From positions 1-64,000 of the forward strand of contig NZ_LT699709.1 in NCBI RefSeq assembly GCF_900155395.1: a stretch of 64,000 nt of DNA. The letters are read 5' to 3'. This document shows, one piece after another, positions 1 through 64,000 of the stretch. The DNA is from Merdibacter massiliensis (GTDB lineage: Bacteria > Bacillota_I > Bacilli_A > Erysipelotrichales > Erysipelotrichaceae). Numbering within the stretch: the stretch's first letter is position 1; every line of letters begins with the position of its first letter. Made by a program: the position numbers and the translations under genes. The notes under the pieces are model-generated. The model was not told the origin of the DNA. It searched no databases and worked only from the letters and a program-made list of their open reading frames with translations.

Positions 1-167
1 AGATATTTGTTCCAGTTGACTCCTTCCATCACTTCAAGAAAACTGTACACCGGATCAGAAGAATCGATCTTTTTTTCACAATCCAGTGGTAAAATCATCT
101 GAAATGCGGTATAATTCCTATTGCTCAAATAGGAATGATTTAGCTCTAACACTTCGATGTTTTTCAT
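1..167 (-). CDS. Transposase N-terminal fragment, IS1182-like (runs off left edge)
   Basis: An open frame on the minus strand starts with ATG at 167 and continues past base 1, giving 55 residues. The segments MILPLDC, SSDPVYSFLEVMEG and NWNKYL resemble the start of IS1182-family transposases, which begin with a short leader, a LPLD-like motif and a DPV..FLEV.EGV helix region. A TATAAT (174-179) lies only about 7 bases before the ATG. The DDE catalytic core would lie outside the window, so it cannot be told whether the element is intact. The family call is by recognition of the N-terminus only. Confidence 0.5.
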   Translation of the reverse strand, partial: MKNIEVLELNHSYLSNRNYTAFQMILPLDCEKKIDSSDPVYSFLEVMEGVNWNKY

Positions 168-181
168 AGCTAAATTATACC

Positions 182-222
182 AAAAAATGCATCCTTTCTC
201 TTTCGAGATTAGATGCATTTTT
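182..222 (-). terminator. Intrinsic terminator after the coiled-coil secreted protein gene
   Basis: Inverted repeat AAAAAATGCATC / GATGCATTTTTT around a central CTC-GAAA-GAG hairpin, followed by T residues on the minus strand. It lies between the end of the gene at 278 and the transposase fragment, so it would end the MMPL operon. It could also belong to the end of the insertion element. Confidence 0.6.
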
Positions 223-277
223 TATTTTTGGCTATTCCTTATTCGTTACAGCCTCTTTTTTCATATCTTCATCATTG

Positions 278-2605
278 CTATTCTTCGCTTACTTTAAACA
301 TATAACGTACTGTTGTGTCAGCACCCTTCGGCGCACCAGCATATGTGTTGTTTTCTTCATTTAGCTCCTGCATCGTCTGCAGCACTTGCTGGAAAGCATT
401 CCATTGCTCTGTTCCCATATGATAGATATCCTTTAACTGCTGCATGCCTTCTTCATTAAATTGCTGCATTCCCGAAGATAACTGTGTAGTCCCCTGCAGC
501 AACATTTGCAAAGAACCTTTCAGCTCTTTCAATCCCTGGCTCATTTGCAGAAAACTTTCCTTCTGCTCTGCTAATTGGGAAAGTCCCAGATCTAACTGCT
601 GCATCCCATTCAGCAAAGCAGATTGACGATCATCTAGTTGCTGGCTGGCTTCATTGACTTGTTGGATACCAACCAAAGACTGTTCATATAAAGACTGCAT
701 ACCTTGTTCATAAGCAGCACATCCTTGTGTCAACTGTACGCTTCCTTGCGCAAGCTGTTCCATTGCGCCTTTCAGTTGCATGAATTGAGACGATATCGAT
801 GCAGGAGAGGATATTTGCATTTGTTCTAATGCTTCCTGCATTGCGGTCAATGCTTTTTGCGCATTAGCTGCATCTGCAGACAACGTATCCAGATTCTTCT
901 GTGCCTGTGCCAAAGAAGCAAATATGCTTGTTAATCCATCTGTCATTTGATCCAAACAGCCGCTCACTTTGCTTGCATCGATTTCTTCAAGCAATTGTAA
1001 CTGTCCTTGAGTATACGATACCTGCTGCAGCTGCAGCTGATACGTCTTTAATGCATTGATCTGTTCCTGTAATTTTGCTTTGCTCTGCGGATCTGTCAGC
1101 AGGTCATATGTCTCTTGCATATCATTCAAAGCTGCGTTGATCGCTGCATTTGTTTTATTTTGTATGTTTGTCAACTCTTTGTTCGCTGTGTTCATCTCAT
1201 CTTGGTACTCTTTGATTACCTGATTGTCTTTACTTATCACCAAATTGTTTTGCCTTACTGCCGCATTATACTCCTCTGCGGCAGAGAGATATGCTTGTTT
1301 TGCTTCTTGTAAAGTCTGGATCGATCCCTGCAGCTGCTGTAACTGCATTTGCATGCCATCTACAATATGACGATCTTGAGTGAGCATCTGTTCCATCATG
1401 GATAACTGTTGTTTAGATTGAACCAGCATCTGATCTAATGCATCCATATCGATCGTGTCCATCTTTTGCAGCTGACTATTGATTTGCTCAATACCCGCCT
1501 GCAGCTGATTGGCTCCCGCTGTTAACGATGTCATATTTGCTTTTGCTAACTGTACTCCGCTGCTGATTCCATACAATTTTTGGTTGCCTTTATTCAACAG
1601 CGTCACACCTTGCGCATAAAGACTCAGTCCCTGTAATTCTTGCTGCGCTCCATCATACAGCTGTTCACTTGCTGCAGCTAGCTGCTCTACTTGCGGATAA
1701 GCATTCACCAGCGGCTGCACACGTGTACAAAATGTCGTGATTCCTTCTTGCAGCTGTTTGCTTCCGCTCTCCAATGCATCTGAGGCAGAAAATAATGTAG
1801 CTAATCCAGCACTCAGATCACCCATTTGTAAATACTGTGTCAGCTCATCGATGCTCATTTCATTGGTAAAACCCAACATGATCGATCCCGGCTGAAAATC
1901 TTTGACATCTGCTTCGATCACGACATCATCCGTCAAATGCATCCGTTTGTTGATCGAATCCAAACCCATTTGCTGCAGCGTTTCACTTAGTCCAGGAACG
2001 CTCACAAACCCTAATATTTCATTGCTGCCATCATTCAAAATCTTGCCGCTCGTGCAATGAACATTTTTATAGTGATCGCTGTCAAATGCTAACATACCAC
2101 CTCCAAGATAACTTGGATGTACCGTTACCTTTTGTTGATTGACCGTAATTTCTCTTGATATCTGATTGTGCATCTGAATCACCATTTGCAAATGCCCGCT
2201 TTTTCCCTCAGCTTCTTCAGCATCCATTTTTTGGCCGTCGATCTGATATTCGATATGGATCTCGATCGGTAATTCTTTGCTCGCTTTGCCGCTGTAATAC
2301 AGATCATTTCCTTCTGCATTCCACGTATAGTTTTTTCCGTCAATATCCGGTTTTTCTTCTCCTTTGACATTTTCCACATCCTGCAGATCCAATGTTTCTT
2401 TGATATTATGGATCCCGTCTTCATCATGTAACCAGTCAGACACCTGGATATCAGAAACGCTGCCATCCGGATGCAACACGGTATACACCGTTTCCACTTT
2501 CTCTGTTGGATGAAGATCTTCTTTTGCATATAAAGAAACCGGCGCAATGCTTATTCCCATCGCAGTTGCCAATACGATACTGCTGCATTTCATTATTTTA
2601 TTCAT
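278..2605 (-). CDS. Secreted coiled-coil protein, YhgE/Pip-like partner of MMPL exporter
   Basis: Predicted extracytoplasmic protein of 775 residues. A signal peptide covers about residues 1-27 (MNKIMKCSS then a hydrophobic stretch ending at LYA). Residues about 30-270 form a globular part. From about 275 to 750 the chain is long helical repeats rich in Gln, Leu, Ser and Gly with recurring LxxGxxQL spacing, as in the extracellular helical part of YhgE/Pip-type proteins. No second membrane segment is visible, unlike typical YhgE proteins. Its start overlaps the end of the MMPL gene by 8 bases, so the two are probably translationally coupled. The MMPL partner suggests a role in export across the envelope; the substrate is unknown. 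Confidence 0.65.
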   Translation of the reverse strand: MNKIMKCSSIVLATAMGISIAPVSLYAKEDLHPTEKVETVYTVLHPDGSVSDIQVSDWLHDEDGIHNIKETLDLQDVENVKGEEKPDIDGKNYTWNAEGNDLYYSGKASKELPIEIHIEYQIDGQKMDAEEAEGKSGHLQMVIQMHNQISREITVNQQKVTVHPSYLGGGMLAFDSDHYKNVHCTSGKILNDGSNEILGFVSVPGLSETLQQMGLDSINKRMHLTDDVVIEADVKDFQPGSIMLGFTNEMSIDELTQYLQMGDLSAGLATLFSASDALESGSKQLQEGITTFCTRVQPLVNAYPQVEQLAAASEQLYDGAQQELQGLSLYAQGVTLLNKGNQKLYGISSGVQLAKANMTSLTAGANQLQAGIEQINSQLQKMDTIDMDALDQMLVQSKQQLSMMEQMLTQDRHIVDGMQMQLQQLQGSIQTLQEAKQAYLSAAEEYNAAVRQNNLVISKDNQVIKEYQDEMNTANKELTNIQNKTNAAINAALNDMQETYDLLTDPQSKAKLQEQINALKTYQLQLQQVSYTQGQLQLLEEIDASKVSGCLDQMTDGLTSIFASLAQAQKNLDTLSADAANAQKALTAMQEALEQMQISSPASISSQFMQLKGAMEQLAQGSVQLTQGCAAYEQGMQSLYEQSLVGIQQVNEASQQLDDRQSALLNGMQQLDLGLSQLAEQKESFLQMSQGLKELKGSLQMLLQGTTQLSSGMQQFNEEGMQQLKDIYHMGTEQWNAFQQVLQTMQELNEENNTYAGAPKGADTTVRYMFKVSEE

Positions 2606-4688
2606 CTTGATTTCTCCCTTCCCTTTTTGGCCATCTTTTTGTCGTCTGCTCGATCCAGCGATTTCCGATCAACAACATGCTTGGTAAAACAAACAAGATA
2701 CTGATAACAGATATGATGGCGCCTCTCGCCAACAGCTCACATAAACTGGAAATCATATCCATCCTGGAAATCAATGCAACACCGATACATGCTGCAAAGA
2801 AGGAACATCCGCTAGTGATGATCGAAGGCCCGCTTTTTTCAATTGCAATGCGTACTGCTTCTTTTCGATCTGCATGTTTGCCTAATTCTTCCCTTACACG
2901 GGTCGTCATTAAGATCGCATAGTCGACACAGGCTCCCAGCTGGATCGTTCCAATCACGATTCCGGCAATAAAGGGCAACGTAGCATTCGAAAAAAATGGA
3001 ATTGCCATGTTCACGACAATAGCTAATTCAATAGCAGCCACCAGGATGAAAGGCAATGAAACAGAACGAAACGTGAGAAGAATGATCACAAAAATAGCAA
3101 GTATGGACAATACGTTTACTACTTGAAAATCCCGATCTGTCGTCGTGATCAGATCTTTGCTCAACGCACCTTCCCCAGTGACCAATGCATGCGCATCATA
3201 AGGCTGGATCAGAGCATGTATCTGATCGATCTGCCTATTTTCTTCATCGCTTGCCGCATGATAATCACTGTTGGCTATGATCATTTGATAACCGCCGTTT
3301 TCAAATAGATCCGAAACTTCCTTTGGTACAAAACTCTTCGGGATAAGGCCGCCTATATATTTTTCATAAGAAATCACAGAAGTGATGCCGTCCAAGGATT
3401 CCATTTGTTGACAGATTTCTTTTATTTCTTTGTTGCTTAAAGAATCTTTTACCAGTATAAAATGCGTCGTATTCATATCAAACTTTTCCTTGAGTTCATT
3501 CGTGCCTTTCATGCTGGATAAATCAGAAGGTAAAGAAGATGTCAGATCATAATACTGATGTACATGCATCTGTGCAACAGTCATCGGCACAATCAAACAA
3601 GCCGCTATGATCAAGATCGCTTTTGCATGCTTGACGACAAAAGCAGGTATTCTCTTCAATTCATGAATCAGCGTACGATGCGTATATTTTTCAATTTGCT
3701 TATCAAACAGCATCAACAAACTTGGAAGAACAAAGATCGTACAGATAACACCAAGCACAACACCTTTTGCCATGACCAAACCGATATCGCCGCCTAAACG
3801 CAGCTGCATAAAACACAGCGTCAAAAAACCCGCAATTGTCGTAACTGAGCTGGAAGTGATCGAAGTGAACGTTGCACTGATGGCTTTGCTCATCGCTTCT
3901 TCATTGGTTTTATTTGCTTCCTGCTTTTTTTCTTCCTGATAACGATGCAATAGAAAGATAGAGTAATCCATCGTCACCGCCAACTGCAGGATCGCAGCTA
4001 ATGCCTGCGTGATATAAGAAATTTCTTTCAAGAAAAAATTAGTGCCGAAATTGTAGATGATTGGGAAAACAATACCGGCCATGAAGATCAATGGGGCGAT
4101 CGTCGATTCCAATCCAAGATATAAAACAATCAAGCTTAAGATCACTGCAATAAGGATATAACGCTGCATTTCTGCATTTGCCAATTCTTTTGTATCCTGT
4201 GCAATAGCACTCATCCCGCCTAAGTAACAATCTTTGTCAGATACATCCTTGATCTGTTCAATTGCATTCATCGTCTTGGTCGATGCCGTATCTTCATCAA
4301 AAGTAACGATCATCACCGACGCATCATCTGCATACAGCTGTTGTTCCACTGCATCCGGCAGCATCTCTTTTGGAAATGTGATATCAACCACATCATCCCG
4401 CCATAACACTTGTTTGACTCCATCGATTTTTTCGATCTTTTTTTCTAATTTTACAATTTCCTGATCAGATAGATCATTGGTGACCATCATGCCCACACTG
4501 GCTAATTGATATTGCTCATCCAGGATCTGCTGTCCTTTCATCGATTCACATTCTTTCGGCAGATAGGATAAAATATCATAATTGATCCTTGTGTGGAGAT
4601 AACCAAATATACTTGGAATCAACAATAAGATTGCAAGTACTAATATCTTATTTCGGTTTTTTACGATCCACTTGGATAATCCATCCAT
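2598..4688 (-). CDS. MMPL/RND-family membrane exporter
   Basis: Protein of 696 residues with the two-half RND/MMPL architecture: one membrane helix near residues 10-30, an external loop, five clustered helices at about 175-330, then the same arrangement repeated, with the last cluster at about 530-690. Motifs such as TMDYSIFLLHRYQEE and GACVDYAILMTTRVREE carry the conserved Asp-Tyr of proton-driven family members. The ATG at 4688 is chosen because AGGAAGG lies 8-14 bases upstream; an upstream in-frame ATG lies beyond the promoter. Members export lipids, peptides or drugs; the cargo here is not evident. A TetR-type operator covers its promoter. Confidence 0.85.
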   Translation of the reverse strand: MDGLSKWIVKNRNKILVLAILLLIPSIFGYLHTRINYDILSYLPKECESMKGQQILDEQYQLASVGMMVTNDLSDQEIVKLEKKIEKIDGVKQVLWRDDVVDITFPKEMLPDAVEQQLYADDASVMIVTFDEDTASTKTMNAIEQIKDVSDKDCYLGGMSAIAQDTKELANAEMQRYILIAVILSLIVLYLGLESTIAPLIFMAGIVFPIIYNFGTNFFLKEISYITQALAAILQLAVTMDYSIFLLHRYQEEKKQEANKTNEEAMSKAISATFTSITSSSVTTIAGFLTLCFMQLRLGGDIGLVMAKGVVLGVICTIFVLPSLLMLFDKQIEKYTHRTLIHELKRIPAFVVKHAKAILIIAACLIVPMTVAQMHVHQYYDLTSSLPSDLSSMKGTNELKEKFDMNTTHFILVKDSLSNKEIKEICQQMESLDGITSVISYEKYIGGLIPKSFVPKEVSDLFENGGYQMIIANSDYHAASDEENRQIDQIHALIQPYDAHALVTGEGALSKDLITTTDRDFQVVNVLSILAIFVIILLTFRSVSLPFILVAAIELAIVVNMAIPFFSNATLPFIAGIVIGTIQLGACVDYAILMTTRVREELGKHADRKEAVRIAIEKSGPSIITSGCSFFAACIGVALISRMDMISSLCELLARGAIISVISILFVLPSMLLIGNRWIEQTTKRWPKREGRNQDE

Positions 4689-4717
4689 AAAGCTTACCTT
4701 CCTTTCTGATACAAAGG

Positions 4718-4745
4718 AGTATATCACAAAATGACTATTAGTCAA
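4718..4745 (-). promoter_or_regulatory. Promoter of MMPL operon with overlapping palindromic operator
   Basis: On the minus strand, TTGACT (4740-4745) and TATACT (4718-4723) are separated by 16 bases. The palindrome TGACTATTAGTCA (4732-4744) covers the -35 box and spacer. A bound repressor would block RNA polymerase, and the divergent TetR protein is the obvious candidate. Confidence 0.7.
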
Positions 4746-4792
4746 TTATTTTTTATAATTTATTTAAACAAGCTAAAATAACGTTTTTAATA

Positions 4793-4821
4793 TTGTACAT
4801 TTAGTCATTTTATTGTATACT
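4793..4821 (+). promoter_or_regulatory. Promoter of tetR gene with operator half-site
   Basis: TTGTAC (4793-4798), a 17-base spacer and TATACT (4816-4821). The spacer holds TTAGTCA, one arm of the palindrome at 4732-4744, which suggests autoregulation. Confidence 0.6.
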
Positions 4822-4836
4822 ATAGTGGGTGATTTT

Positions 4837-5439
4837 ATGAGATCCAAGGTATTGGAGAATAAGAAAAATAAAAAAAATGCACTTTTACGCAGTGCATTTG
4901 AATTGTTTACACAAACCGATATCCATTCGGTCACAGTACAAGATATCGTAGAAAAAGCCGGGGTTGCAAAGGGTACTTTTTATTTATATTTCAAAGACAA
5001 ATATGAGGTTCGCGATGTTTTGATCCAAAATGAAGCCAGGCGTCTTTTTACAAATGCCCATCAGCTTTTACAGCAAAATGACATTCATGATTTTGAAGAT
5101 GCTGTTGTCTTTGTGATCAACCAAGTTCTTCTTCAGCTGGAACAGCAGCCGATCATCTTAAAATTTATCGAACGCAACTTATCTTGGGGGATATTCCATG
5201 AACATTTGCAAAATTCCATCGAAAGCGACACATTAGATCTAGTAAGCAATTTTATCACGCTAGCGGAAAAGAACCATTATCATTTTGACAAACCGGAAGT
5301 GATTCTCTATATCATCATCGAGGCTGCCGGCAGCAGCTGTTATAATTCGATCCTTTATCACCAGCCATTGGAGATCAAAGCATTCAAGCCTTATTTATTT
5401 CAAGCAATTCGTTCGATCTTAAGGAGCTATAAACAATAG
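4837..5439 (+). CDS. TetR/AcrR-family transcriptional regulator
   Basis: A 200-residue protein with an N-terminal TetR helix-turn-helix (about residues 12-58, including VQDIVEKAGVAKGTFYLYF) and a variable ligand-binding domain after it. The ATG at 4837 is used because the -10 box overlaps any earlier start. It is divergent from the MMPL operon and shares an operator sequence with it, so it probably represses the exporter and itself, with an effector that may be the exported compound. The stop codon is inside a terminator stem. Confidence 0.85.
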   Translation: MRSKVLENKKNKKNALLRSAFELFTQTDIHSVTVQDIVEKAGVAKGTFYLYFKDKYEVRDVLIQNEARRLFTNAHQLLQQNDIHDFEDAVVFVINQVLLQLEQQPIILKFIERNLSWGIFHEHLQNSIESDTLDLVSNFITLAEKNHYHFDKPEVILYIIIEAAGSSCYNSILYHQPLEIKAFKPYLFQAIRSILRSYKQ

Positions 5440-5448
5440 CTCCTTTTA
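5421..5448. terminator. Bidirectional terminator between tetR and Na/Pi gene
   Basis: AAGGAGCTAT / ATAGCTCCTT with a 5-base loop, followed by TTTTAAT. The 3' arm contains the tetR stop codon at 5437-5439. It can serve the convergent gene ending at 5452 as well. Confidence 0.85.
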
Positions 5449-5451
5449 ATT

Positions 5452-7086
5452 TTACGCATATCGGCTTGGTTTTTTGCACAGCTGATAGCGATGTTCTTTG
5501 CATTCCTCTACGATATTCATCAAATGGTCAAATATACGTTCTATATCTACCAATACATTTACATACATTACGCATTGCGAAGCCGTACATCGATGTTCTT
5601 TTAAACGCTGCAGCTGATCATCCTGATACATCCGGGTCAGTGCGTCTACCTCTTGTTCAATATGTGTCATATGAGTATATTGTTCTTCTATTTCCTCAGC
5701 AGGTTGATCAAATGTATGTATTGCCTCTTTTAACAAGGAACGTAAATGCGTCAGTTCTGCAACAGATTCTTCATTCAGTGCCCCTTCTGTCACATAACTC
5801 ATCAAGTTTTTAGCGTGATCCCCTAATCGTTCAAGATCTGTCGTGATCTTAAAATAAGACATGACCGTTTCTGCATCTGATTCCGTTAATTCCAATGAAG
5901 AAGTACGATTGACATATTCGTTGATTTCATGACGGCACGCATTGATCTGCTTCTCTCTTTCAAATAATTCTTCGCTCTGTTTTTCGCTGTCACGAATCAA
6001 GGCATCTAACGACACATTCAAATTTTCAATGACCAGTCTTGTCATATAGTCGATTGCCCGCTCAAAAGAAGTGACAATGACAGCAGATGATCCTACCCCT
6101 CCCGCATGATCGATGCCGAATTCACGCAGCAGCGGCTGTTTTTCATCATTTTCTTTGATCAGCCAGCGGCTTAATTTCACCAGCTGACTGCCAAATGGAA
6201 ACAATAGAATTGCGGATACGATCTTGAAGACGACATTGGCATTGCCAATCTGTATTTTTGGATCTAAACTGGTCATCGTGATCCATTGCGAAAAAGGAAG
6301 AAATGATATGATCACCACAAAGATCAGCGTAGAAATGACATTGAACAAAAAATGGATCATCGCTGTCCGCTTGGCATCGCTGCTGCCGCCTAACGAAGCA
6401 ATCGCTGCAGTGATGCAGGTTCCGATGTTCATCCCAAAGATCAAATATAAGGAACTGTTCATCGAAATAGCACCAGTAGTCGAAAGCGATTGCAGGATGC
6501 CGATAGAAGCACTTGAACTCTGGATGATCGCTGTAAATAAAGCACCAAAAACGATACTGATCAGCGGATTTGTAAAAGTTGCCATGATATCACGAAATGC
6601 ATCTACTTCTCTTAATGGAACAACGGCCATGGACATAAGTTCCATGCCGATGAATAAGATTCCCAAGCCGGCCAGGATCAGCCCGATATGATTCAATTTT
6701 GGCCGTTTCACGAATAAAATGGCTATGACACCAATAATGGCCAGCAAACTTGCCACCATTGAAACATTTAACGCAGTCAGCATATTGGTCATGGTCGCAC
6801 CCACATTGGCACCGATGATGATCCAAACTGCTTGTTCCAATGACATAATGGAAGAATCCACAAAGGAGACCACCATAACAGTCGTTGCAGACGAGCTCTG
6901 TACCAATGCCGTTACCGCCGCTCCTACAATGATGCTGATCAGTTTATTGGAGGTCAACTTTTCCAATATGGATTTCATTGAATTTCCAGCAGTGAGTTCG
7001 AGGCCGTTTGACATCATTCGCATACCGTATAAGAACAACGCCAAACCGCCCAGCATCGAAACGATAATTTCAAGAATTGCGCCCAT
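5452..7086 (-). CDS. Na/Pi cotransporter family protein with PhoU-like tail (copy 1)
   Basis: Sodium-dependent phosphate uptake protein of 544 residues in the cell membrane. It has two inverted NptA-type repeats, each with a QSSSA signature (Q63-T69 and around Q189), embedded in about eight membrane segments up to residue 310. Residues about 340-540 form a soluble PhoU-like helical domain. The start at 7086 is preceded by GGAGGG. It lies downstream of the histidine kinase but is separated by a terminator (7201-7230) and its own upstream region with hexamer repeats, so it is probably a separate transcription unit responding to phosphate. It is a divergent paralogue of the gene at 9313. Confidence 0.88.
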   Translation of the reverse strand: MGAILEIIVSMLGGLALFLYGMRMMSNGLELTAGNSMKSILEKLTSNKLISIIVGAAVTALVQSSSATTVMVVSFVDSSIMSLEQAVWIIIGANVGATMTNMLTALNVSMVASLLAIIGVIAILFVKRPKLNHIGLILAGLGILFIGMELMSMAVVPLREVDAFRDIMATFTNPLISIVFGALFTAIIQSSSASIGILQSLSTTGAISMNSSLYLIFGMNIGTCITAAIASLGGSSDAKRTAMIHFLFNVISTLIFVVIISFLPFSQWITMTSLDPKIQIGNANVVFKIVSAILLFPFGSQLVKLSRWLIKENDEKQPLLREFGIDHAGGVGSSAVIVTSFERAIDYMTRLVIENLNVSLDALIRDSEKQSEELFEREKQINACRHEINEYVNRTSSLELTESDAETVMSYFKITTDLERLGDHAKNLMSYVTEGALNEESVAELTHLRSLLKEAIHTFDQPAEEIEEQYTHMTHIEQEVDALTRMYQDDQLQRLKEHRCTASQCVMYVNVLVDIERIFDHLMNIVEECKEHRYQLCKKPSRYA

Positions 7087-7165
7087 CCAAGTCCCTCCGC
7101 TTCTTGATAGTCATCGTTATGATAGCATACTTAAACCTAGATTTATAGAAATATTTTATTTTTTC

Positions 7166-7193
7166 TTAACTTATATTTTACATACTTTTTACA
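7166..7193 (+). promoter_or_regulatory. Candidate Pho box, three hexamers at 11-base spacing
   Basis: TTAACT (7166-7171), TTTACA (7177-7182) and TTTACA (7188-7193), each separated by 5 bases. This matches the Bacillus PhoP box TTWACA-N5-TTWACA. The repeats read on the plus strand, opposite to the phosphate transporter gene that starts at 7086. No gene on the plus strand follows, so the box would act on that gene in reverse orientation. Confidence 0.45.
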
Positions 7194-7200
7194 ATTACCG

Positions 7201-7230
7201 AAAAAAAAGCAACATGACCGGCATGTTACT
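7201..7230 (-). terminator. Terminator of phosphate two-component operon
   Basis: On the minus strand AGTAACATG-CCGGT-CATGTTGCT is followed by eight T residues. The kinase stop codon TAA (7226-7228) lies inside the 5' arm. Confidence 0.85.
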
Positions 7231-8623
7231 TTTCTTCTTTCACGACCACATTCGGCAGTGAGACCGTGATCTTGGTTCCGATATTTTCTCTTGAAAACAC
7301 ATCTATCGTCCCATTGTAATAACGAACGATATGCTTAACGATAGATAATCCCAGCCCTGTGCCGCCCACTTTGCGGCTGCGTCCTTTATCAACGCGGTAG
7401 AATCTTTCAAAAATATGTTTCTGATCTTCCTTGGAAATGCCGATTCCGCTGTCTTCCACGCTCAGTACGAAACGGTTGCGTTCACTTTTCAAGAATACAT
7501 CGACTGTTCCATTTTCCTTATTGTATTTGATTGCATTGCTCATCAGATTGCTCAGCAACTGTTCAAAATGCTTTCTAGACATGTGGACCATACAGTCTTC
7601 AACTTGTACATCCAATACAACCTGATTCTCTTGTGCCAGCGGCTCTAATGATTTTTTTACTTCCTCCACACACATGCGTAAAGGCAGATTTTCTTTTGCT
7701 TCGACCACATCATTTCCCTCTAAACGAGAAATCATCAAAATATCAGCGATCAATGCCGTCATATGTCTGGTTTCTTTTAAGATGCGCTCCACACATTCCT
7801 GTGCCTGTTTCGGATCATCCACTACGCCGCTTTTCAACAATTCTCCATAACCGCGGATGCTCGTCAGCGGTGTCTTCAATTCATGAGAAGCATTATCGAA
7901 AAATTCCTGCCGTATATTCTTCTCACGTTTTAGACGTTTTACATAATGCTGGATCTCTTCCTGCATCTGTTTGATCGTATCTGCGATTTCATTCAATTCC
8001 TCATAATGATAAGTATGAAAAGCAAGCGGCGTATCATCATCTTGCGAGCGGCGGATCTCATTTCCAATTTCCTGCAGCGGTCTAGTCAAAGATGCAGTGG
8101 ACTTTCTTGCCAAAATCAAAGCAATCAAGGAAGCAACCAGGAAGGAAACGACGGCGGCAGGCAGCAAAGAGACCCCATACGCTTCTAAACCATTATATGG
8201 AATAGCTATGCGATAGATACAGGCCTGCTGCGGCGAATACAAAGCAACATACAGCATCGGCATATCCAATGTCGTAGAATAGCGGACCGCATACCCTTCT
8301 CCTTGTGTCAACGCCATCTGGACTTCTTCCCTCTGCAAATGATTTTCAAGCTTGCCCTGCACATCGCTGTCCAATAAAACCGTTCCGTCTTCGTCAATGA
8401 TCGTAATGCGTGAATTTTCATCTTTTAGTGCGCCGCTCAATTCCGCTTTCCGATCTAATAATTCTTCTTTTGGAAATGCTTCTAACGTTTTTAATGTATA
8501 ATGCAGATCACTCTTGGTCGATTCCATCATAATGTTTGATACGACCATATAAAAGATAAAGAAACCGCACAATAACGCTGCTGTAACAACCAGGACATAG
8601 TCTCGTAATATCCGTCTTCTCAT
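7226..8623 (-). CDS. phoR: Sensor histidine kinase, PhoR-type
   Basis: Membrane sensor kinase of 465 residues. Membrane segments at about 13-33 and 152-171 enclose an extracytoplasmic sensor domain. A HAMP-like linker (about 172-228) follows, then the HisKA box with the phosphorylated His at 247 (NASHELKTPLTSI) and a HATPase domain with N and G boxes near 355-450. The gene is directly after the response regulator with one base between. Position between two Na/Pi transporters supports a phosphate-starvation role; the symbol is given on that basis. Confidence 0.8.
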   Translation of the reverse strand: MRRRILRDYVLVVTAALLCGFFIFYMVVSNIMMESTKSDLHYTLKTLEAFPKEELLDRKAELSGALKDENSRITIIDEDGTVLLDSDVQGKLENHLQREEVQMALTQGEGYAVRYSTTLDMPMLYVALYSPQQACIYRIAIPYNGLEAYGVSLLPAAVVSFLVASLIALILARKSTASLTRPLQEIGNEIRRSQDDDTPLAFHTYHYEELNEIADTIKQMQEEIQHYVKRLKREKNIRQEFFDNASHELKTPLTSIRGYGELLKSGVVDDPKQAQECVERILKETRHMTALIADILMISRLEGNDVVEAKENLPLRMCVEEVKKSLEPLAQENQVVLDVQVEDCMVHMSRKHFEQLLSNLMSNAIKYNKENGTVDVFLKSERNRFVLSVEDSGIGISKEDQKHIFERFYRVDKGRSRKVGGTGLGLSIVKHIVRYYNGTIDVFSRENIGTKITVSLPNVVVKEEK

Positions 8624-8624
8624 G

Positions 8625-9311
8625 TCATTCCTCCGCTACAAACCGATACCCCACACCGCGGATCACCTGGATCCATCCATCGTAAGGAGCCCCTAATTTA
8701 CGGCGCAAAGAGTTGATATGCACATCCAAAGTACGACTTTCACCAACAAAATCATACCCCCAGATCTGATTCAATAATTCTTGACGGCTGACCGCTTTTC
8801 CTTTATGTGTAATTAAATATTTTAATAATTCAAACTCTTTGAATGTCAACTCGATCTGTTTTTCCAGCACATGGACGGTACGGCCGTCAAAATCAATATT
8901 CAAGCCGCCTTCGATAAAAACGTGATTTTCCTCTGTATGTGAAACGCTTCTTCTTAAAAGCGAACGAATACGCGCAGTAAGCTCTAATACAGAAAAAGGC
9001 TTTGTCATATAATCATCGGCACCTTGATCCAAACCGATCACTTTATCGATTTCACTATCTTTTGCTGTTAAGATGATGACCGGAAAATCCCGCAGTTGTT
9101 CATCTTTCCTTATTTTCTCAATCAATTCCAATCCGCTCATTCCCGGCAACATCAGATCAAAGATGCCAATATCTGCCGATTCCTTCTGCAGGTACTCCCA
9201 TGCACTTTCAGCATCTTCAAATGCTTCAGTTTCATATTGAAACTGCTGCAAAGTCAGTTTGATCAAACTGCGGATACTTTCATCATCTTCTACTACTAAA
9301 ACCTTTGCCAT
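8625..9311 (-). CDS. phoP: OmpR/PhoB-family response regulator
   Basis: DNA-binding response regulator of 228 residues. The receiver domain spans about 1-115 with acidic pocket E8-D9-D10, phosphoacceptor D52 and conserved K104. The winged-helix output domain covers about 130-228 (SRQELLNQIWG, RTLDVHINSLRRKL, IRGVGYRF). It is co-transcribed with the upstream Na/Pi gene (one-base gap) and the downstream kinase. By family it would bind tandem hexamers such as those at 7166 and 11050. Confidence 0.87.
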   Translation of the reverse strand: MAKVLVVEDDESIRSLIKLTLQQFQYETEAFEDAESAWEYLQKESADIGIFDLMLPGMSGLELIEKIRKDEQLRDFPVIILTAKDSEIDKVIGLDQGADDYMTKPFSVLELTARIRSLLRRSVSHTEENHVFIEGGLNIDFDGRTVHVLEKQIELTFKEFELLKYLITHKGKAVSRQELLNQIWGYDFVGESRTLDVHINSLRRKLGAPYDGWIQVIRGVGYRFVAEE

Positions 9312-9312
9312 G

Positions 9313-10986
9313 TTAAGCTCCCCCTTTTTCTGTAGATAAGTTTGCTTCTTCTTTCGTATATTGTGCTATATTCATCGCATAATCGCTGATTCGTTCTAAA
9401 TAGCTGATCGCATCCAAAAAGATCACACCAGCTTCTACTTTACATTTTCGCATGGATAAACGCCGTATATGCTTGTCCCGCAACTGCGTTTCCATCTGAT
9501 CGACCATCTGTTCACTTTTTTCTGTTTCTTTATAATAAATACTTTGTTTTTGGTCCTTCCAGTACTGAATCGCAAAGCGTACTGTCTGCATGCTTTGCTT
9601 TCCTATGATCTCTAAATCTTCATATGCACCGATGGAGAAGGTATTGCCATCCTTCATCATCTGCTCACTGAGCTCAGCGATGTTCTTGCATCGATCACCG
9701 ATGCGTTCCAGATCACTGATCACATACAGCAAATACCGCTGCTGCTGTTTTTGATGATCGCTGAGTCTTGCACTCTCGATATGAATCAGAAAACGGGTCA
9801 GTTCCTTTTCATATTGATTGATCTGTTGTTCATTGGCATATACTTCTTCAATTTTATGTGCATTGAAATCCATAAACGCTTTTTGACAGGCAGCTACATT
9901 TTGAATGACCAGATCCGCCATGTTCCCTGTTTCTTTCTGTGCCTGTTCAATTGCGATTCCCGGTGCCTGCAAAATACGAGGATCTAATCCGATCAAAGGA
10001 TGCACTTGCAAAGAGCCTGTTTCTTCTTCTTTGATCAGCTTCTGTGTCAGTTTTACCAAAACAGGAGCAAACGGATACAAGATCACTGTTGTCAACAAGT
10101 TAAAAAATGTATGGATCATAGCAAGCTCTACACTGTCGATATTCGTTTTTCCCATAGAAGGATAAAGCTGAAAGAAAATCATAAACCCCGCTCCAAAGAG
10201 CAAAGCTCCAAACGTATTGAACAATAAATGAAGCATAGCGGCCTGTTTCGCATTCTTATTTGCCGATATAGAAGAAATCATCGCACTGATACAAGTACCG
10301 ATATTTTGACCTAAGATAATAAATAATCCGCTATTCCAGCTGACAAGCCCATTCATGGCTAATATCTGCAAAATTCCCAATGATGCAGCTGAACTTTGAA
10401 TCAGCGCAGTAATGAGAATTCCTATGATGATCCCTAGAATCGGATTTTGTGCGATCAATGCGAAACCTTCTACAAAGAAAGGATACGTACGATACGGGAT
10501 GATCGCCGCATTCATTATTTCAATTCCAAAAAACAAGATACCGAAACCAATCAGAATACTGCCAATTACTTGCTTTCGCTGATTTTTTCCATAAAACAAC
10601 AAGGCACCTATTCCTATACATAGAGAAGCAACTATATCAGGTTGAAAAAAACTTCCCCATTCATTGATCGATACGAGCCAAGCAGTGATCGTCGTTCCAA
10701 TATTGGCTCCCATGATCACTCCTGCTGCTTGTGTCAATGACAATAATCCCGCATTGACAAAGCCAACGATCATAACAGTGGTAGCAGAGGAACTTTGAAT
10801 GATGGCTGTGATCAACGCTCCCACAAACACTCCCAACAGACGGTTTTCTGTTATATAACTGACAAACCTTCTCGTTTTCTGTCCAAATGCTTTTTGCAAG
10901 CCGGAAGCCATCAGATGCATTCCATATAAGAATAGTCCCAAGCCACTGATGAATGAGAATAGTGCCTTTATATCACCCATTCCCAT
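9313..10986 (-). CDS. Na/Pi cotransporter family protein with PhoU-like tail (copy 2)
   Basis: First gene of the phosphate two-component operon, 557 residues. Two NptA repeats with QSSSATT at about 64-70 and QSSAAS at about 197-202, then a C-terminal PhoU-like helical region from about 340. The start at 10986 is preferred over the in-frame ATG at 10998 because an AAAGG element directly abuts the earlier ATG. Co-transcription of a phosphate importer with its presumed regulator suggests feedback, since PhoU-like domains often signal phosphate status. Confidence 0.85.
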   Translation of the reverse strand: MGMGDIKALFSFISGLGLFLYGMHLMASGLQKAFGQKTRRFVSYITENRLLGVFVGALITAIIQSSSATTVMIVGFVNAGLLSLTQAAGVIMGANIGTTITAWLVSINEWGSFFQPDIVASLCIGIGALLFYGKNQRKQVIGSILIGFGILFFGIEIMNAAIIPYRTYPFFVEGFALIAQNPILGIIIGILITALIQSSAASLGILQILAMNGLVSWNSGLFIILGQNIGTCISAMISSISANKNAKQAAMLHLLFNTFGALLFGAGFMIFFQLYPSMGKTNIDSVELAMIHTFFNLLTTVILYPFAPVLVKLTQKLIKEEETGSLQVHPLIGLDPRILQAPGIAIEQAQKETGNMADLVIQNVAACQKAFMDFNAHKIEEVYANEQQINQYEKELTRFLIHIESARLSDHQKQQQRYLLYVISDLERIGDRCKNIAELSEQMMKDGNTFSIGAYEDLEIIGKQSMQTVRFAIQYWKDQKQSIYYKETEKSEQMVDQMETQLRDKHIRRLSMRKCKVEAGVIFLDAISYLERISDYAMNIAQYTKEEANLSTEKGGA

Positions 10987-11011
10987 GATTTTACACATCC
11001 TTTACATTCGT

Positions 11012-11066
11012 ATTATGCCATGCACCTCGTAAAGAAATATTCAATCCAATGTTAAATCTATGTAAA
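11012..11066 (-). promoter_or_regulatory. Candidate Pho box and promoter of phosphate operon
   Basis: On the coding strand TTTACA (11061-11066) and TTAACA (11050-11055) are separated by 5 bases, matching a PhoP box. A CATAAT -10-like element lies at 11012-11017 without a good -35 box, as expected for an activator-dependent promoter. Confidence 0.5.
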
Positions 11067-11168
11067 ATAGATTTTTTTAGTTTCTTAGAGATGCGATCTT
11101 TAACTTCAATATAGCACGCCCCTATGAAAATGTATAGAAAAAGTATCCTATAGATGCTCTTGTTTTGA

Positions 11169-11474
11169 TCAGCCAAGAATAACGATCATCAGATACGCGG
11201 CAATCGAAGCTGCTAGTGCCACTGTCAACAGACTTTTTTCGCGATAGGCCAACACCACTGCCACTCCGCATCCCACACATGAAGAAGCGATGCTGCCGGT
11301 CGCGGTAAAAATAGCAGGAAAAGTCATCGAACCTAAAACAGCGTATGGCACATAATACAGGAAAGACTGCACATAACGATTTTTGATACGCTTGCGAAAG
11401 AACAATAATGGAGTACAGCGAATCAAATATGTCGTAACAGCCATTACACATATATATCCGAGCAAACTATCCAT
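11169..11474 (-). CDS. azlD: AzlD family branched-chain amino acid export subunit
   Basis: Small membrane protein of 101 residues with three to four hydrophobic segments and the family pattern YLIRCTPLLFFRKR near the N-terminus. It starts inside the end of azlC (8-base overlap). AzlD works with AzlC to export branched-chain amino acids or analogues. Confidence 0.85.
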   Translation of the reverse strand: MDSLLGYICVMAVTTYLIRCTPLLFFRKRIKNRYVQSFLYYVPYAVLGSMTFPAIFTATGSIASSCVGCGVAVVLAYREKSLLTVALAASIAAYLMIVILG

Positions 11475-12177
11475 GATGCTCTTCCTCCCCTCCTACGGGA
11501 TACAGCCAGGCACCGATGCCTGCGCCGACGATCGTGCACAGGATGATGACGAAGCCGCTGCCGATCGCTATGACAGCAGATAACAGCTGGAATACACAGC
11601 TCATCAAAGAGGCAATGATCACAACGATAAAAATTTCTCTTGAACGCCGACAAGGAGGCAGGATGATCGCTAAAAACATTCCATAGATCATGATCCCCAA
11701 TGCATCGCGAAGCGCTAAAGGAAGCAAGGAACTAATTGCGCCGCCCAGAAAAGTGCCCATGGTCCAGCCAAATATCGGCAAAAGCATCAAACCGGCCATA
11801 TAATGAAAACCTACCCCGGCATACCGGCTGGTCGATACTGCAAATATCTCATCGGTTACAGCATAGGAAATCAATGCCCGTTTGGCTGTCCCCAAACGCG
11901 GATCGATCTTTTGCGTCAATGAAAGCGACATCAAAAAGTAACGCAAATTGATCACGAACTGCGATAATATCATTTCAATCAAAGAACCCCCTGTCGCAAT
12001 GATGCTCAAGGCCGCAAATTGTCCGGCACTTGTCAAATTCGTAAATGAGATCATTACGCTTGCCCAAAGCGGTATTCCTTGATTGGCTGCCATCATTCCA
12101 AAAGCAAATGAAACCGAAAGATATCCCAGTGCTATTGGAATGCCGTCTTGAATTCCTTTTTGAAAGCTATTCTCCAT
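11467..12177 (-). CDS. azlC: AzlC family branched-chain amino acid exporter
   Basis: Membrane protein of 236 residues with the AzlC pattern: QDGIPIALGYLSVSFAFG at the N-terminus, TNLTSAGQFAA, NLRYFLMSLSL, then YAVTDEIFAVS. A GGTGAT element precedes the ATG, and TATAAT at 12196-12201 with a weak -35 is a likely promoter. Together with AzlD it forms an exporter that prevents overload of branched-chain amino acids. Its synthesis operon lies about 18 kb away in this window. Confidence 0.88.
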   Translation of the reverse strand: MENSFQKGIQDGIPIALGYLSVSFAFGMMAANQGIPLWASVMISFTNLTSAGQFAALSIIATGGSLIEMILSQFVINLRYFLMSLSLTQKIDPRLGTAKRALISYAVTDEIFAVSTSRYAGVGFHYMAGLMLLPIFGWTMGTFLGGAISSLLPLALRDALGIMIYGMFLAIILPPCRRSREIFIVVIIASLMSCVFQLLSAVIAIGSGFVIILCTIVGAGIGAWLYPVGGEEEHHG

Positions 12178-12249
12178 TACTAAATCACCATGGTCATTAT
12201 AGCATTATTTTCAGAATAAGACAGTCGCATTTTTTTACAGTGCCTTCCA

Positions 12250-13059
12250 TCATCCTAAGTATTTTTGCAATGCTTCTGCAACTGCTCCTTCTTTGAAACC
12301 GCGTTTCGTTACAAAATCAGATACATCCTGTACTTCTTTTCGTCCATCGCCCACACATACGCCAACGCCAGCTTCCTGGATCATAGTCAGATCATTAAAA
12401 TTATCTCCGATTGCCATCGTTTCATCTCTCATGATCTGTAAATGCTCTCTTAACCAGATCAGTGCGGTTCCTTTGCTGACTCCAACAGCCGTACATTCCA
12501 AAAAACGTCCTGATGAATAACTGACTTCTACTTGCATCTTTTTCAAGACCTCAGCTTGTTCTTCTCCGATCTGATATAACAGTTCCTCTTCATCCGCTTG
12601 CAATGCTACTTTGATCACCTTTTTATCCTCCAGTAAAGCAAGATCGCTTTCAACGGAGAAATTGGCTTTCTGTTTTGTCTTGCGTGCAACTTCACTTTCA
12701 GAAGGATCGTAAATATAGATTTTATCCAATGCAAACGCTAAAAAACAAAGTCCATATTGCTTGCAGATCGCATACAATGAAGTTACCTGTTCATAACTTA
12801 GAGCTTGATAATGGATCGGTTCTTCCTGATCATTTTCATAAACAGCTCCTCCATTGAAACAAATACTGTATTCATTCTTTTGATATTGTGTACCCATATC
12901 CTTTAAGATATCCTGGATCATATCAAAAGATCTTCCTGTTGCCGGTATGACATGCGCTCCTTTTTCCCTTGCTTTTGCAATTGCTTGTTTATTTACATCA
13001 GGAACGCGAAAATCCACCAGCAATGTTTCATCCATATCTACTAATACCATTTTGATCAT
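12250..13059 (-). CDS. Cof-type HAD-IIB phosphatase
   Basis: Cytosolic HAD-superfamily hydrolase of 269 residues. Motif I is DMDETLL near residues 8-14, motif II is PATGRS, motif III includes SKGTAL and motif IV is GDNFNDLTMI. The cap is of the IIB type used by sugar-phosphate and flavin-phosphate phosphatases. It follows the uncharacterised gene at 13066 by 6 bases and is likely co-transcribed. The substrate cannot be assigned from sequence. Confidence 0.85.
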   Translation of the reverse strand: MIKMVLVDMDETLLVDFRVPDVNKQAIAKAREKGAHVIPATGRSFDMIQDILKDMGTQYQKNEYSICFNGGAVYENDQEEPIHYQALSYEQVTSLYAICKQYGLCFLAFALDKIYIYDPSESEVARKTKQKANFSVESDLALLEDKKVIKVALQADEEELLYQIGEEQAEVLKKMQVEVSYSSGRFLECTAVGVSKGTALIWLREHLQIMRDETMAIGDNFNDLTMIQEAGVGVCVGDGRKEVQDVSDFVTKRGFKEGAVAEALQKYLG

Positions 13060-13065
13060 ATCTCA

Positions 13066-14223
13066 TTACCCTCTTTCTTCTACACTGCACTGTCTGCATT
13101 TTTTCAAAATTGCTTTTGCATCCTCTTCGGCGCTTTCCGGTTTATACTCCTGAAATGCACTGAATGCCCCTGTTTCCCATTCGATTGCCAACAGCCATTT
13201 GCCCATCCAGCTTTTTTTATATCGATATATACGGCATAAGGTATCATCTACAGAAAACTGTTTGACATATTCTATTTTTTTAGGGGAAACACCTAGTTCA
13301 CTGCTGCACAGCCATTCGATCAATTTCTGTTTTCCCTGTTCCTTTTTCCATCGTTGTATGATCGAATCTATTTTCTCATCATAGGTGACGATCCAATGAT
13401 CTTGATCAAAAGGCGGACATTTGACAGAATGGATCCATTTAAAAAATTCTTCATAACCCAGCTCTGCCTCTTCTTTCAAATCGTCTCCCTCTTTCTTCAA
13501 CAACAAAACTGACCAGCATTGTACAGGTTTTTTTATCTTTAACTGCAAAGCAGCAGGAAGCTGTGCTTTCTGCGGAAGGATGGTCGGTACATCTTTTATC
13601 AATGCATAACGAGCATGCAGTGATGACTCTTCCAACAATAAGGGAACCCCATAATAACAATCCATCTTCTGTTTTTCATCAAGGTAGCGTTCATACAATT
13701 TATGTGCAGCAGAGGGCTCTAATAATTTTATATTATTGATGAGCTTATCTTCCACAGCAATCGGAAAGATCCCGCCAAAAATCGTTACATGGGGATTCAA
13801 TTTTTCTTTTACCAAATAACGATGAAAAGCAATTGCTTTTTTATAAAGATCATTCAATTCATCTGTAAAACATCGTTCTCCATCCTGCTCAAATTCATCT
13901 ATTTGGTAAGCAGCACAAACATCTCGAATGAACTTATAGAAAATAAAGATATCTGTTGGTGTAGAAAAAGCATGCAGCGTCAATTCTATATGATCATCTT
14001 CACTGACATAGAATTCAAAACCTCTGCCAAACAGTTTTCTATCGATGATCACAAAATACTTTTCATGAATATCCGGTTCCTCGCTCTGATATGGCTGATA
14101 TGCAAGAGCCTGATTCATCATTCCAAAATACAGTTTCTCTTTGATGACCCAATCCTTTAACAGATTCAGATCAATTGTTTGTACACGATCTTGTTTTTGA
14201 CGAATGATGACAACTGTGGACAT
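13066..14223 (-). CDS. Uncharacterised cytosolic protein
   Basis: A 385-residue soluble protein I do not recognise with confidence; it has some flavour of DUF4299-type proteins. The sequence is mixed alpha/beta and rich in Lys, Glu and aromatic residues, with no signal peptide, membrane segment or obvious catalytic motif. The C-terminal end has a Cys pair (KKCRQC). The ATG at 14223 follows TTAGGGGTGAG; a GTG three codons earlier is the alternative. It is the first gene of a pair with the HAD phosphatase. Confidence 0.6.
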   Translation of the reverse strand: MSTVVIIRQKQDRVQTIDLNLLKDWVIKEKLYFGMMNQALAYQPYQSEEPDIHEKYFVIIDRKLFGRGFEFYVSEDDHIELTLHAFSTPTDIFIFYKFIRDVCAAYQIDEFEQDGERCFTDELNDLYKKAIAFHRYLVKEKLNPHVTIFGGIFPIAVEDKLINNIKLLEPSAAHKLYERYLDEKQKMDCYYGVPLLLEESSLHARYALIKDVPTILPQKAQLPAALQLKIKKPVQCWSVLLLKKEGDDLKEEAELGYEEFFKWIHSVKCPPFDQDHWIVTYDEKIDSIIQRWKKEQGKQKLIEWLCSSELGVSPKKIEYVKQFSVDDTLCRIYRYKKSWMGKWLLAIEWETGAFSAFQEYKPESAEEDAKAILKKCRQCSVEERG

Positions 14224-14278
14224 CTTGCTCACCCCTAACCACCTTCATTTTAACATAAACGACAAGTGACAACGGCAT

Positions 14279-14299
14279 AAAAAAATGCCTTGCGGCATC
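14279..14299 (-). terminator. Terminator of proC
   Basis: Minus strand ATGCC-GCAA-GGCAT followed by seven T residues, just after the proC stop. Confidence 0.8.
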
Positions 14300-14305
14300 T
14301 TGTAC

Positions 14306-15094
14306 TTATTTTCCTTCGATTGCATCGATCGCCTGTATCAAAGCTGTGCGAAAGCCATGTTCTTCCAGAGCGCCGATTCCTTTGATCGTTGTTCCTTTTG
14401 GTGAACATACTGCATCTTTTAAGACACCTGGATGCTGGCCGCTTTCCAACTGCAAAGCACCGCTTCCTTTTACCATCGCGCTGATCAATGCATATGCTGT
14501 CGTACGATCCAGGCCGTACTTAACACCTGCATCTGCCAAAGCTTCGATCATGACAAAGACAAAAGCCGGTCCGCATCCGCTCAATGTCCCTGCTACCGAC
14601 AATAACGCTGTATCTACAAATATCAATTGTGCACATGGGGAAAAGAGTGCTTGAAACAAAGATAATTGTGCAGCATTCAAAGAATGGGTTTGTTCACAGA
14701 CAATGACTCCATTTCCGGTAGAGATCGGGGTGTTGGGTATCGTAGAAAGGTGTGCTGTCCCTGCTGCAAGCAATGATTCCAAAGCAGCAAACGACTTTCC
14801 GGCTGCGATAGAAATGACGATCTTGTCTTTCAGCTGTTCCTTGACAGGTGCAATCACATCCTCTAACTGATACGGTTTTACTGCTAATATGATCATGTCG
14901 CTCTTTTCTGCGACCTCATATGCATCCATACACGCGTGTATACCTAAATCGGCACATGTATTTTTCAGCTTTTCAAAATTTCTTGCACAAGCCCAGATTT
15001 TATCTTTTGCAATACTATTGGTCTTCAGCAGCCCTTTTGCCATCGCACTGCCCATATTGCCAAATCCAATAAATCCAATATTGATTTCTTTCAT
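14306..15094 (-). CDS. proC: Pyrroline-5-carboxylate reductase
   Basis: Last step of proline synthesis, reducing pyrroline-5-carboxylate with NAD(P)H. The protein has 262 residues, usual for ProC. The Rossmann motif GFGNMGSAMAKG is at about 8-19. The C-terminal dimer domain has SGCGPAFVFVMIEALADAG and the signature GTTIKGIGALEE. An AGGAGG lies ahead of the ATG. It is flanked by its own terminator and looks monocistronic. Confidence 0.93.
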   Translation of the reverse strand: MKEINIGFIGFGNMGSAMAKGLLKTNSIAKDKIWACARNFEKLKNTCADLGIHACMDAYEVAEKSDMIILAVKPYQLEDVIAPVKEQLKDKIVISIAAGKSFAALESLLAAGTAHLSTIPNTPISTGNGVIVCEQTHSLNAAQLSLFQALFSPCAQLIFVDTALLSVAGTLSGCGPAFVFVMIEALADAGVKYGLDRTTAYALISAMVKGSGALQLESGQHPGVLKDAVCSPKGTTIKGIGALEEHGFRTALIQAIDAIEGK

Positions 15095-15181
15095 GTAGAA
15101 CCTCCTGTTTACCTATTATTCAATATAGCACATTGCCACTTTTTTTACATCTGCATTTTCATGAAGGAAGAGGCGCTGCCC

Positions 15182-15210
15182 TTGAAAAGATGTACGATTC
15201 ATGATAGATT
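15182..15210 (+). promoter_or_regulatory. Promoter of pyrophosphatase gene
   Basis: TTGAAA (15182-15187), a 17-base spacer and TAGATT (15205-15210), about 50 bases before the start codon at 15260. Confidence 0.5.
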
Positions 15211-15259
15211 TAAATTATTGTAAGAGGTATCATACATCATCTCTTTTAAGGAGGCAACG

Positions 15260-16900
15260 ATGGCACATCAAAATATCGTATATGTTACTGGACACCGTCA
15301 TCCTGATACAGATTCAATCGTTTCAGCAATTGCATATTCTTTATTGCAACAACGAAAAGGAATCAATGCAGTCCCTTGCCGCTTAGGCAAGATCAATGCA
15401 GAAACAAAGTGGCTGTTAGACCGGTTTGGTTTTGCAGAGCCCATGCTGTTTGAAGATGCTCGTGCAACGATCCATGAAATTGACATGGATCCTCCTTTGA
15501 CCATAACACCGGATACGACCATTTACGAGACATTGCAGCTGATGCAGAAACAAAGCAAACAGTCTTATGGAGTGGTCAATGAAAAAGGGCAATTGCTCGG
15601 CATGGTTACCCGCAGTGATTTAGCTACGATCGGTTTGGGAGATACAGCTGCCGGTATTCAATTACTAAAAGAAACACCATTAGAAAATATAGCCAAGACC
15701 ATTAATGGAAAATTAGTATATATGGACGAAGACTATCACTTTAACGGTAAAGTCAGCATCATCGCAATGACAGAAACCGGTCTGGCAAACTATGACATAA
15801 AAGACCGTCTCGTCTTATTAGGCAATGATAAAACGGCACAGGAACAAGCAATCAAAAAAGGTGCCGGCGTATTGGTCGTTGTCTGGGCGGATACGATCAG
15901 TGATGAAGTTCTGACATTGGCCAAACAGCATCACTGTCCGATCATCTTGTCCGGACATGGAACAATGAATACATCCCGTTATTTATATTTTGCACCGCCG
16001 GTCAAATTGATCATGGTCCGTTCTTTGATCAGCTTTAATATTGATGAATTCGCAGAAGATGTTGGAAAGAAAATGCTGAAAAGCAGATTCCGCAGTTATC
16101 CTGTCGTCGATAATAACAACTATCTAAAAGGATATTTATCTCGTTATCACATTCTAGACTATCATAATAAGAAAGTAATTCTGGTAGATCATAATGAATA
16201 TGCTCAATCAGTCAAAGGCGTAGAAAATGCAGACCTTTTAGAGATCATTGATCACCATCGCATCTGTGATATTGCAACAAGCCGACCAATTTCTTTCCGT
16301 AATGAGATCATCGGCAGCACGGCCTCCATCATCACTTCCATCTACATGGAAAACCAGATGGATATTTCCAAGAATTTAGCAGGTTTATTGCTGGGAGCAA
16401 TCTTATCCGATACGCTCAAGTTCCGTTCTCCAACAACAACTGCAAAAGATATTGGACTAGCAAAAGCATTAGCAAAGATCGCAGATTTAGATATCGATGC
16501 TTTTGCGGCTGAAATGTTCAGGGTCAGCTCAAATATTTCACAAAAAAGCGTCCGTGATCTAGTTACGCAGGATGTAAAAACGTTCCAGATCGATAATAAG
16601 AAAGTAATGATCGCACAGGTGATCATTTCTGCCGTTGATGAAGTGCACAGCATTGAATCTCAATTGCAAGAAGAAATGGAAAAAATGGTAAAAGAAAACA
16701 GTTTAGATTTATTCGTCATCGCTTTTACCAGCATATTAGAAAACGGCTCCAGCTTCTATTCCAGCGGTACGCTTAAGGAAATCGTAACGGAAGCATTTCC
16801 AAACACGAATGGAGCACACAGTTTCCAGGAAGATATCCTGTCTCGAAAAAATCAAATCGTTCCATTATTATCTCGTGCAATCATCAATTCTGCCATTTGA
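15260..16900 (+). CDS. ppaC: Manganese-dependent inorganic pyrophosphatase with CBS and DRTGG domains
   Basis: Family II pyrophosphatase hydrolysing PPi to phosphate in the cytosol. The 546 residues consist of a split DHH catalytic domain (GHRHPDTDS at 11-19), an inserted regulatory region with two CBS motifs around a DRTGG domain (about 70-300), the second half of DHH (DHHRICD), and the DHHA2 domain with SDTLKFRSPT. CBS-type enzymes are inhibited by AMP or ADP and activated by diadenosine polyphosphates. AAGGAGG precedes the ATG. A second, degenerate family I-like protein is encoded at 42068. Confidence 0.93.
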   Translation: MAHQNIVYVTGHRHPDTDSIVSAIAYSLLQQRKGINAVPCRLGKINAETKWLLDRFGFAEPMLFEDARATIHEIDMDPPLTITPDTTIYETLQLMQKQSKQSYGVVNEKGQLLGMVTRSDLATIGLGDTAAGIQLLKETPLENIAKTINGKLVYMDEDYHFNGKVSIIAMTETGLANYDIKDRLVLLGNDKTAQEQAIKKGAGVLVVVWADTISDEVLTLAKQHHCPIILSGHGTMNTSRYLYFAPPVKLIMVRSLISFNIDEFAEDVGKKMLKSRFRSYPVVDNNNYLKGYLSRYHILDYHNKKVILVDHNEYAQSVKGVENADLLEIIDHHRICDIATSRPISFRNEIIGSTASIITSIYMENQMDISKNLAGLLLGAILSDTLKFRSPTTTAKDIGLAKALAKIADLDIDAFAAEMFRVSSNISQKSVRDLVTQDVKTFQIDNKKVMIAQVIISAVDEVHSIESQLQEEMEKMVKENSLDLFVIAFTSILENGSSFYSSGTLKEIVTEAFPNTNGAHSFQEDILSRKNQIVPLLSRAIINSAI

Positions 16901-16924
16901 TGATCAAACAGCCATATGTGTATG

Positions 16925-16962
16925 ACCCTCTTTGCTGGACAACCAGCAAAGAGGGTATTTTT
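16925..16962 (+). terminator. Terminator of ppaC
   Basis: A perfect 14-base stem ACCCTCTTTGCTGG / CCAGCAAAGAGGGT with an ACAA loop, followed by ATTTTTCT. Confidence 0.92.
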
Positions 16963-16996
16963 CTATGAAATAGTTATGAAACGAACATAAATGCAA

Positions 16997-17066
16997 TAAA
17001 AAACTGACTTATATTCCTCTGGACCAGAAGGATGCAAGCCAGCTATATTCAATTGCAAGATCAGTT
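16997..17066 (-). terminator. Branched stem-loop after the beta-glucosidase gene
   Basis: On the minus strand AACTGA (17061-17066) and TCAGTT (17002-17007) close a long structure with an inner TCTGG/CCAGA hairpin, followed by TTTTTATT. It is a plausible terminator for the glucoside operon, weaker than others here. Confidence 0.45.
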
Positions 17067-17079
17067 ATTAGGATACTTT

Positions 17080-18564
<1,485 letters not shown>

Positions 18565-18596
18565 TCAAAGGGGATCAAATGATCCCCATCTTATTT

Positions 18597-20492
18597 TTAT
18601 TTAATAACTTTCATCAATGGGTCGCCGCTTGCAACCGTTGTTGCTTCCACTTTTTCAATTGATGCACAATCATTCGTATTTGTAATGATGATCGGAGTTA
18701 TGGTTGATAAACCTGCCTGTTTAAGAACATCCAGATCAACATCCATCAATAACTGACCTTTTTCGACATGATCACCTTGTGCAATCTTAGGTGTGAAACC
18801 TTTGCCCTGCAAGCTGACCGTGTCCATACCAACATGAATCAACACTTCAATACCTTGATCACTCGTGATACCGATTGCATGATAAGTTGGAAACAAGGTT
18901 GAAACAGTGCCGTTTACAGGCGCGTATACGCTTCCTTCACTTGGTTCGATTGCAACACCATCCCCCATAGCACCGCTAGAGAATACTTCATCTTTTACTT
19001 CGTTTAAAGCAATGACATTGCCTTTCATCGGCGCTGCAATCATATCATCATCACCCTTTTGAACTGATGATGTCGTTTCTTGAACAGCTTCTTCTTTATC
19101 TTTCCACATGATCAAAGTTAATGCGAATGCAATAGCCATCGCAATCAAAATACAAACCGCTGCCATGACTACGCCGCTGACATCTCCATCTGGTGAAATA
19201 TAGTTTACCATGCCCGGAATACCTCCAGCACCCATGATATAACGCTTAACGCCAAACATGCTCATCAAGCCGTTGCCGACTGCCGCACCGATCATTGAGG
19301 CGATGAAAGGCCATTTCGCAGGCAAAGTATAACCATAGATCGACGGTTCCGTAACACCCATCAAACCGCTGATGATTGCTGGAACTGCCATCATTTTCTT
19401 TTTCTTGTTTTTCAATTTGACGCACATTGCGATCAATGCCGCCGTTTGTGCAAAGGCTGCCGGATGCGTGACAAGCATCAAAGTATCATAACCCATCAAT
19501 TGTAAGTTGATCATGGCTACCGGCACTGCTGACCAATGCAGACCAAAGATGATCAACACCTGCCAGAAGAAGCCCATAACAATACCCGTAACCAGCGGTG
19601 AGAAGTTAAATAAAGCTGAGAAACCGTTTGACAACAAGTTTGTGAACAATTGAACGATTGGACCAATGATCAACAACCCAACCGGCAGTGCAATCAATAA
19701 AACCATGAATGGTACAAAATAGCTTTGAATCAAATCAGGAACGACTTTCTTTGCTAGTTTTTGGATCCATGCAGCAAATGCAACAACTACTACGACCGGA
19801 ATAACCGTTGTTGTATAATCTGCCGCGATCATTGGAATATTGGCAAATGTCGTATAATAATCACCCAAGATGCCAATGGTGCCAAGCGCTTCACCAGCTG
19901 ACAATGCTGTTTTTTGGATAGAAGGATAACACATCGTAGCACCAAGCAACATACCGACAACTACATTTACATTAAACTTCTTGGCTGCTGAATAACCTAA
20001 GATAATCGGCATGAAATAGAAAATGGAATCACCAATGGCATTGAACACCAGATAAACGCCACTTGACTGATATGCTGCGCCTAAGATCCATACTAAGATC
20101 GCATTAATACCCTTAAACAAACCACATGCAACCATCGGACCCAAAATCGGTGCGAAACATGCCGATATGATATCAATAAATTTATTGATAATGCCCTTTG
20201 GTTTTTCTTCTGTCTCCTCACTGCCTGCATTACTGCTCATATCAATTCCCATGATATCGCACAAATCAGCATAGACAAGAGAAACCTGATTGCCGATCAC
20301 AACTTGAAATTGTCCACCTGATTTAACAACAGTGATCACTCCATCCATGTCCTTTAAAGCCGCTTCATTGGCTTTGCTTTCATCTTTTAATTTAAAGCGC
20401 AAACGTGTAATACAATGTGTTACTGTATTTACATTTTCTTTACCGCCGACTTCTTGCAGAATTGCACTTGCTAATTTTGTATATTTGCCCAT
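18597..20492 (-). CDS. bglF: PTS beta-glucoside-specific EIIBCA
   Basis: Single-chain PTS permease of 631 residues importing and phosphorylating beta-glucosides. EIIB is at about 1-85 with phosphocysteine C27 (THCITRLRF). EIIC covers about 105-460 with ten or so membrane segments and the GVTEPSIYG motif. EIIA is at about 480-631 with phospho-His H553 (LIHVGMDTV). Domain order B-C-A is that of BglF/BglP. No LicT/BglG-type antiterminator gene or ribonucleic antiterminator is visible nearby, so control may lie with the divergent TetR protein. Confidence 0.93.
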   Translation of the reverse strand: MGKYTKLASAILQEVGGKENVNTVTHCITRLRFKLKDESKANEAALKDMDGVITVVKSGGQFQVVIGNQVSLVYADLCDIMGIDMSSNAGSEETEEKPKGIINKFIDIISACFAPILGPMVACGLFKGINAILVWILGAAYQSSGVYLVFNAIGDSIFYFMPIILGYSAAKKFNVNVVVGMLLGATMCYPSIQKTALSAGEALGTIGILGDYYTTFANIPMIAADYTTTVIPVVVVVAFAAWIQKLAKKVVPDLIQSYFVPFMVLLIALPVGLLIIGPIVQLFTNLLSNGFSALFNFSPLVTGIVMGFFWQVLIIFGLHWSAVPVAMINLQLMGYDTLMLVTHPAAFAQTAALIAMCVKLKNKKKKMMAVPAIISGLMGVTEPSIYGYTLPAKWPFIASMIGAAVGNGLMSMFGVKRYIMGAGGIPGMVNYISPDGDVSGVVMAAVCILIAMAIAFALTLIMWKDKEEAVQETTSSVQKGDDDMIAAPMKGNVIALNEVKDEVFSSGAMGDGVAIEPSEGSVYAPVNGTVSTLFPTYHAIGITSDQGIEVLIHVGMDTVSLQGKGFTPKIAQGDHVEKGQLLMDVDLDVLKQAGLSTITPIIITNTNDCASIEKVEATTVASGDPLMKVIK

Positions 20493-20507
20493 GTCTTTCT
20501 CCTTTTA

Positions 20508-22424
20508 TTATTCATATACACGTATACAATGATAAGCTTGATGAATCGCATTGAGCACCTTGCCCGGCTTTCGTGCATCGCCGACTTCTACAACTTCAAT
20601 GCCTTTTGCCATCATTTGTTCATATAAAGTATGATCGCTGCGGAAACCAGTTGAGAAAATAACCGTGTCCGCCGCAACAGTGATGGATTGTCCATCTTTT
20701 TCTAATAGGACATCATCCTTACGGATTTGTTTGGTCGCTGTAGCAGTATAAACTTTTACACCGCTATGATCGAGTAAATAACGAATATTTTGTTTGTTTG
20801 CTACAAATGAAGGTGCCGTCAATATATCATCCGCAATTTCTACAATTGTAACTTGTTTACCTTGTGATGCAAATTCAACACCCATCTCACAGCCAACTTC
20901 GCCACCGCCAATGATGACAATTTTATTACCAATCTGTTTTTCTTTCAATAAAGCTGGTACAGCGGTCATCACATGATCTTGTTGATAACCTTCGATCGGA
21001 ATAACAACAGGATCGGCACCAATCGCATCGATGACCAAATCTGGTGCAAAAGCAACGATATCATCAATCACAGCCGTTTTATTCATCTCAACATGAACAT
21101 CCCATTTTTTTACTTGATGCACCAAGTAATTCAATTGATCCTTGACATCTTGCTTAAAAGACATCGCCGCCGCAGCTGCCAATGCGCCGCCAAAGTGATC
21201 ATTTTTCTCCCACAGCGTTACATCAAAGCCGCGTTGCGCTGCTGTAGCTGCTGCTTTTAAGCCAGCCGGCCCACCGCCTAATACCAAGATTTTCTTCTTC
21301 ACTTTAGCCGGGGTGAGCACATACTCCTTTTCGCGCAGACAAAGCGGGTTGACAGCACAAGGACGCGGACGACCCAGCATTGCGTTGAAATGACATTCGC
21401 CACAGCCAATACATGCATTGATCTCTTCCAACTGATGTTTTTTCACCTTATTAGGCCAATGCGGATCAGCAATAAGGCCATGTCCAATCGCAATCAAATC
21501 GACAAGTCCATCTTGTAAAGCCGTCTCTGCAACATCCGGATGATTCAGCTTGCCATGTGCCATGATCGGTACATCCTTGCTCACACTGCGAATCAAGCGT
21601 GCTGCTTCCAGATCAAAACCAGGTTTTTGATATACACTGGATACCATACGCCAGCGAGATGCATACGAACCACGTCCAAAATGAATCAGATCGACACCAC
21701 TTTCAGCTAAACGCTTTGCAATCGCTAAACCTTCTTCCAACGGCTTTTCATCATCATCAACACTGTCAAGCGTCATCTTGACCGCAATAGGATAATCTTT
21801 GCCGCATGTCTTGCGAATCGCATCAATGATTTCAAACAGGAAACGCTGTCTATTCTCAAAAGATCCCCCGTATTCATCATTGCGGTGATTCCATTTTGCT
21901 GAAATAAATTGGTCGATGAGATAGCCTCCATAACCATGAATCTCAATGAGATCTACACCGGCATCTTTCGCTAGTTTTGCCGATTCGCCCATTGCGTTCA
22001 CCAATTGCCGTACTCCTTCGATCGGCAGTTCTTTACATATCAGCTCCGGATGATAATAGTTGGGGCATGGGGAAGCTGAATAAGTCGGGGTATGCGGATC
22101 GATCCAGTTCATGCGGCCAATGCCAGGAGAAAGCTGAACTGCAAATTTAGCACCGTATGCATGCACACTTTCAGCAATTCTCGACAACATATACACATGT
22201 TTGTTGCTGTTGAGCAATTGACATGCCGGTGGTTCAAAAGCGTCACTGACCGTGACTGCACCCGTCATGATCAATCCGGCTCCCCCTTTGGCACGTTCTT
22301 CATAATACGCCACATCATATGCATTGAATGCACAGCTTTGATCGCTCGTGGTCCCCATCGGAGCCAATACAATACGATTTTTTAACCGCAACGATCCAAT
22401 TTGAAATGGTTCGAATAATTTCAT
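20508..22424 (-). CDS. Fe-S flavin NAD(P)H ene-reductase (old yellow enzyme family)
   Basis: Oxidoreductase of 638 residues of the 2,4-dienoyl-CoA reductase/enoate reductase/BaiCD type. An FMN-binding TIM barrel covers about 1-330, with EIHGYGGYLIDQF at 161-173. A [4Fe-4S] cluster motif uses C338, C341, C344 and C356. FAD/NAD(P)-binding domains follow, with GGGPAG (383-388) and GGGEVG. Such enzymes reduce activated C=C bonds. The ATG at 22424 follows AAAGGAGG; the longer frame overlaps the promoter. It leads the operon with PTS and GH1 genes (15-base gap), which suggests its substrate comes from an imported glucoside. Confidence 0.85.
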   Translation of the reverse strand: MKLFEPFQIGSLRLKNRIVLAPMGTTSDQSCAFNAYDVAYYEERAKGGAGLIMTGAVTVSDAFEPPACQLLNSNKHVYMLSRIAESVHAYGAKFAVQLSPGIGRMNWIDPHTPTYSASPCPNYYHPELICKELPIEGVRQLVNAMGESAKLAKDAGVDLIEIHGYGGYLIDQFISAKWNHRNDEYGGSFENRQRFLFEIIDAIRKTCGKDYPIAVKMTLDSVDDDEKPLEEGLAIAKRLAESGVDLIHFGRGSYASRWRMVSSVYQKPGFDLEAARLIRSVSKDVPIMAHGKLNHPDVAETALQDGLVDLIAIGHGLIADPHWPNKVKKHQLEEINACIGCGECHFNAMLGRPRPCAVNPLCLREKEYVLTPAKVKKKILVLGGGPAGLKAAATAAQRGFDVTLWEKNDHFGGALAAAAAMSFKQDVKDQLNYLVHQVKKWDVHVEMNKTAVIDDIVAFAPDLVIDAIGADPVVIPIEGYQQDHVMTAVPALLKEKQIGNKIVIIGGGEVGCEMGVEFASQGKQVTIVEIADDILTAPSFVANKQNIRYLLDHSGVKVYTATATKQIRKDDVLLEKDGQSITVAADTVIFSTGFRSDHTLYEQMMAKGIEVVEVGDARKPGKVLNAIHQAYHCIRVYE

Positions 22425-22455
22425 GGTTCCTCCTTTATACTTTAGATACATATTT

Positions 22456-22501
22456 ATTATACCATGGTAACATATACATAGTAACAATGAAAACGGTTAC
22501 T
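22456..22501 (-). promoter_or_regulatory. Promoter and candidate operator of ene-reductase/glucoside operon
   Basis: An extended -10 TGGTATAAT has its TATAAT at 22456-22461. Upstream lies a perfect inverted repeat AGTAAC-N10-GTTACT (22480-22501), with a further GGTAAC at 22466-22471. The repeat lies between the operon and the divergent TetR gene and is a likely TetR binding site. Confidence 0.5.
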
Positions 22502-22576
22502 GTCAATGCCTAATTAAAGTTATTATAGAAAAAAATGAAAAAGTGTAGTATTCTGTTATTAAAAAGGAAGTATTTT

Positions 22577-23149
22577 ATGCAAACATCATCAACAAAAGAA
22601 AATATTCGTGAAACTGCGATTCAATTATTTAAAGAATACGGCTATGAAAAAGTAACGGTGCAGCAAATATGTAAAACATGCCATATCACCAAACGTACTT
22701 TTTATTATCATTTTGCATCCAAAAGTGCCGTTCTTACGGGATTGAATGATTATTTAGGCATGCGCGCCGAGACTTTATTATCTACTATGGCTTCACAAAA
22801 TAATAATGTTGAAACGCTGTGGACATTAATGAGTTATTATTGTATAAATAGTCAATCGATGGGCTTTCGTCTTGTCAAACAACTCTATATTCAGTCTTTG
22901 CTTGATGATGATGCTAAATTTCCAGAAGAGATGTATCTATATCCGATTGCTTTACAACTTATCAAAAATGCTATCAGTGCCAAGGAGATTGACAATACAT
23001 CAAGCAGTGATGATATCGCCTATACACTTTATCACGGTCTGCGCAGCGTATCGATTACGTGGGCTTTCGATCAAGGTTCTTATGATCTCATCAAAACTTT
23101 TAAACGCGTATTCGTAACTATCTTAGGCTATCATAAGCCTTTACAATAA
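22577..23149 (+). CDS. TetR/AcrR-family transcriptional regulator
   Basis: A 190-residue regulator with an N-terminal helix-turn-helix (about residues 10-55, VQQICKTCHITKRTFYYHF) and a helical effector domain of TetR_C type. The ATG at 22577 follows GGAAG; an ATG at 22535 has no ribosome binding site. It is divergent from the ene-reductase operon and probably controls it. The effector may be the aglycone or its reduced product (inference). Confidence 0.8.
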   Translation: MQTSSTKENIRETAIQLFKEYGYEKVTVQQICKTCHITKRTFYYHFASKSAVLTGLNDYLGMRAETLLSTMASQNNNVETLWTLMSYYCINSQSMGFRLVKQLYIQSLLDDDAKFPEEMYLYPIALQLIKNAISAKEIDNTSSSDDIAYTLYHGLRSVSITWAFDQGSYDLIKTFKRVFVTILGYHKPLQ

Positions 23150-23166
23150 AAGAAATACCATATATA

Positions 23167-23213
23167 ATGCATCCCTATAATTTAAAGACTAATTATAGAG
23201 GTGCATTTTTTTG
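23167..23213 (+). terminator. Terminator of tetR gene
   Basis: ATGCATCCCTATAATT pairs with AATTATAGAGGTGCAT around an 8-base loop, followed by TTTTTTT. Confidence 0.85.
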
Positions 23214-23540
23214 ACAAAACTAAAAAAATAGGAACTAGAAATTGATAAAAAGGGATAAGATGAAATAACTATTACTTAATTGTCAAAACAACATAATATA
23301 AAAAATATTCATAAGAAAATGAAACAAACGGGACTGCATGGCGTTATTCCTTAGATGAAATATACGTCATATAAGGAAGGGTTGTTATAATAACAAAAAA
23401 GGAATAATCCCTATATGAAAACAGGAATTATTCCTTTTTATCTATGAATATTCAAGTTTATAGCAGTCAATAATTTCAATCCATTCTAAAAAGATATTTG
23501 TTTATAAAATTACAAAACTTGCGAAAATACTTATTCCACT
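23214..23540. other. AT-rich intergenic gap with hairpin
   Basis: No gene was found in this stretch, which is markedly more AT-rich than its surroundings. It holds a hairpin GGAATAAT (23401-23408) / ATTATTCC (23427-23434) flanked by A and T runs, which could act as a terminator in either direction. A further TTATTCCTTA / ATAAGGAAG pair lies at 23344-23379. It may be a decayed gene or former insertion site. Confidence 0.4.
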
Positions 23541-23969
23541 TTACGAAAAACTAGAAATCAACGCAAAAGTAAAGTTGTCGCCATCTTCTAATGCAACATC
23601 ATCCATAGCCGGGCACATGCCGCCATATTCCTTACAGGATGCATTATTACTGGATTCAAACACCAGCCAAGGACCATTATCCATATCTTGATCTAATCCT
23701 GCAATGCTGGTCAATAATGAACCATATGTGCTCTCTTCGATCACTGCATCTAATTCATCTGTTTCTTCCAAGAATTGCGTCAATGTCTCTGCATTGCTTT
23801 GATAGCTTTTATTCAAAACTTCTGTTTCCGGATTTTGTGTACGATCAACTACGACGATCGTAATCTTTTTATCCCCGGCAGACATACTCTGTTTTAACAA
23901 TACTCCAGCACCGCACACAATTGCCAATAAGACGATGGCAATACCTGCATACAACCATTTTTTCTTCAT
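23541..23969 (-). CDS. Membrane-anchored DUF4430 protein
   Basis: A 142-residue protein with one N-terminal membrane segment (about 5-24) and an exported DUF4430 domain, the fold shared with the C-terminal domain of transcobalamin-like proteins. Motifs seen are ETLTQFLEE, YGSLLTSIAGLD, NGPWLVFESSN and DGDNFTFAL. A Cys pair (CKEYGGMC) lies near residue 115. It follows an ECF S-component gene by 24 bases, a frequent pairing that suggests capture of a small vitamin-like ligand outside the cell. The ligand is not known. Confidence 0.75.
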   Translation of the reverse strand: MKKKWLYAGIAIVLLAIVCGAGVLLKQSMSAGDKKITIVVVDRTQNPETEVLNKSYQSNAETLTQFLEETDELDAVIEESTYGSLLTSIAGLDQDMDNGPWLVFESSNNASCKEYGGMCPAMDDVALEDGDNFTFALISSFS

Positions 23970-23993
23970 ATATATTCTCCATTATAACTAATA

Positions 23994-24488
23994 TTAATGT
24001 AATTTTTTTACTCTACATAAGACGGCATGTATCGGCTCATATAGAAACAATGTCACTAAAAAAGTCAGTATCCCCTGTATCAACGATGTTTTTATTCCAA
24101 TCAGCAAATACAATACAGTAATCGTTTTACTGAACAAGATGAATGGAAGATCGACCAATTGCCCGATCAAAAAGGAAAAGATACCAGCAATGATAGCCAT
24201 CCGTGTCAAATGCCCCTGTAATATCCGCTTCATTGAGGCAAAAATAAATCCATAGGTTGGAAAGATCAACAGATAGCTGATATTCCAGATCATGATGCCA
24301 TGTAACAGCATATGTAAAGAAGCAAATAAAATACAAGCCAACACGATGTCTCTTCTAGAAAACACTTGTGAAAATGACAGGATCGTAAATGTAATCAATT
24401 CCAAGTAAAGTATATCTGAAAATGCATGGAATACGATATACAACAAAGTTCCCATCAAAGCAACTTGTGTTAATTCCCGTGTCGTCAT
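23994..24488 (-). CDS. Putative ECF transporter S component
   Basis: Integral membrane protein of 164 residues with about five to six hydrophobic helices. The start overlaps the YgiQ gene end by 4 bases. Size, topology and pairing with a DUF4430 protein fit a substrate-binding S component of an energy-coupling factor importer. ATPase and T subunits are not encoded here and would be shared. The substrate is unassigned; a cobalamin-like compound is one possibility from the neighbour. Confidence 0.6.
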   Translation of the reverse strand: MTTRELTQVALMGTLLYIVFHAFSDILYLELITFTILSFSQVFSRRDIVLACILFASLHMLLHGIMIWNISYLLIFPTYGFIFASMKRILQGHLTRMAIIAGIFSFLIGQLVDLPFILFSKTITVLYLLIGIKTSLIQGILTFLVTLFLYEPIHAVLCRVKKLH

Positions 24489-26353
24489 GAATATTTCTTT
24501 TCACCTTTAACATTTCTTATCTGACCATGACGTTTACCGCGATAGTAGTTCCCCTGTTTATCCATCACTGGTCTTTTTGCAGGAATCAGACATTTTGGCC
24601 CTGATCCTATCAGATCTTCCCGGTGTGCCTTTTTTAAAGCACGATATACGATATCGTAATTTTTTGGATAAGAAAACTGCATGAGCGCACGCTGCTCTAA
24701 TTTTTCTTCATATGTTTTTGCCACATACACCGGTTTCATCGTACGCGGATCCAATCCTGTATGATACATGCAAGTTGCCAAAGTGCCCGGTGTCGGATAA
24801 AAGTCTTGTACCTGTTTCGGTGTATGATGGATCTTTTTCAAATAACAAGCGAGTTCAATAGCATCCGACAGTTCACATCCTGGATGAGAGCTCATCAAAT
24901 ATGGCACCAAGAACTGTTTCATTCCAAATTCTTCATTCTTTTCATGATATTTATCAACAAATTTAAGATACAGTTCTTTTCTCGGTTTCCCCATCTTGTC
25001 CAATACTTTTGCGCTGACATGTTCCGGGGCAACTTTTAACTGCCCGCTGATATGGTACTGGATCAGACGATCAAAGAACGTTTCATCTTTATCATACATC
25101 AGATAGTCATAGCGAATACCGGAACGAATAAATACCTTTTTCACTTTTGGCAATGCGCGGACGGCATCTAACATCTCCACATACGGACGATGATCTACCT
25201 TCAAGTTTGGGCATGGTTTCGGCCACAGACATTGTCGCTTTGGACATGCGCCATGCGTTGTCTGTTTATCACAGGCAGGGCGTGTAAAGTTTGCGCTCGG
25301 TCCTCCTATATCGTGAATATATCCTTTAAAATTCGGCATTTCTGTTATTTTCTTCGCCTCTTCTACCACGCTTTGCGTACTTCTTGCAGAGATGACCCTC
25401 CCTTGATGAGAAGTGATCGCGCAAAATGCACAGCTTCCAAAACAGCCTCGATTTGCCGTAATGGAAAACTGAACTTCTTCAATGGCGGGAACATAGGTGT
25501 ATTTTGGATGGAATGTACGCTCATAGGGCAACGAATAGGTAAAATCCATCTGTTCCTGGGTCAATGGCAACGGCGGCTGATTGCAGATCACATACCAACC
25601 GTCATAAGGCTCGATCAGGATCTTTGAATGAATCGCATCTTGATTCTCATATTGGATCATAAAGCTTTTGGCATAGGCTCGTTTATCTTTTTTTACCGTT
25701 TCATAATCCGGCAATAAAATATAGTCATCTACGATCCAGTCAATGGTTTTGCTTTTCCAGACCGTTCCCCGGATATAACAAATATTTTCAATTGGCAGAC
25801 CGCTGTTCAATGCATCCGCAACCTCAATGATCGTATTTTCACCCATGCCGAACATCAACAAATCAGCTTGCGAATCCATCAAGATCGAACGCCGCACACG
25901 ATCATCCCAATAATCATAATGTGCCAGACGCCGCAGACTTGCCTCAATACCGCCGATCAAAATAGGGACATGCGGAAACAAACGCTTTAATATCTGAGTA
26001 TAGACAATGGTTGCACGATCCGGCCTCTTTCCCATGACACCATTATCGGTATAAGAATCTTTGTCCCGTCTTCGTTTATTCACTGAATAATGATTCACCA
26101 TAGAGTCAATATTTCCTGCAGATACCAAAAAGCCTAGTCGAGGGGTGCCAAATTGCATAAATTCACTGTCATCATGCCAATCCGGTTGAGAAAGGATGGC
26201 ACAGCTATAACCAAAGGCTTGCAGCGTACGGGTAATGATCGCACAGCCAAAGGATGGATGGTCAACATACGCATCACCTAAGACATAGACGAAATCTACT
26301 TGTTCATAGCCTTGTTCCAGCATTTCTTCGCGTGTGGTCGGTAAAAAAGACAT
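24485..26353 (-). CDS. YgiQ family radical SAM protein
   Basis: Radical SAM enzyme of 622 residues. The N-terminal domain holds the UPF0313 motifs (TTREEMLEQG, GDAYVDHPSFG). The cluster motif CxxxCxxC is in NRGCFGSCAFCAI. A C-terminal domain of DUF3362 type carries the KHRPYRRGKRHGQ-like end (here QGNYYRGKRHGQIR). The substrate of the family is unknown. The ATG at 26353 follows AAGGAGGG; the earlier in-frame start lacks one. Confidence 0.9.
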   Translation of the reverse strand: MSFLPTTREEMLEQGYEQVDFVYVLGDAYVDHPSFGCAIITRTLQAFGYSCAILSQPDWHDDSEFMQFGTPRLGFLVSAGNIDSMVNHYSVNKRRRDKDSYTDNGVMGKRPDRATIVYTQILKRLFPHVPILIGGIEASLRRLAHYDYWDDRVRRSILMDSQADLLMFGMGENTIIEVADALNSGLPIENICYIRGTVWKSKTIDWIVDDYILLPDYETVKKDKRAYAKSFMIQYENQDAIHSKILIEPYDGWYVICNQPPLPLTQEQMDFTYSLPYERTFHPKYTYVPAIEEVQFSITANRGCFGSCAFCAITSHQGRVISARSTQSVVEEAKKITEMPNFKGYIHDIGGPSANFTRPACDKQTTHGACPKRQCLWPKPCPNLKVDHRPYVEMLDAVRALPKVKKVFIRSGIRYDYLMYDKDETFFDRLIQYHISGQLKVAPEHVSAKVLDKMGKPRKELYLKFVDKYHEKNEEFGMKQFLVPYLMSSHPGCELSDAIELACYLKKIHHTPKQVQDFYPTPGTLATCMYHTGLDPRTMKPVYVAKTYEEKLEQRALMQFSYPKNYDIVYRALKKAHREDLIGSGPKCLIPAKRPVMDKQGNYYRGKRHGQIRNVKGEKKYS

Positions 26354-26411
26354 ACGATCCCTCCTTATCTTTACAGATTTTAACATGCCTTTACCGTCTT
26401 GAAAAGAGCAC

Positions 26412-26437
26412 AAAAAGAAAACCGCAAAATGCGGTTT
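26412..26437 (-). terminator. Terminator of acetyltransferase gene
   Basis: Minus strand AACCGC-ATTTT-GCGGTT followed by TTCTTTTTG. The stem begins directly at the stop codon (26436-26438). Confidence 0.85.
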
Positions 26438-26912
26438 ATTTATCTAATATAACTTCCATGCCAATCTTTTGCTGCTGCAGACCGCAGGATTCATAAAAAC
26501 GCATCGCCGCTTTGTTGCAAGCCCAAACATTTAATGTTACATTATAACATTCATGTTCTTTCGCATACTGCAACACTGCCTGATAAAGCGCTTTTCCGAT
26601 ATGCTGCCCTCTAGTGACCTCATCCACACATAAATCGTCAATATATAAAGTTTTTATATCCGTTAGGATATTGTTGTTGAGATGCTGCTGAAAGATGCAG
26701 AAGGCATAGCCCAATACCCGATCTTCTTCATCACAGGCAACCAAAATCGGACGTGCATCATCAGCAATGATCGCTGATAATTCATCATCGCTATATTTCT
26801 GTGTTCCCGCTTTGAATAGATCCGGCCGCCCTTCATGATGAATGGCCTCCACCTGTTTCAACAAAGCGTGGATCCGCTGCATATCTTTCTTTTCTGCTCT
26901 GCGTATATTCAT
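26436..26912 (-). CDS. GNAT family N-acetyltransferase
   Basis: A 158-residue cytosolic acyltransferase. The acetyl-CoA binding motif is VDEVTRGQHIGKALYQAV (about 111-128), followed by the C-terminal MRFYESCGL strand-helix. The substrate cannot be assigned. It ends in its own terminator and is separated by 36 bases from the upstream flippase gene. Confidence 0.87.
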   Translation of the reverse strand: MNIRRAEKKDMQRIHALLKQVEAIHHEGRPDLFKAGTQKYSDDELSAIIADDARPILVACDEEDRVLGYAFCIFQQHLNNNILTDIKTLYIDDLCVDEVTRGQHIGKALYQAVLQYAKEHECYNVTLNVWACNKAAMRFYESCGLQQQKIGMEVILDK

Positions 26913-26947
26913 ATTTAAGCTATCCCCTTTCTTCTTTATATTTGTTG

Positions 26948-28564
26948 TTATCGTTTATTCTTTATTTTTGCTTTTAATCCATTTAAATCGATATGGAAGA
27001 TCAATTGCGGCAAACCAAAGAAATATGTTACACCAAAATAGGCAAGAACAACAAAGATGCCGCTGAATGCCATTTGCAAAAAGTTCAATAGTTTTCCATG
27101 TCCCATTGCATCGATGCCGACCCATTGGAACAAATAAAATACCAATACCATAGGAATGAGCGAAAGCAGGATCAATAAAAATCTTCGCCAGGTATACTTC
27201 CATTTTACATGCACATGTTTCGTCAACAAATAATAATCAATTACGATCGACAATAAATAAATCAAGATGCTCGCAATGACCAATCCTTCAAACCCCCAGA
27301 TACAGATCATAGGATAAGTAATGATGAATTTAATGATCGTGATCAATATTTCAAATTTCATTTTCAGATTCCGCATGCCGACCGACATGACGATCGAAGT
27401 AAAGATAGGACCGAAAATTGCGAAGAAGACTTGTACAGAATACCATTTCAAGACATAAGTACAGATTTCCAGGCCCTTTTCCGGCGGAAATAGTGTTTCA
27501 TATAATGGACCTGCATACAGAAACAGACATAAACAAATCGGTGTTCCGATATACATGACCGTTTCCACACATTCGCAGATCGATCTGGATACCTTTTTAT
27601 AATCCTTTTTTGTCATGTAACTTGTGATCATCGGCAAGATGGCAGCACTGAATCCCGGTGCCAGGATCAAAGGAATGGCCGTTAATTTTAATGTTCCATA
27701 ATTGATGGACTGAGTATAGATCTCCGCCTGTGCCGCATCCATACCATTGGCTATAAAACCATTCGTCACGAATAAAGAGTTGATCAGATTATCGCTGTAA
27801 CCTAAGATTGCTACCAATAAATACGGCATGGCAACAATGCTCAATTCCTTTATGATAGCACGCTTTTCTATATGATCATCACTTGTTTTTGCTTTCTTGC
27901 GGATATCCGGCATTACTTTACGATCATACAGTTTTAAATGCATGATTGCCAAAACAGCCGCCACACTGGTAGAAAGCACACCAAAATAGACTGCCCACAA
28001 GCGGTCCATATTCAGCACATAAATAGAAATGGCACTTGCCCCCAGCAGAAAGGCAACCCGTCCTACCTGCTCTAAAACTTGTGATGCAGCATAGACCTCC
28101 ATATCTTTCAGTCCTTGATAAAAGCCTCGAATACTTGACAAGATAGGCACGAAGAACAAGGCTAACGACAAGATGATCAAGACTTTCTGCATATCTTCTA
28201 CGCCGATCTTGGTCATCAGCGGTGCCAAGACACCAGAAAAAGCAATCAGCAATATCATCATGATAAATCCTGCCATCATCATCATCGAATGTGAAAGTTT
28301 TCGTACCAGCAATACGGTATTATAATGATGCAAGGTAGAGTATTTGGCGACCAATGCGGAAACTGCAAACGGAAAGCCGGCTAATGCGATATTCAGCAGA
28401 TAATTATATATCTGATAAGCAAATCCATATAAATTGATGTTGGTGGTCGTTCCCATGATCGAATTAAACGGGATCGCATAAAGGACACCAATTGCTTTCG
28501 CAAAAAACATACCTGCACTGCTGATCAGACCGCCTATGAGCAACGATTGTCTTTTACTGCTCAT
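26948..28564 (-). CDS. SpoVB/YtgP-type MOP flippase (probable lipid II flippase)
   Basis: Polytopic membrane protein of 538 residues with about 14 hydrophobic segments, of the polysaccharide biosynthesis/MOP superfamily. The N-terminus (IGGLISSAGMFFAKAIGVLYAIPF) is characteristic of the SpoVB/YtgP branch, whose YtgP members act as MurJ-type lipid II flippases. AAAGGAGG lies before the start. An extended -10 TGATATAAT (TATAAT at 28706-28711) lies about 140 bases upstream. The precise lipid-linked substrate is inferred. Confidence 0.8.
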   Translation of the reverse strand: MSSKRQSLLIGGLISSAGMFFAKAIGVLYAIPFNSIMGTTTNINLYGFAYQIYNYLLNIALAGFPFAVSALVAKYSTLHHYNTVLLVRKLSHSMMMMAGFIMMILLIAFSGVLAPLMTKIGVEDMQKVLIILSLALFFVPILSSIRGFYQGLKDMEVYAASQVLEQVGRVAFLLGASAISIYVLNMDRLWAVYFGVLSTSVAAVLAIMHLKLYDRKVMPDIRKKAKTSDDHIEKRAIIKELSIVAMPYLLVAILGYSDNLINSLFVTNGFIANGMDAAQAEIYTQSINYGTLKLTAIPLILAPGFSAAILPMITSYMTKKDYKKVSRSICECVETVMYIGTPICLCLFLYAGPLYETLFPPEKGLEICTYVLKWYSVQVFFAIFGPIFTSIVMSVGMRNLKMKFEILITIIKFIITYPMICIWGFEGLVIASILIYLLSIVIDYYLLTKHVHVKWKYTWRRFLLILLSLIPMVLVFYLFQWVGIDAMGHGKLLNFLQMAFSGIFVVLAYFGVTYFFGLPQLIFHIDLNGLKAKIKNKR

Positions 28565-28705
28565 TCATCATATCCTCCTTTCGATCATTGACATGCACAT
28601 CATCCTTATACTATTTTGCTATACTTATTTCCCATTTTTTATGCATATGCAAAACAAGCTGTTTTATTCTTTTTCATCAACAAAGATAATGAGATATCTT
28701 TTTGA

Positions 28706-28713
28706 ATTATATC
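28706..28713 (-). promoter_or_regulatory. Extended -10 promoter of flippase gene
   Basis: TG-A-TATAAT on the minus strand with a T-rich upstream stretch and no clear -35. It is the only good promoter in the 230-base gap 28565-28795, and leaves a leader of about 135 bases in which I see no clear structure. Confidence 0.45.
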
Positions 28714-28795
28714 ATAAGTAAACAAAAAAAAGAGTATAAACAAGCAGAATGTACAGATTATTTCACATTTCATTTTTTACACTCCGCACAAAGCA

Positions 28796-28826
28796 AAGAA
28801 CAGCACTTCCTTGTGCTGTTTCTTTA
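28796..28826 (-). terminator. Terminator of lipoprotein gene
   Basis: Minus strand AACAGCAC-AAGGAA-GTGCTGTT followed by CTTTGCTTTG. The stem begins a few bases after the stop codon at 28824-28826. Confidence 0.75.
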
Positions 28827-29465
28827 TTTTTGAATATCCGAAATACTTCGCGTCATGGAAATGCCTAATCCATCATAAGCATAAGTAAATTTTTCAGGAT
28901 AACCTTCTTCATCTACCGTAAGTGTGACCACATAATCATTTCCCGCCTGTGAACTGCCAGAAATCGTCCATGTATCTCCTTCTTTTGAATAAGAAGCATC
29001 TTCTAAATTTTCCATGATCAGAAAGTATTGCTGCGACATATGGGCTGCAGCCTGTGTTTCATAGCCATCACTATAGATCAGCGTAGAATCTTCGTATCGA
29101 TGCACCAGCTGACAGCCGCTCTCATTTTCTGCTGTCCCTTCCAGTTCAGAAGAACTGCATGTCACATTTTCTTTCTTTCCATCTTCATAGACAAAATACA
29201 TCTGTATCGTTTCTGTTGCAGTATCGCTGGATTTCCCTACCATGACATCCGCTTCATTTTGTTCCATATACTCATAATCACTTGCATAATCATGATCATA
29301 GGAAACAGTAGAAACGTGATAGCTTTTTACCTGATCCAACTGTTCTACTGTTGCTTTGTATGCTTCATATGTTGCTGCATCATTTGTTTTCGTATTCGTA
29401 CTTGCCGTAGAACAGCCAGCAAGCAATACCATAGACAATGCAAGACAGACACTACTTCCTTTCAT
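28824..29465 (-). CDS. Uncharacterised lipoprotein
   Basis: Exported lipoprotein of 213 residues. The signal peptide ends in the lipobox LAGC (Cys at 18), followed by a Ser/Thr/Asn linker. The remaining domain is acidic and beta-rich (repeated Tyr, Glu, Asp and Thr), with a Cys pair around 103-118. It resembles the small LolA/DUF6612-like lipoproteins of Bacillota in general pattern only. It stands alone with its own terminator. Confidence 0.65.
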   Translation of the reverse strand: MKGSSVCLALSMVLLAGCSTASTNTKTNDAATYEAYKATVEQLDQVKSYHVSTVSYDHDYASDYEYMEQNEADVMVGKSSDTATETIQMYFVYEDGKKENVTCSSSELEGTAENESGCQLVHRYEDSTLIYSDGYETQAAAHMSQQYFLIMENLEDASYSKEGDTWTISGSSQAGNDYVVTLTVDEEGYPEKFTYAYDGLGISMTRSISDIQK

Positions 29466-29558
29466 GATACGACCCCTCTTATTGTTATCTTATAAGAGAC
29501 AGTATACTAGACAAAACTACAAATCATTTGAATAGCAAGGGAACAATACGTGAAAAAA

Positions 29559-30053
29559 TTATTCAAAGCGAATCTTTGCAGGATCCCATTTATCTTTGAT
29601 CACTTCAGGCTGTGCCGGATAGCCAAAAGAAATCATCCATAAAGGGAACAACGGTTCTTTGATCTGTAGTGTATTCTTTAAAAATTCTACTCGATCCTCA
29701 TTTGGGTGACCGCCCAGCCAGCATGTGCCGATTCCTAGTTCCTTTGCTTCTAACAGCATATTTTGTGTTGCTGCCGCACAGTCTTGCTGGCAATAATCAA
29801 AACTTGGATTTCTGGAAAGATCTGCACAAACCACTATCCCCATACCAGCATCCTTTAAAAAGGATGCATATGGCGAAAAATGACTCAGCTGTTCCAATTT
29901 TGCTTTATCTTCCACCACGATAAAATACCAGGGCTGTGCATTACGGGCGCTTGGCGCACAAAATGCCGCTTTTAAAATTTGTTTGATTTCTTCTTTTTGG
30001 AGCGCACAAGGTTGATAGGCACGTACACTTGTTCGTTCATAAATACTATTCAT
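29559..30053 (-). CDS. Nitroreductase family protein
   Basis: FMN-dependent oxidoreductase of 164 residues. The N-terminal RTSVRAYQ with conserved Arg for FMN phosphate, PSARNAQPWYFIVV at about 36-49, and the central LGIGTCWLGGHP helix are typical. Members reduce nitro compounds, quinones or flavins with NAD(P)H. It lies just after the ilv operon terminator and appears independent. Confidence 0.88.
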   Translation of the reverse strand: MNSIYERTSVRAYQPCALQKEEIKQILKAAFCAPSARNAQPWYFIVVEDKAKLEQLSHFSPYASFLKDAGMGIVVCADLSRNPSFDYCQQDCAAATQNMLLEAKELGIGTCWLGGHPNEDRVEFLKNTLQIKEPLFPLWMISFGYPAQPEVIKDKWDPAKIRFE

Positions 30054-30072
30054 AATATAACCTCGCTTAAGA

Positions 30073-30097
30073 AAAGGGCAGTTTTGCTGCCCCTTAT
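30073..30097 (-). terminator. Terminator of ilv operon
   Basis: Minus strand GGGCAG-CAAAA-CTGCCC followed by TTTTCTT, directly after ilvD. Confidence 0.88.
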
Positions 30098-30100
30098 GTT

Positions 30101-31765
30101 TTATTTTAACACAGCACCTTCATCAGCGGAAGATACTAACCGTGCATAACGTTCTAACCAGCCGCCTTTTACTTTCGGTTCCGGTCTTACCCATGCATCC
30201 AATCGTTTTTGCAATTCTTCAGGTGAAATTTGCAGGTTGATCGTACCTGCATCGATATCGATATCGATCAATTCACCTTCTTTGATGACGGCAATCGGTC
30301 CTTGACTTGCTGCTTCCGGTGAAACATGACCGATGGCAGCTCCACGTGTCGCTCCAGAGAAACGGCCGTCCGTGATCAATGCCACATCTTTATCCAGCTT
30401 CATGCCCGCCAATGCACTGGTCGGGTTCAACATTTCGCGCATGCCTGGTCCGCCCTTAGGTCCTTCATAACGAATGACAACAACGTCACCTTTGACGATC
30501 TTTCCATTATAGATCGCATCGATTGCATCTTCTTCGCTGTCAAACACACGTGCCGGTCCAGTATGTTTCAACATCGACGGATCTACTGCACTGCGTTTGA
30601 CTACGCAGCCTTTTGGTGCGATGTTGCCAAACAACACGGCGATACCGCCTGTTGGTGAATTTGGTGTTTCGATATCTTTGATGATCTTGTGATCCAGATT
30701 TTGTGCTTTTTCCAAATTCTCCTTGATCGTCTTTCCGGTAACGGTCATCAAGGAATCATCGATCAAGCCTTTCTTTTGCAGTTCTTTCATCACCGCCTGC
30801 ACACCGCCTGCACGATACAGATCAACGATATGATCCGGTCCTGCCGGCGCTAATTTACAGAGGTTTGGCGTAGACTGCGAAACTTCATTGATCATATGCA
30901 GATCTAATTCCACCTGGGCTTCCTTCGCAATTGCCAACAGATGCAATACCGTATTGGATGAACAGCCTAATGCCATATCACAAGCCAATCCATTGCGCAA
31001 AGACTTTGCATTGACGATATCACGAGGACGAATATTCTTTTCGACCATTTCCATGACAGCCATTCCCGCTTTTTTGGCTAACTGCATGCGGCCGGAATAA
31101 ACCGCTGGGATCGTTCCATTTCCCGGAAGTGCAATTCCCAGCACCTCACACAAACAGTTCATGGAATTTGCTGTAAACATGCCGGAACATGAACCGCATC
31201 CCGGACATGCATTTTGCTCAATGTACGTCAGTTCTTCCTGATCGATCAAACCAGCTTTTTTAGCACCGACTGCCTCAAACATCGTAGATAAGCTCATATC
31301 TTTCCCTTTGTCATTTCCCGGCAGCATGGCACCGCCGCTCATGACAACGGCAGGTAAATTAACACGCAAGGCACCCATCAACATACCAGGAACGATCTTA
31401 TCACAGTTTGGAACCAGTACCAAGCCGTCAAACCCATGGGCATTGGCCATTGTCTCTACACTGTCCGCAATCAGCTCACGGGATGCAAGCGAATATTTCA
31501 TGCCGATATGCCCCATGGCAATACCATCACAGACACCGATCGACGGTACCATGATCGGCGTACCGCCTGCCATGCGGATGCCTGCTTTAACAGCCTCGGT
31601 AATTTTATCCAGATGCAAATGTCCAGGAACGATCTCACTATAAGCAGAAACAACACCGATCAATGGCCGTGATAGTTCTTCTTCCGTTAATCCCAATGCA
31701 TAAAACAAAGAGCGCTGCGGTGCACAGGCATCGCCTTTGAGTACTCTATCACTTGGTCTACTCAT
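30101..31765 (-). CDS. ilvD: Dihydroxy-acid dehydratase
   Basis: Third common enzyme of valine, isoleucine and leucine synthesis, dehydrating 2,3-dihydroxy acids. 554 residues, normal for IlvD. Iron-sulphur ligands include the Cys in PNCDK and in [18 protein letters not shown]; the C-terminal [12 protein letters not shown] and [19 protein letters not shown] motifs are complete. Last gene of the operon, 10 bases after ilvC. Confidence 0.96.
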
Positions 31766-31775
31766 ACATTCACCA

Positions 31776-33316
<1,541 letters not shown>

Positions 33317-33328
33317 GTGTGCACCCCC

Positions 33329-34996
33329 TTAATTTCCAAAAATGATATCCTTTGCGCTCTTTCCTGGTGGAATGATCGGATATACGCAGTCATCTTTATC
33401 GATCCAGCAGTCAATGATGCAAGGCACTTTACAAGCAAGCGCTTCTCTCATGACTGGTTCGATATCCTGTCTGGTCTTGATCTGGAAACCTTTGCCGCCA
33501 AACGCTTCCGCCAATTTTACATAATCGGTCTTGCGGTCGATCGAAGTCTGTGAATAGCGATGTTCATAAAATAACGTCTGCCATTGACGAACCATGCCCA
33601 GCACATGATTATTGAATATCAGTACAATGATCGGCAGCTTCTGTGAAACAGCTGTTGCCATTTCATTCATGTTCATATGGAAACTGCCGTCACCGGTAAC
33701 CAGGATGACCGGTCGATTGGGATTGGCAATCTTTGTTCCAATAGCGGCTCCCATACCAAATCCCATCGTTCCCAGCCCGCAGGAACTGATGAAACTGCGT
33801 GGACGTGAAAACTGATAATACTGTGCCATGATCATTTGGTGCTGTCCTACATCTGTTACGATGAATGCATCTTCTCCAACGATCTTATGCAGTGATAATG
33901 CCAGATCTCTTGGATCGACAGCATCGCCTGGTTTTGGTTTCGGAAGACCTAACTTCGTTTTAAAATCTTTTAATGTCTTCGTCCATTCCTCATGTTTCAC
34001 TTCCGGCATGACGGCCAGCATATGCTTCAATATGTAGCGTGCATCGCCAACGATGGAAATGTCGGAGTGAACATTTTTTGAGATCTCGGATGCATCGATA
34101 TCAAAATGAATGATCTTTGCATTTTTACCGAATTCTTCACGATTTCCGGCTACACGGTCAGAAAAGCGGGCACCAATGGCAATGATCAGATCCGCATTTA
34201 ATGTCGCATAATTCGATACCGGTGTCCCGTGCATGCCAACCATTCCTAAATACAGATCATAATCATATGGTACAGAAGACAATCCCATGACAGAAGTACA
34301 GATTGGAATATCCATCAGTTTCGAGAATTTCAATAATTCCCTTTCTGCATGTGCACTGATGATACCGCCGCCGGCATAGATCAACGGCCGTTTCGCCTGT
34401 TTGATCACATCCATCGCATTTGCAAATTCCGTTTCATCCACTTTAGGCAGCTTGCGGATCCGATATTTCGGCAGAGGTACATATTCTGTCACTGCTGCCG
34501 TGACATCTTTTGGTATATCGATCAACACAGGACCCTTTCTGCCTGAATTGGCAATGATGAATGCTTTGCGCACGGTAGCAGCAAGATCATCTACATGCTG
34601 CACGATAAAATTATGCTTCGTGATCGGCATCGTAATGCCTGCGATATTTACTTCCTGGAAAGAATCTCTACCTAACAGATCATTTGAGACATTTCCTGTG
34701 ATTGCTACAACTGGTACGCTGTCCATATAGGCTGTAGCGATCCCCGTTACCAAATTTGTAGCTCCTGGTCCGCTGGTTGCTAAACAGACACCTGTTTTAC
34801 CTGTGCTTCTGGCATATCCATCGGCTGCATGAGCGGCTCCCTGTTCATGTGACGTCAATATATGACGAATGTCATTTTGCCGTTCATAGAGTGCATCATA
34901 GATATTCAATACAGAACCGCCTGGATAACCAAAGATCGTATCTACGCCCTGGTCGATCAGTGCCTGAATCAGTATCTGTGAACCATTCATCTTCAT
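33329..34996 (-). CDS. ilvB: Acetolactate synthase large catalytic subunit
   Basis: Thiamine diphosphate enzyme joining two pyruvates, or pyruvate and 2-oxobutyrate. 555 residues with GYPGGSVLNIYDAL and the catalytic Glu in SHEQGAAHAADGYAR (about residue 50). The FAD-binding middle domain is present, and the ThDP/Mg motif GDGSFHMNMNE lies near 435-445 in the C-terminal domain. It lies 15 bases after ilvA. Confidence 0.96.
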   Translation of the reverse strand: MKMNGSQILIQALIDQGVDTIFGYPGGSVLNIYDALYERQNDIRHILTSHEQGAAHAADGYARSTGKTGVCLATSGPGATNLVTGIATAYMDSVPVVAITGNVSNDLLGRDSFQEVNIAGITMPITKHNFIVQHVDDLAATVRKAFIIANSGRKGPVLIDIPKDVTAAVTEYVPLPKYRIRKLPKVDETEFANAMDVIKQAKRPLIYAGGGIISAHAERELLKFSKLMDIPICTSVMGLSSVPYDYDLYLGMVGMHGTPVSNYATLNADLIIAIGARFSDRVAGNREEFGKNAKIIHFDIDASEISKNVHSDISIVGDARYILKHMLAVMPEVKHEEWTKTLKDFKTKLGLPKPKPGDAVDPRDLALSLHKIVGEDAFIVTDVGQHQMIMAQYYQFSRPRSFISSCGLGTMGFGMGAAIGTKIANPNRPVILVTGDGSFHMNMNEMATAVSQKLPIIVLIFNNHVLGMVRQWQTLFYEHRYSQTSIDRKTDYVKLAEAFGGKGFQIKTRQDIEPVMREALACKVPCIIDCWIDKDDCVYPIIPPGKSAKDIIFGN

Positions 34997-35011
34997 ACTA
35001 TCCTTCCTCCC

Positions 35012-36214
35012 CTATTCTACTGTAATGTCATATCCATTTTCTTTTAACTTTTCGAGCATCTTTGCCCCATGTTCTTTACTGCTGACCTCCACGCCAATAT
35101 GGATGATCGTTTCATTCAAGCCTAGGTCTGCCTGAATGCGATCATAACGAACTTCGATGATATTTGCATTCACCTCATGCAGGATCCTTGCCATCTTTTC
35201 CAATGAACCAGGCACATCCAGCATCGGTGTCTTAAACTTCATGTTGCGTCCACGTGTAACAAGACCTTTTTCCACCACTTTATGGATAAAGGAAACATCT
35301 ATATTTCCGCCGGATAATACACATACGACTTTTTTGCCTGCCACATCGATCTTGTGATTTAACACCGCTGCCAGGGAGCTTGCTCCAGAAGGTTCTACGA
35401 CCTGTTTTTCCCGTTCCAGCAGCAATAAGATGGTAGAGGCAATTTCATCATCGCTCACCCTCACCATTTCATCTACATTCTCTTGAATGATTTTTACGGT
35501 CAATTCGCCCGGATTCATGACGGCGATGCCATCCGCAATGGTATTTACACTTGGTGTAGAACAATGCTTTCCTGCTTTAAATGAACGAACGATTGCATCT
35601 GCTCCTTCTGCTTGTACACCAACGATCTTGATGTGCGGATTGATCTGTTTGGCATACAAACTGATTCCAGACAACAATCCTCCCCCTCCGGCAGGTACGA
35701 CGATTATATCTGCATCCGGAAGATCCTGCAATATTTCATAAGCGATCGTTCCCTGCCCGGCAATGACATCCTCATCATCAAAAGGATGAATAAAAGTAGC
35801 GCCTCTTTCCTTTTGAATTCTTTTTGCTTCTTCATAACAAGCATCATAATTATCCCCGGCAAGGATGACTTCTGCACCATAGCCCTGCGTAGCACTCACT
35901 TTTGCGATCGGCGTGCTTTTTGGCATAACGATCGTTGCATGCATCCCTAACTGTGCGCTTGCATAACTCACGCCTTGCGCATGATTGCCGGCACTGCTGG
36001 CAATGACATTCATGCACGATCCCGTTTCTTTTAATTTTGCCAGTTTATTATAAGCACCTCGTACTTTGAATGATCCTGTCTTCTGGCGATTCTCACATTT
36101 GAGATACAGTTCACAACCGCTCATTTGTGAAAAAGTATTTGAACTGCTTACATGAATATTGTGAATCTTCCCTTGCAGCCGCTTCGCCGCTGCTTCAACA
36201 TCTTTGCTTTCCAT
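35012..36214 (-). CDS. ilvA: Threonine ammonia-lyase (biosynthetic)
   Basis: PLP enzyme making 2-oxobutyrate for isoleucine. 400 residues: catalytic domain with the PLP lysine in TGSFKVRGA (about residue 48) and phosphate-binding PAGGGGLLSG (about 175-184), followed by a single C-terminal ACT-like domain from about 325, shorter than the two-domain E. coli enzyme. CAGGAGG precedes the ATG. It is the first gene after the leader-peptide attenuator, so it and the whole ilv operon are under that control. Confidence 0.94.
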   Translation of the reverse strand: MESKDVEAAAKRLQGKIHNIHVSSSNTFSQMSGCELYLKCENRQKTGSFKVRGAYNKLAKLKETGSCMNVIASSAGNHAQGVSYASAQLGMHATIVMPKSTPIAKVSATQGYGAEVILAGDNYDACYEEAKRIQKERGATFIHPFDDEDVIAGQGTIAYEILQDLPDADIIVVPAGGGGLLSGISLYAKQINPHIKIVGVQAEGADAIVRSFKAGKHCSTPSVNTIADGIAVMNPGELTVKIIQENVDEMVRVSDDEIASTILLLLEREKQVVEPSGASSLAAVLNHKIDVAGKKVVCVLSGGNIDVSFIHKVVEKGLVTRGRNMKFKTPMLDVPGSLEKMARILHEVNANIIEVRYDRIQADLGLNETIIHIGVEVSSKEHGAKMLEKLKENGYDITVE

Positions 36215-36235
36215 GACATTCCTCCTGCATTAATC

Positions 36236-36268
36236 AAAAAAGCAGCTCTCCAATCGGTAGCTGCTTTT
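36236..36268 (-). terminator. Attenuator terminator upstream of ilvA
   Basis: On the minus strand AAAAGCAGCT and AGCTGCTTTT flank a loop of 11 bases and end in TTTTTT, 22 bases before the ilvA start. Bases of the 5' arm (36261-36268) also belong to the competing antiterminator. Confidence 0.88.
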
Positions 36269-36349
36269 CTTTCAATCCTTAACATCTTCACCACAACGGC
36301 AAAAGAATCTGTTATCGGAAAACCAAACGGTTTCTTGAAAGAAAAACAG
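36261..36349 (-). promoter_or_regulatory. Antiterminator structure of the ilv attenuator
   Basis: mRNA segment CUGUUUUUCUUUCAA (36349 to 36335) is complementary over 15 bases, with one U-G pair, to UUGAAAGAAAAGCAG (36275 to 36261). The first segment lies in leader codons 17-22; the second contains the 5' arm of the terminator. The two folds exclude each other. A small AACC-GTTT-GGTT hairpin sits between them. Confidence 0.8.
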
Positions 36350-36398
36350 ACTTTTTAAGGACTAGAATAATAATAATGACTGCTACATTGATCATCAT
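36312..36398 (-). CDS. ilvL: ilv operon leader peptide
   Basis: A 28-codon frame from ATG at 36398 to TAA at 36312. Fourteen residues are branched-chain: 5 Ile, 5 Val and 4 Leu. Codons 8-11 are four successive Ile (ATT), followed by Leu-Val-Leu. GGAAGTGG lies about 8 bases upstream. Scarcity of charged Ile, Val or Leu tRNA would stall the ribosome on codons 8-14, leaving codons 17-22 free to form the antiterminator; fast translation would cover them and allow termination. The symbol is by analogy with the enterobacterial leader. Confidence 0.82.
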   Translation of the reverse strand: MMINVAVIIIILVLKKSVFLSRNRLVFR

Positions 36399-36446
36399 AG
36401 AGGGTCCACTTCCTTTCATTCTACCGTGGTTTTTGGTGTTGTCCTT

Positions 36447-36475
36447 AGTTTAAATCTTTTTAAAAGACATGTCAA
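36447..36475 (-). promoter_or_regulatory. Promoter of ilv operon
   Basis: Minus strand TTGACA (36470-36475), exactly 17 bases, and TAAACT (36447-36452). The start of transcription would be near 36440, about 40 bases before the leader ATG. Confidence 0.8.
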
Positions 36476-36610
36476 TATATTTCATTGAAATTTTCAGAAA
36501 ATGTTTCTTATATTTTCAATTTTATTGTAACCGCTATATTTTATCTGTTGTATCTCTTTCCAAATCACATTCTTTTTTATATAATTACATTCATGAAAGG
36601 GATGAAATAC

Positions 36611-37948
36611 ATGTATCAAGAATACTCCCAATTGATCGTTTATCGACAATATCCAAAAAACAGCATTTTACGTGAACTTTGTGAAATCTATTATGACTTT
36701 GATGAAAAACGTTGCAGTCATACTGCTTTGATTGACCGTATCCATGCACAGATCAAAGCACTGCTGGATCTTTCTACTTCCCTTGGCTTTGACGGCAATC
36801 TCTGGCATTGCTACTTAACCTGGTTATTATTGACCAATGAAAACTCATTTACATTGACGAATGAAAAAAGAGAAGTACAGGAAGGTTCGATCAAGCAATT
36901 TGTCCTTCATGATCTAGCTATCTATAAAGAACTATTTGATTATGATTTCCATCACTTGCAAAAAGTTTTGCATATCAATTGTTTCGATATCATCTCTGCC
37001 TATCAGGCAATTGAAAAACCTTCCCGTATGTGCGACTTACATACTTCTTCTGTCATACGTCAGATTTGCCGCCAGCTTGAGCAGGCATCGGATGCACAGG
37101 CGATGTATGATGTATTAACGGCATTTTATCAGCAATACGGCATCGGCATGTTTGCCATGAACCGTGCTTTCCGATTTGACCGCAAACAGGACGGAGAGCT
37201 GCGTTTTTTACCGATCCGCAATATGGATCGTGTCACATTAGATGATCTGGTAGGCTATCAGCTACAGAAAAAACTGCTGGTAGAAAATACAAAAGCTTTT
37301 GTTGAAGGCAGAAATGCCAATAATGTCTTATTATATGGAGACAGCGGTACAGGAAAATCCACCAGCATCAAAGCCATCGTCAATGCCTATTATGATCAAG
37401 GGTTACGTATGATTGAAATCTATAAGCATCAATTTCGTGATCTTTCCGATCTGATTGCCCGTCTGAAGAAAAGAAATTATCGTTTTATCATTTATATGGA
37501 TGATCTTTCTTTTGAAGACTTTGAAACGGAATATAAATTTTTAAAAGCAGTTATTGAAGGCGGAGTGGAAACACGCCCGGATAATATTTTGATCTATGCC
37601 ACCAGCAACCGCCGGCATTTGATCAAAGAGACTTGGGGAGATCGCAGCGATATGAGCGAAGATGAACTGCACCACAGCGACACGATCCAAGAGAAACTGA
37701 GCTTAGCAGCGCGTTTCGGCTTGTCAATCTGTTATGAAAGACCAAACCAAAAGAATTATTTTGAGATCGTATTGGCATTGGCAAAACGTTATCCAGAGAT
37801 CACATTAAGCGAAGAAGAGCTGATTGCCGAAGCTCGTAAATGGGAACTCAGCCATGGAGGAATGAGCGGCCGTGCAGCGCAGCAACTGATCTATGATCTT
37901 AGCGGAAAAGCAATGATCCAAAAATGGAAAGATGAAAAGAAGTGCTGA
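36611..37948 (+). CDS. DUF815 family ATPase
   Basis: Cytosolic AAA+-like protein of 445 residues. An N-terminal helical domain of about 215 residues precedes the ATPase core with Walker A YGDSGTGKST and Walker B FIIYMDDLSFE; sensor-like ATSNRRHL follows. The family function is unknown. The ATG at 36611 is chosen because GAAAGGG lies about 9 bases upstream; earlier in-frame starts lack a site and encode a spurious hydrophobic stretch. TATAAT at about 36579 is a possible -10. It is divergent from the ilv operon. Confidence 0.83.
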   Translation: MYQEYSQLIVYRQYPKNSILRELCEIYYDFDEKRCSHTALIDRIHAQIKALLDLSTSLGFDGNLWHCYLTWLLLTNENSFTLTNEKREVQEGSIKQFVLHDLAIYKELFDYDFHHLQKVLHINCFDIISAYQAIEKPSRMCDLHTSSVIRQICRQLEQASDAQAMYDVLTAFYQQYGIGMFAMNRAFRFDRKQDGELRFLPIRNMDRVTLDDLVGYQLQKKLLVENTKAFVEGRNANNVLLYGDSGTGKSTSIKAIVNAYYDQGLRMIEIYKHQFRDLSDLIARLKKRNYRFIIYMDDLSFEDFETEYKFLKAVIEGGVETRPDNILIYATSNRRHLIKETWGDRSDMSEDELHHSDTIQEKLSLAARFGLSICYERPNQKNYFEIVLALAKRYPEITLSEEELIAEARKWELSHGGMSGRAAQQLIYDLSGKAMIQKWKDEKKC

Positions 37949-37960
37949 GGCGCTTCTTTT
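37930..37960 (+). terminator. Terminator of DUF815 gene with stop codon in the loop
   Basis: GAAGTGC and GCGCTTC pair around TGAG and are followed by TTTTATT. The TGA stop (37946-37948) is in the hairpin loop. Confidence 0.8.
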
Positions 37961-37961
37961 A

Positions 37962-37990
37962 TTGCTTTTTCCATTGTTGCAGACTATAAT
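37962..37990 (+). promoter_or_regulatory. Promoter of MATE gene
   Basis: TTGCTT (37962-37967), 17 bases, TATAAT (37985-37990), placed directly after the preceding terminator. Confidence 0.6.
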
Positions 37991-38040
37991 CAAACATACA
38001 AGTTTCAAATAAGGAAGAATAAAAAAAGGAAGGGATCTAG

Positions 38041-39411
38041 ATGAAATTCAAGATGTCGCGCGAAGTCGATCTGGGCAGAGAACCTGTAGGCAAGCTCTTA
38101 TTGATCTTAGCCCTGCCGGCAATCACCTCGCAGGTCGTCAACGCGTTGTACAACATGGTCGATCGAATGTATATCGGTCACATTGAAACGATCGGTTCGC
38201 TTGCGTTAACAGGGGTCGGCGTTTGTTTTCCGATCATTATGATCATATCTGCCTTTGCTTACTTGCTCGGCATGGGCGGCGCTCCCAGGGCGAGCATCTA
38301 CATGGGAAAAAGAAAGAATCACGAGGCTGAAAAAATACTAGGCAATTGTTTCTCCTCATTGATCATCGTTGCGATCATTTTAACGATCATCGTCCTGTTA
38401 TGCAAAGAACCATTATTATATTTATTTGGGGCAAGCGAACAGACACTGCCCTATGCTGTGCAATATATTGAGATCTATGCCATTGGTACGATCTTTGTTC
38501 AAGTGACATTAGGCATGAATTCTTTTATATCTGCACAAGGATTTTCCACCATCAGCATGCTGACAGTCGTTATTGGCGCCATTACCAATATTATCTTGGA
38601 TCCGATCTTGATCTTCGTTTTCCATATGGGGGTTCAAGGTGCTGCCTTAGCAACGATCCTCTCGCAAGCAATCAGCGCCTTATGGGCTGTAAGATTCTTA
38701 TGCGGCAAACAGACGATCCTTCGTTTGAAAAAGGAAAATTTGCGCATTCAAAAGAAAGTATTGATGCCTTGTATCGCTTTAGGTGTTTCTCCCTTTGCCA
38801 TGCAATCGACAGAAAGCATTCTGGTGCTCTGTTTCAATTCATCTTTGCTCTATCACGGCGGAGACTTGGCAGTGGGTGCCATGACCATTTTATCCAGCAT
38901 CATGCAATTTGCCATGCTGCCATTGCAGGGATTGACACAAGGCGGGCAGCCGATCATCAGTTATAATTACGGTGCCAATCAGCCTGCACGTATCAAAAAA
39001 GCTTTTTTCCTGCAAACTGCTGTCTGCTTCAGCTACACGACGATCATGTGGTTAGCAGTCCTTTTTGTTCCACAGCTATTCGTTGCCATCTTTACAAACG
39101 ATCCGGCTTTGACCCAAATGAGCATATGGGCATTGCGTATCTATATGGCAGGCATCTTATTAATGGGATTGCAAACTTCCTGTCAGCAGACATTCATTGC
39201 TTTTGGCAACTCCAAGATATCTGCGTTCTTGGCAATTTATCGTAAGATCATCGTGCTGATCCCGCTGATCTACATCTTGCCGCATTTCTTTGAAGATGAA
39301 GTGTTTGCCATCTTCTTGGCGGAACCGATTGCCGATACGATCGCAGTTGCAACTACGGTCACGCTGTTTACGATCAGTTTCAAGAAATTAATGAAAAGCA
39401 TGAATCAATAA
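38041..39411 (+). CDS. MATE family efflux transporter
   Basis: Membrane exporter of 456 residues with twelve predicted helices in two similar halves. The N-terminus LLILALPAITSQVVNALYNMVDRMYIG is typical of MATE proteins of Bacillota (MepA-like), and GGQPIISYNYGA marks the second half. Driven by Na or H gradients; the cargo, often drugs or metabolites, is not predictable. GGAAGGG precedes the ATG. Confidence 0.9.
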   Translation: MKFKMSREVDLGREPVGKLLLILALPAITSQVVNALYNMVDRMYIGHIETIGSLALTGVGVCFPIIMIISAFAYLLGMGGAPRASIYMGKRKNHEAEKILGNCFSSLIIVAIILTIIVLLCKEPLLYLFGASEQTLPYAVQYIEIYAIGTIFVQVTLGMNSFISAQGFSTISMLTVVIGAITNIILDPILIFVFHMGVQGAALATILSQAISALWAVRFLCGKQTILRLKKENLRIQKKVLMPCIALGVSPFAMQSTESILVLCFNSSLLYHGGDLAVGAMTILSSIMQFAMLPLQGLTQGGQPIISYNYGANQPARIKKAFFLQTAVCFSYTTIMWLAVLFVPQLFVAIFTNDPALTQMSIWALRIYMAGILLMGLQTSCQQTFIAFGNSKISAFLAIYRKIIVLIPLIYILPHFFEDEVFAIFLAEPIADTIAVATTVTLFTISFKKLMKSMNQ

Positions 39412-39440
39412 AAAATGCAGTTTGATCAAACTGCATTTTT
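39411..39440. terminator. Bidirectional terminator between MATE and rlmD
   Basis: Near-perfect palindrome AAAAATGCAGTTT / AAACTGCATTTTT around GATC, flanked by T on both strands. It ends both converging genes. Confidence 0.92.
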
Positions 39441-40751
39441 TTAACGGCGTTTCAACGCTACAATCGTTTCTACCTTTGCGGTGTTTGGAAACATATCGAA
39501 TGGTACGATTTGTTCCACATCATAGCGATCTTTCAAGACAGCTAAGTTTTTAGCTAATGTAGATGGATTACAAGATACATAGATGATCTTTTTGATCTTG
39601 CTGCGCATGATCACTGCGAGCATAGCTTCATCCAGCCCGCTGCGCGGAGGATCCACGACCAGTACATCGATGCTGCTCTTTTTAGAAAGATATAATAATT
39701 TATCTGCCGCATCCGCACAAATAAACTGTACGTTATCAATATGATTGTCTCTTGCACTTTGTCTGGCATTTAATACCGCATCTTTGATGATCTCGATTCC
39801 GATCACTTCTTGTGCATGATCTTTTAACAGCATGGAGATCCCGCCGATACCGCTGTAAGCTTCCACGATGCGCGTATGCCCTTTTCCTACCATTTCCGCA
39901 ATACAGGCATACATCTTCTTTGCCTGCTGCGTATTTAACTGGAAGAAACTTCTTGGCGAAACAGGCAAAGTGAAGGATCCTAAGCTTAGATACAAATACT
40001 TTTCACCGCCTAATAAGATCATCTTTGGCCCAAACAGCTCTGCTGTTTTCTTTTGTGTCTGATAACTTTGCCATAAAGAAGTCAAGCCTTCCAAAGACAA
40101 TAATTCTTCGATCATTGCCGGATCAAAATTTTCCTCACCGCTGACCAGCGTACATTGAAACTTTCCCTCAAAACCGCGCAGGATCAAATACCGGAGGCCT
40201 CTTTTTTGATGCCAGTCATATGAACGCACATGATAGCGGTTCAAAACTTTGAGAATGCGTTTTCGCATGATCTCCAATTCTTTTTCATGTACATAACAAG
40301 TAGTCATGGGAATGAAGATATTCGAATTTGGCATATACATTCCATTCACTAATTCACCATTGTCCATCGCACAAGGAAGTTTGCATTGATTGCGATAAAA
40401 CAGCGTCTTTTCAGATGGCTGGATCTTCTTGATCAAGCGCGGATCGACATGTGCATATTTGATCAGAGACTGACGCAGATCTTCCTGCTTGAAGCGCAAC
40501 TGTTCTTCATAGTCGGCCACCATATACGGACAAGCTCCGCAGCGGCGCTGGATCTCACAGATCGGCCGTACTCTTTTTTTGCTTTTCTTTAGGATATGCA
40601 CGATTTTTCCTTTTGCATAACGGCCATTCTTCTCAGTTAACTTGATATCTACTTCTTCTCCACAAAGCGCACCCGGGATAAACACCGGCAGACGATCCAG
40701 ATAGCCGATTCCTTCTCCATTGATGCCCATTTTTTTAATCATTACTTTCAT
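39441..40751 (-). CDS. rlmD: 23S rRNA (uracil-5-)-methyltransferase, RlmD/RlmCD type
   Basis: SAM-dependent RNA methyltransferase of 436 residues. An N-terminal TRAM domain (KKMGINGEGIGYLDRLPVF) is followed by Cys residues for an Fe-S cluster (CEIQRRCGACPY), the SAM motif EAYSGIGGISM and catalytic Cys in VSCNPSTLAKNL. Gram-positive homologues modify 23S uracils 747 and 1939. The ATG at 40751 follows GGAAAAGGGA and lies one base after the YihY stop; the longer frame lies inside that gene. Confidence 0.9.
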   Translation of the reverse strand: MKVMIKKMGINGEGIGYLDRLPVFIPGALCGEEVDIKLTEKNGRYAKGKIVHILKKSKKRVRPICEIQRRCGACPYMVADYEEQLRFKQEDLRQSLIKYAHVDPRLIKKIQPSEKTLFYRNQCKLPCAMDNGELVNGMYMPNSNIFIPMTTCYVHEKELEIMRKRILKVLNRYHVRSYDWHQKRGLRYLILRGFEGKFQCTLVSGEENFDPAMIEELLSLEGLTSLWQSYQTQKKTAELFGPKMILLGGEKYLYLSLGSFTLPVSPRSFFQLNTQQAKKMYACIAEMVGKGHTRIVEAYSGIGGISMLLKDHAQEVIGIEIIKDAVLNARQSARDNHIDNVQFICADAADKLLYLSKKSSIDVLVVDPPRSGLDEAMLAVIMRSKIKKIIYVSCNPSTLAKNLAVLKDRYDVEQIVPFDMFPNTAKVETIVALKRR

Positions 40752-40752
40752 A

Positions 40753-41574
40753 CTATTCCCTTTTCCTTCCTGCACGAAGCTTTGTGATCCATCGACGGAT
40801 CTTTCCGTATTTTGGTAAACAGCCTTGTACATTTTCTGTATTTTCGATCACAACATTGATACAAAAGCTAAGATATATAATACAGGCAATTATGTAGATT
40901 GACAACAATAAAGTCATAAAGGATGCCAATGGACCATAGACCGTTGGATAAGAAGTGAAGGTCTCCAAGATCTTGGTCAATAGCATACCTAACAAAACAA
41001 AAGCACTGACACTAAACAGAGAACCAGCCAATCCATATAAAAGTGGCCGATGATAAAAAGATAAAGCATGAAACATGCATAAAAACAGCAGGATAGCCAA
41101 TAAAGTGGTTGCTATTAACCAAAAGTGTTGAAAATACATCAAAACGATATAAGCAAAACCGATATATAAAGCAAAATAGATCGTTAACACAATGGCTCTG
41201 AAACGAATATACAGCGGACTGGCCTTGACATGTTCCACTTGTGCCGAAATCAACAAGAATGAATAGATGCTGCGGCTTGCCAGATAAAAGGATAAAAGCA
41301 AAGTGGAGATCGTCGCTACAAAACCGATCGGTTCTCCTTCTTTTGCAAACCAATCTACAAATGGAAGGATGATGTCACTGGGCAAATATTGAATCAATAC
41401 TTGTACGAAGACCTGATACACATCTTCATTGATGATAATGATATATTTAAAAACCAAGATCACCGCAATCAAAATAGGGGCAAGAGCCAACAACAAGCCA
41501 AAAGAGAGCGCATAACGAAATAAGCGCCCGTCAAATGAATCAAAGAGTTGATACACTTTCTTGATAAATTCCAT
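40753..41574 (-). CDS. YihY/BrkB family membrane protein
   Basis: Inner membrane protein of 273 residues with about six hydrophobic helices and a basic C-terminal tail (KIRRWITKLRAGRKRE). The spacing and family pattern RLFRYALSFGLLLALAPI fit YihY/BrkB. The function of the family is unresolved. The ATG at 41574 is preferred because AGAAAGG lies 9 bases upstream. It is coupled to the lipoprotein gene (2 bases apart) and to rlmD. Confidence 0.85.
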   Translation of the reverse strand: MEFIKKVYQLFDSFDGRLFRYALSFGLLLALAPILIAVILVFKYIIIINEDVYQVFVQVLIQYLPSDIILPFVDWFAKEGEPIGFVATISTLLLSFYLASRSIYSFLLISAQVEHVKASPLYIRFRAIVLTIYFALYIGFAYIVLMYFQHFWLIATTLLAILLFLCMFHALSFYHRPLLYGLAGSLFSVSAFVLLGMLLTKILETFTSYPTVYGPLASFMTLLLSIYIIACIIYLSFCINVVIENTENVQGCLPKYGKIRRWITKLRAGRKRE

Positions 41575-41576
41575 GA

Positions 41577-42011
41577 TCATGACCTTTCTAAATATGCTCG
41601 CATCCATTGGGCATCATTTCCGATCACTAAATACAAATAATCGCCGCAGGATCCCAAATAAGCCGGTATTCCTTGTTGCCTGGCTTGTTCATAGCGTGCC
41701 TCCGCTTTCTCTTTTATTATACTCCAGTTTTCTTTCTTACAGTGAAAAATCGCCGCTTCCTGCCAAACATCCTGCCGAATGCTCTGTATACAGGCAAAAT
41801 CTGCTTTCGTCAAAGCAAGTCCGTATACTTCTTTTAGTGTATCCGCTTCTAGAGAATATTCATTCATGATGGCGCCAATCTGTTCTTTGCGCATCGTCTC
41901 CGCCATTTCGATCAATGTTCGCTCCATATCCAGATTTCCTTGTTTCATTGAACCTCTTCCACACCCGCATAACAGCAAAAGAAATACGATACATACGATC
42001 TTTTTTTTCAA
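41577..42011 (-). CDS. Small lipoprotein, TTG start
   Basis: A 144-residue lipoprotein starting with TTG at 42011 after GGAGGAG. The signal sequence KKKIVCIVFLLLLCGC ends in a lipobox with Cys17. The mature part is helical and charged (ERTLIEMAETMRKEQIG) with no recognised domain. An in-frame ATG at 42086 would place the start inside the upstream gene and beyond its terminator, so it is rejected. Confidence 0.65.
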   Translation of the reverse strand: MKKKIVCIVFLLLLCGCGRGSMKQGNLDMERTLIEMAETMRKEQIGAIMNEYSLEADTLKEVYGLALTKADFACIQSIRQDVWQEAAIFHCKKENWSIIKEKAEARYEQARQQGIPAYLGSCGDYLYLVIGNDAQWMRAYLERS

Positions 42012-42045
42012 ATCGTCTCCTCCAGTCCCAGTATATGCCCTTGGC

Positions 42046-42069
42046 AAAAAAAAAGACGCGATGCGTCTT
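42046..42069 (-). terminator. Terminator of pyrophosphatase-like gene
   Basis: Minus strand AAGACGC-ATC-GCGTCTT followed by T7. The stem begins inside the stop codon at 42068-42070. Confidence 0.88.
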
Positions 42070-42457
42070 AATCGTTTACTGCCCAATCTGGTACTTCTTT
42101 TCCACGGCGAACCAAAATTGCTTTTTGAAACTCTGTCTGATTCAAGAATTCCAAGATCTTTCTTTCTTCTTCTTCGCTGCAGCCAACCAACAATTTTACT
42201 TCACAGTCTTTTTTCAAGATATCCGCACTGACAACCACAGACTGAATCAGATTGGTCTTTAGCGAACCGCGGAATACATCGATCGGTGCCTGATCGGATC
42301 CGGTCGTATCATTCAAATAACCATAATCTACCGGATAGATCAAATTGCTGTATTTGTAATGACAAGTCCCTTTTGGGCGATCAATGACCAATTTTGAAGA
42401 TAAGTACAGTGTATCCAGTTTCTGCCAAAAAAATGCATTATTCTCTAAAGTATTCAT
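42068..42457 (-). CDS. Family I pyrophosphatase-like protein, possibly inactive
   Basis: A 129-residue protein. VIDRPKGTCHYKY, YPVDYGYL and the segment SDQAPIDVF align with soluble family I inorganic pyrophosphatases, in which the last reads DGDPxDV. The middle catalytic Asp is Ala here, and the chain is shorter than the usual 170 residues or so. It may be a binding protein, a regulator or an enzyme of altered specificity. AGGAGG precedes two successive ATG codons; the second (42457) has the better spacing. Co-transcribed with the FMN oxidase-like gene 10 bases upstream. Confidence 0.6.
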   Translation of the reverse strand: MNTLENNAFFWQKLDTLYLSSKLVIDRPKGTCHYKYSNLIYPVDYGYLNDTTGSDQAPIDVFRGSLKTNLIQSVVVSADILKKDCEVKLLVGCSEEEERKILEFLNQTEFQKAILVRRGKEVPDWAVND

Positions 42458-42467
42458 CATATTCCTC

Positions 42468-43490
42468 CTAAAACTCACAGACAACCATGTCTCGTGTAAT
42501 ATCTTGGATGTTCTTGCAGCCAGCAAGCGCCATCGTTTCTTTTAATTCCAATTGAATTTTTTGTAAATAAGTGAGCACGCCCTGCGCGCCATCACCAATT
42601 GCCGCCTGTGAGATCGGACGTCCGATCAACACCCCATCAGCTCCAAGAGCCAATGCTTTAAATACATCATTTCCGCTGCGAAAACCGCCATCAACGAATA
42701 CTTTCATCTTTCCTTGTACAGCAGAAACAATTTCTTCTAAGACTTCGATACCCGATTGTGCACCATCCAATACACGTTCGCCATGATTGGATACGATGAT
42801 ACCCTGTGCACCGGCTTCCATCGCTTTTTTAGCTCCGCGCACGCTCATGATTCCCTTCAGAATAAAAGGAACTTTCGTTTGTGCAATGATAGAGCGCAGA
42901 TCTTCTACAGTTTTAAAGCCTACCGGTACCTCGCTATTTCGCAGGTTGCTTAATCCGCTTGCATCGATATCCGATGCAATTGCCGGGCATCCACTTTCAT
43001 TTGCTAACGCAATACGCCAATCCATATGCCCTTGTGCCCATGGTTTGATCGTAGGAATGCCTTTCCCGCCATGTTGTTTTACGATCTCGCAAGGCTCTTT
43101 GAACATAGCATCCACCTTGCCGTCACCAGTAAATGCAAAAGTGCCCGCTTCTACACATCCGGAAACAACTGCTTCCGTATAATCCCGATCATTCATCTCT
43201 GCACCATAATTTTGCAAGATACCGCTAATTGGTGCTGCATAGACCGGCAAAGATACTGGAAGGCCAAAAAAATCGGAAGCTGTACTGACCTCTTCATTGT
43301 CCGTGATCGTATCCATAACGATCCTTACTTTTTCTAACATCTCTACATTACGGACAAATGAAGATCCGCTTCCCTTTCCACCCGGACCCGGTGTCTCCCC
43401 GCGGCATGCTAGTCCATTGCACAATGGACAACAGCGGCAAATTTTACACTTCTGACGAGCAGAATCATATACTTCATTCCATGATTTCAT
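42468..43490 (-). CDS. FMN-dependent alpha-hydroxy-acid oxidizing protein
   Basis: TIM-barrel FMN enzyme of 340 residues related to lactate oxidase/glycolate oxidase. The C-terminal half has IIVSNHGERVLDGAQ with the catalytic His and VFVDGGFRSGNDVFKALALGADGVLIGRP for FMN phosphate. The N-terminus has a Cys-rich segment (CKICRCCPLCNGLAC), typical of the anaerobe branch and possibly metal-binding. The longer frame to 43610 is rejected because a good promoter (43530-43558) lies in it and GTAGGG precedes the ATG at 43490. Substrate not assigned. Confidence 0.82.
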   Translation of the reverse strand: MKSWNEVYDSARQKCKICRCCPLCNGLACRGETPGPGGKGSGSSFVRNVEMLEKVRIVMDTITDNEEVSTASDFFGLPVSLPVYAAPISGILQNYGAEMNDRDYTEAVVSGCVEAGTFAFTGDGKVDAMFKEPCEIVKQHGGKGIPTIKPWAQGHMDWRIALANESGCPAIASDIDASGLSNLRNSEVPVGFKTVEDLRSIIAQTKVPFILKGIMSVRGAKKAMEAGAQGIIVSNHGERVLDGAQSGIEVLEEIVSAVQGKMKVFVDGGFRSGNDVFKALALGADGVLIGRPISQAAIGDGAQGVLTYLQKIQLELKETMALAGCKNIQDITRDMVVCEF

Positions 43491-43529
43491 TTGCAACCCT
43501 ACTTCCCATATTCTATCAGGTACTTCTTT

Positions 43530-43558
43530 ATTATATCGGTTATGAAAGTATTTCGCAA
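43530..43558 (-). promoter_or_regulatory. Promoter of hydroxy-acid oxidase operon
   Basis: Minus strand TTGCGA (43553-43558), 17 bases, TATAAT (43530-43535). It fixes the start of the downstream gene at 43490. Confidence 0.65.
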
Positions 43559-43613
43559 TCACTTTCAAATCATTTTCATTATTTATTGCAAAATCATTCA
43601 TTTTAAACAAGGA

Positions 43614-43638
43614 AAGAAAAAACCGCTGCTGCGGCTTT
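43614..43638 (-). terminator. Terminator of NrdD-tail-like gene
   Basis: Minus strand AAGCCGC-AGCA-GCGGTTT followed by TTTCTTTCC, starting a few bases after the stop codon. Confidence 0.8.
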
Positions 43639-43640
43639 TC

Positions 43641-43925
43641 TTACATATGTTTTACACGATCACGTTCTTCGGCACGTTTGGCATCATTGAAACGATCGAC
43701 CGTACCTACCAAATAACCTGTAATTCGGCGGATCTTTTCAAATCCCTGTGGTTCCAAATAATAACCCATATTTACATCGTCACCATCAAAATCCAAGTTG
43801 ATACGTTCAATGCTGCGATTATGATTTTTTGATTGAATATAGTGAATGTAAGCACGACATTCTTTTTCACTCAACTCTTCATTTGACGAAATCTGAATAC
43901 CATCTACTGTAACTTCATATGCCAT
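43641..43925 (-). CDS. Small protein resembling the glycyl-radical C-terminus of NrdD
   Basis: A 94-residue protein. Residues 66-93, RRITGYLVG followed by RFNDAKRAEERDRVKH, resemble the end of anaerobic class III ribonucleotide reductases, where RxxGYL carries the glycyl radical and the FN..K..E...RVKH tail follows. The equivalent of the radical Gly is G70. The zinc Cys motif that precedes this part in full NrdD is absent. The N-terminal 60 residues are alpha/beta without recognised domain. It is monocistronic with its own terminator. It might be a spare radical domain, as GrcA/YfiD is for pyruvate formate-lyase, or an unrelated conserved small protein. Confidence 0.6.
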   Translation of the reverse strand: MAYEVTVDGIQISSNEELSEKECRAYIHYIQSKNHNRSIERINLDFDGDDVNMGYYLEPQGFEKIRRITGYLVGTVDRFNDAKRAEERDRVKHM

Positions 43926-43998
43926 ATGTGATTCCTCCTCTTTCTTTTTCTTATTATAGTCCTCTCTTTACGCAATGTAAAATACATTGCTTCTTTTT

Positions 43999-45132
43999 TT
44001 AACGGGACAGGTAGTGAAACATATGGACAATGGAGAAGGTGGCAGCCTCTAACTTCTGCGGCGCACTTGCCAATGCCTGCTGGAAGGTCATTGCCCGATC
44101 CGCAATACTGAATATGCCAACAAATCCCAGATCATACAACTGCTCATGTCCTAATCCCAATGCTCCGCTGATACATATGATCGGTTTTCCTTCCTCTTTG
44201 GCAATTTTTGCAACTCCTGCAGGCACTTTACCAAACATGGTCTGTGCATCGCTTTGCCCTTCTCCAGTAATGATCAGATCACAGTTTTTTGCTTCCTTGG
44301 CCAATGTGCAATTGGCTAATAAAAGCTCAATGCCCGGATACATCTTTGCATGCAGCAATCCGATCAGCACGGCACCGATTCCCCCTGCAGCACCGCCTCC
44401 TTCAAATGCATCCAGATCTACTTTGCGATATCGTTTGATCTGATCACGATAATTATGCATCGACTGGTCGACTCGTTCCAATTGATTTGGATACAATCCT
44501 TTCTGCCGCCCAAAAGTATACGTAGCACCCTGTTCTCCCAACAGATGGTTTGTTACATCACAAGCAACGATCAGTTCAATATCGTCCAAAGTATTCAGCC
44601 GATGAAAATCTATATAACGGATCTTCCCCAAATTCATCGCCTGCGGAGAAAGATATTTATGAGAGCTATCATAAAAACGCGCTCCCAAACTTTGTAACAG
44701 TCCCATACCGCCGTCATTGGTACAGCTGCCGCCCAAACCGACAATGATCCGCTTGCACCCGCGTTTTTGCGCATCCAGCAACATCGTTCCTACGCCAAAG
44801 CTGCTGGCAGCCATCGGATTGCGCTTTTCTCTTGGCGTCATGGTCAAACCAACCGAAGCAGCGACTTCGATAACGGCTGTCTTTCCATCATCGATCAAAG
44901 CATAGCTCGCTTGCATTTTTTTCCCATAGGCGTCACTTGTTTCACAAGTTACCATCTCTCCGTTGCATGCATCGCAAAAAGCCGCCGCTGTTCCTTCTCC
45001 TCCATCTGCCATCGTGTAGGTATAAACCTGAATGGCAGGATCTACCCGATAAATGGCATTTTTCATATGATCCGCTACTTCTTTTGATGTCATGCAGCCT
45101 TTATAGGAATCACATGCGATCAAGATTTTCAA
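43999..45132 (-). CDS. glxK: Glycerate kinase
   Basis: Phosphorylates glycerate with ATP, 377 residues, GarK/GlxK family. The N-terminal CDSYKGCMTSKEVA, GGEGTAAAF, GLGGSCTNDGGMGLLQSLGA and ITGEGQSDAQTMFGKVPAGVA motifs are all present. The start codon is TTG at 45132 with GGAGGCGG upstream. No glycerate pathway gene lies next to it. Confidence 0.92.
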   Translation of the reverse strand: MKILIACDSYKGCMTSKEVADHMKNAIYRVDPAIQVYTYTMADGGEGTAAAFCDACNGEMVTCETSDAYGKKMQASYALIDDGKTAVIEVAASVGLTMTPREKRNPMAASSFGVGTMLLDAQKRGCKRIIVGLGGSCTNDGGMGLLQSLGARFYDSSHKYLSPQAMNLGKIRYIDFHRLNTLDDIELIVACDVTNHLLGEQGATYTFGRQKGLYPNQLERVDQSMHNYRDQIKRYRKVDLDAFEGGGAAGGIGAVLIGLLHAKMYPGIELLLANCTLAKEAKNCDLIITGEGQSDAQTMFGKVPAGVAKIAKEEGKPIICISGALGLGHEQLYDLGFVGIFSIADRAMTFQQALASAPQKLEAATFSIVHMFHYLSR

Positions 45133-45237
45133 TGTTGCCGCCTCCTCTCCATTCTTTTATTAGATAGTATCATAATCTGTTATGCACTTCTAGTCACTGT
45201 TTCCCTTATTTTATTACAAAACAGCTGCAGTTATATC

Positions 45238-46302
45238 TTAACGAACACGCAGGCGCTCCCCTGCTTCGATTTGATCGGGATCTTGGATCCTGTTTAGGGA
45301 TATCAACTTTTCTACACTTGTGCCAAAACGGCGTGCGATCGAGGTCAGCGTATCTCCTTTTTTTACAGTGTAGTACTGTTGTTCCATCTCCTCTAGCATA
45401 CGATCCACTTCTTTTTGTACCGCGGCCGCATCATAACCGGCTGCTTCTAAACGCCGTTTCCGCTCTTCTCCTGATCCCCATTTTCCTTCCAACACTTCTT
45501 TCGCTAATTCCTCCACACTTTTGCTTTTGGTTTTTTCGGATACGATCGAATCAATGATTGCCGGGTCATAGCCGGCAGCACGAAGACGGCGTTCTTTCTC
45601 TTCGCCCTCGCCCCATTTTCCATCGATGACTTCTTGCGCAATACGCTCATTGCTTTTCTTTACTGGCACATCCGCAGCTTTTTCGTATCGTTCCCAAAGT
45701 GCACGATCGCCATAAAAACGATCCAGGTCCAAATCATTTGGCCAGCCGCTCAGCCGTCCCCGGCTTGTCCATTGCCAGCAAATGATCCGATGCCAATGAT
45801 GCACTTGTACAAGCGTTCCTGCATGACGCATATCATAATTATAAAAAGTTGCATCACTATGATACAGAGCCATCCAAAGCGGATATTCTTTAGCAACTGT
45901 GCTCCAGTCATAGGCATTGACAACTGATTCGCTCATGTAGATCCATGGACGGACACCGCTTTGTTCATATACTGTATCCAGCCACTCTTTTGCCCAAGTC
46001 ACATTGCTGATTTCTTCTGCTTCCCAATCCAATACAGGAATGGCTTTTCCTCTGTATTTCTGAAATATGCGCAAGAACCATTCCGCCTCCTGTCTGGCAG
46101 CATTTTCTTTGCCCGGGCGGGCAAAGTGATATAATCCTAATTTTCGATTGGCCGCCAGTGTTTCTCTGGCAAACGTTTGACAGCTGGGATCTTCATAACC
46201 AATGCCTTCACTTGCTTTTACGATCACAAAATCTGCTGCTATCTGATCAATCTGCAGCCCTCGCTGATAATCCGAGATATCTATTCCATTCAATAATGCC
46301 AT
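45238..46302 (-). CDS. GH25 lysozyme with two CW_7 repeats and LysM
   Basis: Peptidoglycan hydrolase of 354 residues. The GH25 domain (about 1-205) has catalytic Asp in GIDISDYQ (D8) and acidic residues in LDWEAE (D92, E94). Two Cpl-7-type cell wall repeats follow (about 219-254 and 262-299, each with GKWG.GEE..RRL.AAGYD), then a LysM domain (about 311-353). No signal peptide is present, as in phage endolysins. AAGGAGGG precedes the ATG at 46302. No other phage gene is nearby. Confidence 0.9.
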   Translation of the reverse strand: MALLNGIDISDYQRGLQIDQIAADFVIVKASEGIGYEDPSCQTFARETLAANRKLGLYHFARPGKENAARQEAEWFLRIFQKYRGKAIPVLDWEAEEISNVTWAKEWLDTVYEQSGVRPWIYMSESVVNAYDWSTVAKEYPLWMALYHSDATFYNYDMRHAGTLVQVHHWHRIICWQWTSRGRLSGWPNDLDLDRFYGDRALWERYEKAADVPVKKSNERIAQEVIDGKWGEGEEKERRLRAAGYDPAIIDSIVSEKTKSKSVEELAKEVLEGKWGSGEERKRRLEAAGYDAAAVQKEVDRMLEEMEQQYYTVKKGDTLTSIARRFGTSVEKLISLNRIQDPDQIEAGERLRVR

Positions 46303-46358
46303 TTTCTCCCTCCTTCTCTCTTTTACTGTATGCAACATCTGCTCTTATCAGCAGGCTT

Positions 46359-47690
46359 TCATCTTTCTTTTTGCCGATAAAGAGCAGAAAGAGACGCCAT
46401 TTCCTTTCGAAACAGCCATAAAGCACACAAATTCAGTATCAGCATGCAGCCGTTTAATGTATCGCTCAGCTCCCAGATCACAGCTGTATGCAATACACCG
46501 CCTGCATACAAGCTGCACAAATACAGCAGCAGATAAAAATAATGAATCCATTTATAAGAAAATAAATACTGCAAACACTGACCGGCATAATAATACCAGC
46601 CTAAGATCGTTGGAAAAGCAAAACAGATCATCATCACCGAGAAAAGAATACCGCCGGTATTTCCAAATACAACACGAAAACATTGCTGCATCCACACCGT
46701 GCCGTCACTGGCAACATAGGCATTCCCCATACTTACGCAAAGCAAGACCAGCGCACTCAGCAAAGTTATACCAAAAGAATCAAAAAAGACTTCCACCATG
46801 CCTAAAAAACCTTGTTCTGCCGGTTCCTTGCAAGAATGAGAAGCATAAGCCAGCGGTGCACTGCCCATCCCGGCTTCATGGGAAAACAGACCTCTTGTCA
46901 ATCCATAATGGACCGCACGATTGACCATATGACCGCCGACTCCGCCGCCGAAGGAAGAGAAACAAAATGCATCTTGCATGACTTGTGCAGCAGCCAAAGG
47001 CAGCCGTTCATGGTAAGCAATAAGGATATAAAAACAAAAAAGGATATACATAGCAGAAATAAGAGGAATGATCTTTGCATTCACCATCTGGATGCGCCCT
47101 CCTTTTCCCGACAGGACAAGAGAGGCAAAAACCACAACAAGCAAAGCAGCAAACCAGCGTTGGATCGGAAAAATAGTCTGCAGCGATGTACAGATCGCTC
47201 CGCTGGGAGCCATGCTGCCGACGCCAAAAGCCGCAAGCAGACAAGATAATGAAAAACAAACCGATAAAAACGGATGATTGCGGACCTCGCCCAAAAGGAT
47301 CATTGCCCCGCCGATCCATCTGTCATCTTTTCTTTTCTGATAAGCGCAGGCTAAGATCGTTTCTGCATACTTTAAGCCCATCCCCAGCAACGAGCTGAGC
47401 AACAGCCAAAATAATGCACCTGTCCCTCCCAATGCCATGGCAGAAGCTGCGCCTGCAATGCTGCCGACACCTAGCGTACCTGCCAATGCTGTATAAAAAT
47501 CATGCCTTGCCTGTCTTCCTTTTGGACCGCTCAGCGTTTTCCGCATGCCTCTTAAGATCAAGAAAGGATGAAACAGAACACATCTGTTTTGAAACCAAGA
47601 CCAAAGTCCGCTGACGATCAATACAACAATTGTTCCCCATCCCCATACCCATTGATTGCATGTATGGATGATCCATTCGATCTTATTCAA
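46359..47690 (-). CDS. AGCS family Na/amino acid symporter
   Basis: Membrane symporter of 443 residues with about ten helices, of the alanine or glycine:cation family. Motifs: YTALAGTLGVGSIAGAASA, GLKYAETILA, and RGLFSHEAGMGSAPLA. The usual conserved Asn-Ile in GVGNIAGVA is replaced here by Ser-Ile (GVGSIAGAA). The start is set at TTG 47690 after AGGTGAT, because a terminator lies at 47714-47745; an ATG at 47762 overlapping the upstream gene is the alternative. Confidence 0.8.
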   Translation of the reverse strand: MNKIEWIIHTCNQWVWGWGTIVVLIVSGLWSWFQNRCVLFHPFLILRGMRKTLSGPKGRQARHDFYTALAGTLGVGSIAGAASAMALGGTGALFWLLLSSLLGMGLKYAETILACAYQKRKDDRWIGGAMILLGEVRNHPFLSVCFSLSCLLAAFGVGSMAPSGAICTSLQTIFPIQRWFAALLVVVFASLVLSGKGGRIQMVNAKIIPLISAMYILFCFYILIAYHERLPLAAAQVMQDAFCFSSFGGGVGGHMVNRAVHYGLTRGLFSHEAGMGSAPLAYASHSCKEPAEQGFLGMVEVFFDSFGITLLSALVLLCVSMGNAYVASDGTVWMQQCFRVVFGNTGGILFSVMMICFAFPTILGWYYYAGQCLQYLFSYKWIHYFYLLLYLCSLYAGGVLHTAVIWELSDTLNGCMLILNLCALWLFRKEMASLSALYRQKER

Positions 47691-47713
47691 GATATCACCT
47701 ATCACAGCATATG

Positions 47714-47745
47714 AAAAAAAGATCGCTGTTTGCTTGCGACCTTTT
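47714..47745 (-). terminator. Terminator of DUF885 gene
   Basis: Minus strand AGGTCGC and GCGATCT (one G-T pair) around a 9-base loop, followed by T7. Confidence 0.75.
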
Positions 47746-47758
47746 AAAAAACGAAAAA

Positions 47759-49534
47759 TCATGCTTTATGCTCAGTAATATATGCGTCTACATGGCGTTC
47801 AACGACAGAAAACGGAACGATTCCTGCTTCCAATATCGCTTCATGAAAGGCTTTTGTTTCAAATGCTTCTCCCAGTTCGTCCTGTGCCTTTTGCTGCAGG
47901 GCATTGAATTCTTCATAGCCGACATAATAAGGTTCAAAAGCTGCCGGATTTGCTTGCAGCTGATCATAGACCAGTGCAGCCTCTTCCTCGCTCATCGCAA
48001 TACCGGTATCACTAAAAAAATCTTTCATTTGTTCTTGTGACCATCCTTCATAATGGATCCCAATATCCGCTTGAATATACAGGCAGTATGAAGCCAATTC
48101 ATTTTCTTGATAAGCATGCAATAAATTGGTATTTAGATCTTCCAAATATTTTAGACTCTGATAAGAAGCATATACCGCATACCCCTCCACATAGGCACTT
48201 ACATTCGCTAATGTTTTTGCATAGGCACTGTCCATGTTTTCATATAGATAAGCATATTGGTACATATGTCCCGGAAAGCCCTCATGCGAAACAGTGATAT
48301 AGGTTGATAATGACCCTACATCCGCACTATTCGGATTGACACGCATCTGTTGGATAGAATCTCCATCGATCGAAGGAATATTAAAATACGCGCCGATCCC
48401 GTTGGAGGCAATTTCTTTGTTCATATCTTCTATATGGTATTGAAGGTTTCCAACCTCTGGGAAATCTTCCCCCATCTTTTCACTGATCATCTCTAAGATT
48501 GCCTCATAACTGGTCAATCCTGTTTGCGGTATTTCATTATTTAACAAAGGTTCGATGCCCTCCATATCCGCTATCATGATCGTTTGTAAATTCACCAAGT
48601 GATCCGCAAAAGCATCTTCCATCATCTTTTGAATATCTGCAGGCGTTTTCTCAGATCCAATGTTTTGCTGCAACAGCAAAGCATAGTATTCTTTCCCATT
48701 CGGAAATGCTGCCAGTCCTTCCTCATTGTTTTCTTCAGCTGATAACGAGCTCATAAAATCATAAATTGCCTGATAAGCAGTTAAGAATGAATTTTCAAAT
48801 GCATCTTGCAGCTGCTGCTGATACTTTCTGCTCTTTTCTTCACTTAAGTTTAATTTGCTCACTTTTTCCTGCATCGAAGTCAAAATCGATGACTCCGTTC
48901 CTTTATCCAAGATGCCTTTGCAGTATTCTGTGATCGAATCAGCATCCACCATCAATAATCCCTTGCTTTTCTGTGTTTCACTATAAGCAAGAGCACTATC
49001 TACATATGGTTTGACATCTTTTAACAAAAGAATCAGGTCTTGTGCATCTTTTTCATCCTCAATTTCCCAATCTGAAAAGAATGAAGGCAGCTGAAACTGC
49101 AGACCGCTCATACTTTCGAATAACTGCGGATAATAGTCAAATTTATCATCCAGCAGCTGCTCATTGATCTTTGCCTCATAAGCGTACGTATCATAGAGGT
49201 CTTGCTGCTTAGAAGTCAACAATGCGCGGTCAAACTGTTGAAATTGCGCATAACTCTCTTTAAATGCCTCTTTGCTTGCTTGTAAGGATGCTTCGTCAAA
49301 ACGCTGACCCAAATTCACTTCCATTGCGTTTACATCGATTCCATATTTTTCTGGATCTTGCAAATATGTATGAGCACTTGTATAGTCAGCCTGCATGCTG
49401 TCGATGAACTGTTGTTCCATAAAATCATCAAAAGCTGCCTGTTCTTCTTCAGGATCTTTATTTTGACAGGCAGCGATGCTGAAAAGCAAGGCAATGGAAC
49501 AAATGATCGTCAGCATTTTTTTTATTCGTATCAT
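47759..49534 (-). CDS. DUF885 family lipoprotein, putative zinc metallopeptidase
   Basis: Exported lipoprotein of 591 residues with lipobox IAAC (C23). The DUF885 catalytic motif SHEGFPGHMYQ has two His as candidate zinc ligands, and EGYAVYASY and GYEEFNALQQ(K) follow as in the family. Members are suspected peptidases. GAGGAGG precedes the ATG. It follows the nnr gene by 54 bases and ends in its own terminator. Confidence 0.87.
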   Translation of the reverse strand: MIRIKKMLTIICSIALLFSIAACQNKDPEEEQAAFDDFMEQQFIDSMQADYTSAHTYLQDPEKYGIDVNAMEVNLGQRFDEASLQASKEAFKESYAQFQQFDRALLTSKQQDLYDTYAYEAKINEQLLDDKFDYYPQLFESMSGLQFQLPSFFSDWEIEDEKDAQDLILLLKDVKPYVDSALAYSETQKSKGLLMVDADSITEYCKGILDKGTESSILTSMQEKVSKLNLSEEKSRKYQQQLQDAFENSFLTAYQAIYDFMSSLSAEENNEEGLAAFPNGKEYYALLLQQNIGSEKTPADIQKMMEDAFADHLVNLQTIMIADMEGIEPLLNNEIPQTGLTSYEAILEMISEKMGEDFPEVGNLQYHIEDMNKEIASNGIGAYFNIPSIDGDSIQQMRVNPNSADVGSLSTYITVSHEGFPGHMYQYAYLYENMDSAYAKTLANVSAYVEGYAVYASYQSLKYLEDLNTNLLHAYQENELASYCLYIQADIGIHYEGWSQEQMKDFFSDTGIAMSEEEAALVYDQLQANPAAFEPYYVGYEEFNALQQKAQDELGEAFETKAFHEAILEAGIVPFSVVERHVDAYITEHKA

Positions 49535-49588
49535 GGACAGGGTCCTCCTCTATTCATTACAGATACTGCTTTCTAATGCGAAAGCAAT

Positions 49589-51094
49589 TTATTTTCCCCT
49601 TAATTCTTGATAAGTTTTTGGCAGCTGTGAAAGCAGATCACCAGGCAGCATGCTCATCGGATCCATGCTTTTCAATAAATGATCTGCGCTATAAGCATGC
49701 GCATATACCGCTGCACAGGCACTGTGAAACGCATCTTTGCTCTGTGCATACAAACCAGCGATCATGCCGCACAGCACATCGCCGCTTCCCCCTTTGGCAA
49801 GGCCATTGTTCCCGATGATGTTCAAAGCACGCTTATCTTTATGAAAGATCCAGGTCAGATCATCTTTTGCCAACAAGCACAAAAAAGGATAGCGTTTCAC
49901 TAACTTCTGAGCCGCATCCCATGGCCGTTCCCTGACTTCTTCCCATGTTTCCGTGCTGAGATAAGACAGTTCTTTAAGATGCGGCGTCAAGATAACATCT
50001 TTTTGTTCAACTAAATCTAACAAATGATGCTGTCCCGTTTCATAGATCGCATCTCCATCCAAGATACAGGGGACATCGCTGGCAAGTACCAGTTCTACGA
50101 TTTGTTTCGTGCTGCTCCCTCTGCCCATGCCATTGCCAACAACGATCAAATCATAGTTGCCTAGTTCTTTTTTCCATTCTTGCGGATCAACGACCATCTG
50201 CTCTCCGTCATCTTTCATTACCCGAAACATCGCTTCTTGCAATGAAGAGGCAACGATCGTATGGATACAGGAAGGCAACATGCAGGTAACCAGACCGGCC
50301 CCGCTTCTTAACAATGCTTTTGTACACATGATCAGCGCCCCGCTCATATTACGGCTGCCGCCAATGACCAGCACTCTTCCATAAGTACCCTTATGCGACT
50401 GTGCTTTTCGTTTTGGCAACATCCTGCTTACACGATTGCTGTCCAAAACAAGGGTCGGATCTGCACATATCTGCAGTTGTTTAGGAATTCCGATCGAGAC
50501 AAGACGGATCTTCCCACAGCATATGCGACGAGAATGAGGCAGCATCATTTTCTTCATACATGCAAATGTGATCGTTTCTTCAGCGTGGATCGTCGTTTGC
50601 GAATCGAAGATGTCCTCTCCTAAACCGCTGGGCACATCAACAGAAAGAATTATTTTTCCGCTTTGATTCAACTGCCGGATCACGCTTGCGTAAATTCCTT
50701 GCGGTGATCGGGCAAGACCCGTTCCAAAGATGGCATCGATCAAAATGTCACAAGAATCGATGACTTCTTCACATTGCTCAGCCTGGCAGATCATGATCTG
50801 TTGTTCTTTTGTTTTTTCTTCATAGAACTGTGCACAAGTGCTTCTTGCCGGTGCAACGGCGCATACCGTACAGGTTACATTTTCCTTCTTCATCAACAAA
50901 GCAAGGGCATATCCATCGCCGCCATTGTTTCCGCTCCCGCAAAAGATGCCAAAGCGATGCTGCGTCCCATAATGCTGCCGGATCGCATCCCATAAGGCTT
51001 GTGCGGCCTGCTGCATCAATCGTTCCATCGATACATGCATCTCATTGACCATCCGCTGATCCATCCGTTTCATTTCTTCGCAAGTTGCCAGCAT
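49589..51094 (-). CDS. nnr: Bifunctional NAD(P)H-hydrate epimerase/dehydratase
   Basis: Repairs hydrated NADH and NADPH. 501 residues: N-terminal YjeF epimerase domain (about 1-210, with GNNGGDGYALAL) and C-terminal ribokinase-like dehydratase (about 225-495, with GGSRNMSGA, TPHLKE and KGGSGDVLCGMIAG). The dehydratase uses ADP or ATP. It is divergent from coaBC across a 180-base promoter region. Confidence 0.93.
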   Translation of the reverse strand: MLATCEEMKRMDQRMVNEMHVSMERLMQQAAQALWDAIRQHYGTQHRFGIFCGSGNNGGDGYALALLMKKENVTCTVCAVAPARSTCAQFYEEKTKEQQIMICQAEQCEEVIDSCDILIDAIFGTGLARSPQGIYASVIRQLNQSGKIILSVDVPSGLGEDIFDSQTTIHAEETITFACMKKMMLPHSRRICCGKIRLVSIGIPKQLQICADPTLVLDSNRVSRMLPKRKAQSHKGTYGRVLVIGGSRNMSGALIMCTKALLRSGAGLVTCMLPSCIHTIVASSLQEAMFRVMKDDGEQMVVDPQEWKKELGNYDLIVVGNGMGRGSSTKQIVELVLASDVPCILDGDAIYETGQHHLLDLVEQKDVILTPHLKELSYLSTETWEEVRERPWDAAQKLVKRYPFLCLLAKDDLTWIFHKDKRALNIIGNNGLAKGGSGDVLCGMIAGLYAQSKDAFHSACAAVYAHAYSADHLLKSMDPMSMLPGDLLSQLPKTYQELRGK

Positions 51095-51118
51095 GTTTCC
51101 ACTTCCTCTCTTATATCT

Positions 51119-51214
51119 ATTATAGCGTAATCTATTTCATTCTTATGCTTTTTCTTCATCGATTGTTGATAATAAGAAACAATTTTATTCTTTTTTTATG
51201 AGATATGCTATAAT
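51119..51214. promoter_or_regulatory. Divergent promoters of nnr and coaBC
   Basis: Minus strand GC-TATAAT at 51119-51124 serves nnr. Plus strand TATGC-TATAAT at 51209-51214, an extended -10 box, serves coaBC. Neither has a strong -35. A small ACTGTT/AACAGT hairpin follows at 51237-51250 in the coaBC leader. Confidence 0.5.
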
Positions 51215-51274
51215 AGGGATATTCTGTAAATCAATCACTGTTTTAACAGTTTTCTATGAAGGAAGTGGGCTAGT

Positions 51275-52474
51275 ATGCAAAAGACCATCGTACTTGGAGT
51301 AAGCGGGGGCATTGCTGCTTTCAAGGCAGCACAATTAACAAGTGATCTGATAAAGAAACATTATGATGTAGAAGTCATCATGACAAAAAATGCAACTGAG
51401 TTTATCGCTCCTCTTACCTTTGAAGCATTGATCAACCATAATGTAGTGGTAGACACTTTTGAGAAAGTGGCAAACCGAAGCATTCATCATATATCTCTTG
51501 CCAAAAAAGCGGATCTGTTCATCTTGGTACCGGCAAGTGCAAATGTAATTGCCAAAGTAGCACATGGCATTGCAGATGACATGCTGACAACGACTTTCCT
51601 TGCATGTAATAAACAGAAGGTCATCTGTCCGGCAATGAATACCCAGATGTATGAAAATCCGATCACCCAGGAAAATCTGCAGCGCTGCAAAAAACTGGGG
51701 TATACGATCTTAGAACCGGCAGTGGGTCATCTGGCATGCGGCGACAATGGAAAAGGAAAATTATGCGATCTAACCGATATCCTCCACTATGTCGATACAT
51801 ACTTTCAACAAAACGACAGTTTAAAGGGGAAACATGTTTTGATTACCGCCGGTCCTACCCAGGAAGCGCTTGATCCTGTCCGTTATCTTACAAACCATTC
51901 CTCTGGAAAAATGGGCTATTCCCTGGCACAGGCAGCTTTGGATATGGGTGCAGAAGTCACTTTGATCAGCGGGCCTGTCCAATTGACTCCTCCAACCGGC
52001 GTGCATTTTTACCCTGTTACGACTGCAATGGAAATGTTCGAAGCGGTTCGTACACGTAGTGCACAAGCTGATTTTATCATCAAAGCTGCGGCAGTCGGCG
52101 ATTACCGCCCCGTGCATGTCAGCGAGCAGAAAATCAAGAAAAAAGGAGATCATCTGCAAATCGAATTTGTGAAAAATCCGGATATCCTGGCTTATTTAGG
52201 CGAGCACAAAAAACCTGGTCAGATCATCTGCGGATTTGCAATGGAGACACAAAACTTGCTGGCCAATGCCCAGGAAAAATTAGAAAAAAAGCACTGCGAT
52301 ATGATCGTTGCAAATGATCTGCATACCGAAGGTGCCGGTTTCCAAAGCGATACGAACATCGCCACGATTTTAGATCGTTTCCAGCGAATTCCATGCCCAA
52401 AAATGAGCAAATATGAATTAGGAGTCACGATCTTAGAGCATATGCTGACATTGTGCACACAGGGGGAACAATAA
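51275..52474 (+). CDS. coaBC: Phosphopantothenoylcysteine synthetase/decarboxylase
   Basis: Bifunctional coenzyme A enzyme of 399 residues. The N-terminal flavoprotein decarboxylase CoaC (about 1-180) has GVSGGIAAFKA, the active His in NRSIHHISLAKKAD and PAMNTQMYENP. The C-terminal ligase CoaB (about 185-399) has TAGPTQEALDPVRYLTNHSSG and NPDILAYLG. It is followed directly by coaX, so the pantothenate-to-4'-phosphopantetheine part of the pathway is clustered. Confidence 0.95.
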   Translation: MQKTIVLGVSGGIAAFKAAQLTSDLIKKHYDVEVIMTKNATEFIAPLTFEALINHNVVVDTFEKVANRSIHHISLAKKADLFILVPASANVIAKVAHGIADDMLTTTFLACNKQKVICPAMNTQMYENPITQENLQRCKKLGYTILEPAVGHLACGDNGKGKLCDLTDILHYVDTYFQQNDSLKGKHVLITAGPTQEALDPVRYLTNHSSGKMGYSLAQAALDMGAEVTLISGPVQLTPPTGVHFYPVTTAMEMFEAVRTRSAQADFIIKAAAVGDYRPVHVSEQKIKKKGDHLQIEFVKNPDILAYLGEHKKPGQIICGFAMETQNLLANAQEKLEKKHCDMIVANDLHTEGAGFQSDTNIATILDRFQRIPCPKMSKYELGVTILEHMLTLCTQGEQ

Positions 52475-52476
52475 AC

Positions 52477-53262
52477 ATGTTACTGGTTTTTGATATAGGA
52501 AATACAAATATCACGGTAGGGATCTACCAGGGTGATAAACTGAAACGCACATACCGTCTTACAACAAAAATGAAGCGGACAAGTGATGAATACGGATTCA
52601 TGATCATCAGTTTTTTAAACGATGCCAATATTACGAGCGATGATATCGAAGATGTCATCATCGCCAGCGTTGTTCCTAAAGTAATGCATTCTTTCCGCAA
52701 CAGCATTCGCAAATATTTGCAGAAAGAGCCCATCATTGTCGGACCCGGGATCAAAACAGGTATTTCCGTACAAATGGAAAATCCGAAAGCAGTCGGCGCC
52801 GATCGAATCGTTGATTGCGCAGGAGCTTATTATGTCTATGGCGGTCCCGCTTTAATTGTCGATTTTGGAACAGCAACAACATTTGATTATATCGATGAAA
52901 AAGGCGTCTTCAGCTATGGTGTCATCGCCTTGGGTGTAGAATCCGGCGCTAATGCTTTATGGTCACAAACGGCTCAGCTGCCGGAGGTTGAAATCAAATC
53001 ACCAGGCACTATCTTGACAAAGAACACTTCTGCCAACATGCAGGCCGGATTATTTTATGGTTTCTTAGGACAAACCGAATATATCATCCAGCAATTCAAA
53101 AAGGAACTCGGCAGAGAAGATATCAAGGTCATTGCTACTGGCGGATTAGGCAAGATCATTTACCGCCATACTCCTCTTATTGACATCTATGATCGCGATT
53201 TAACATTTAAAGGCTTAAAGATCATTTATGATCGTTATAAAGAAGCACAAAAGAAAGCATAA
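52477..53262 (+). CDS. coaX: Type III pantothenate kinase
   Basis: First step of coenzyme A synthesis, 261 residues, ASKHA fold. ATP-binding DIGNTNITVGIY at about 5-16, the central GADRIVDCAGAY with catalytic Asp, and DFGTATTFDYI are typical of CoaX. The ATG at 52477 lies 3 bases after the coaBC stop, with GGGGGAA before it. Type III kinases are not inhibited by CoA and need a monovalent cation. Confidence 0.94.
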   Translation: MLLVFDIGNTNITVGIYQGDKLKRTYRLTTKMKRTSDEYGFMIISFLNDANITSDDIEDVIIASVVPKVMHSFRNSIRKYLQKEPIIVGPGIKTGISVQMENPKAVGADRIVDCAGAYYVYGGPALIVDFGTATTFDYIDEKGVFSYGVIALGVESGANALWSQTAQLPEVEIKSPGTILTKNTSANMQAGLFYGFLGQTEYIIQQFKKELGREDIKVIATGGLGKIIYRHTPLIDIYDRDLTFKGLKIIYDRYKEAQKKA

Positions 53263-53287
53263 AAAAAGCGGCCCTCCGCTTTTTTTA
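53261..53287. terminator. Bidirectional terminator between coaX and malQ
   Basis: AAAAAAAGCGG-CCCT-CCGCTTTTTTT. The stop codons of both converging genes touch or lie in it. Confidence 0.92.
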
Positions 53288-54763
53288 TTTTCTTTCCCGA
53301 TGTGCATTCACAAGCCATTTTTTCAGCTTGTTCATCTCTTTTGTCAGTTTTTTATAATCTTTTAATTTCCATTCCCAATTTGGAGATCCAATCGTGCCCG
53401 GATGATTCATATGACCTTCTTCTTTCAATCCTAAAATATCCTGCAGAGGAATGATGACATAATCTGCATCGCTGTCAAATGCAAAATGTACCAGCAGATC
53501 ATGAAAATTTCGTTCATTGTATCCCCGGTTATGGAAAAAACGACGAAGAGCGATCCGGCGATTATGCGTAAACTTGCCATAAGCTTCTTCTGCCGTATCA
53601 TTATCATGGGTACCAGTATAAACAATGCTGTTTTTCTTTGCCGGCCGTTTCAGCATCTTTGGTTCCATCCGAAATAACAACACATCCATTCCCGGCAATT
53701 GATATGCATCCCTCAATTTTAAGACTTCCGGACGGATATCGCCAAGATCTTCAGCTACCAAATGGATATCCGGCATCTTTTGATACAATGTATCAAAGAA
53801 AGATCGGCCTTCACCTAAGACCCATTCTCCATCCATCGCTGTTTCACAATCCGCGTTGATCTTCCAATAAGTATCAAATGCACGAAAATGGTCAATACGA
53901 ACGATATCATAGCAGGCTTTCTGCCATGCCAATCTCCGCATCCAGAAGGCATAACCATTGTTGCGCATCGCTTTCCAATCATAGATGGGATTGCCCCAGC
54001 GTTGGCCAGTCTCACTAAAATAATCAGGCGGTACACCAGCAACAAAGCTAGGCGATCCATCTGCCTCTAATAAAAACTGTTTCCGATTAGCCCAGACATC
54101 TGCACTGTCCAAACCAACATAAAAAGGAATATCCCCCATGATTTCAATGCCTTTTTCTTTCGCATGATCATGGATTTCTTTCCATTGCAGAAAGAACATA
54201 AACTGCAGAAACTTTTCATAAAACAATTCATTTTCATAAGAAGTTAGATCCAGTTTCTTATCAAACGGCCAGTTTTTCATCTCATCCGGCCAGAACCGCC
54301 ACTCTTTCATATCATTGGCTTTTTTAAAAGTAATGAAAACGGCATACTCCTCTAACCAATCGTTGTCTGCACAAAATTTTTGGTATTCCTTTTCAAATCT
54401 TTCAAACTGTTTTTTAAATTCATAAAACGCTTTTCGAAAATACGGCTCTTTAAATTTGCGCACTTCTTCATAGCTAACACTCTCTTTGAACTTATTCAAA
54501 TTCTTAATGCTGCTTTGTTTCAGTAGATCCATCTCGCTTAACCGGTCGATATTGATGAAAATCGGCTCTCCGGCAAAAGAAGAATACGGTTGATAAGGTG
54601 AATTCCCATAACCTAACGGCTGCATGGGCAATACTTGCCAAATACGAAAGCCAGCATCGGCAATCTGATCGATAAACATCTTTGTTTTACGGCCAAAATC
54701 TCCAATTCCTTGATTTCCCGGCAGCGAAGATACCGCAGCGAGCACTCCTGCACAACGTTCCAT
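53285..54763 (-). CDS. malQ: 4-alpha-glucanotransferase
   Basis: GH77 amylomaltase of 492 residues transferring alpha-1,4-glucan segments in maltodextrin or glycogen metabolism. The N-terminal GVLAAVSSLPGNQGIGDFG, the nucleophile region IVRIDHFRAFDTYW, acid/base VAEDLG and GTHDNDT are present. No maltose transporter or phosphorylase lies beside it. Confidence 0.94.
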   Translation of the reverse strand: MERCAGVLAAVSSLPGNQGIGDFGRKTKMFIDQIADAGFRIWQVLPMQPLGYGNSPYQPYSSFAGEPIFINIDRLSEMDLLKQSSIKNLNKFKESVSYEEVRKFKEPYFRKAFYEFKKQFERFEKEYQKFCADNDWLEEYAVFITFKKANDMKEWRFWPDEMKNWPFDKKLDLTSYENELFYEKFLQFMFFLQWKEIHDHAKEKGIEIMGDIPFYVGLDSADVWANRKQFLLEADGSPSFVAGVPPDYFSETGQRWGNPIYDWKAMRNNGYAFWMRRLAWQKACYDIVRIDHFRAFDTYWKINADCETAMDGEWVLGEGRSFFDTLYQKMPDIHLVAEDLGDIRPEVLKLRDAYQLPGMDVLLFRMEPKMLKRPAKKNSIVYTGTHDNDTAEEAYGKFTHNRRIALRRFFHNRGYNERNFHDLLVHFAFDSDADYVIIPLQDILGLKEEGHMNHPGTIGSPNWEWKLKDYKKLTKEMNKLKKWLVNAHRERK

Positions 54764-54889
54764 TTCTCACACTCCTGTCTAAACTTTTTAAAATCAAAGC
54801 GTTTTCATATTTCATATGATAGCACAAATGTAAAAGAAAGAAAAGCAAATCCTTATTTTTTTACCTGTCTGTCAAATCAAGCAGCAATC

Positions 54890-54912
54890 AAAAAAACAGC
54901 AGCTGCTGTTTC
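54890..54912 (-). terminator. Terminator of small coiled-coil gene
   Basis: Minus strand AAACAGC-AGCT-GCTGTTT followed by TTTTG. Confidence 0.8.
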
Positions 54913-54917
54913 CTGTT

Positions 54918-55127
54918 TTAGTCTTTATTCAATAACTTCATCTGTTTTAGATCATGGATCATCAAACGTGCATCACGATCCAGCTGTTTCATCTTTTTAA
55001 ATTTGTTTGGATCTTTTACGGTTTTTAGATGTTGTTCCAGAATTTGGACATATTCTTCTAATTCCTGAATATCTTTCTCCAGTTTTTCATCGTTGATGCG
55101 ACAAAACTTTTCCACTTTTTTCTTCAC
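54918..55127 (-). CDS. Small coiled-coil protein, GTG start
   Basis: A 69-residue highly charged protein; about residues 15-60 form a heptad-like helix pair (EKDIQELEEYVQILEQHL). GTG at 55127 follows AAGGAG by 8 bases. The promoter at 55149-55177 rules out the longer frame to 55166. No family recognised; it might be a small structural or regulatory partner. Confidence 0.6.
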   Translation of the reverse strand: MKKKVEKFCRINDEKLEKDIQELEEYVQILEQHLKTVKDPNKFKKMKQLDRDARLMIHDLKQMKLLNKD

Positions 55128-55148
55128 ATACAGCGCTCCTTTTTTGAA

Positions 55149-55177
55149 AGTATAGCACGTTAGCATGCAAGCGACAA
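55149..55177 (-). promoter_or_regulatory. Promoter of small coiled-coil gene
   Basis: Minus strand TTGTCG (55172-55177), 17 bases, TATACT (55149-55154). Confidence 0.6.
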
Positions 55178-55198
55178 CTCAATTACTCTGAATAAGAG

Positions 55199-55246
55199 AA
55201 AGAAAATAAGCCCCATGGTTTGGACATGCCAATCATAGAGCTTATT
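55199..55246 (-). terminator. Terminator of PocR-domain gene
   Basis: Minus strand AATAAGC and GCTTATT enclose a partly paired inner hairpin (ATGATTGG with CCAAACCAT) and are followed by TTCTTTCTC. Confidence 0.65.
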
Positions 55247-55257
55247 TCAAGATCCTC

Positions 55258-55761
55258 TTACTCTTCATTATTACGTGTGTTCATCGCCAAGTGATAATCA
55301 ACCAGGTCTTTTAATAATTTAATAGAAATGTTTACCTCTTCCTCTGTCATCTCTTTAATGACCTTATAGTTGTCCAGCAGGACATCTTTTCGAACATTGT
55401 AACGCTCGCTCAAATAGAGCACCCATTGTTCACTATCTTTTACCTGCTGCTTCGTTATGACACCTTCACTGATGATCACGCCATGAAAATCTTTGTAGCG
55501 AATCGGCATAGACCATTTTACCAAGCCCGCATGGCAAGAATACATGCTGACTTTTTCTTCTGTTAATGCATTCCGGTAATTTTCCATCGTGCATTCCTCA
55601 CAGTGTTTTAATGCCCGTGCACTTGTCTTGAGACATTTACAAAAATAATTACGTTCTGCAGCACTATTGATGTCATCTACATCTTGGATCAAATAACTAC
55701 GCAATCCAGTAATCTGATGATATTCCTGCATGGCTTTAAGAATTGCATCTTTCACATCCAT
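55258..55761 (-). CDS. Stand-alone PocR-type sensory domain protein
   Basis: A 167-residue soluble protein. The conserved pattern CKCLKTSARALKHCEECT, MYSCHAGLVKWSMPI and FHGVIISEGVITK is that of the PocR ligand-binding domain (PF10114), usually fused to AraC or kinase modules. Here it makes up nearly the whole protein, with a C-terminal helix and no DNA-binding domain. Four to five Cys could bind metal or sense redox state. GGGGAGG precedes the ATG. Confidence 0.78.
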   Translation of the reverse strand: MDVKDAILKAMQEYHQITGLRSYLIQDVDDINSAAERNYFCKCLKTSARALKHCEECTMENYRNALTEEKVSMYSCHAGLVKWSMPIRYKDFHGVIISEGVITKQQVKDSEQWVLYLSERYNVRKDVLLDNYKVIKEMTEEEVNISIKLLKDLVDYHLAMNTRNNEE

Positions 55762-55830
55762 TGTAAGCCCTCCCCTATTGTCTTAAATATAACACAATTA
55801 TAACAAAACCTCTACCTATTCTTTACATTT

Positions 55831-56490
55831 TCATTCGAACAAGAACGTGCTGCCGTCATGTTCATATAGATACAAGTTGCTTTTTTGATGTGTCTTTTGA
55901 TACTGTTTGGCAAAATGAAAATCGCCCCACAGATGCATGGGAAAGACAATGTCCGCTTCTACCATCGAAAAGAAAGTATCCATTCCCTCTTCTGCATACA
56001 TTTGCAAGCGGGGATCTAAGACGACAAAAGCGATATGCGGATGAAATGGCGCCAAGTAACGCATTTCTTCTTCATAATGCTGTTTCATCCAGTTTTCTTC
56101 TTGCAATGTATCGCCCGGCCAGTGCCAATTATGCAGATCGCCGGCATGATAAATGCGTCTGCCTTCACATTCAATCAAAAAGGCAACACCTTCATCTGTT
56201 GAAAAAAAGGTATGAATCTTTATATCATGCAATGTTTTGCTGCTATGCGGAAGCAGACAATACATATTATCATTCTTTTGTTCCATCTCAAACCCCAAGA
56301 TCACTGCTTTTGCATTCAACTGCAGGATAGAAGGGCTGTAATGATCGCCATGCGCATGACTTGCAAAGACATACAGATCTTTATTTCTATCATATGCAGG
56401 AATTTCTCCCTGTGTATAATCAAATAACAAAACGTGTTCCTGCAGTTCTACCATGAATGCACTGTGATGAATAAACGTAACTTTAATCAT
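55831..56490 (-). CDS. Metallo-beta-lactamase fold hydrolase
   Basis: A 219-residue MBL-fold protein of the UlaG/YtkL-like type. Metal ligands are visible in ASHAHGDHYSP (about 44-54), YHAGDLHNWHW and near the C-terminus in FPMHLWGD. The substrate is unknown. Its start overlaps the end of the HD gene by 4 bases, indicating translational coupling. Confidence 0.85.
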   Translation of the reverse strand: MIKVTFIHHSAFMVELQEHVLLFDYTQGEIPAYDRNKDLYVFASHAHGDHYSPSILQLNAKAVILGFEMEQKNDNMYCLLPHSSKTLHDIKIHTFFSTDEGVAFLIECEGRRIYHAGDLHNWHWPGDTLQEENWMKQHYEEEMRYLAPFHPHIAFVVLDPRLQMYAEEGMDTFFSMVEADIVFPMHLWGDFHFAKQYQKTHQKSNLYLYEHDGSTFLFE

Positions 56491-57257
56491 AAGATCTCCT
56501 TTACTAAAAAGCCCTCTTCTTTGCAGCTTCGCATAATGATTGAAAGCTTTCTTCTGGTATCCTTTTCAAGAAACGATATGCCTTGCAATGCCGTAAACAA
56601 GCAATATCGTCTCTCAATAAACATTTCCTTGCTTTGCGGATAGTGCAGACCAAACAGGATGGCATCATGAGACAATAAGATATCCAACGGTGTTTTGCGT
56701 TTGGTGAAGTCAACAGTCGTACGCTGCAAAAAAGCATCGACAACTGCATCGCTGATCAGTGAAGCGGATAATTCTTCCTTTGTACAATTTAAATAATCAG
56801 TAAATGGATGCTGCTGATGCACACGAAGGATATCGATCTTATCACAATCTCTTACAATATGACAAAACATTGTTTCCCTTGGATCCAATGTCTTAGGAAG
56901 AGTACGATCACTGTGATAACAGATCGCTTGCCGGATCAAATGTTCTTGTGTATGATCACAATGAAATTTTTGGATCCATCCTTCTTCAAACAACACTTTC
57001 AGGCCCAGTTGTGCATGTGCTTCACTTTTTGCATCTTCAAATGTGTGATAGCGTGTTACCTGTGGAAAACGGCCAATGTCATGCAGCAAACCGATCCGTT
57101 TTGCCAATGCAATGTCTTCCGCTTCCAGACCTAAACGCTTTGCCAATTCTTCACATAGTTTTCCTACCTGCAGACTATGTGCCAGTTTTAACTGAATCTT
57201 CGGGTCCTGCATATCATATAAGCGTACATAATCAATCAGCTGCTGTGTTTCCTTCAT
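56487..57257 (-). CDS. HD domain phosphohydrolase
   Basis: A 256-residue protein with an HD domain: His in LKLAHSLQVGKL, the HD pair in LLHDIGRFPQ (about 54-63), and later ICYHSD and DCDKIDI. Such proteins often hydrolyse nucleotides. Its start lies 26 bases inside the MATE gene, with AAAGGAG inside that gene. Forms an overlapping trio with MATE and MBL genes. Confidence 0.85.
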   Translation of the reverse strand: MKETQQLIDYVRLYDMQDPKIQLKLAHSLQVGKLCEELAKRLGLEAEDIALAKRIGLLHDIGRFPQVTRYHTFEDAKSEAHAQLGLKVLFEEGWIQKFHCDHTQEHLIRQAICYHSDRTLPKTLDPRETMFCHIVRDCDKIDILRVHQQHPFTDYLNCTKEELSASLISDAVVDAFLQRTTVDFTKRKTPLDILLSHDAILFGLHYPQSKEMFIERRYCLFTALQGISFLEKDTRRKLSIIMRSCKEEGFLVKEIL

Positions 57258-58581
57258 ATGAATTGCTCCTTTGCCAACGCCGATACAAGCAAATGCCTAA
57301 TAAACAGGCACAAGCTTCTGCAAAAGGAATGATCAGCCAGATACCATTCTCTTTAAATAAAATATACAGCAAGATCATTCCGAGCACAACAAAGATGACC
57401 CCTTTGGCTAGTGCTAATACAGTCGACAGTCTTCCCTGCTCCACGGATTGAAAATAATACATCAAAATGGTATTAAAGCCGGTAAACGGCATGGAAAGGA
57501 AATATAAAACGATACCGTGAGCCCCCAATGCACAAACAAACAAATCACCATTGGCAAAGACAGCAGCCAATTCTTCATCAAACAAAACGAATGTGCCATA
57601 TAAGATCAATGAGACAGTGATCGTCATGCGCAAGGCCAAAGATAAGATCTGCTTTGTACGCTTAATTTGCCCAGCCCCGATATTATATGACATGATCGGC
57701 TGTGCTGCCTGCCCAAATGCCGCAAACAGCCCTTTCAACACATAGGCAATATTGGCTACGATGGCATATGCAGCCAAAAAAGCCGCATCGCTCACCATCA
57801 AGATCATGGCATTCAACAAGAAAATGATCAATCCAGAAGTTAATTCCAGTATCCCGCTGCCCGCACCATTGATGAGCATCCTCTTCCATAAAGAACGAGT
57901 CCGATGAATCTTGCAAAAATGGAGCTGATTTTGATGCAGTGAAAAATGAAAAGAAGCAATGAACAATGTGATCATCGGTGCAAATGCAGTTGCAATTGCT
58001 GCACCGCCTAAGCCCCATCCGAAAACGATCACACAAATGTAATCTAAGAAAATATTGCAAATATTTCCGATGAGCATGCTCCCCATTGCTAATTTAGGTG
58101 CATTGTCACTGCGCAGCAGTATCCCGCATGCGTACATAAAGATAAACGCTATGGTACCTATCACAATAGGGCGTAAATATTCAATGACATACGGCAATAA
58201 CTCTTCACTTGCTCCCAGCGCATACGCCAATGGTTTTAAAAACAACAAAGACAATATGGTAAGGATACACCCGCAGACCAGCATACCGATCATGCCTAAC
58301 GTAAAGGCCGCATCAGCTCCTTTGTCATGTCCGGCACCTCTTTCGATCGAAATGATCGTGGAAGCTCCGACACCAAATAACAAACCGACAGCGGAATAAA
58401 TCGTATACATCGGCATCACGATATTGACTGCTGCCAGGCCCATCATTCCTGAACCGATCGATATAAAGTAAATATCTGCCAAACAGTACAATGAATTAGA
58501 GACACTTGCAATCACTGTCGGCAACAAAAAAGACAAGTATAATCTTGGAATCGGTGTCTTTTGCAAATCATGGTATTTCAT
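57232..58581 (-). CDS. MATE family efflux transporter
   Basis: Membrane exporter of 449 residues, twelve helices in two halves. The N-terminal KTPIPRLYLSFLLPTVIASVS region, GVGASTIISIERG and AAQPIMSYNIGAGQ are MATE features. First of three overlapping genes with the HD and MBL hydrolases. Only distantly similar to the MATE protein encoded at 38041. Cargo unknown. Confidence 0.88.
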   Translation of the reverse strand: MKYHDLQKTPIPRLYLSFLLPTVIASVSNSLYCLADIYFISIGSGMMGLAAVNIVMPMYTIYSAVGLLFGVGASTIISIERGAGHDKGADAAFTLGMIGMLVCGCILTILSLLFLKPLAYALGASEELLPYVIEYLRPIVIGTIAFIFMYACGILLRSDNAPKLAMGSMLIGNICNIFLDYICVIVFGWGLGGAAIATAFAPMITLFIASFHFSLHQNQLHFCKIHRTRSLWKRMLINGAGSGILELTSGLIIFLLNAMILMVSDAAFLAAYAIVANIAYVLKGLFAAFGQAAQPIMSYNIGAGQIKRTKQILSLALRMTITVSLILYGTFVLFDEELAAVFANGDLFVCALGAHGIVLYFLSMPFTGFNTILMYYFQSVEQGRLSTVLALAKGVIFVVLGMILLYILFKENGIWLIIPFAEACACLLGICLYRRWQRSNSYEGNTAAD

Positions 58582-58598
58582 AAGTATCTCCTTCTAAG

Positions 58599-58624
58599 AA
58601 AAAACAGTGCCAGCACTGTTTTTT
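58599..58624. terminator. Terminator of HAD nucleotidase gene
   Basis: AACAGTGC-CA-GCACTGTT flanked by A6 and T6. On the minus strand it begins at the HAD stop codon (58623-58625). Confidence 0.88.
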
Positions 58625-59327
58625 ATCCATCTTTTTCTGTTTTTAAAGAATCTAAAATCATTTTTAACTGATGCAAATGTTGAATCTCATAGGTAATCGC
58701 ATAGTTGTTTGGTGCCGCTTTCTTATTTGGATTCATCCACACACAGTCAATGCCTATACGGTTTGCCCCTGCAATATCCGACGACAAAGAATCGCCAATC
58801 AACAATATTTCTTTTTTCGCGCTTGGTTTTGCTGCCTGCAGCACCGGTTCAAAAAAGGAAATCTGCGGTTTTCTGGAACCTACTTCTTCTGATAAAAAGA
58901 TGTGTTCAAAAAAATGCAACAAACCGGCATCCTGCAACCGCTGGTATTGTGTGGCAACCACACCGTTGCTGACGACAAACAAACGATACTCATGCTTGAG
59001 CTCTTCCAAAAGGGCATACGCACCTTCCATCAATTGATGTCCTTTTGCCAGTGCATCCTGATAATCTTTTTCAAACTGGATGCCGTCCGCAGATAAATGA
59101 AATTGTTGAAAAAGCTGGACAAAGCGTGTAAAGACCACTTCTTCACGTGTAAGCCTTCCTTGTTCATAACCATCCCATAACGTTTTGTTCAGCGTATGAA
59201 ACGCTTGCAATAAACGGCTTGTTAAAGCGATGTGATACTTTGCAAATGTCGAATGCAATGCCTGTTTTTCACAAGCCTGAAAATCAAACAATGTATCGTC
59301 TGCATCGAATAATAATACTTTATACAT
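58623..59327 (-). CDS. YjjG-type HAD nucleotidase
   Basis: HAD hydrolase of 234 residues with motif I FDADDTLFDF (about 7-16), a helical cap, motif II VVSNGV, motif III Lys in SRKPQISFF and motif IV GDSLSSDIAGA. The DADDTLFDF start and length fit YjjG/noncanonical pyrimidine nucleotidases. The ATG at 59327 lies just after the stop of the upstream gene; an in-frame TTG at 59339 is less likely. Confidence 0.87.
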   Translation of the reverse strand: MYKVLLFDADDTLFDFQACEKQALHSTFAKYHIALTSRLLQAFHTLNKTLWDGYEQGRLTREEVVFTRFVQLFQQFHLSADGIQFEKDYQDALAKGHQLMEGAYALLEELKHEYRLFVVSNGVVATQYQRLQDAGLLHFFEHIFLSEEVGSRKPQISFFEPVLQAAKPSAKKEILLIGDSLSSDIAGANRIGIDCVWMNPNKKAAPNNYAITYEIQHLHQLKMILDSLKTEKDG

Positions 59328-59328
59328 A

Positions 59329-59673
59329 TCAGAAGGCAATGAATAATATCATGAAAAAAATAAAAAAGAAAACGATGAACGAGATGATATTGGCAAAGCG
59401 CATCGCATTATTTTCCTGTACGCGGCGTTGTCTTTGCTGCGTATTCAGCTTTTGGATCACTTGACTTTCACGCTGTTGTTTGCTGTATGTACGTTTCTTT
59501 TCCATACTGCTTTGATCCATGGTCTCATCACTAACTTCTTTATAAGGATGTGGATATCTTCTTTCTGGTTTGTTTGCCGCAGACGGACTGATTTTTACGG
59601 TCGGCCGGTTGCAGATCTCACAGCGGCTTTCACTTTGTACACCTCCACAAAACGGACAAGTACGATCATTCAT
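59329..59673 (-). CDS. Zinc-ribbon protein with C-terminal membrane anchor
   Basis: A 114-residue protein. The N-terminal zinc ribbon has CPFC and CEIC pairs (about 6-21). A charged Gln/Arg-rich linker follows, and residues about 92-114 form one membrane helix (IISFIVFFFIFFMILFIAF). No function assigned. It is followed by the HAD gene without gap, so they are probably co-transcribed. Confidence 0.7.
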   Translation of the reverse strand: MNDRTCPFCGGVQSESRCEICNRPTVKISPSAANKPERRYPHPYKEVSDETMDQSSMEKKRTYSKQQRESQVIQKLNTQQRQRRVQENNAMRFANIISFIVFFFIFFMILFIAF

Positions 59674-59739
59674 TCACATCCCTCCTTTTGCTCTCATTAT
59701 ACTATATTTTATTTAAGAACTGTACCGATTTTTCTTTAT

Positions 59740-60300
59740 TCAATTTTTCCTTTCATACATGCCTTTTCTATTGGGCAAACGCTTTTTCAATACCAAAACG
59801 ACTAAAAAGGCAACGATTCGATCAAAATAATCTGTAATGACTTGTACGATAAAACAGCTTACGGTTAATCCAAGCGGTGTATGCGCTAATAGCTGCACCA
59901 GTGCGCTGGAACCAGAAGATGTGATTCCGCCAAATAAATAAGCTGTAATGCAAGCACTGACAAAGGAGCTGGGAATCGTTACGATCAATGCTGCTACAAA
60001 CGGCCACCAGATCTTAGGTACTTGTTTCTTCCAAACAAAGCCGCACAAGCAGCCAAACAAGATCCCTACCGGTGCATAATACAAAGAATAAATATCATTG
60101 ATCATCCCCATGATCAACCCGCTTAACAAACTCGGCAGCATGCCGTATACCGGACCAAACATTGCTGCAGCCAGCACCGTACCGATGCTGTCCAAATAAA
60201 TAGGAAGACGCGCAAACAAGGCAATCTGCCCTCCAACGATATTGATCACGACACAAAATGCAATTACACAAAGATGGTAAGCTGTTACTTTATTTTTCAT
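59740..60300 (-). CDS. ECF transporter S component
   Basis: A 186-residue membrane protein with about six helices. The pattern GGQIALFARLPIYLDSIGTVLAAAMFGPVYG, with a loop GMINDIY, is that of vitamin-type ECF S components. Its start overlaps the nucleoside hydrolase end by 11 bases. The pairing suggests import of a nucleoside-like compound that the hydrolase then cleaves; in Clostridioides difficile such a pair (QPTR-type S component and QueK) salvages queuosine. Energising subunits are not in the window. Confidence 0.8.
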   Translation of the reverse strand: MKNKVTAYHLCVIAFCVVINIVGGQIALFARLPIYLDSIGTVLAAAMFGPVYGMLPSLLSGLIMGMINDIYSLYYAPVGILFGCLCGFVWKKQVPKIWWPFVAALIVTIPSSFVSACITAYLFGGITSSGSSALVQLLAHTPLGLTVSCFIVQVITDYFDRIVAFLVVLVLKKRLPNRKGMYERKN

Positions 60301-61297
60301 ATGTTTCTATTCCCCTTTCCGATCTGATCATTTTTTTCAAAAGATCCAACTGATCTGCTTCAATCGATAAGATCGAAGAAAGAAACCTCTTAAAAAATGC
60401 ATAAACATCACATTCCGTCAACACATAGGCATTATGTGGACGATGATAAAAATCATACGCATCGACGATGCTTTGTCCTCTGGCAATTCCTTCTGTTACG
60501 ATCTCTACATGCGAGAAAAAGCCTGTGCACGATGCAGGATCCAAAAAATAAGAAACTGCCAGCGGATCATTGATCACACAACCGATCAAGTGTTCCTGTT
60601 TCCAATGAAAATCAAAATAAAACTTGGTGATCTGGCGGATAAAAGCGCCTTGTTTGGCATCTAAACGTTCGATATAAGACAATAGGTCTGGTGTTAAAAC
60701 GATTTTTCTTGTTACATCCAGTCCTACCATTTCTATGTGCTTTCCAATCTTTTCCATTTGAGAAAACACCATATCGGCTGCATCTGGATCTTCCCAATAA
60801 TTATATTCCGCTACAGGAGAACAATTACCATGCGAACGATAGCTACCACCCATAGAAACAAAACGTTTGATTGCAGCAAATGCTTGCGGGTCTTGCTGGA
60901 TCAGATGTGCAAAGTTTGTCAAAGGGCCTAGGGCAATGATCGAACAATCCTGTTCATGCAGCGTGCGCGAAAGAAAAGCAACCGCACTTTCTTTTGTTTC
61001 ATGACCTGCGACCTCTTCCAGAAAGCTTTCCCCCAAACCATCGCTTCCATGGGTATCCAAGGCATCTACATAAGTCTTGACAAGAGGCTGCTGTGCTCCC
61101 AGATAAACAGGAACATCCAAACGTCCAAGATGACGCAATACTTTCTTTGCATTTTCAAATCCCATCTTTACCGGCGCATTTCCGCATACGATCGTAATCC
61201 CCAACACTTCGATCGCATCGCTTTGCAATGCCAACATCAGTGCCAGGCTGTCATCAATTCCCGGATCACAATCAATAATGACTTTTTGTTTTTCCAT
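60290..61297 (-). CDS. Inosine-uridine-type nucleoside hydrolase
   Basis: Cytosolic hydrolase of 335 residues cleaving N-glycosidic bonds. The calcium-binding signature DCDPGIDDS is at 9-17; later motifs are GPLTNFAH, SMGGSY and the active-site NDPLAVSYF. It has no signal peptide. The ATG at 61297 follows AAAGGAGGGG; the longer frame lies in the leader RNA. The preceding terminator and alternative fold indicate control by premature termination. A queuosine hydrolase (QueK) role is a hypothesis from the partner. Confidence 0.85.
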   Translation of the reverse strand: MEKQKVIIDCDPGIDDSLALMLALQSDAIEVLGITIVCGNAPVKMGFENAKKVLRHLGRLDVPVYLGAQQPLVKTYVDALDTHGSDGLGESFLEEVAGHETKESAVAFLSRTLHEQDCSIIALGPLTNFAHLIQQDPQAFAAIKRFVSMGGSYRSHGNCSPVAEYNYWEDPDAADMVFSQMEKIGKHIEMVGLDVTRKIVLTPDLLSYIERLDAKQGAFIRQITKFYFDFHWKQEHLIGCVINDPLAVSYFLDPASCTGFFSHVEIVTEGIARGQSIVDAYDFYHRPHNAYVLTECDVYAFFKRFLSSILSIEADQLDLLKKMIRSERGIETYEK

Positions 61298-61314
61298 CCT
61301 TCCCCTCCTTTCAT

Positions 61315-61349
61315 AAAAAAAGCTTTGTCTATTTTTCCATAGACAAAGC
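61315..61349 (-). terminator. Regulated terminator in the nucleoside hydrolase leader
   Basis: Minus strand GCTTTGTCTAT / ATAGACAAAGC followed by T7, only 18 bases before the start codon. Its 5' arm can instead pair with 61388-61397. Confidence 0.9.
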
Positions 61350-61428
61350 AAAATAAAAAAATCTCTGATACATTTTTTATTCACTTTTTTGCCTATGATT
61401 ATACTGGGAGGTTTCGAAACCAGTTCGC
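61350..61428 (-). ncRNA. Structured leader RNA, candidate riboswitch, class unknown
   Basis: The predicted transcript begins near 61428. A hairpin ACUGG / CCAGU (61403-61424) carries a 12-base loop, itself containing GGUUUCGAAACC. After it, CAUAGGCAAA (61397 to 61388) can pair with UUUGUCUAUG (61347 to 61338), the 5' arm of the terminator, forming an antiterminator. A loop CCU may pair with AGG of the tail as a pseudoknot, which would free the terminator. The size recalls preQ1-I riboswitches, but the conserved bases of that class are not matched. Confidence 0.5.
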
Positions 61429-61433
61429 TGACG

Positions 61434-61462
61434 ATTATAGCACAACCCTTTTATGAATACAA
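61434..61462 (-). promoter_or_regulatory. Promoter of nucleoside hydrolase operon
   Basis: Minus strand TTGTAT (61457-61462), 17 bases, TATAAT (61434-61439). It places the whole structured region in the untranslated leader. Confidence 0.75.
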
Positions 61463-61472
61463 TAAGACAAGC

Positions 61473-61510
61473 AAAAGAAGAAATAGTCATTTAAGGCCAT
61501 TTCTTCTTTT
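61473..61510 (-). terminator. Terminator of ABC permease gene
   Basis: Minus strand AAAAGAAGAAAT / ATTTCTTCTTTT with a 14-base loop. It begins at the last base of the stop codon. Confidence 0.8.
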
Positions 61511-64000
61511 TATTCAACGGACTTCAACGATTCTACCATTTGCACACGTTTGAGTTTTTGATACATGACCAGATTGACAATACCGGCAAACAACAAAGTA
61601 ATACCAAAAGAAATGACATAAGAGATCCAATCAATATTGCGGCCAAACATCACACTTTCCATTTCGGCTAAACTCATGATCAATTGATGCAGACCGATAC
61701 CGAGCAACAATCCGGCAAGTGCTCCAATGATCGTTAAGAAAATCGTTTCTCTGAAAACATACGAACTAACTTCATTATCATAGAAGCCTAACACTTTGAT
61801 AGTCGCAATCTCACGGATCCTCTCTGATATATTTACATTTGTCAGATTATACAAAACAACAAATGCTAACATACCTGCTGCTACGACAAGCACGACAACG
61901 ATAAAGCTTAGTGAAGAAATCGTATCCTCAAAGGACTCTGCCAATCCAGAATAGAAAGAGACAGAAGAAACAATGGAATCACTCATCAGATCTTCTCCCA
62001 ACTTTGTTTCAAAATCGGCATCTGTCGATGTCGTTTTGATCAAGAAAGTCGTATCATTTTGACGTTCTTCAAACACCTGGCGGAAATAAGTTGGTGATAA
62101 ATATAGATAATGTCCTACATAATTTTCTACGATTGCAGTGATCTTGATTTCTCTTTCCACCCCGTCTCCATCTTTGATCGTAATGCTGTCCCCTGCTTTT
62201 AATCCTAAATTCATGGCCAGCTTTTCCGTAATCAACGCCCCGTCATCACGCAAAGGAATCGTTTCTGTAGTGCCGCGATGACGCAAAGTAGTGAAGTCTG
62301 CAAATGCGTTCACATCATTTGGTACGACGATGGTAACTGAACTGTCTTCTCCATCATCAGAAACAGTGACTGCTAATTGTTCTACTCCGATGATTTCTTT
62401 TATGCGCTCGTCCTGTTTCAATTCCTGCAGATAGTCATCTTTTTCCAGCATGGTCGCATTATTATCCAGCGTGATCGTCGCATCATAATTAAATATTTCA
62501 TCATATTGCTTGGACACGATATCGGAAATACTGTCTTGAATGCCAAAACCAGCTACCAATAACGCACTGCAGCCGGCAATGCCAATAACAGTCATCAAGA
62601 AACGTTTTTTATAACGGAAAATATTGCGTGCAGTTACTTTCCAAGTAAAGGAGAAACGAGACCAGATAAACGGAATGCGTTCCAGCAAAATCTTTTTGCC
62701 TACTTTTGGTGCTTTCGGACGCATCAATTGGCTTGGCACTTCCATCAATTCCTTATAAACTGCTCCTAGTGCTGCCAGCATCGTTACGCCAATGACCAGG
62801 CCGCTGGCCAACAACATCAGACCCGGCTGGAATACAAACTGCAGAGAAGGTAAATTGTACATTAAATTCCAAGCATTGAAGATCACAGTAGGGAAGATCC
62901 ACATGCCCAGTGCACAACCTACGATCGAACCGATCACCCCGGCAATAAATGCATATAATAAATATTTCAGCGCAATAGAGCCTTTGCCGTATCCTAACGC
63001 TTTCATCGTACCGATATTGCTGCGCTGTTCATCGACCATGCGCGTCATGGTCGTCAAACAAACCAGGGCTGCCACCAAAAAGAAGAATACCGGGAACACG
63101 CTGGCGATTCCTTCCATTCGATCGGCCACGCTTCCATAATCCATATAAGCATACTGTGATTCCCGATCCAACACATACCATTGCGGATCACTGATGGCAT
63201 CAATTTGTTCCTTTGCTTTATCCAAACGTTCTTTTGCAAGTTCTAATTGGGCTTCTCCTAACGCTTTCTGACGAGCCAATTCTGCTTTCCCTTGTGCTAA
63301 TTGTTCCCAGCCGTCATCGATCTGCTGCTGTCCTTCCTCCATCTGCTGGTCTGCCGCTGCCTTGGCCTGCACTAGCTGTTCTCTTTGCTGTGCAAGCATA
63401 TTTTCCAACTGTATGATATAACTGTCGCTTTGATCCAGCTGTGTCTGCAAATCAGCAAGCTGTGTTTGCAAGGTCGTGACCGTCGTTTCCAAATATTGAC
63501 TAGTCAACTCTGTATTTTCCTTTAAAGACTCCCTCCAAGCAATTTCCGTTTGGATCTTTTCTTGTTCCTGCAAATCGCTCTCATTAGCCAGCTTCTCTTT
63601 CAGCTGCGCCAGACGCTCATCATTTTCTGCCAGCAATGCAGCATATTCATCTTGCTGATCTTGCAAAGAATCCAACTGTGCATTCACCGAATCGATTTGT
63701 GCCTGCAGCTGGCTTTTCACTTCTATTTGTTTCTGCTTTGCTTCTTCTAACAAATTTTCCAGTGTGTTGATCTGTGTTTCCCCGCTGGTCACTTCCTGCT
63801 GTGCATACAATTGTGAAGAATTTAACGTGGCTTGCGAAATGATCAGTTCATTTTCTCCATCATCCAGTTTTTGCTGTGCCGCCTCCAATTGTGTGTTTAA
63901 TTCTTCTACTCCCTGTTCATACTCCGCTAACCCTTTTTCATACTCTTCCATAGCCGCATCCCGTATTTCTTCCAAGCGGAGGTCAGCTCTTTCCAGCCCT
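61510..64000 (-). CDS. FtsX/MacB-type ABC transporter permease with long coiled coil (5' end outside)
   Basis: The frame stays open to the right window edge, so the N-terminus is missing; 829 residues are visible. The first 265 or so form a Gln/Glu-rich coiled coil. Then come two FtsX domains: the first with membrane helices after residue 290 (MVDEQRSNIGTMKALGYG), and the second at the C-terminus (ISERIREIATIKVLGFYDNE), joined by an extracytoplasmic domain. This is the layout of YhgE-like/LolE-type permeases with an external helical insert common in gut Bacillota. The ATPase gene would lie beyond the edge. Confidence 0.85.
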   Translation of the reverse strand, partial: GLERADLRLEEIRDAAMEEYEKGLAEYEQGVEELNTQLEAAQQKLDDGENELIISQATLNSSQLYAQQEVTSGETQINTLENLLEEAKQKQIEVKSQLQAQIDSVNAQLDSLQDQQDEYAALLAENDERLAQLKEKLANESDLQEQEKIQTEIAWRESLKENTELTSQYLETTVTTLQTQLADLQTQLDQSDSYIIQLENMLAQQREQLVQAKAAADQQMEEGQQQIDDGWEQLAQGKAELARQKALGEAQLELAKERLDKAKEQIDAISDPQWYVLDRESQYAYMDYGSVADRMEGIASVFPVFFFLVAALVCLTTMTRMVDEQRSNIGTMKALGYGKGSIALKYLLYAFIAGVIGSIVGCALGMWIFPTVIFNAWNLMYNLPSLQFVFQPGLMLLASGLVIGVTMLAALGAVYKELMEVPSQLMRPKAPKVGKKILLERIPFIWSRFSFTWKVTARNIFRYKKRFLMTVIGIAGCSALLVAGFGIQDSISDIVSKQYDEIFNYDATITLDNNATMLEKDDYLQELKQDERIKEIIGVEQLAVTVSDDGEDSSVTIVVPNDVNAFADFTTLRHRGTTETIPLRDDGALITEKLAMNLGLKAGDSITIKDGDGVEREIKITAIVENYVGHYLYLSPTYFRQVFEERQNDTTFLIKTTSTDADFETKLGEDLMSDSIVSSVSFYSGLAESFEDTISSLSFIVVVLVVAAGMLAFVVLYNLTNVNISERIREIATIKVLGFYDNEVSSYVFRETIFLTIIGALAGLLLGIGLHQLIMSLAEMESVMFGRNIDWISYVISFGITLLFAGIVNLVMYQKLKRVQMVESLKSVE

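Follow-up and report, generated by a model that had tools for sequence, protein, structure and literature searches.

The attenuators of the enterobacterial ilvGMEDA, ilvBN and leu operons act in the same pathway, and by the same logic, as the leader described here; their segment 1 overlaps the control codons. At our locus, in contrast, segment 1 is the ribosome-binding site of the leader, and the leader sequence is apparently unrelated.

Leader-peptide control of ilv genes is already known in Bacillota, and the element we describe is a new example. For Rli60 of Listeria monocytogenes, attenuation was shown by mutating the start codon, ribosome-binding site and terminator (PMC5864092). Rli60 resembles the element proposed here in its phylum, its branched-chain-rich leader peptide, its four segments with 2:3 pairing opposed to 3:4 pairing, and its ribosome-mediated action (PMC5864092). 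It differs in that the leader is 13 amino acids long, precedes ilvD of an ilv-leu operon and is joined by CodY as a second layer (PMC5864092), whereas here the leader has 28 codons, ilvA comes first, the leu genes lie elsewhere under a T-box and there is no CodY. The ilv-leu leader of S. aureus is supported by suppressor mutations and reporters (PMC5794164). Located upstream of ilvDBNC-leuABCD-ilvA, it is like ours in having a leader of similar length (26 amino acids) with an Ile run, a terminator before the first gene and no T-box, but it is Leu-responsive, CodY is present, and the antiterminator proposed for it ties up the poly-U tail instead of the terminator stem (PMC5794164).

Other leaders have been described from prediction. 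Those of Lactococcus and Streptococcus ilv genes are cited as predicted (PMC5864092, PMC5794164). In Erysipelotrichales, the order to which our locus belongs, predicted His-leader attenuators also combine a run of cognate codons with a terminator and an antiterminator, but the codons are for histidine and the operon is his (PMC9413887). The use of leader peptides in place of T-boxes in Firmicutes was noted earlier (PMC2965389). The original prediction for this locus placed ilv attenuators of this kind mainly in enterobacteria and some actinobacteria, with Bacillota mostly using T-boxes. The first half needs revision, as Listeria and S. aureus are experimental Bacillota cases (PMC5864092, PMC5794164). 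T-boxes are abundant in the genome studied here (23 matches). T-boxes (RF00230) likewise sense uncharged tRNA and choose between terminator and antiterminator; at our locus, sensing would instead occur by translation. A literature search, with most subscription papers outside its scope, found no report of an ilv leader peptide in Erysipelotrichaceae.

We analysed a 64,000-nt stretch of Merdibacter massiliensis DNA (the window). The anatomy, conservation and pairing described below indicate that ilvABNCD is very probably under ribosome-mediated transcription attenuation through a leader peptide, in the classical manner. The cognate signal would be isoleucine, and probably valine and leucine too.

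Anatomy of the ilvABNCD leader region

The following features, all on the minus strand, make up the leader region and operon.

36447–36475 (−): sigma-70-type promoter, TTGACA-17-TAAACT (hexamers and 17-nt spacer)
36411–36417 (−): leader Shine-Dalgarno sequence, GAAAGGA
36404–36417 (−): segment 1, leader Shine-Dalgarno sequence plus spacer (GAAAGGAAGTGGAC), complementary to segment 2
36312–36398 (−): leader peptide ORF, 28 codons, MMINVAVIIIILVLKKSVFLSRNRLVFR and stop; start at 36398 or 36395; supported by homologous leaders and synonymous changes
36357–36380 (−): control codons 7–14, Val-Ile-Ile-Ile-Ile-Leu-Val-Leu; I/L/V/M run kept in 11 of 11 leaders
36335–36349 (−): segment 2, antiterminator 5′ arm, within codons 17–22
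36261–36275 (−): segment 3, antiterminator 3′ arm, overlapping the terminator 5′ arm
36236–36268 (−): intrinsic terminator (segments 3:4), stem AAAAGCAGCT/AGCTGCTTTT plus T6, about −14.8 kcal/mol
35012–36214 (−): ilvA, threonine ammonia-lyase, first gene of the operon (TIGR01127)
33329–34996 (−): ilvB, acetolactate synthase large subunit (TIGR00118)
32825–33316 (−): ilvN, acetolactate synthase small subunit (TIGR00119)
31776–32771 (−): ilvC, ketol-acid reductoisomerase (TIGR00465)
30101–31765 (−): ilvD, dihydroxy-acid dehydratase (TIGR00110)

Gene identities are those of NCBIfam equivalogs, each scoring above its cut-off. Transcription is predicted to start near 36440 (−), giving a leader of about 205 nt that is mostly taken up by the ORF and segments 1–4. 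Ile, Leu and Val account for 14 of the 28 leader residues. The antiterminator consists of 15 pairs, one of them G-U. Positions 36267–36261 are common to it and to the terminator (arms 36267–36259 and 36247–36239, T6 at 36241–36236), making the two structures mutually exclusive. Between the end of the T6 hairpin (36236) and the ilvA start (36214) lie 21 nt. The original prediction, made from the letters of the DNA, was correct on all these elements, which lie at or near the coordinates it gave: the promoter and its spacing, a 28-codon leader that is half branched-chain, a 15-bp antiterminator joining codons 17–22 to 36261–36275, a T6 terminator sharing bases with it, and the downstream ilvA-ilvBN-ilvC-ilvD genes.

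Just past the leader stop codon, 36281–36311 contains a conserved AACAGATT...TTTTG stretch, in which CAGAT and TTTT are invariant. It could base-pair either to TCTGTT in segment 2 or inside a small hairpin.

This anatomy is improbable by chance. When the upstream RNA was shuffled 2,000 times with its dinucleotides preserved, no shuffle reached a helix of 15 bp (the longest had 13), and the window's 2,293 short-ORF starts include just one, that of the leader, with an I/L/V run of at least 8. The energy of the antiterminator duplex was matched in 0 of 1,000 shuffles, and the folding z score was −2.8.

Conservation and pairing in related genomes

A covariance model (R1) detected the leader element in 11 of 273 genomes of the family, the window's included, in 4 genera. 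Among the 50 family genomes that carry ilvC, 12 have the closely related form (at least 85% identity), and 11 of these 12 have the leader; in the twelfth (G088), the contig edge cuts inside ilvA and the leader region is not reached. DNA similarity searching alone recovered, apart from the window, four true relatives and two matches (L007 and L008) that were rejected as not being ilv leaders. Extending the covariance-model search to the wider order yielded no genome from outside the family. Within the family, the more distant ilvB/ilvC operons showed no such leader in their upstream regions.

Across the 11 genomes, leaders are 26–28 codons long, and in all of them a run of 7–10 I/L/V/M codons ends 2 codons before segment 2 (3 in L098). 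Within groups, changes in the run are mainly synonymous or exchange I, L, V and M, and the segment 2 codons are nearly fixed. The promoter hexamers and 17-nt spacer are kept in 10 of the 11 genomes (window included), which are all those in which the region is covered, and the terminator is kept in all 11. Conservation of the small frame and pairing in relatives had been put forward as a check on the original prediction, and it was found for the frame, promoter spacing, antiterminator and terminator alike.

Outside the family, no comparable leader was found upstream of ilvA in Butyricicoccus, Ruminococcus or other Clostridia, with one exception. L019, an Oscillospiraceae metagenome-assembled genome, has the same five-gene order ilvABNCD behind the leader MIIRAISVVVVVIITGGRRTFFRTGYQTV (5829–5973). 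Its sequence is different and its layout is the same, with a VVVVVII run, an antiterminator of −20.5 kcal/mol and a terminator of −25.5 kcal/mol.

In each of the 11 genomes the antiterminator duplex has an energy between −15.8 and −18.4 kcal/mol. When segment 2 of the window's group (group 1) was combined with segment 3 of genus g9, the duplex averaged −11.7 kcal/mol, about 5 kcal/mol worse than the roughly −17 with segment 3 of its own group; the reverse swap averaged −15.7 kcal/mol and cost only about 1. In anchored columns, one antiterminator (2:3) pair changed on both sides, from U-A to G-C, and 91% of antiterminator cells were paired, compared with 50–65% in slid controls.

The three-part geometry of the original prediction proved incomplete, as a fourth, upstream segment at the ribosome-binding site of the leader (Shine-Dalgarno sequence plus spacer, 36417–36404) can form a helix of 14 pairs with segment 2. 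With the segment 1 register picked from the predicted duplex, 96.4% of 1:2 cells were paired (8 distinct sequences), versus 46–66% in slid controls. One 1:2 pair stays standard through A-U, U-G, C-G and G-U, so that the varying residue of segment 2 retains a pairing partner in segment 1 as well as in segment 3. Since the leaders fall into essentially two clades, with one two-sided pair per helix, independent covariation events are few.

Ribosome position and a model for attenuation

A ribosome at codons 8–12 has a footprint that ends short of segment 2, and one in transit over roughly codons 13–25 covers it. A ribosome on the stop codon (36314–36312) has its rear edge near 36330 and leaves segment 2, which ends at 36335, uncovered. 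These distances fit the original prediction for a ribosome at the control codons and for one in transit, but not for one that has gone on to the stop codon, which leaves codons 17–22 uncovered.

Folding, also proposed as a check, gave a divided answer, the antiterminator in nascent RNA and the terminator in full-length RNA. At full length, equilibrium folding of the window RNA yielded the terminator in almost all states, even with a ribosome stalled on the Ile codons; as a mechanistic test, equilibrium folding with a ribosome mask discriminates poorly. RNA folded before segment 4 emerges forms the antiterminator, except when segment 2 is covered or when, as in some of the calculations, it pairs upstream. 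For the window, nascent folding gave the antiterminator with or without a ribosome. Because the terminator prevails in the full-length fold and the antiterminator in the nascent fold, the choice between them must be made kinetically, as it is in classical attenuators.

A model in keeping with these data begins with RNA polymerase starting near 36440 and a ribosome entering the 28-codon leader. When charged tRNA-Ile (and tRNA-Leu and tRNA-Val) is ample, the ribosome would run through codons 8–14 and sit on segment 2. With segment 2 occupied during synthesis of segments 3 and 4, 3:4 would form and transcription would stop at T6. When Ile is short, the ribosome would stall at codons 8–11 with its front edge before segment 2, allowing the 15-bp 2:3 helix to form as segment 3 emerges and transcription to enter ilvA. 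If no ribosome is present, segment 2 may pair with segment 1, leaving the terminator free, with termination as the predicted outcome. As a tentative variant, which we regard as possible but rather unlikely, the ribosome-binding site of the leader would itself be the protector. Segment 2 would then pair either with the Shine-Dalgarno region, with the leader untranslated and the terminator on, or with segment 3, with readthrough as the result.

Other regulators, alternative readings and implications

The statement in the original prediction that no T-box sequence is present at the locus was upheld by Rfam searches of the window and the genome. No T-box (RF00230) was detected in the window at the gathering score or on contig 4 in a genome search at E <= 0.001; elsewhere, the same genome has the 23 T-box matches. 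One of these (L158:172–419, G000:C20:7671–7918) lies directly upstream of leuA-leuC-leuD-leuB and has a CUC (Leu) specifier. For leuA the match fell short of the TIGR00973 cut-off, and the other three genes (leuC, leuD and leuB) were named by eye from translations. In genus g8 of the same family, a T-box upstream of an ilvA homologue (L148:3106–3344) has the specifier AUC (Ile). Both specifier codons were read by eye off the Rfam alignment.

CodY (PF06018) was absent from the window's genome and 10 relatives, while the B. subtilis and L. lactis controls were positive. A CodY-box-like palindrome with one mismatch to AATTTTCWGAAAATT occupies 36489–36503, 13 nt upstream of the −35. It is found in the same place in a second locus of the window's genus (L097) and not in other genera, and is possibly the operator of another regulator. 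We rejected CodY as a second layer of control because the protein is absent from the 11 genomes and the palindrome occurs only in the window's genus.

Could the region be a 5′ terminator that is constitutive or controlled by a protein, with the small frame there by accident? Most states do fold preferentially into the terminator, and the near-perfect palindrome close to the promoter makes some protein control possible. However, the frame persists in relatives through synonymous changes and keeps a fixed offset to segment 2, the antiterminator pairing is kept across clades, and protein control by CodY is contradicted by the absence of the protein from this genome and the relatives searched. We consider this explanation improbable. 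It is very improbable that the product of the ORF is instead a small hydrophobic (membrane) peptide with a function of its own and that the terminator is an unrelated regulator. In favour of this reading, the VIIIILVL run is hydrophobic and there is conservation in the C-terminal part, KSVFLS. Against it, the conservation of KSVFLS is at the nucleotide level, where the residues coincide with segment 2, and later residues vary freely; moreover, the C-terminal part of the L019 leader is unrelated while its pairing logic is the same.

A T-box or metabolite riboswitch that merely overlaps a small ORF would be in line with the many T-boxes of this genome and the Ile T-box before ilvA in the other genus. 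Yet neither the window nor the sampled related loci carrying the leader matched any Rfam family, and the ORF and segments 1–4 already account for most of the leader RNA, so that we find such an overlap scarcely credible.

The leader-peptide attenuator that we favour adds for Erysipelotrichaceae a conserved, apparently undescribed isoleucine leader attenuator. It also sets up a contrast within one genome, in which ilvABNCD would be under a translated leader and leuACDB under a Leu T-box. If the variant in which segment 2 pairs with the Shine-Dalgarno sequence were true, leader translation and antitermination would compete for one RNA segment, in a phylum whose transcription is thought to be runaway. 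Bacillota are classed in this way at phylum level (PMC13323073), and runaway transcription would weaken ribosome-based attenuation unless the polymerase pauses. Given that classification (PMC13323073), such leaders would be convenient tests of how closely ribosome and polymerase keep together over the first 200 nt.
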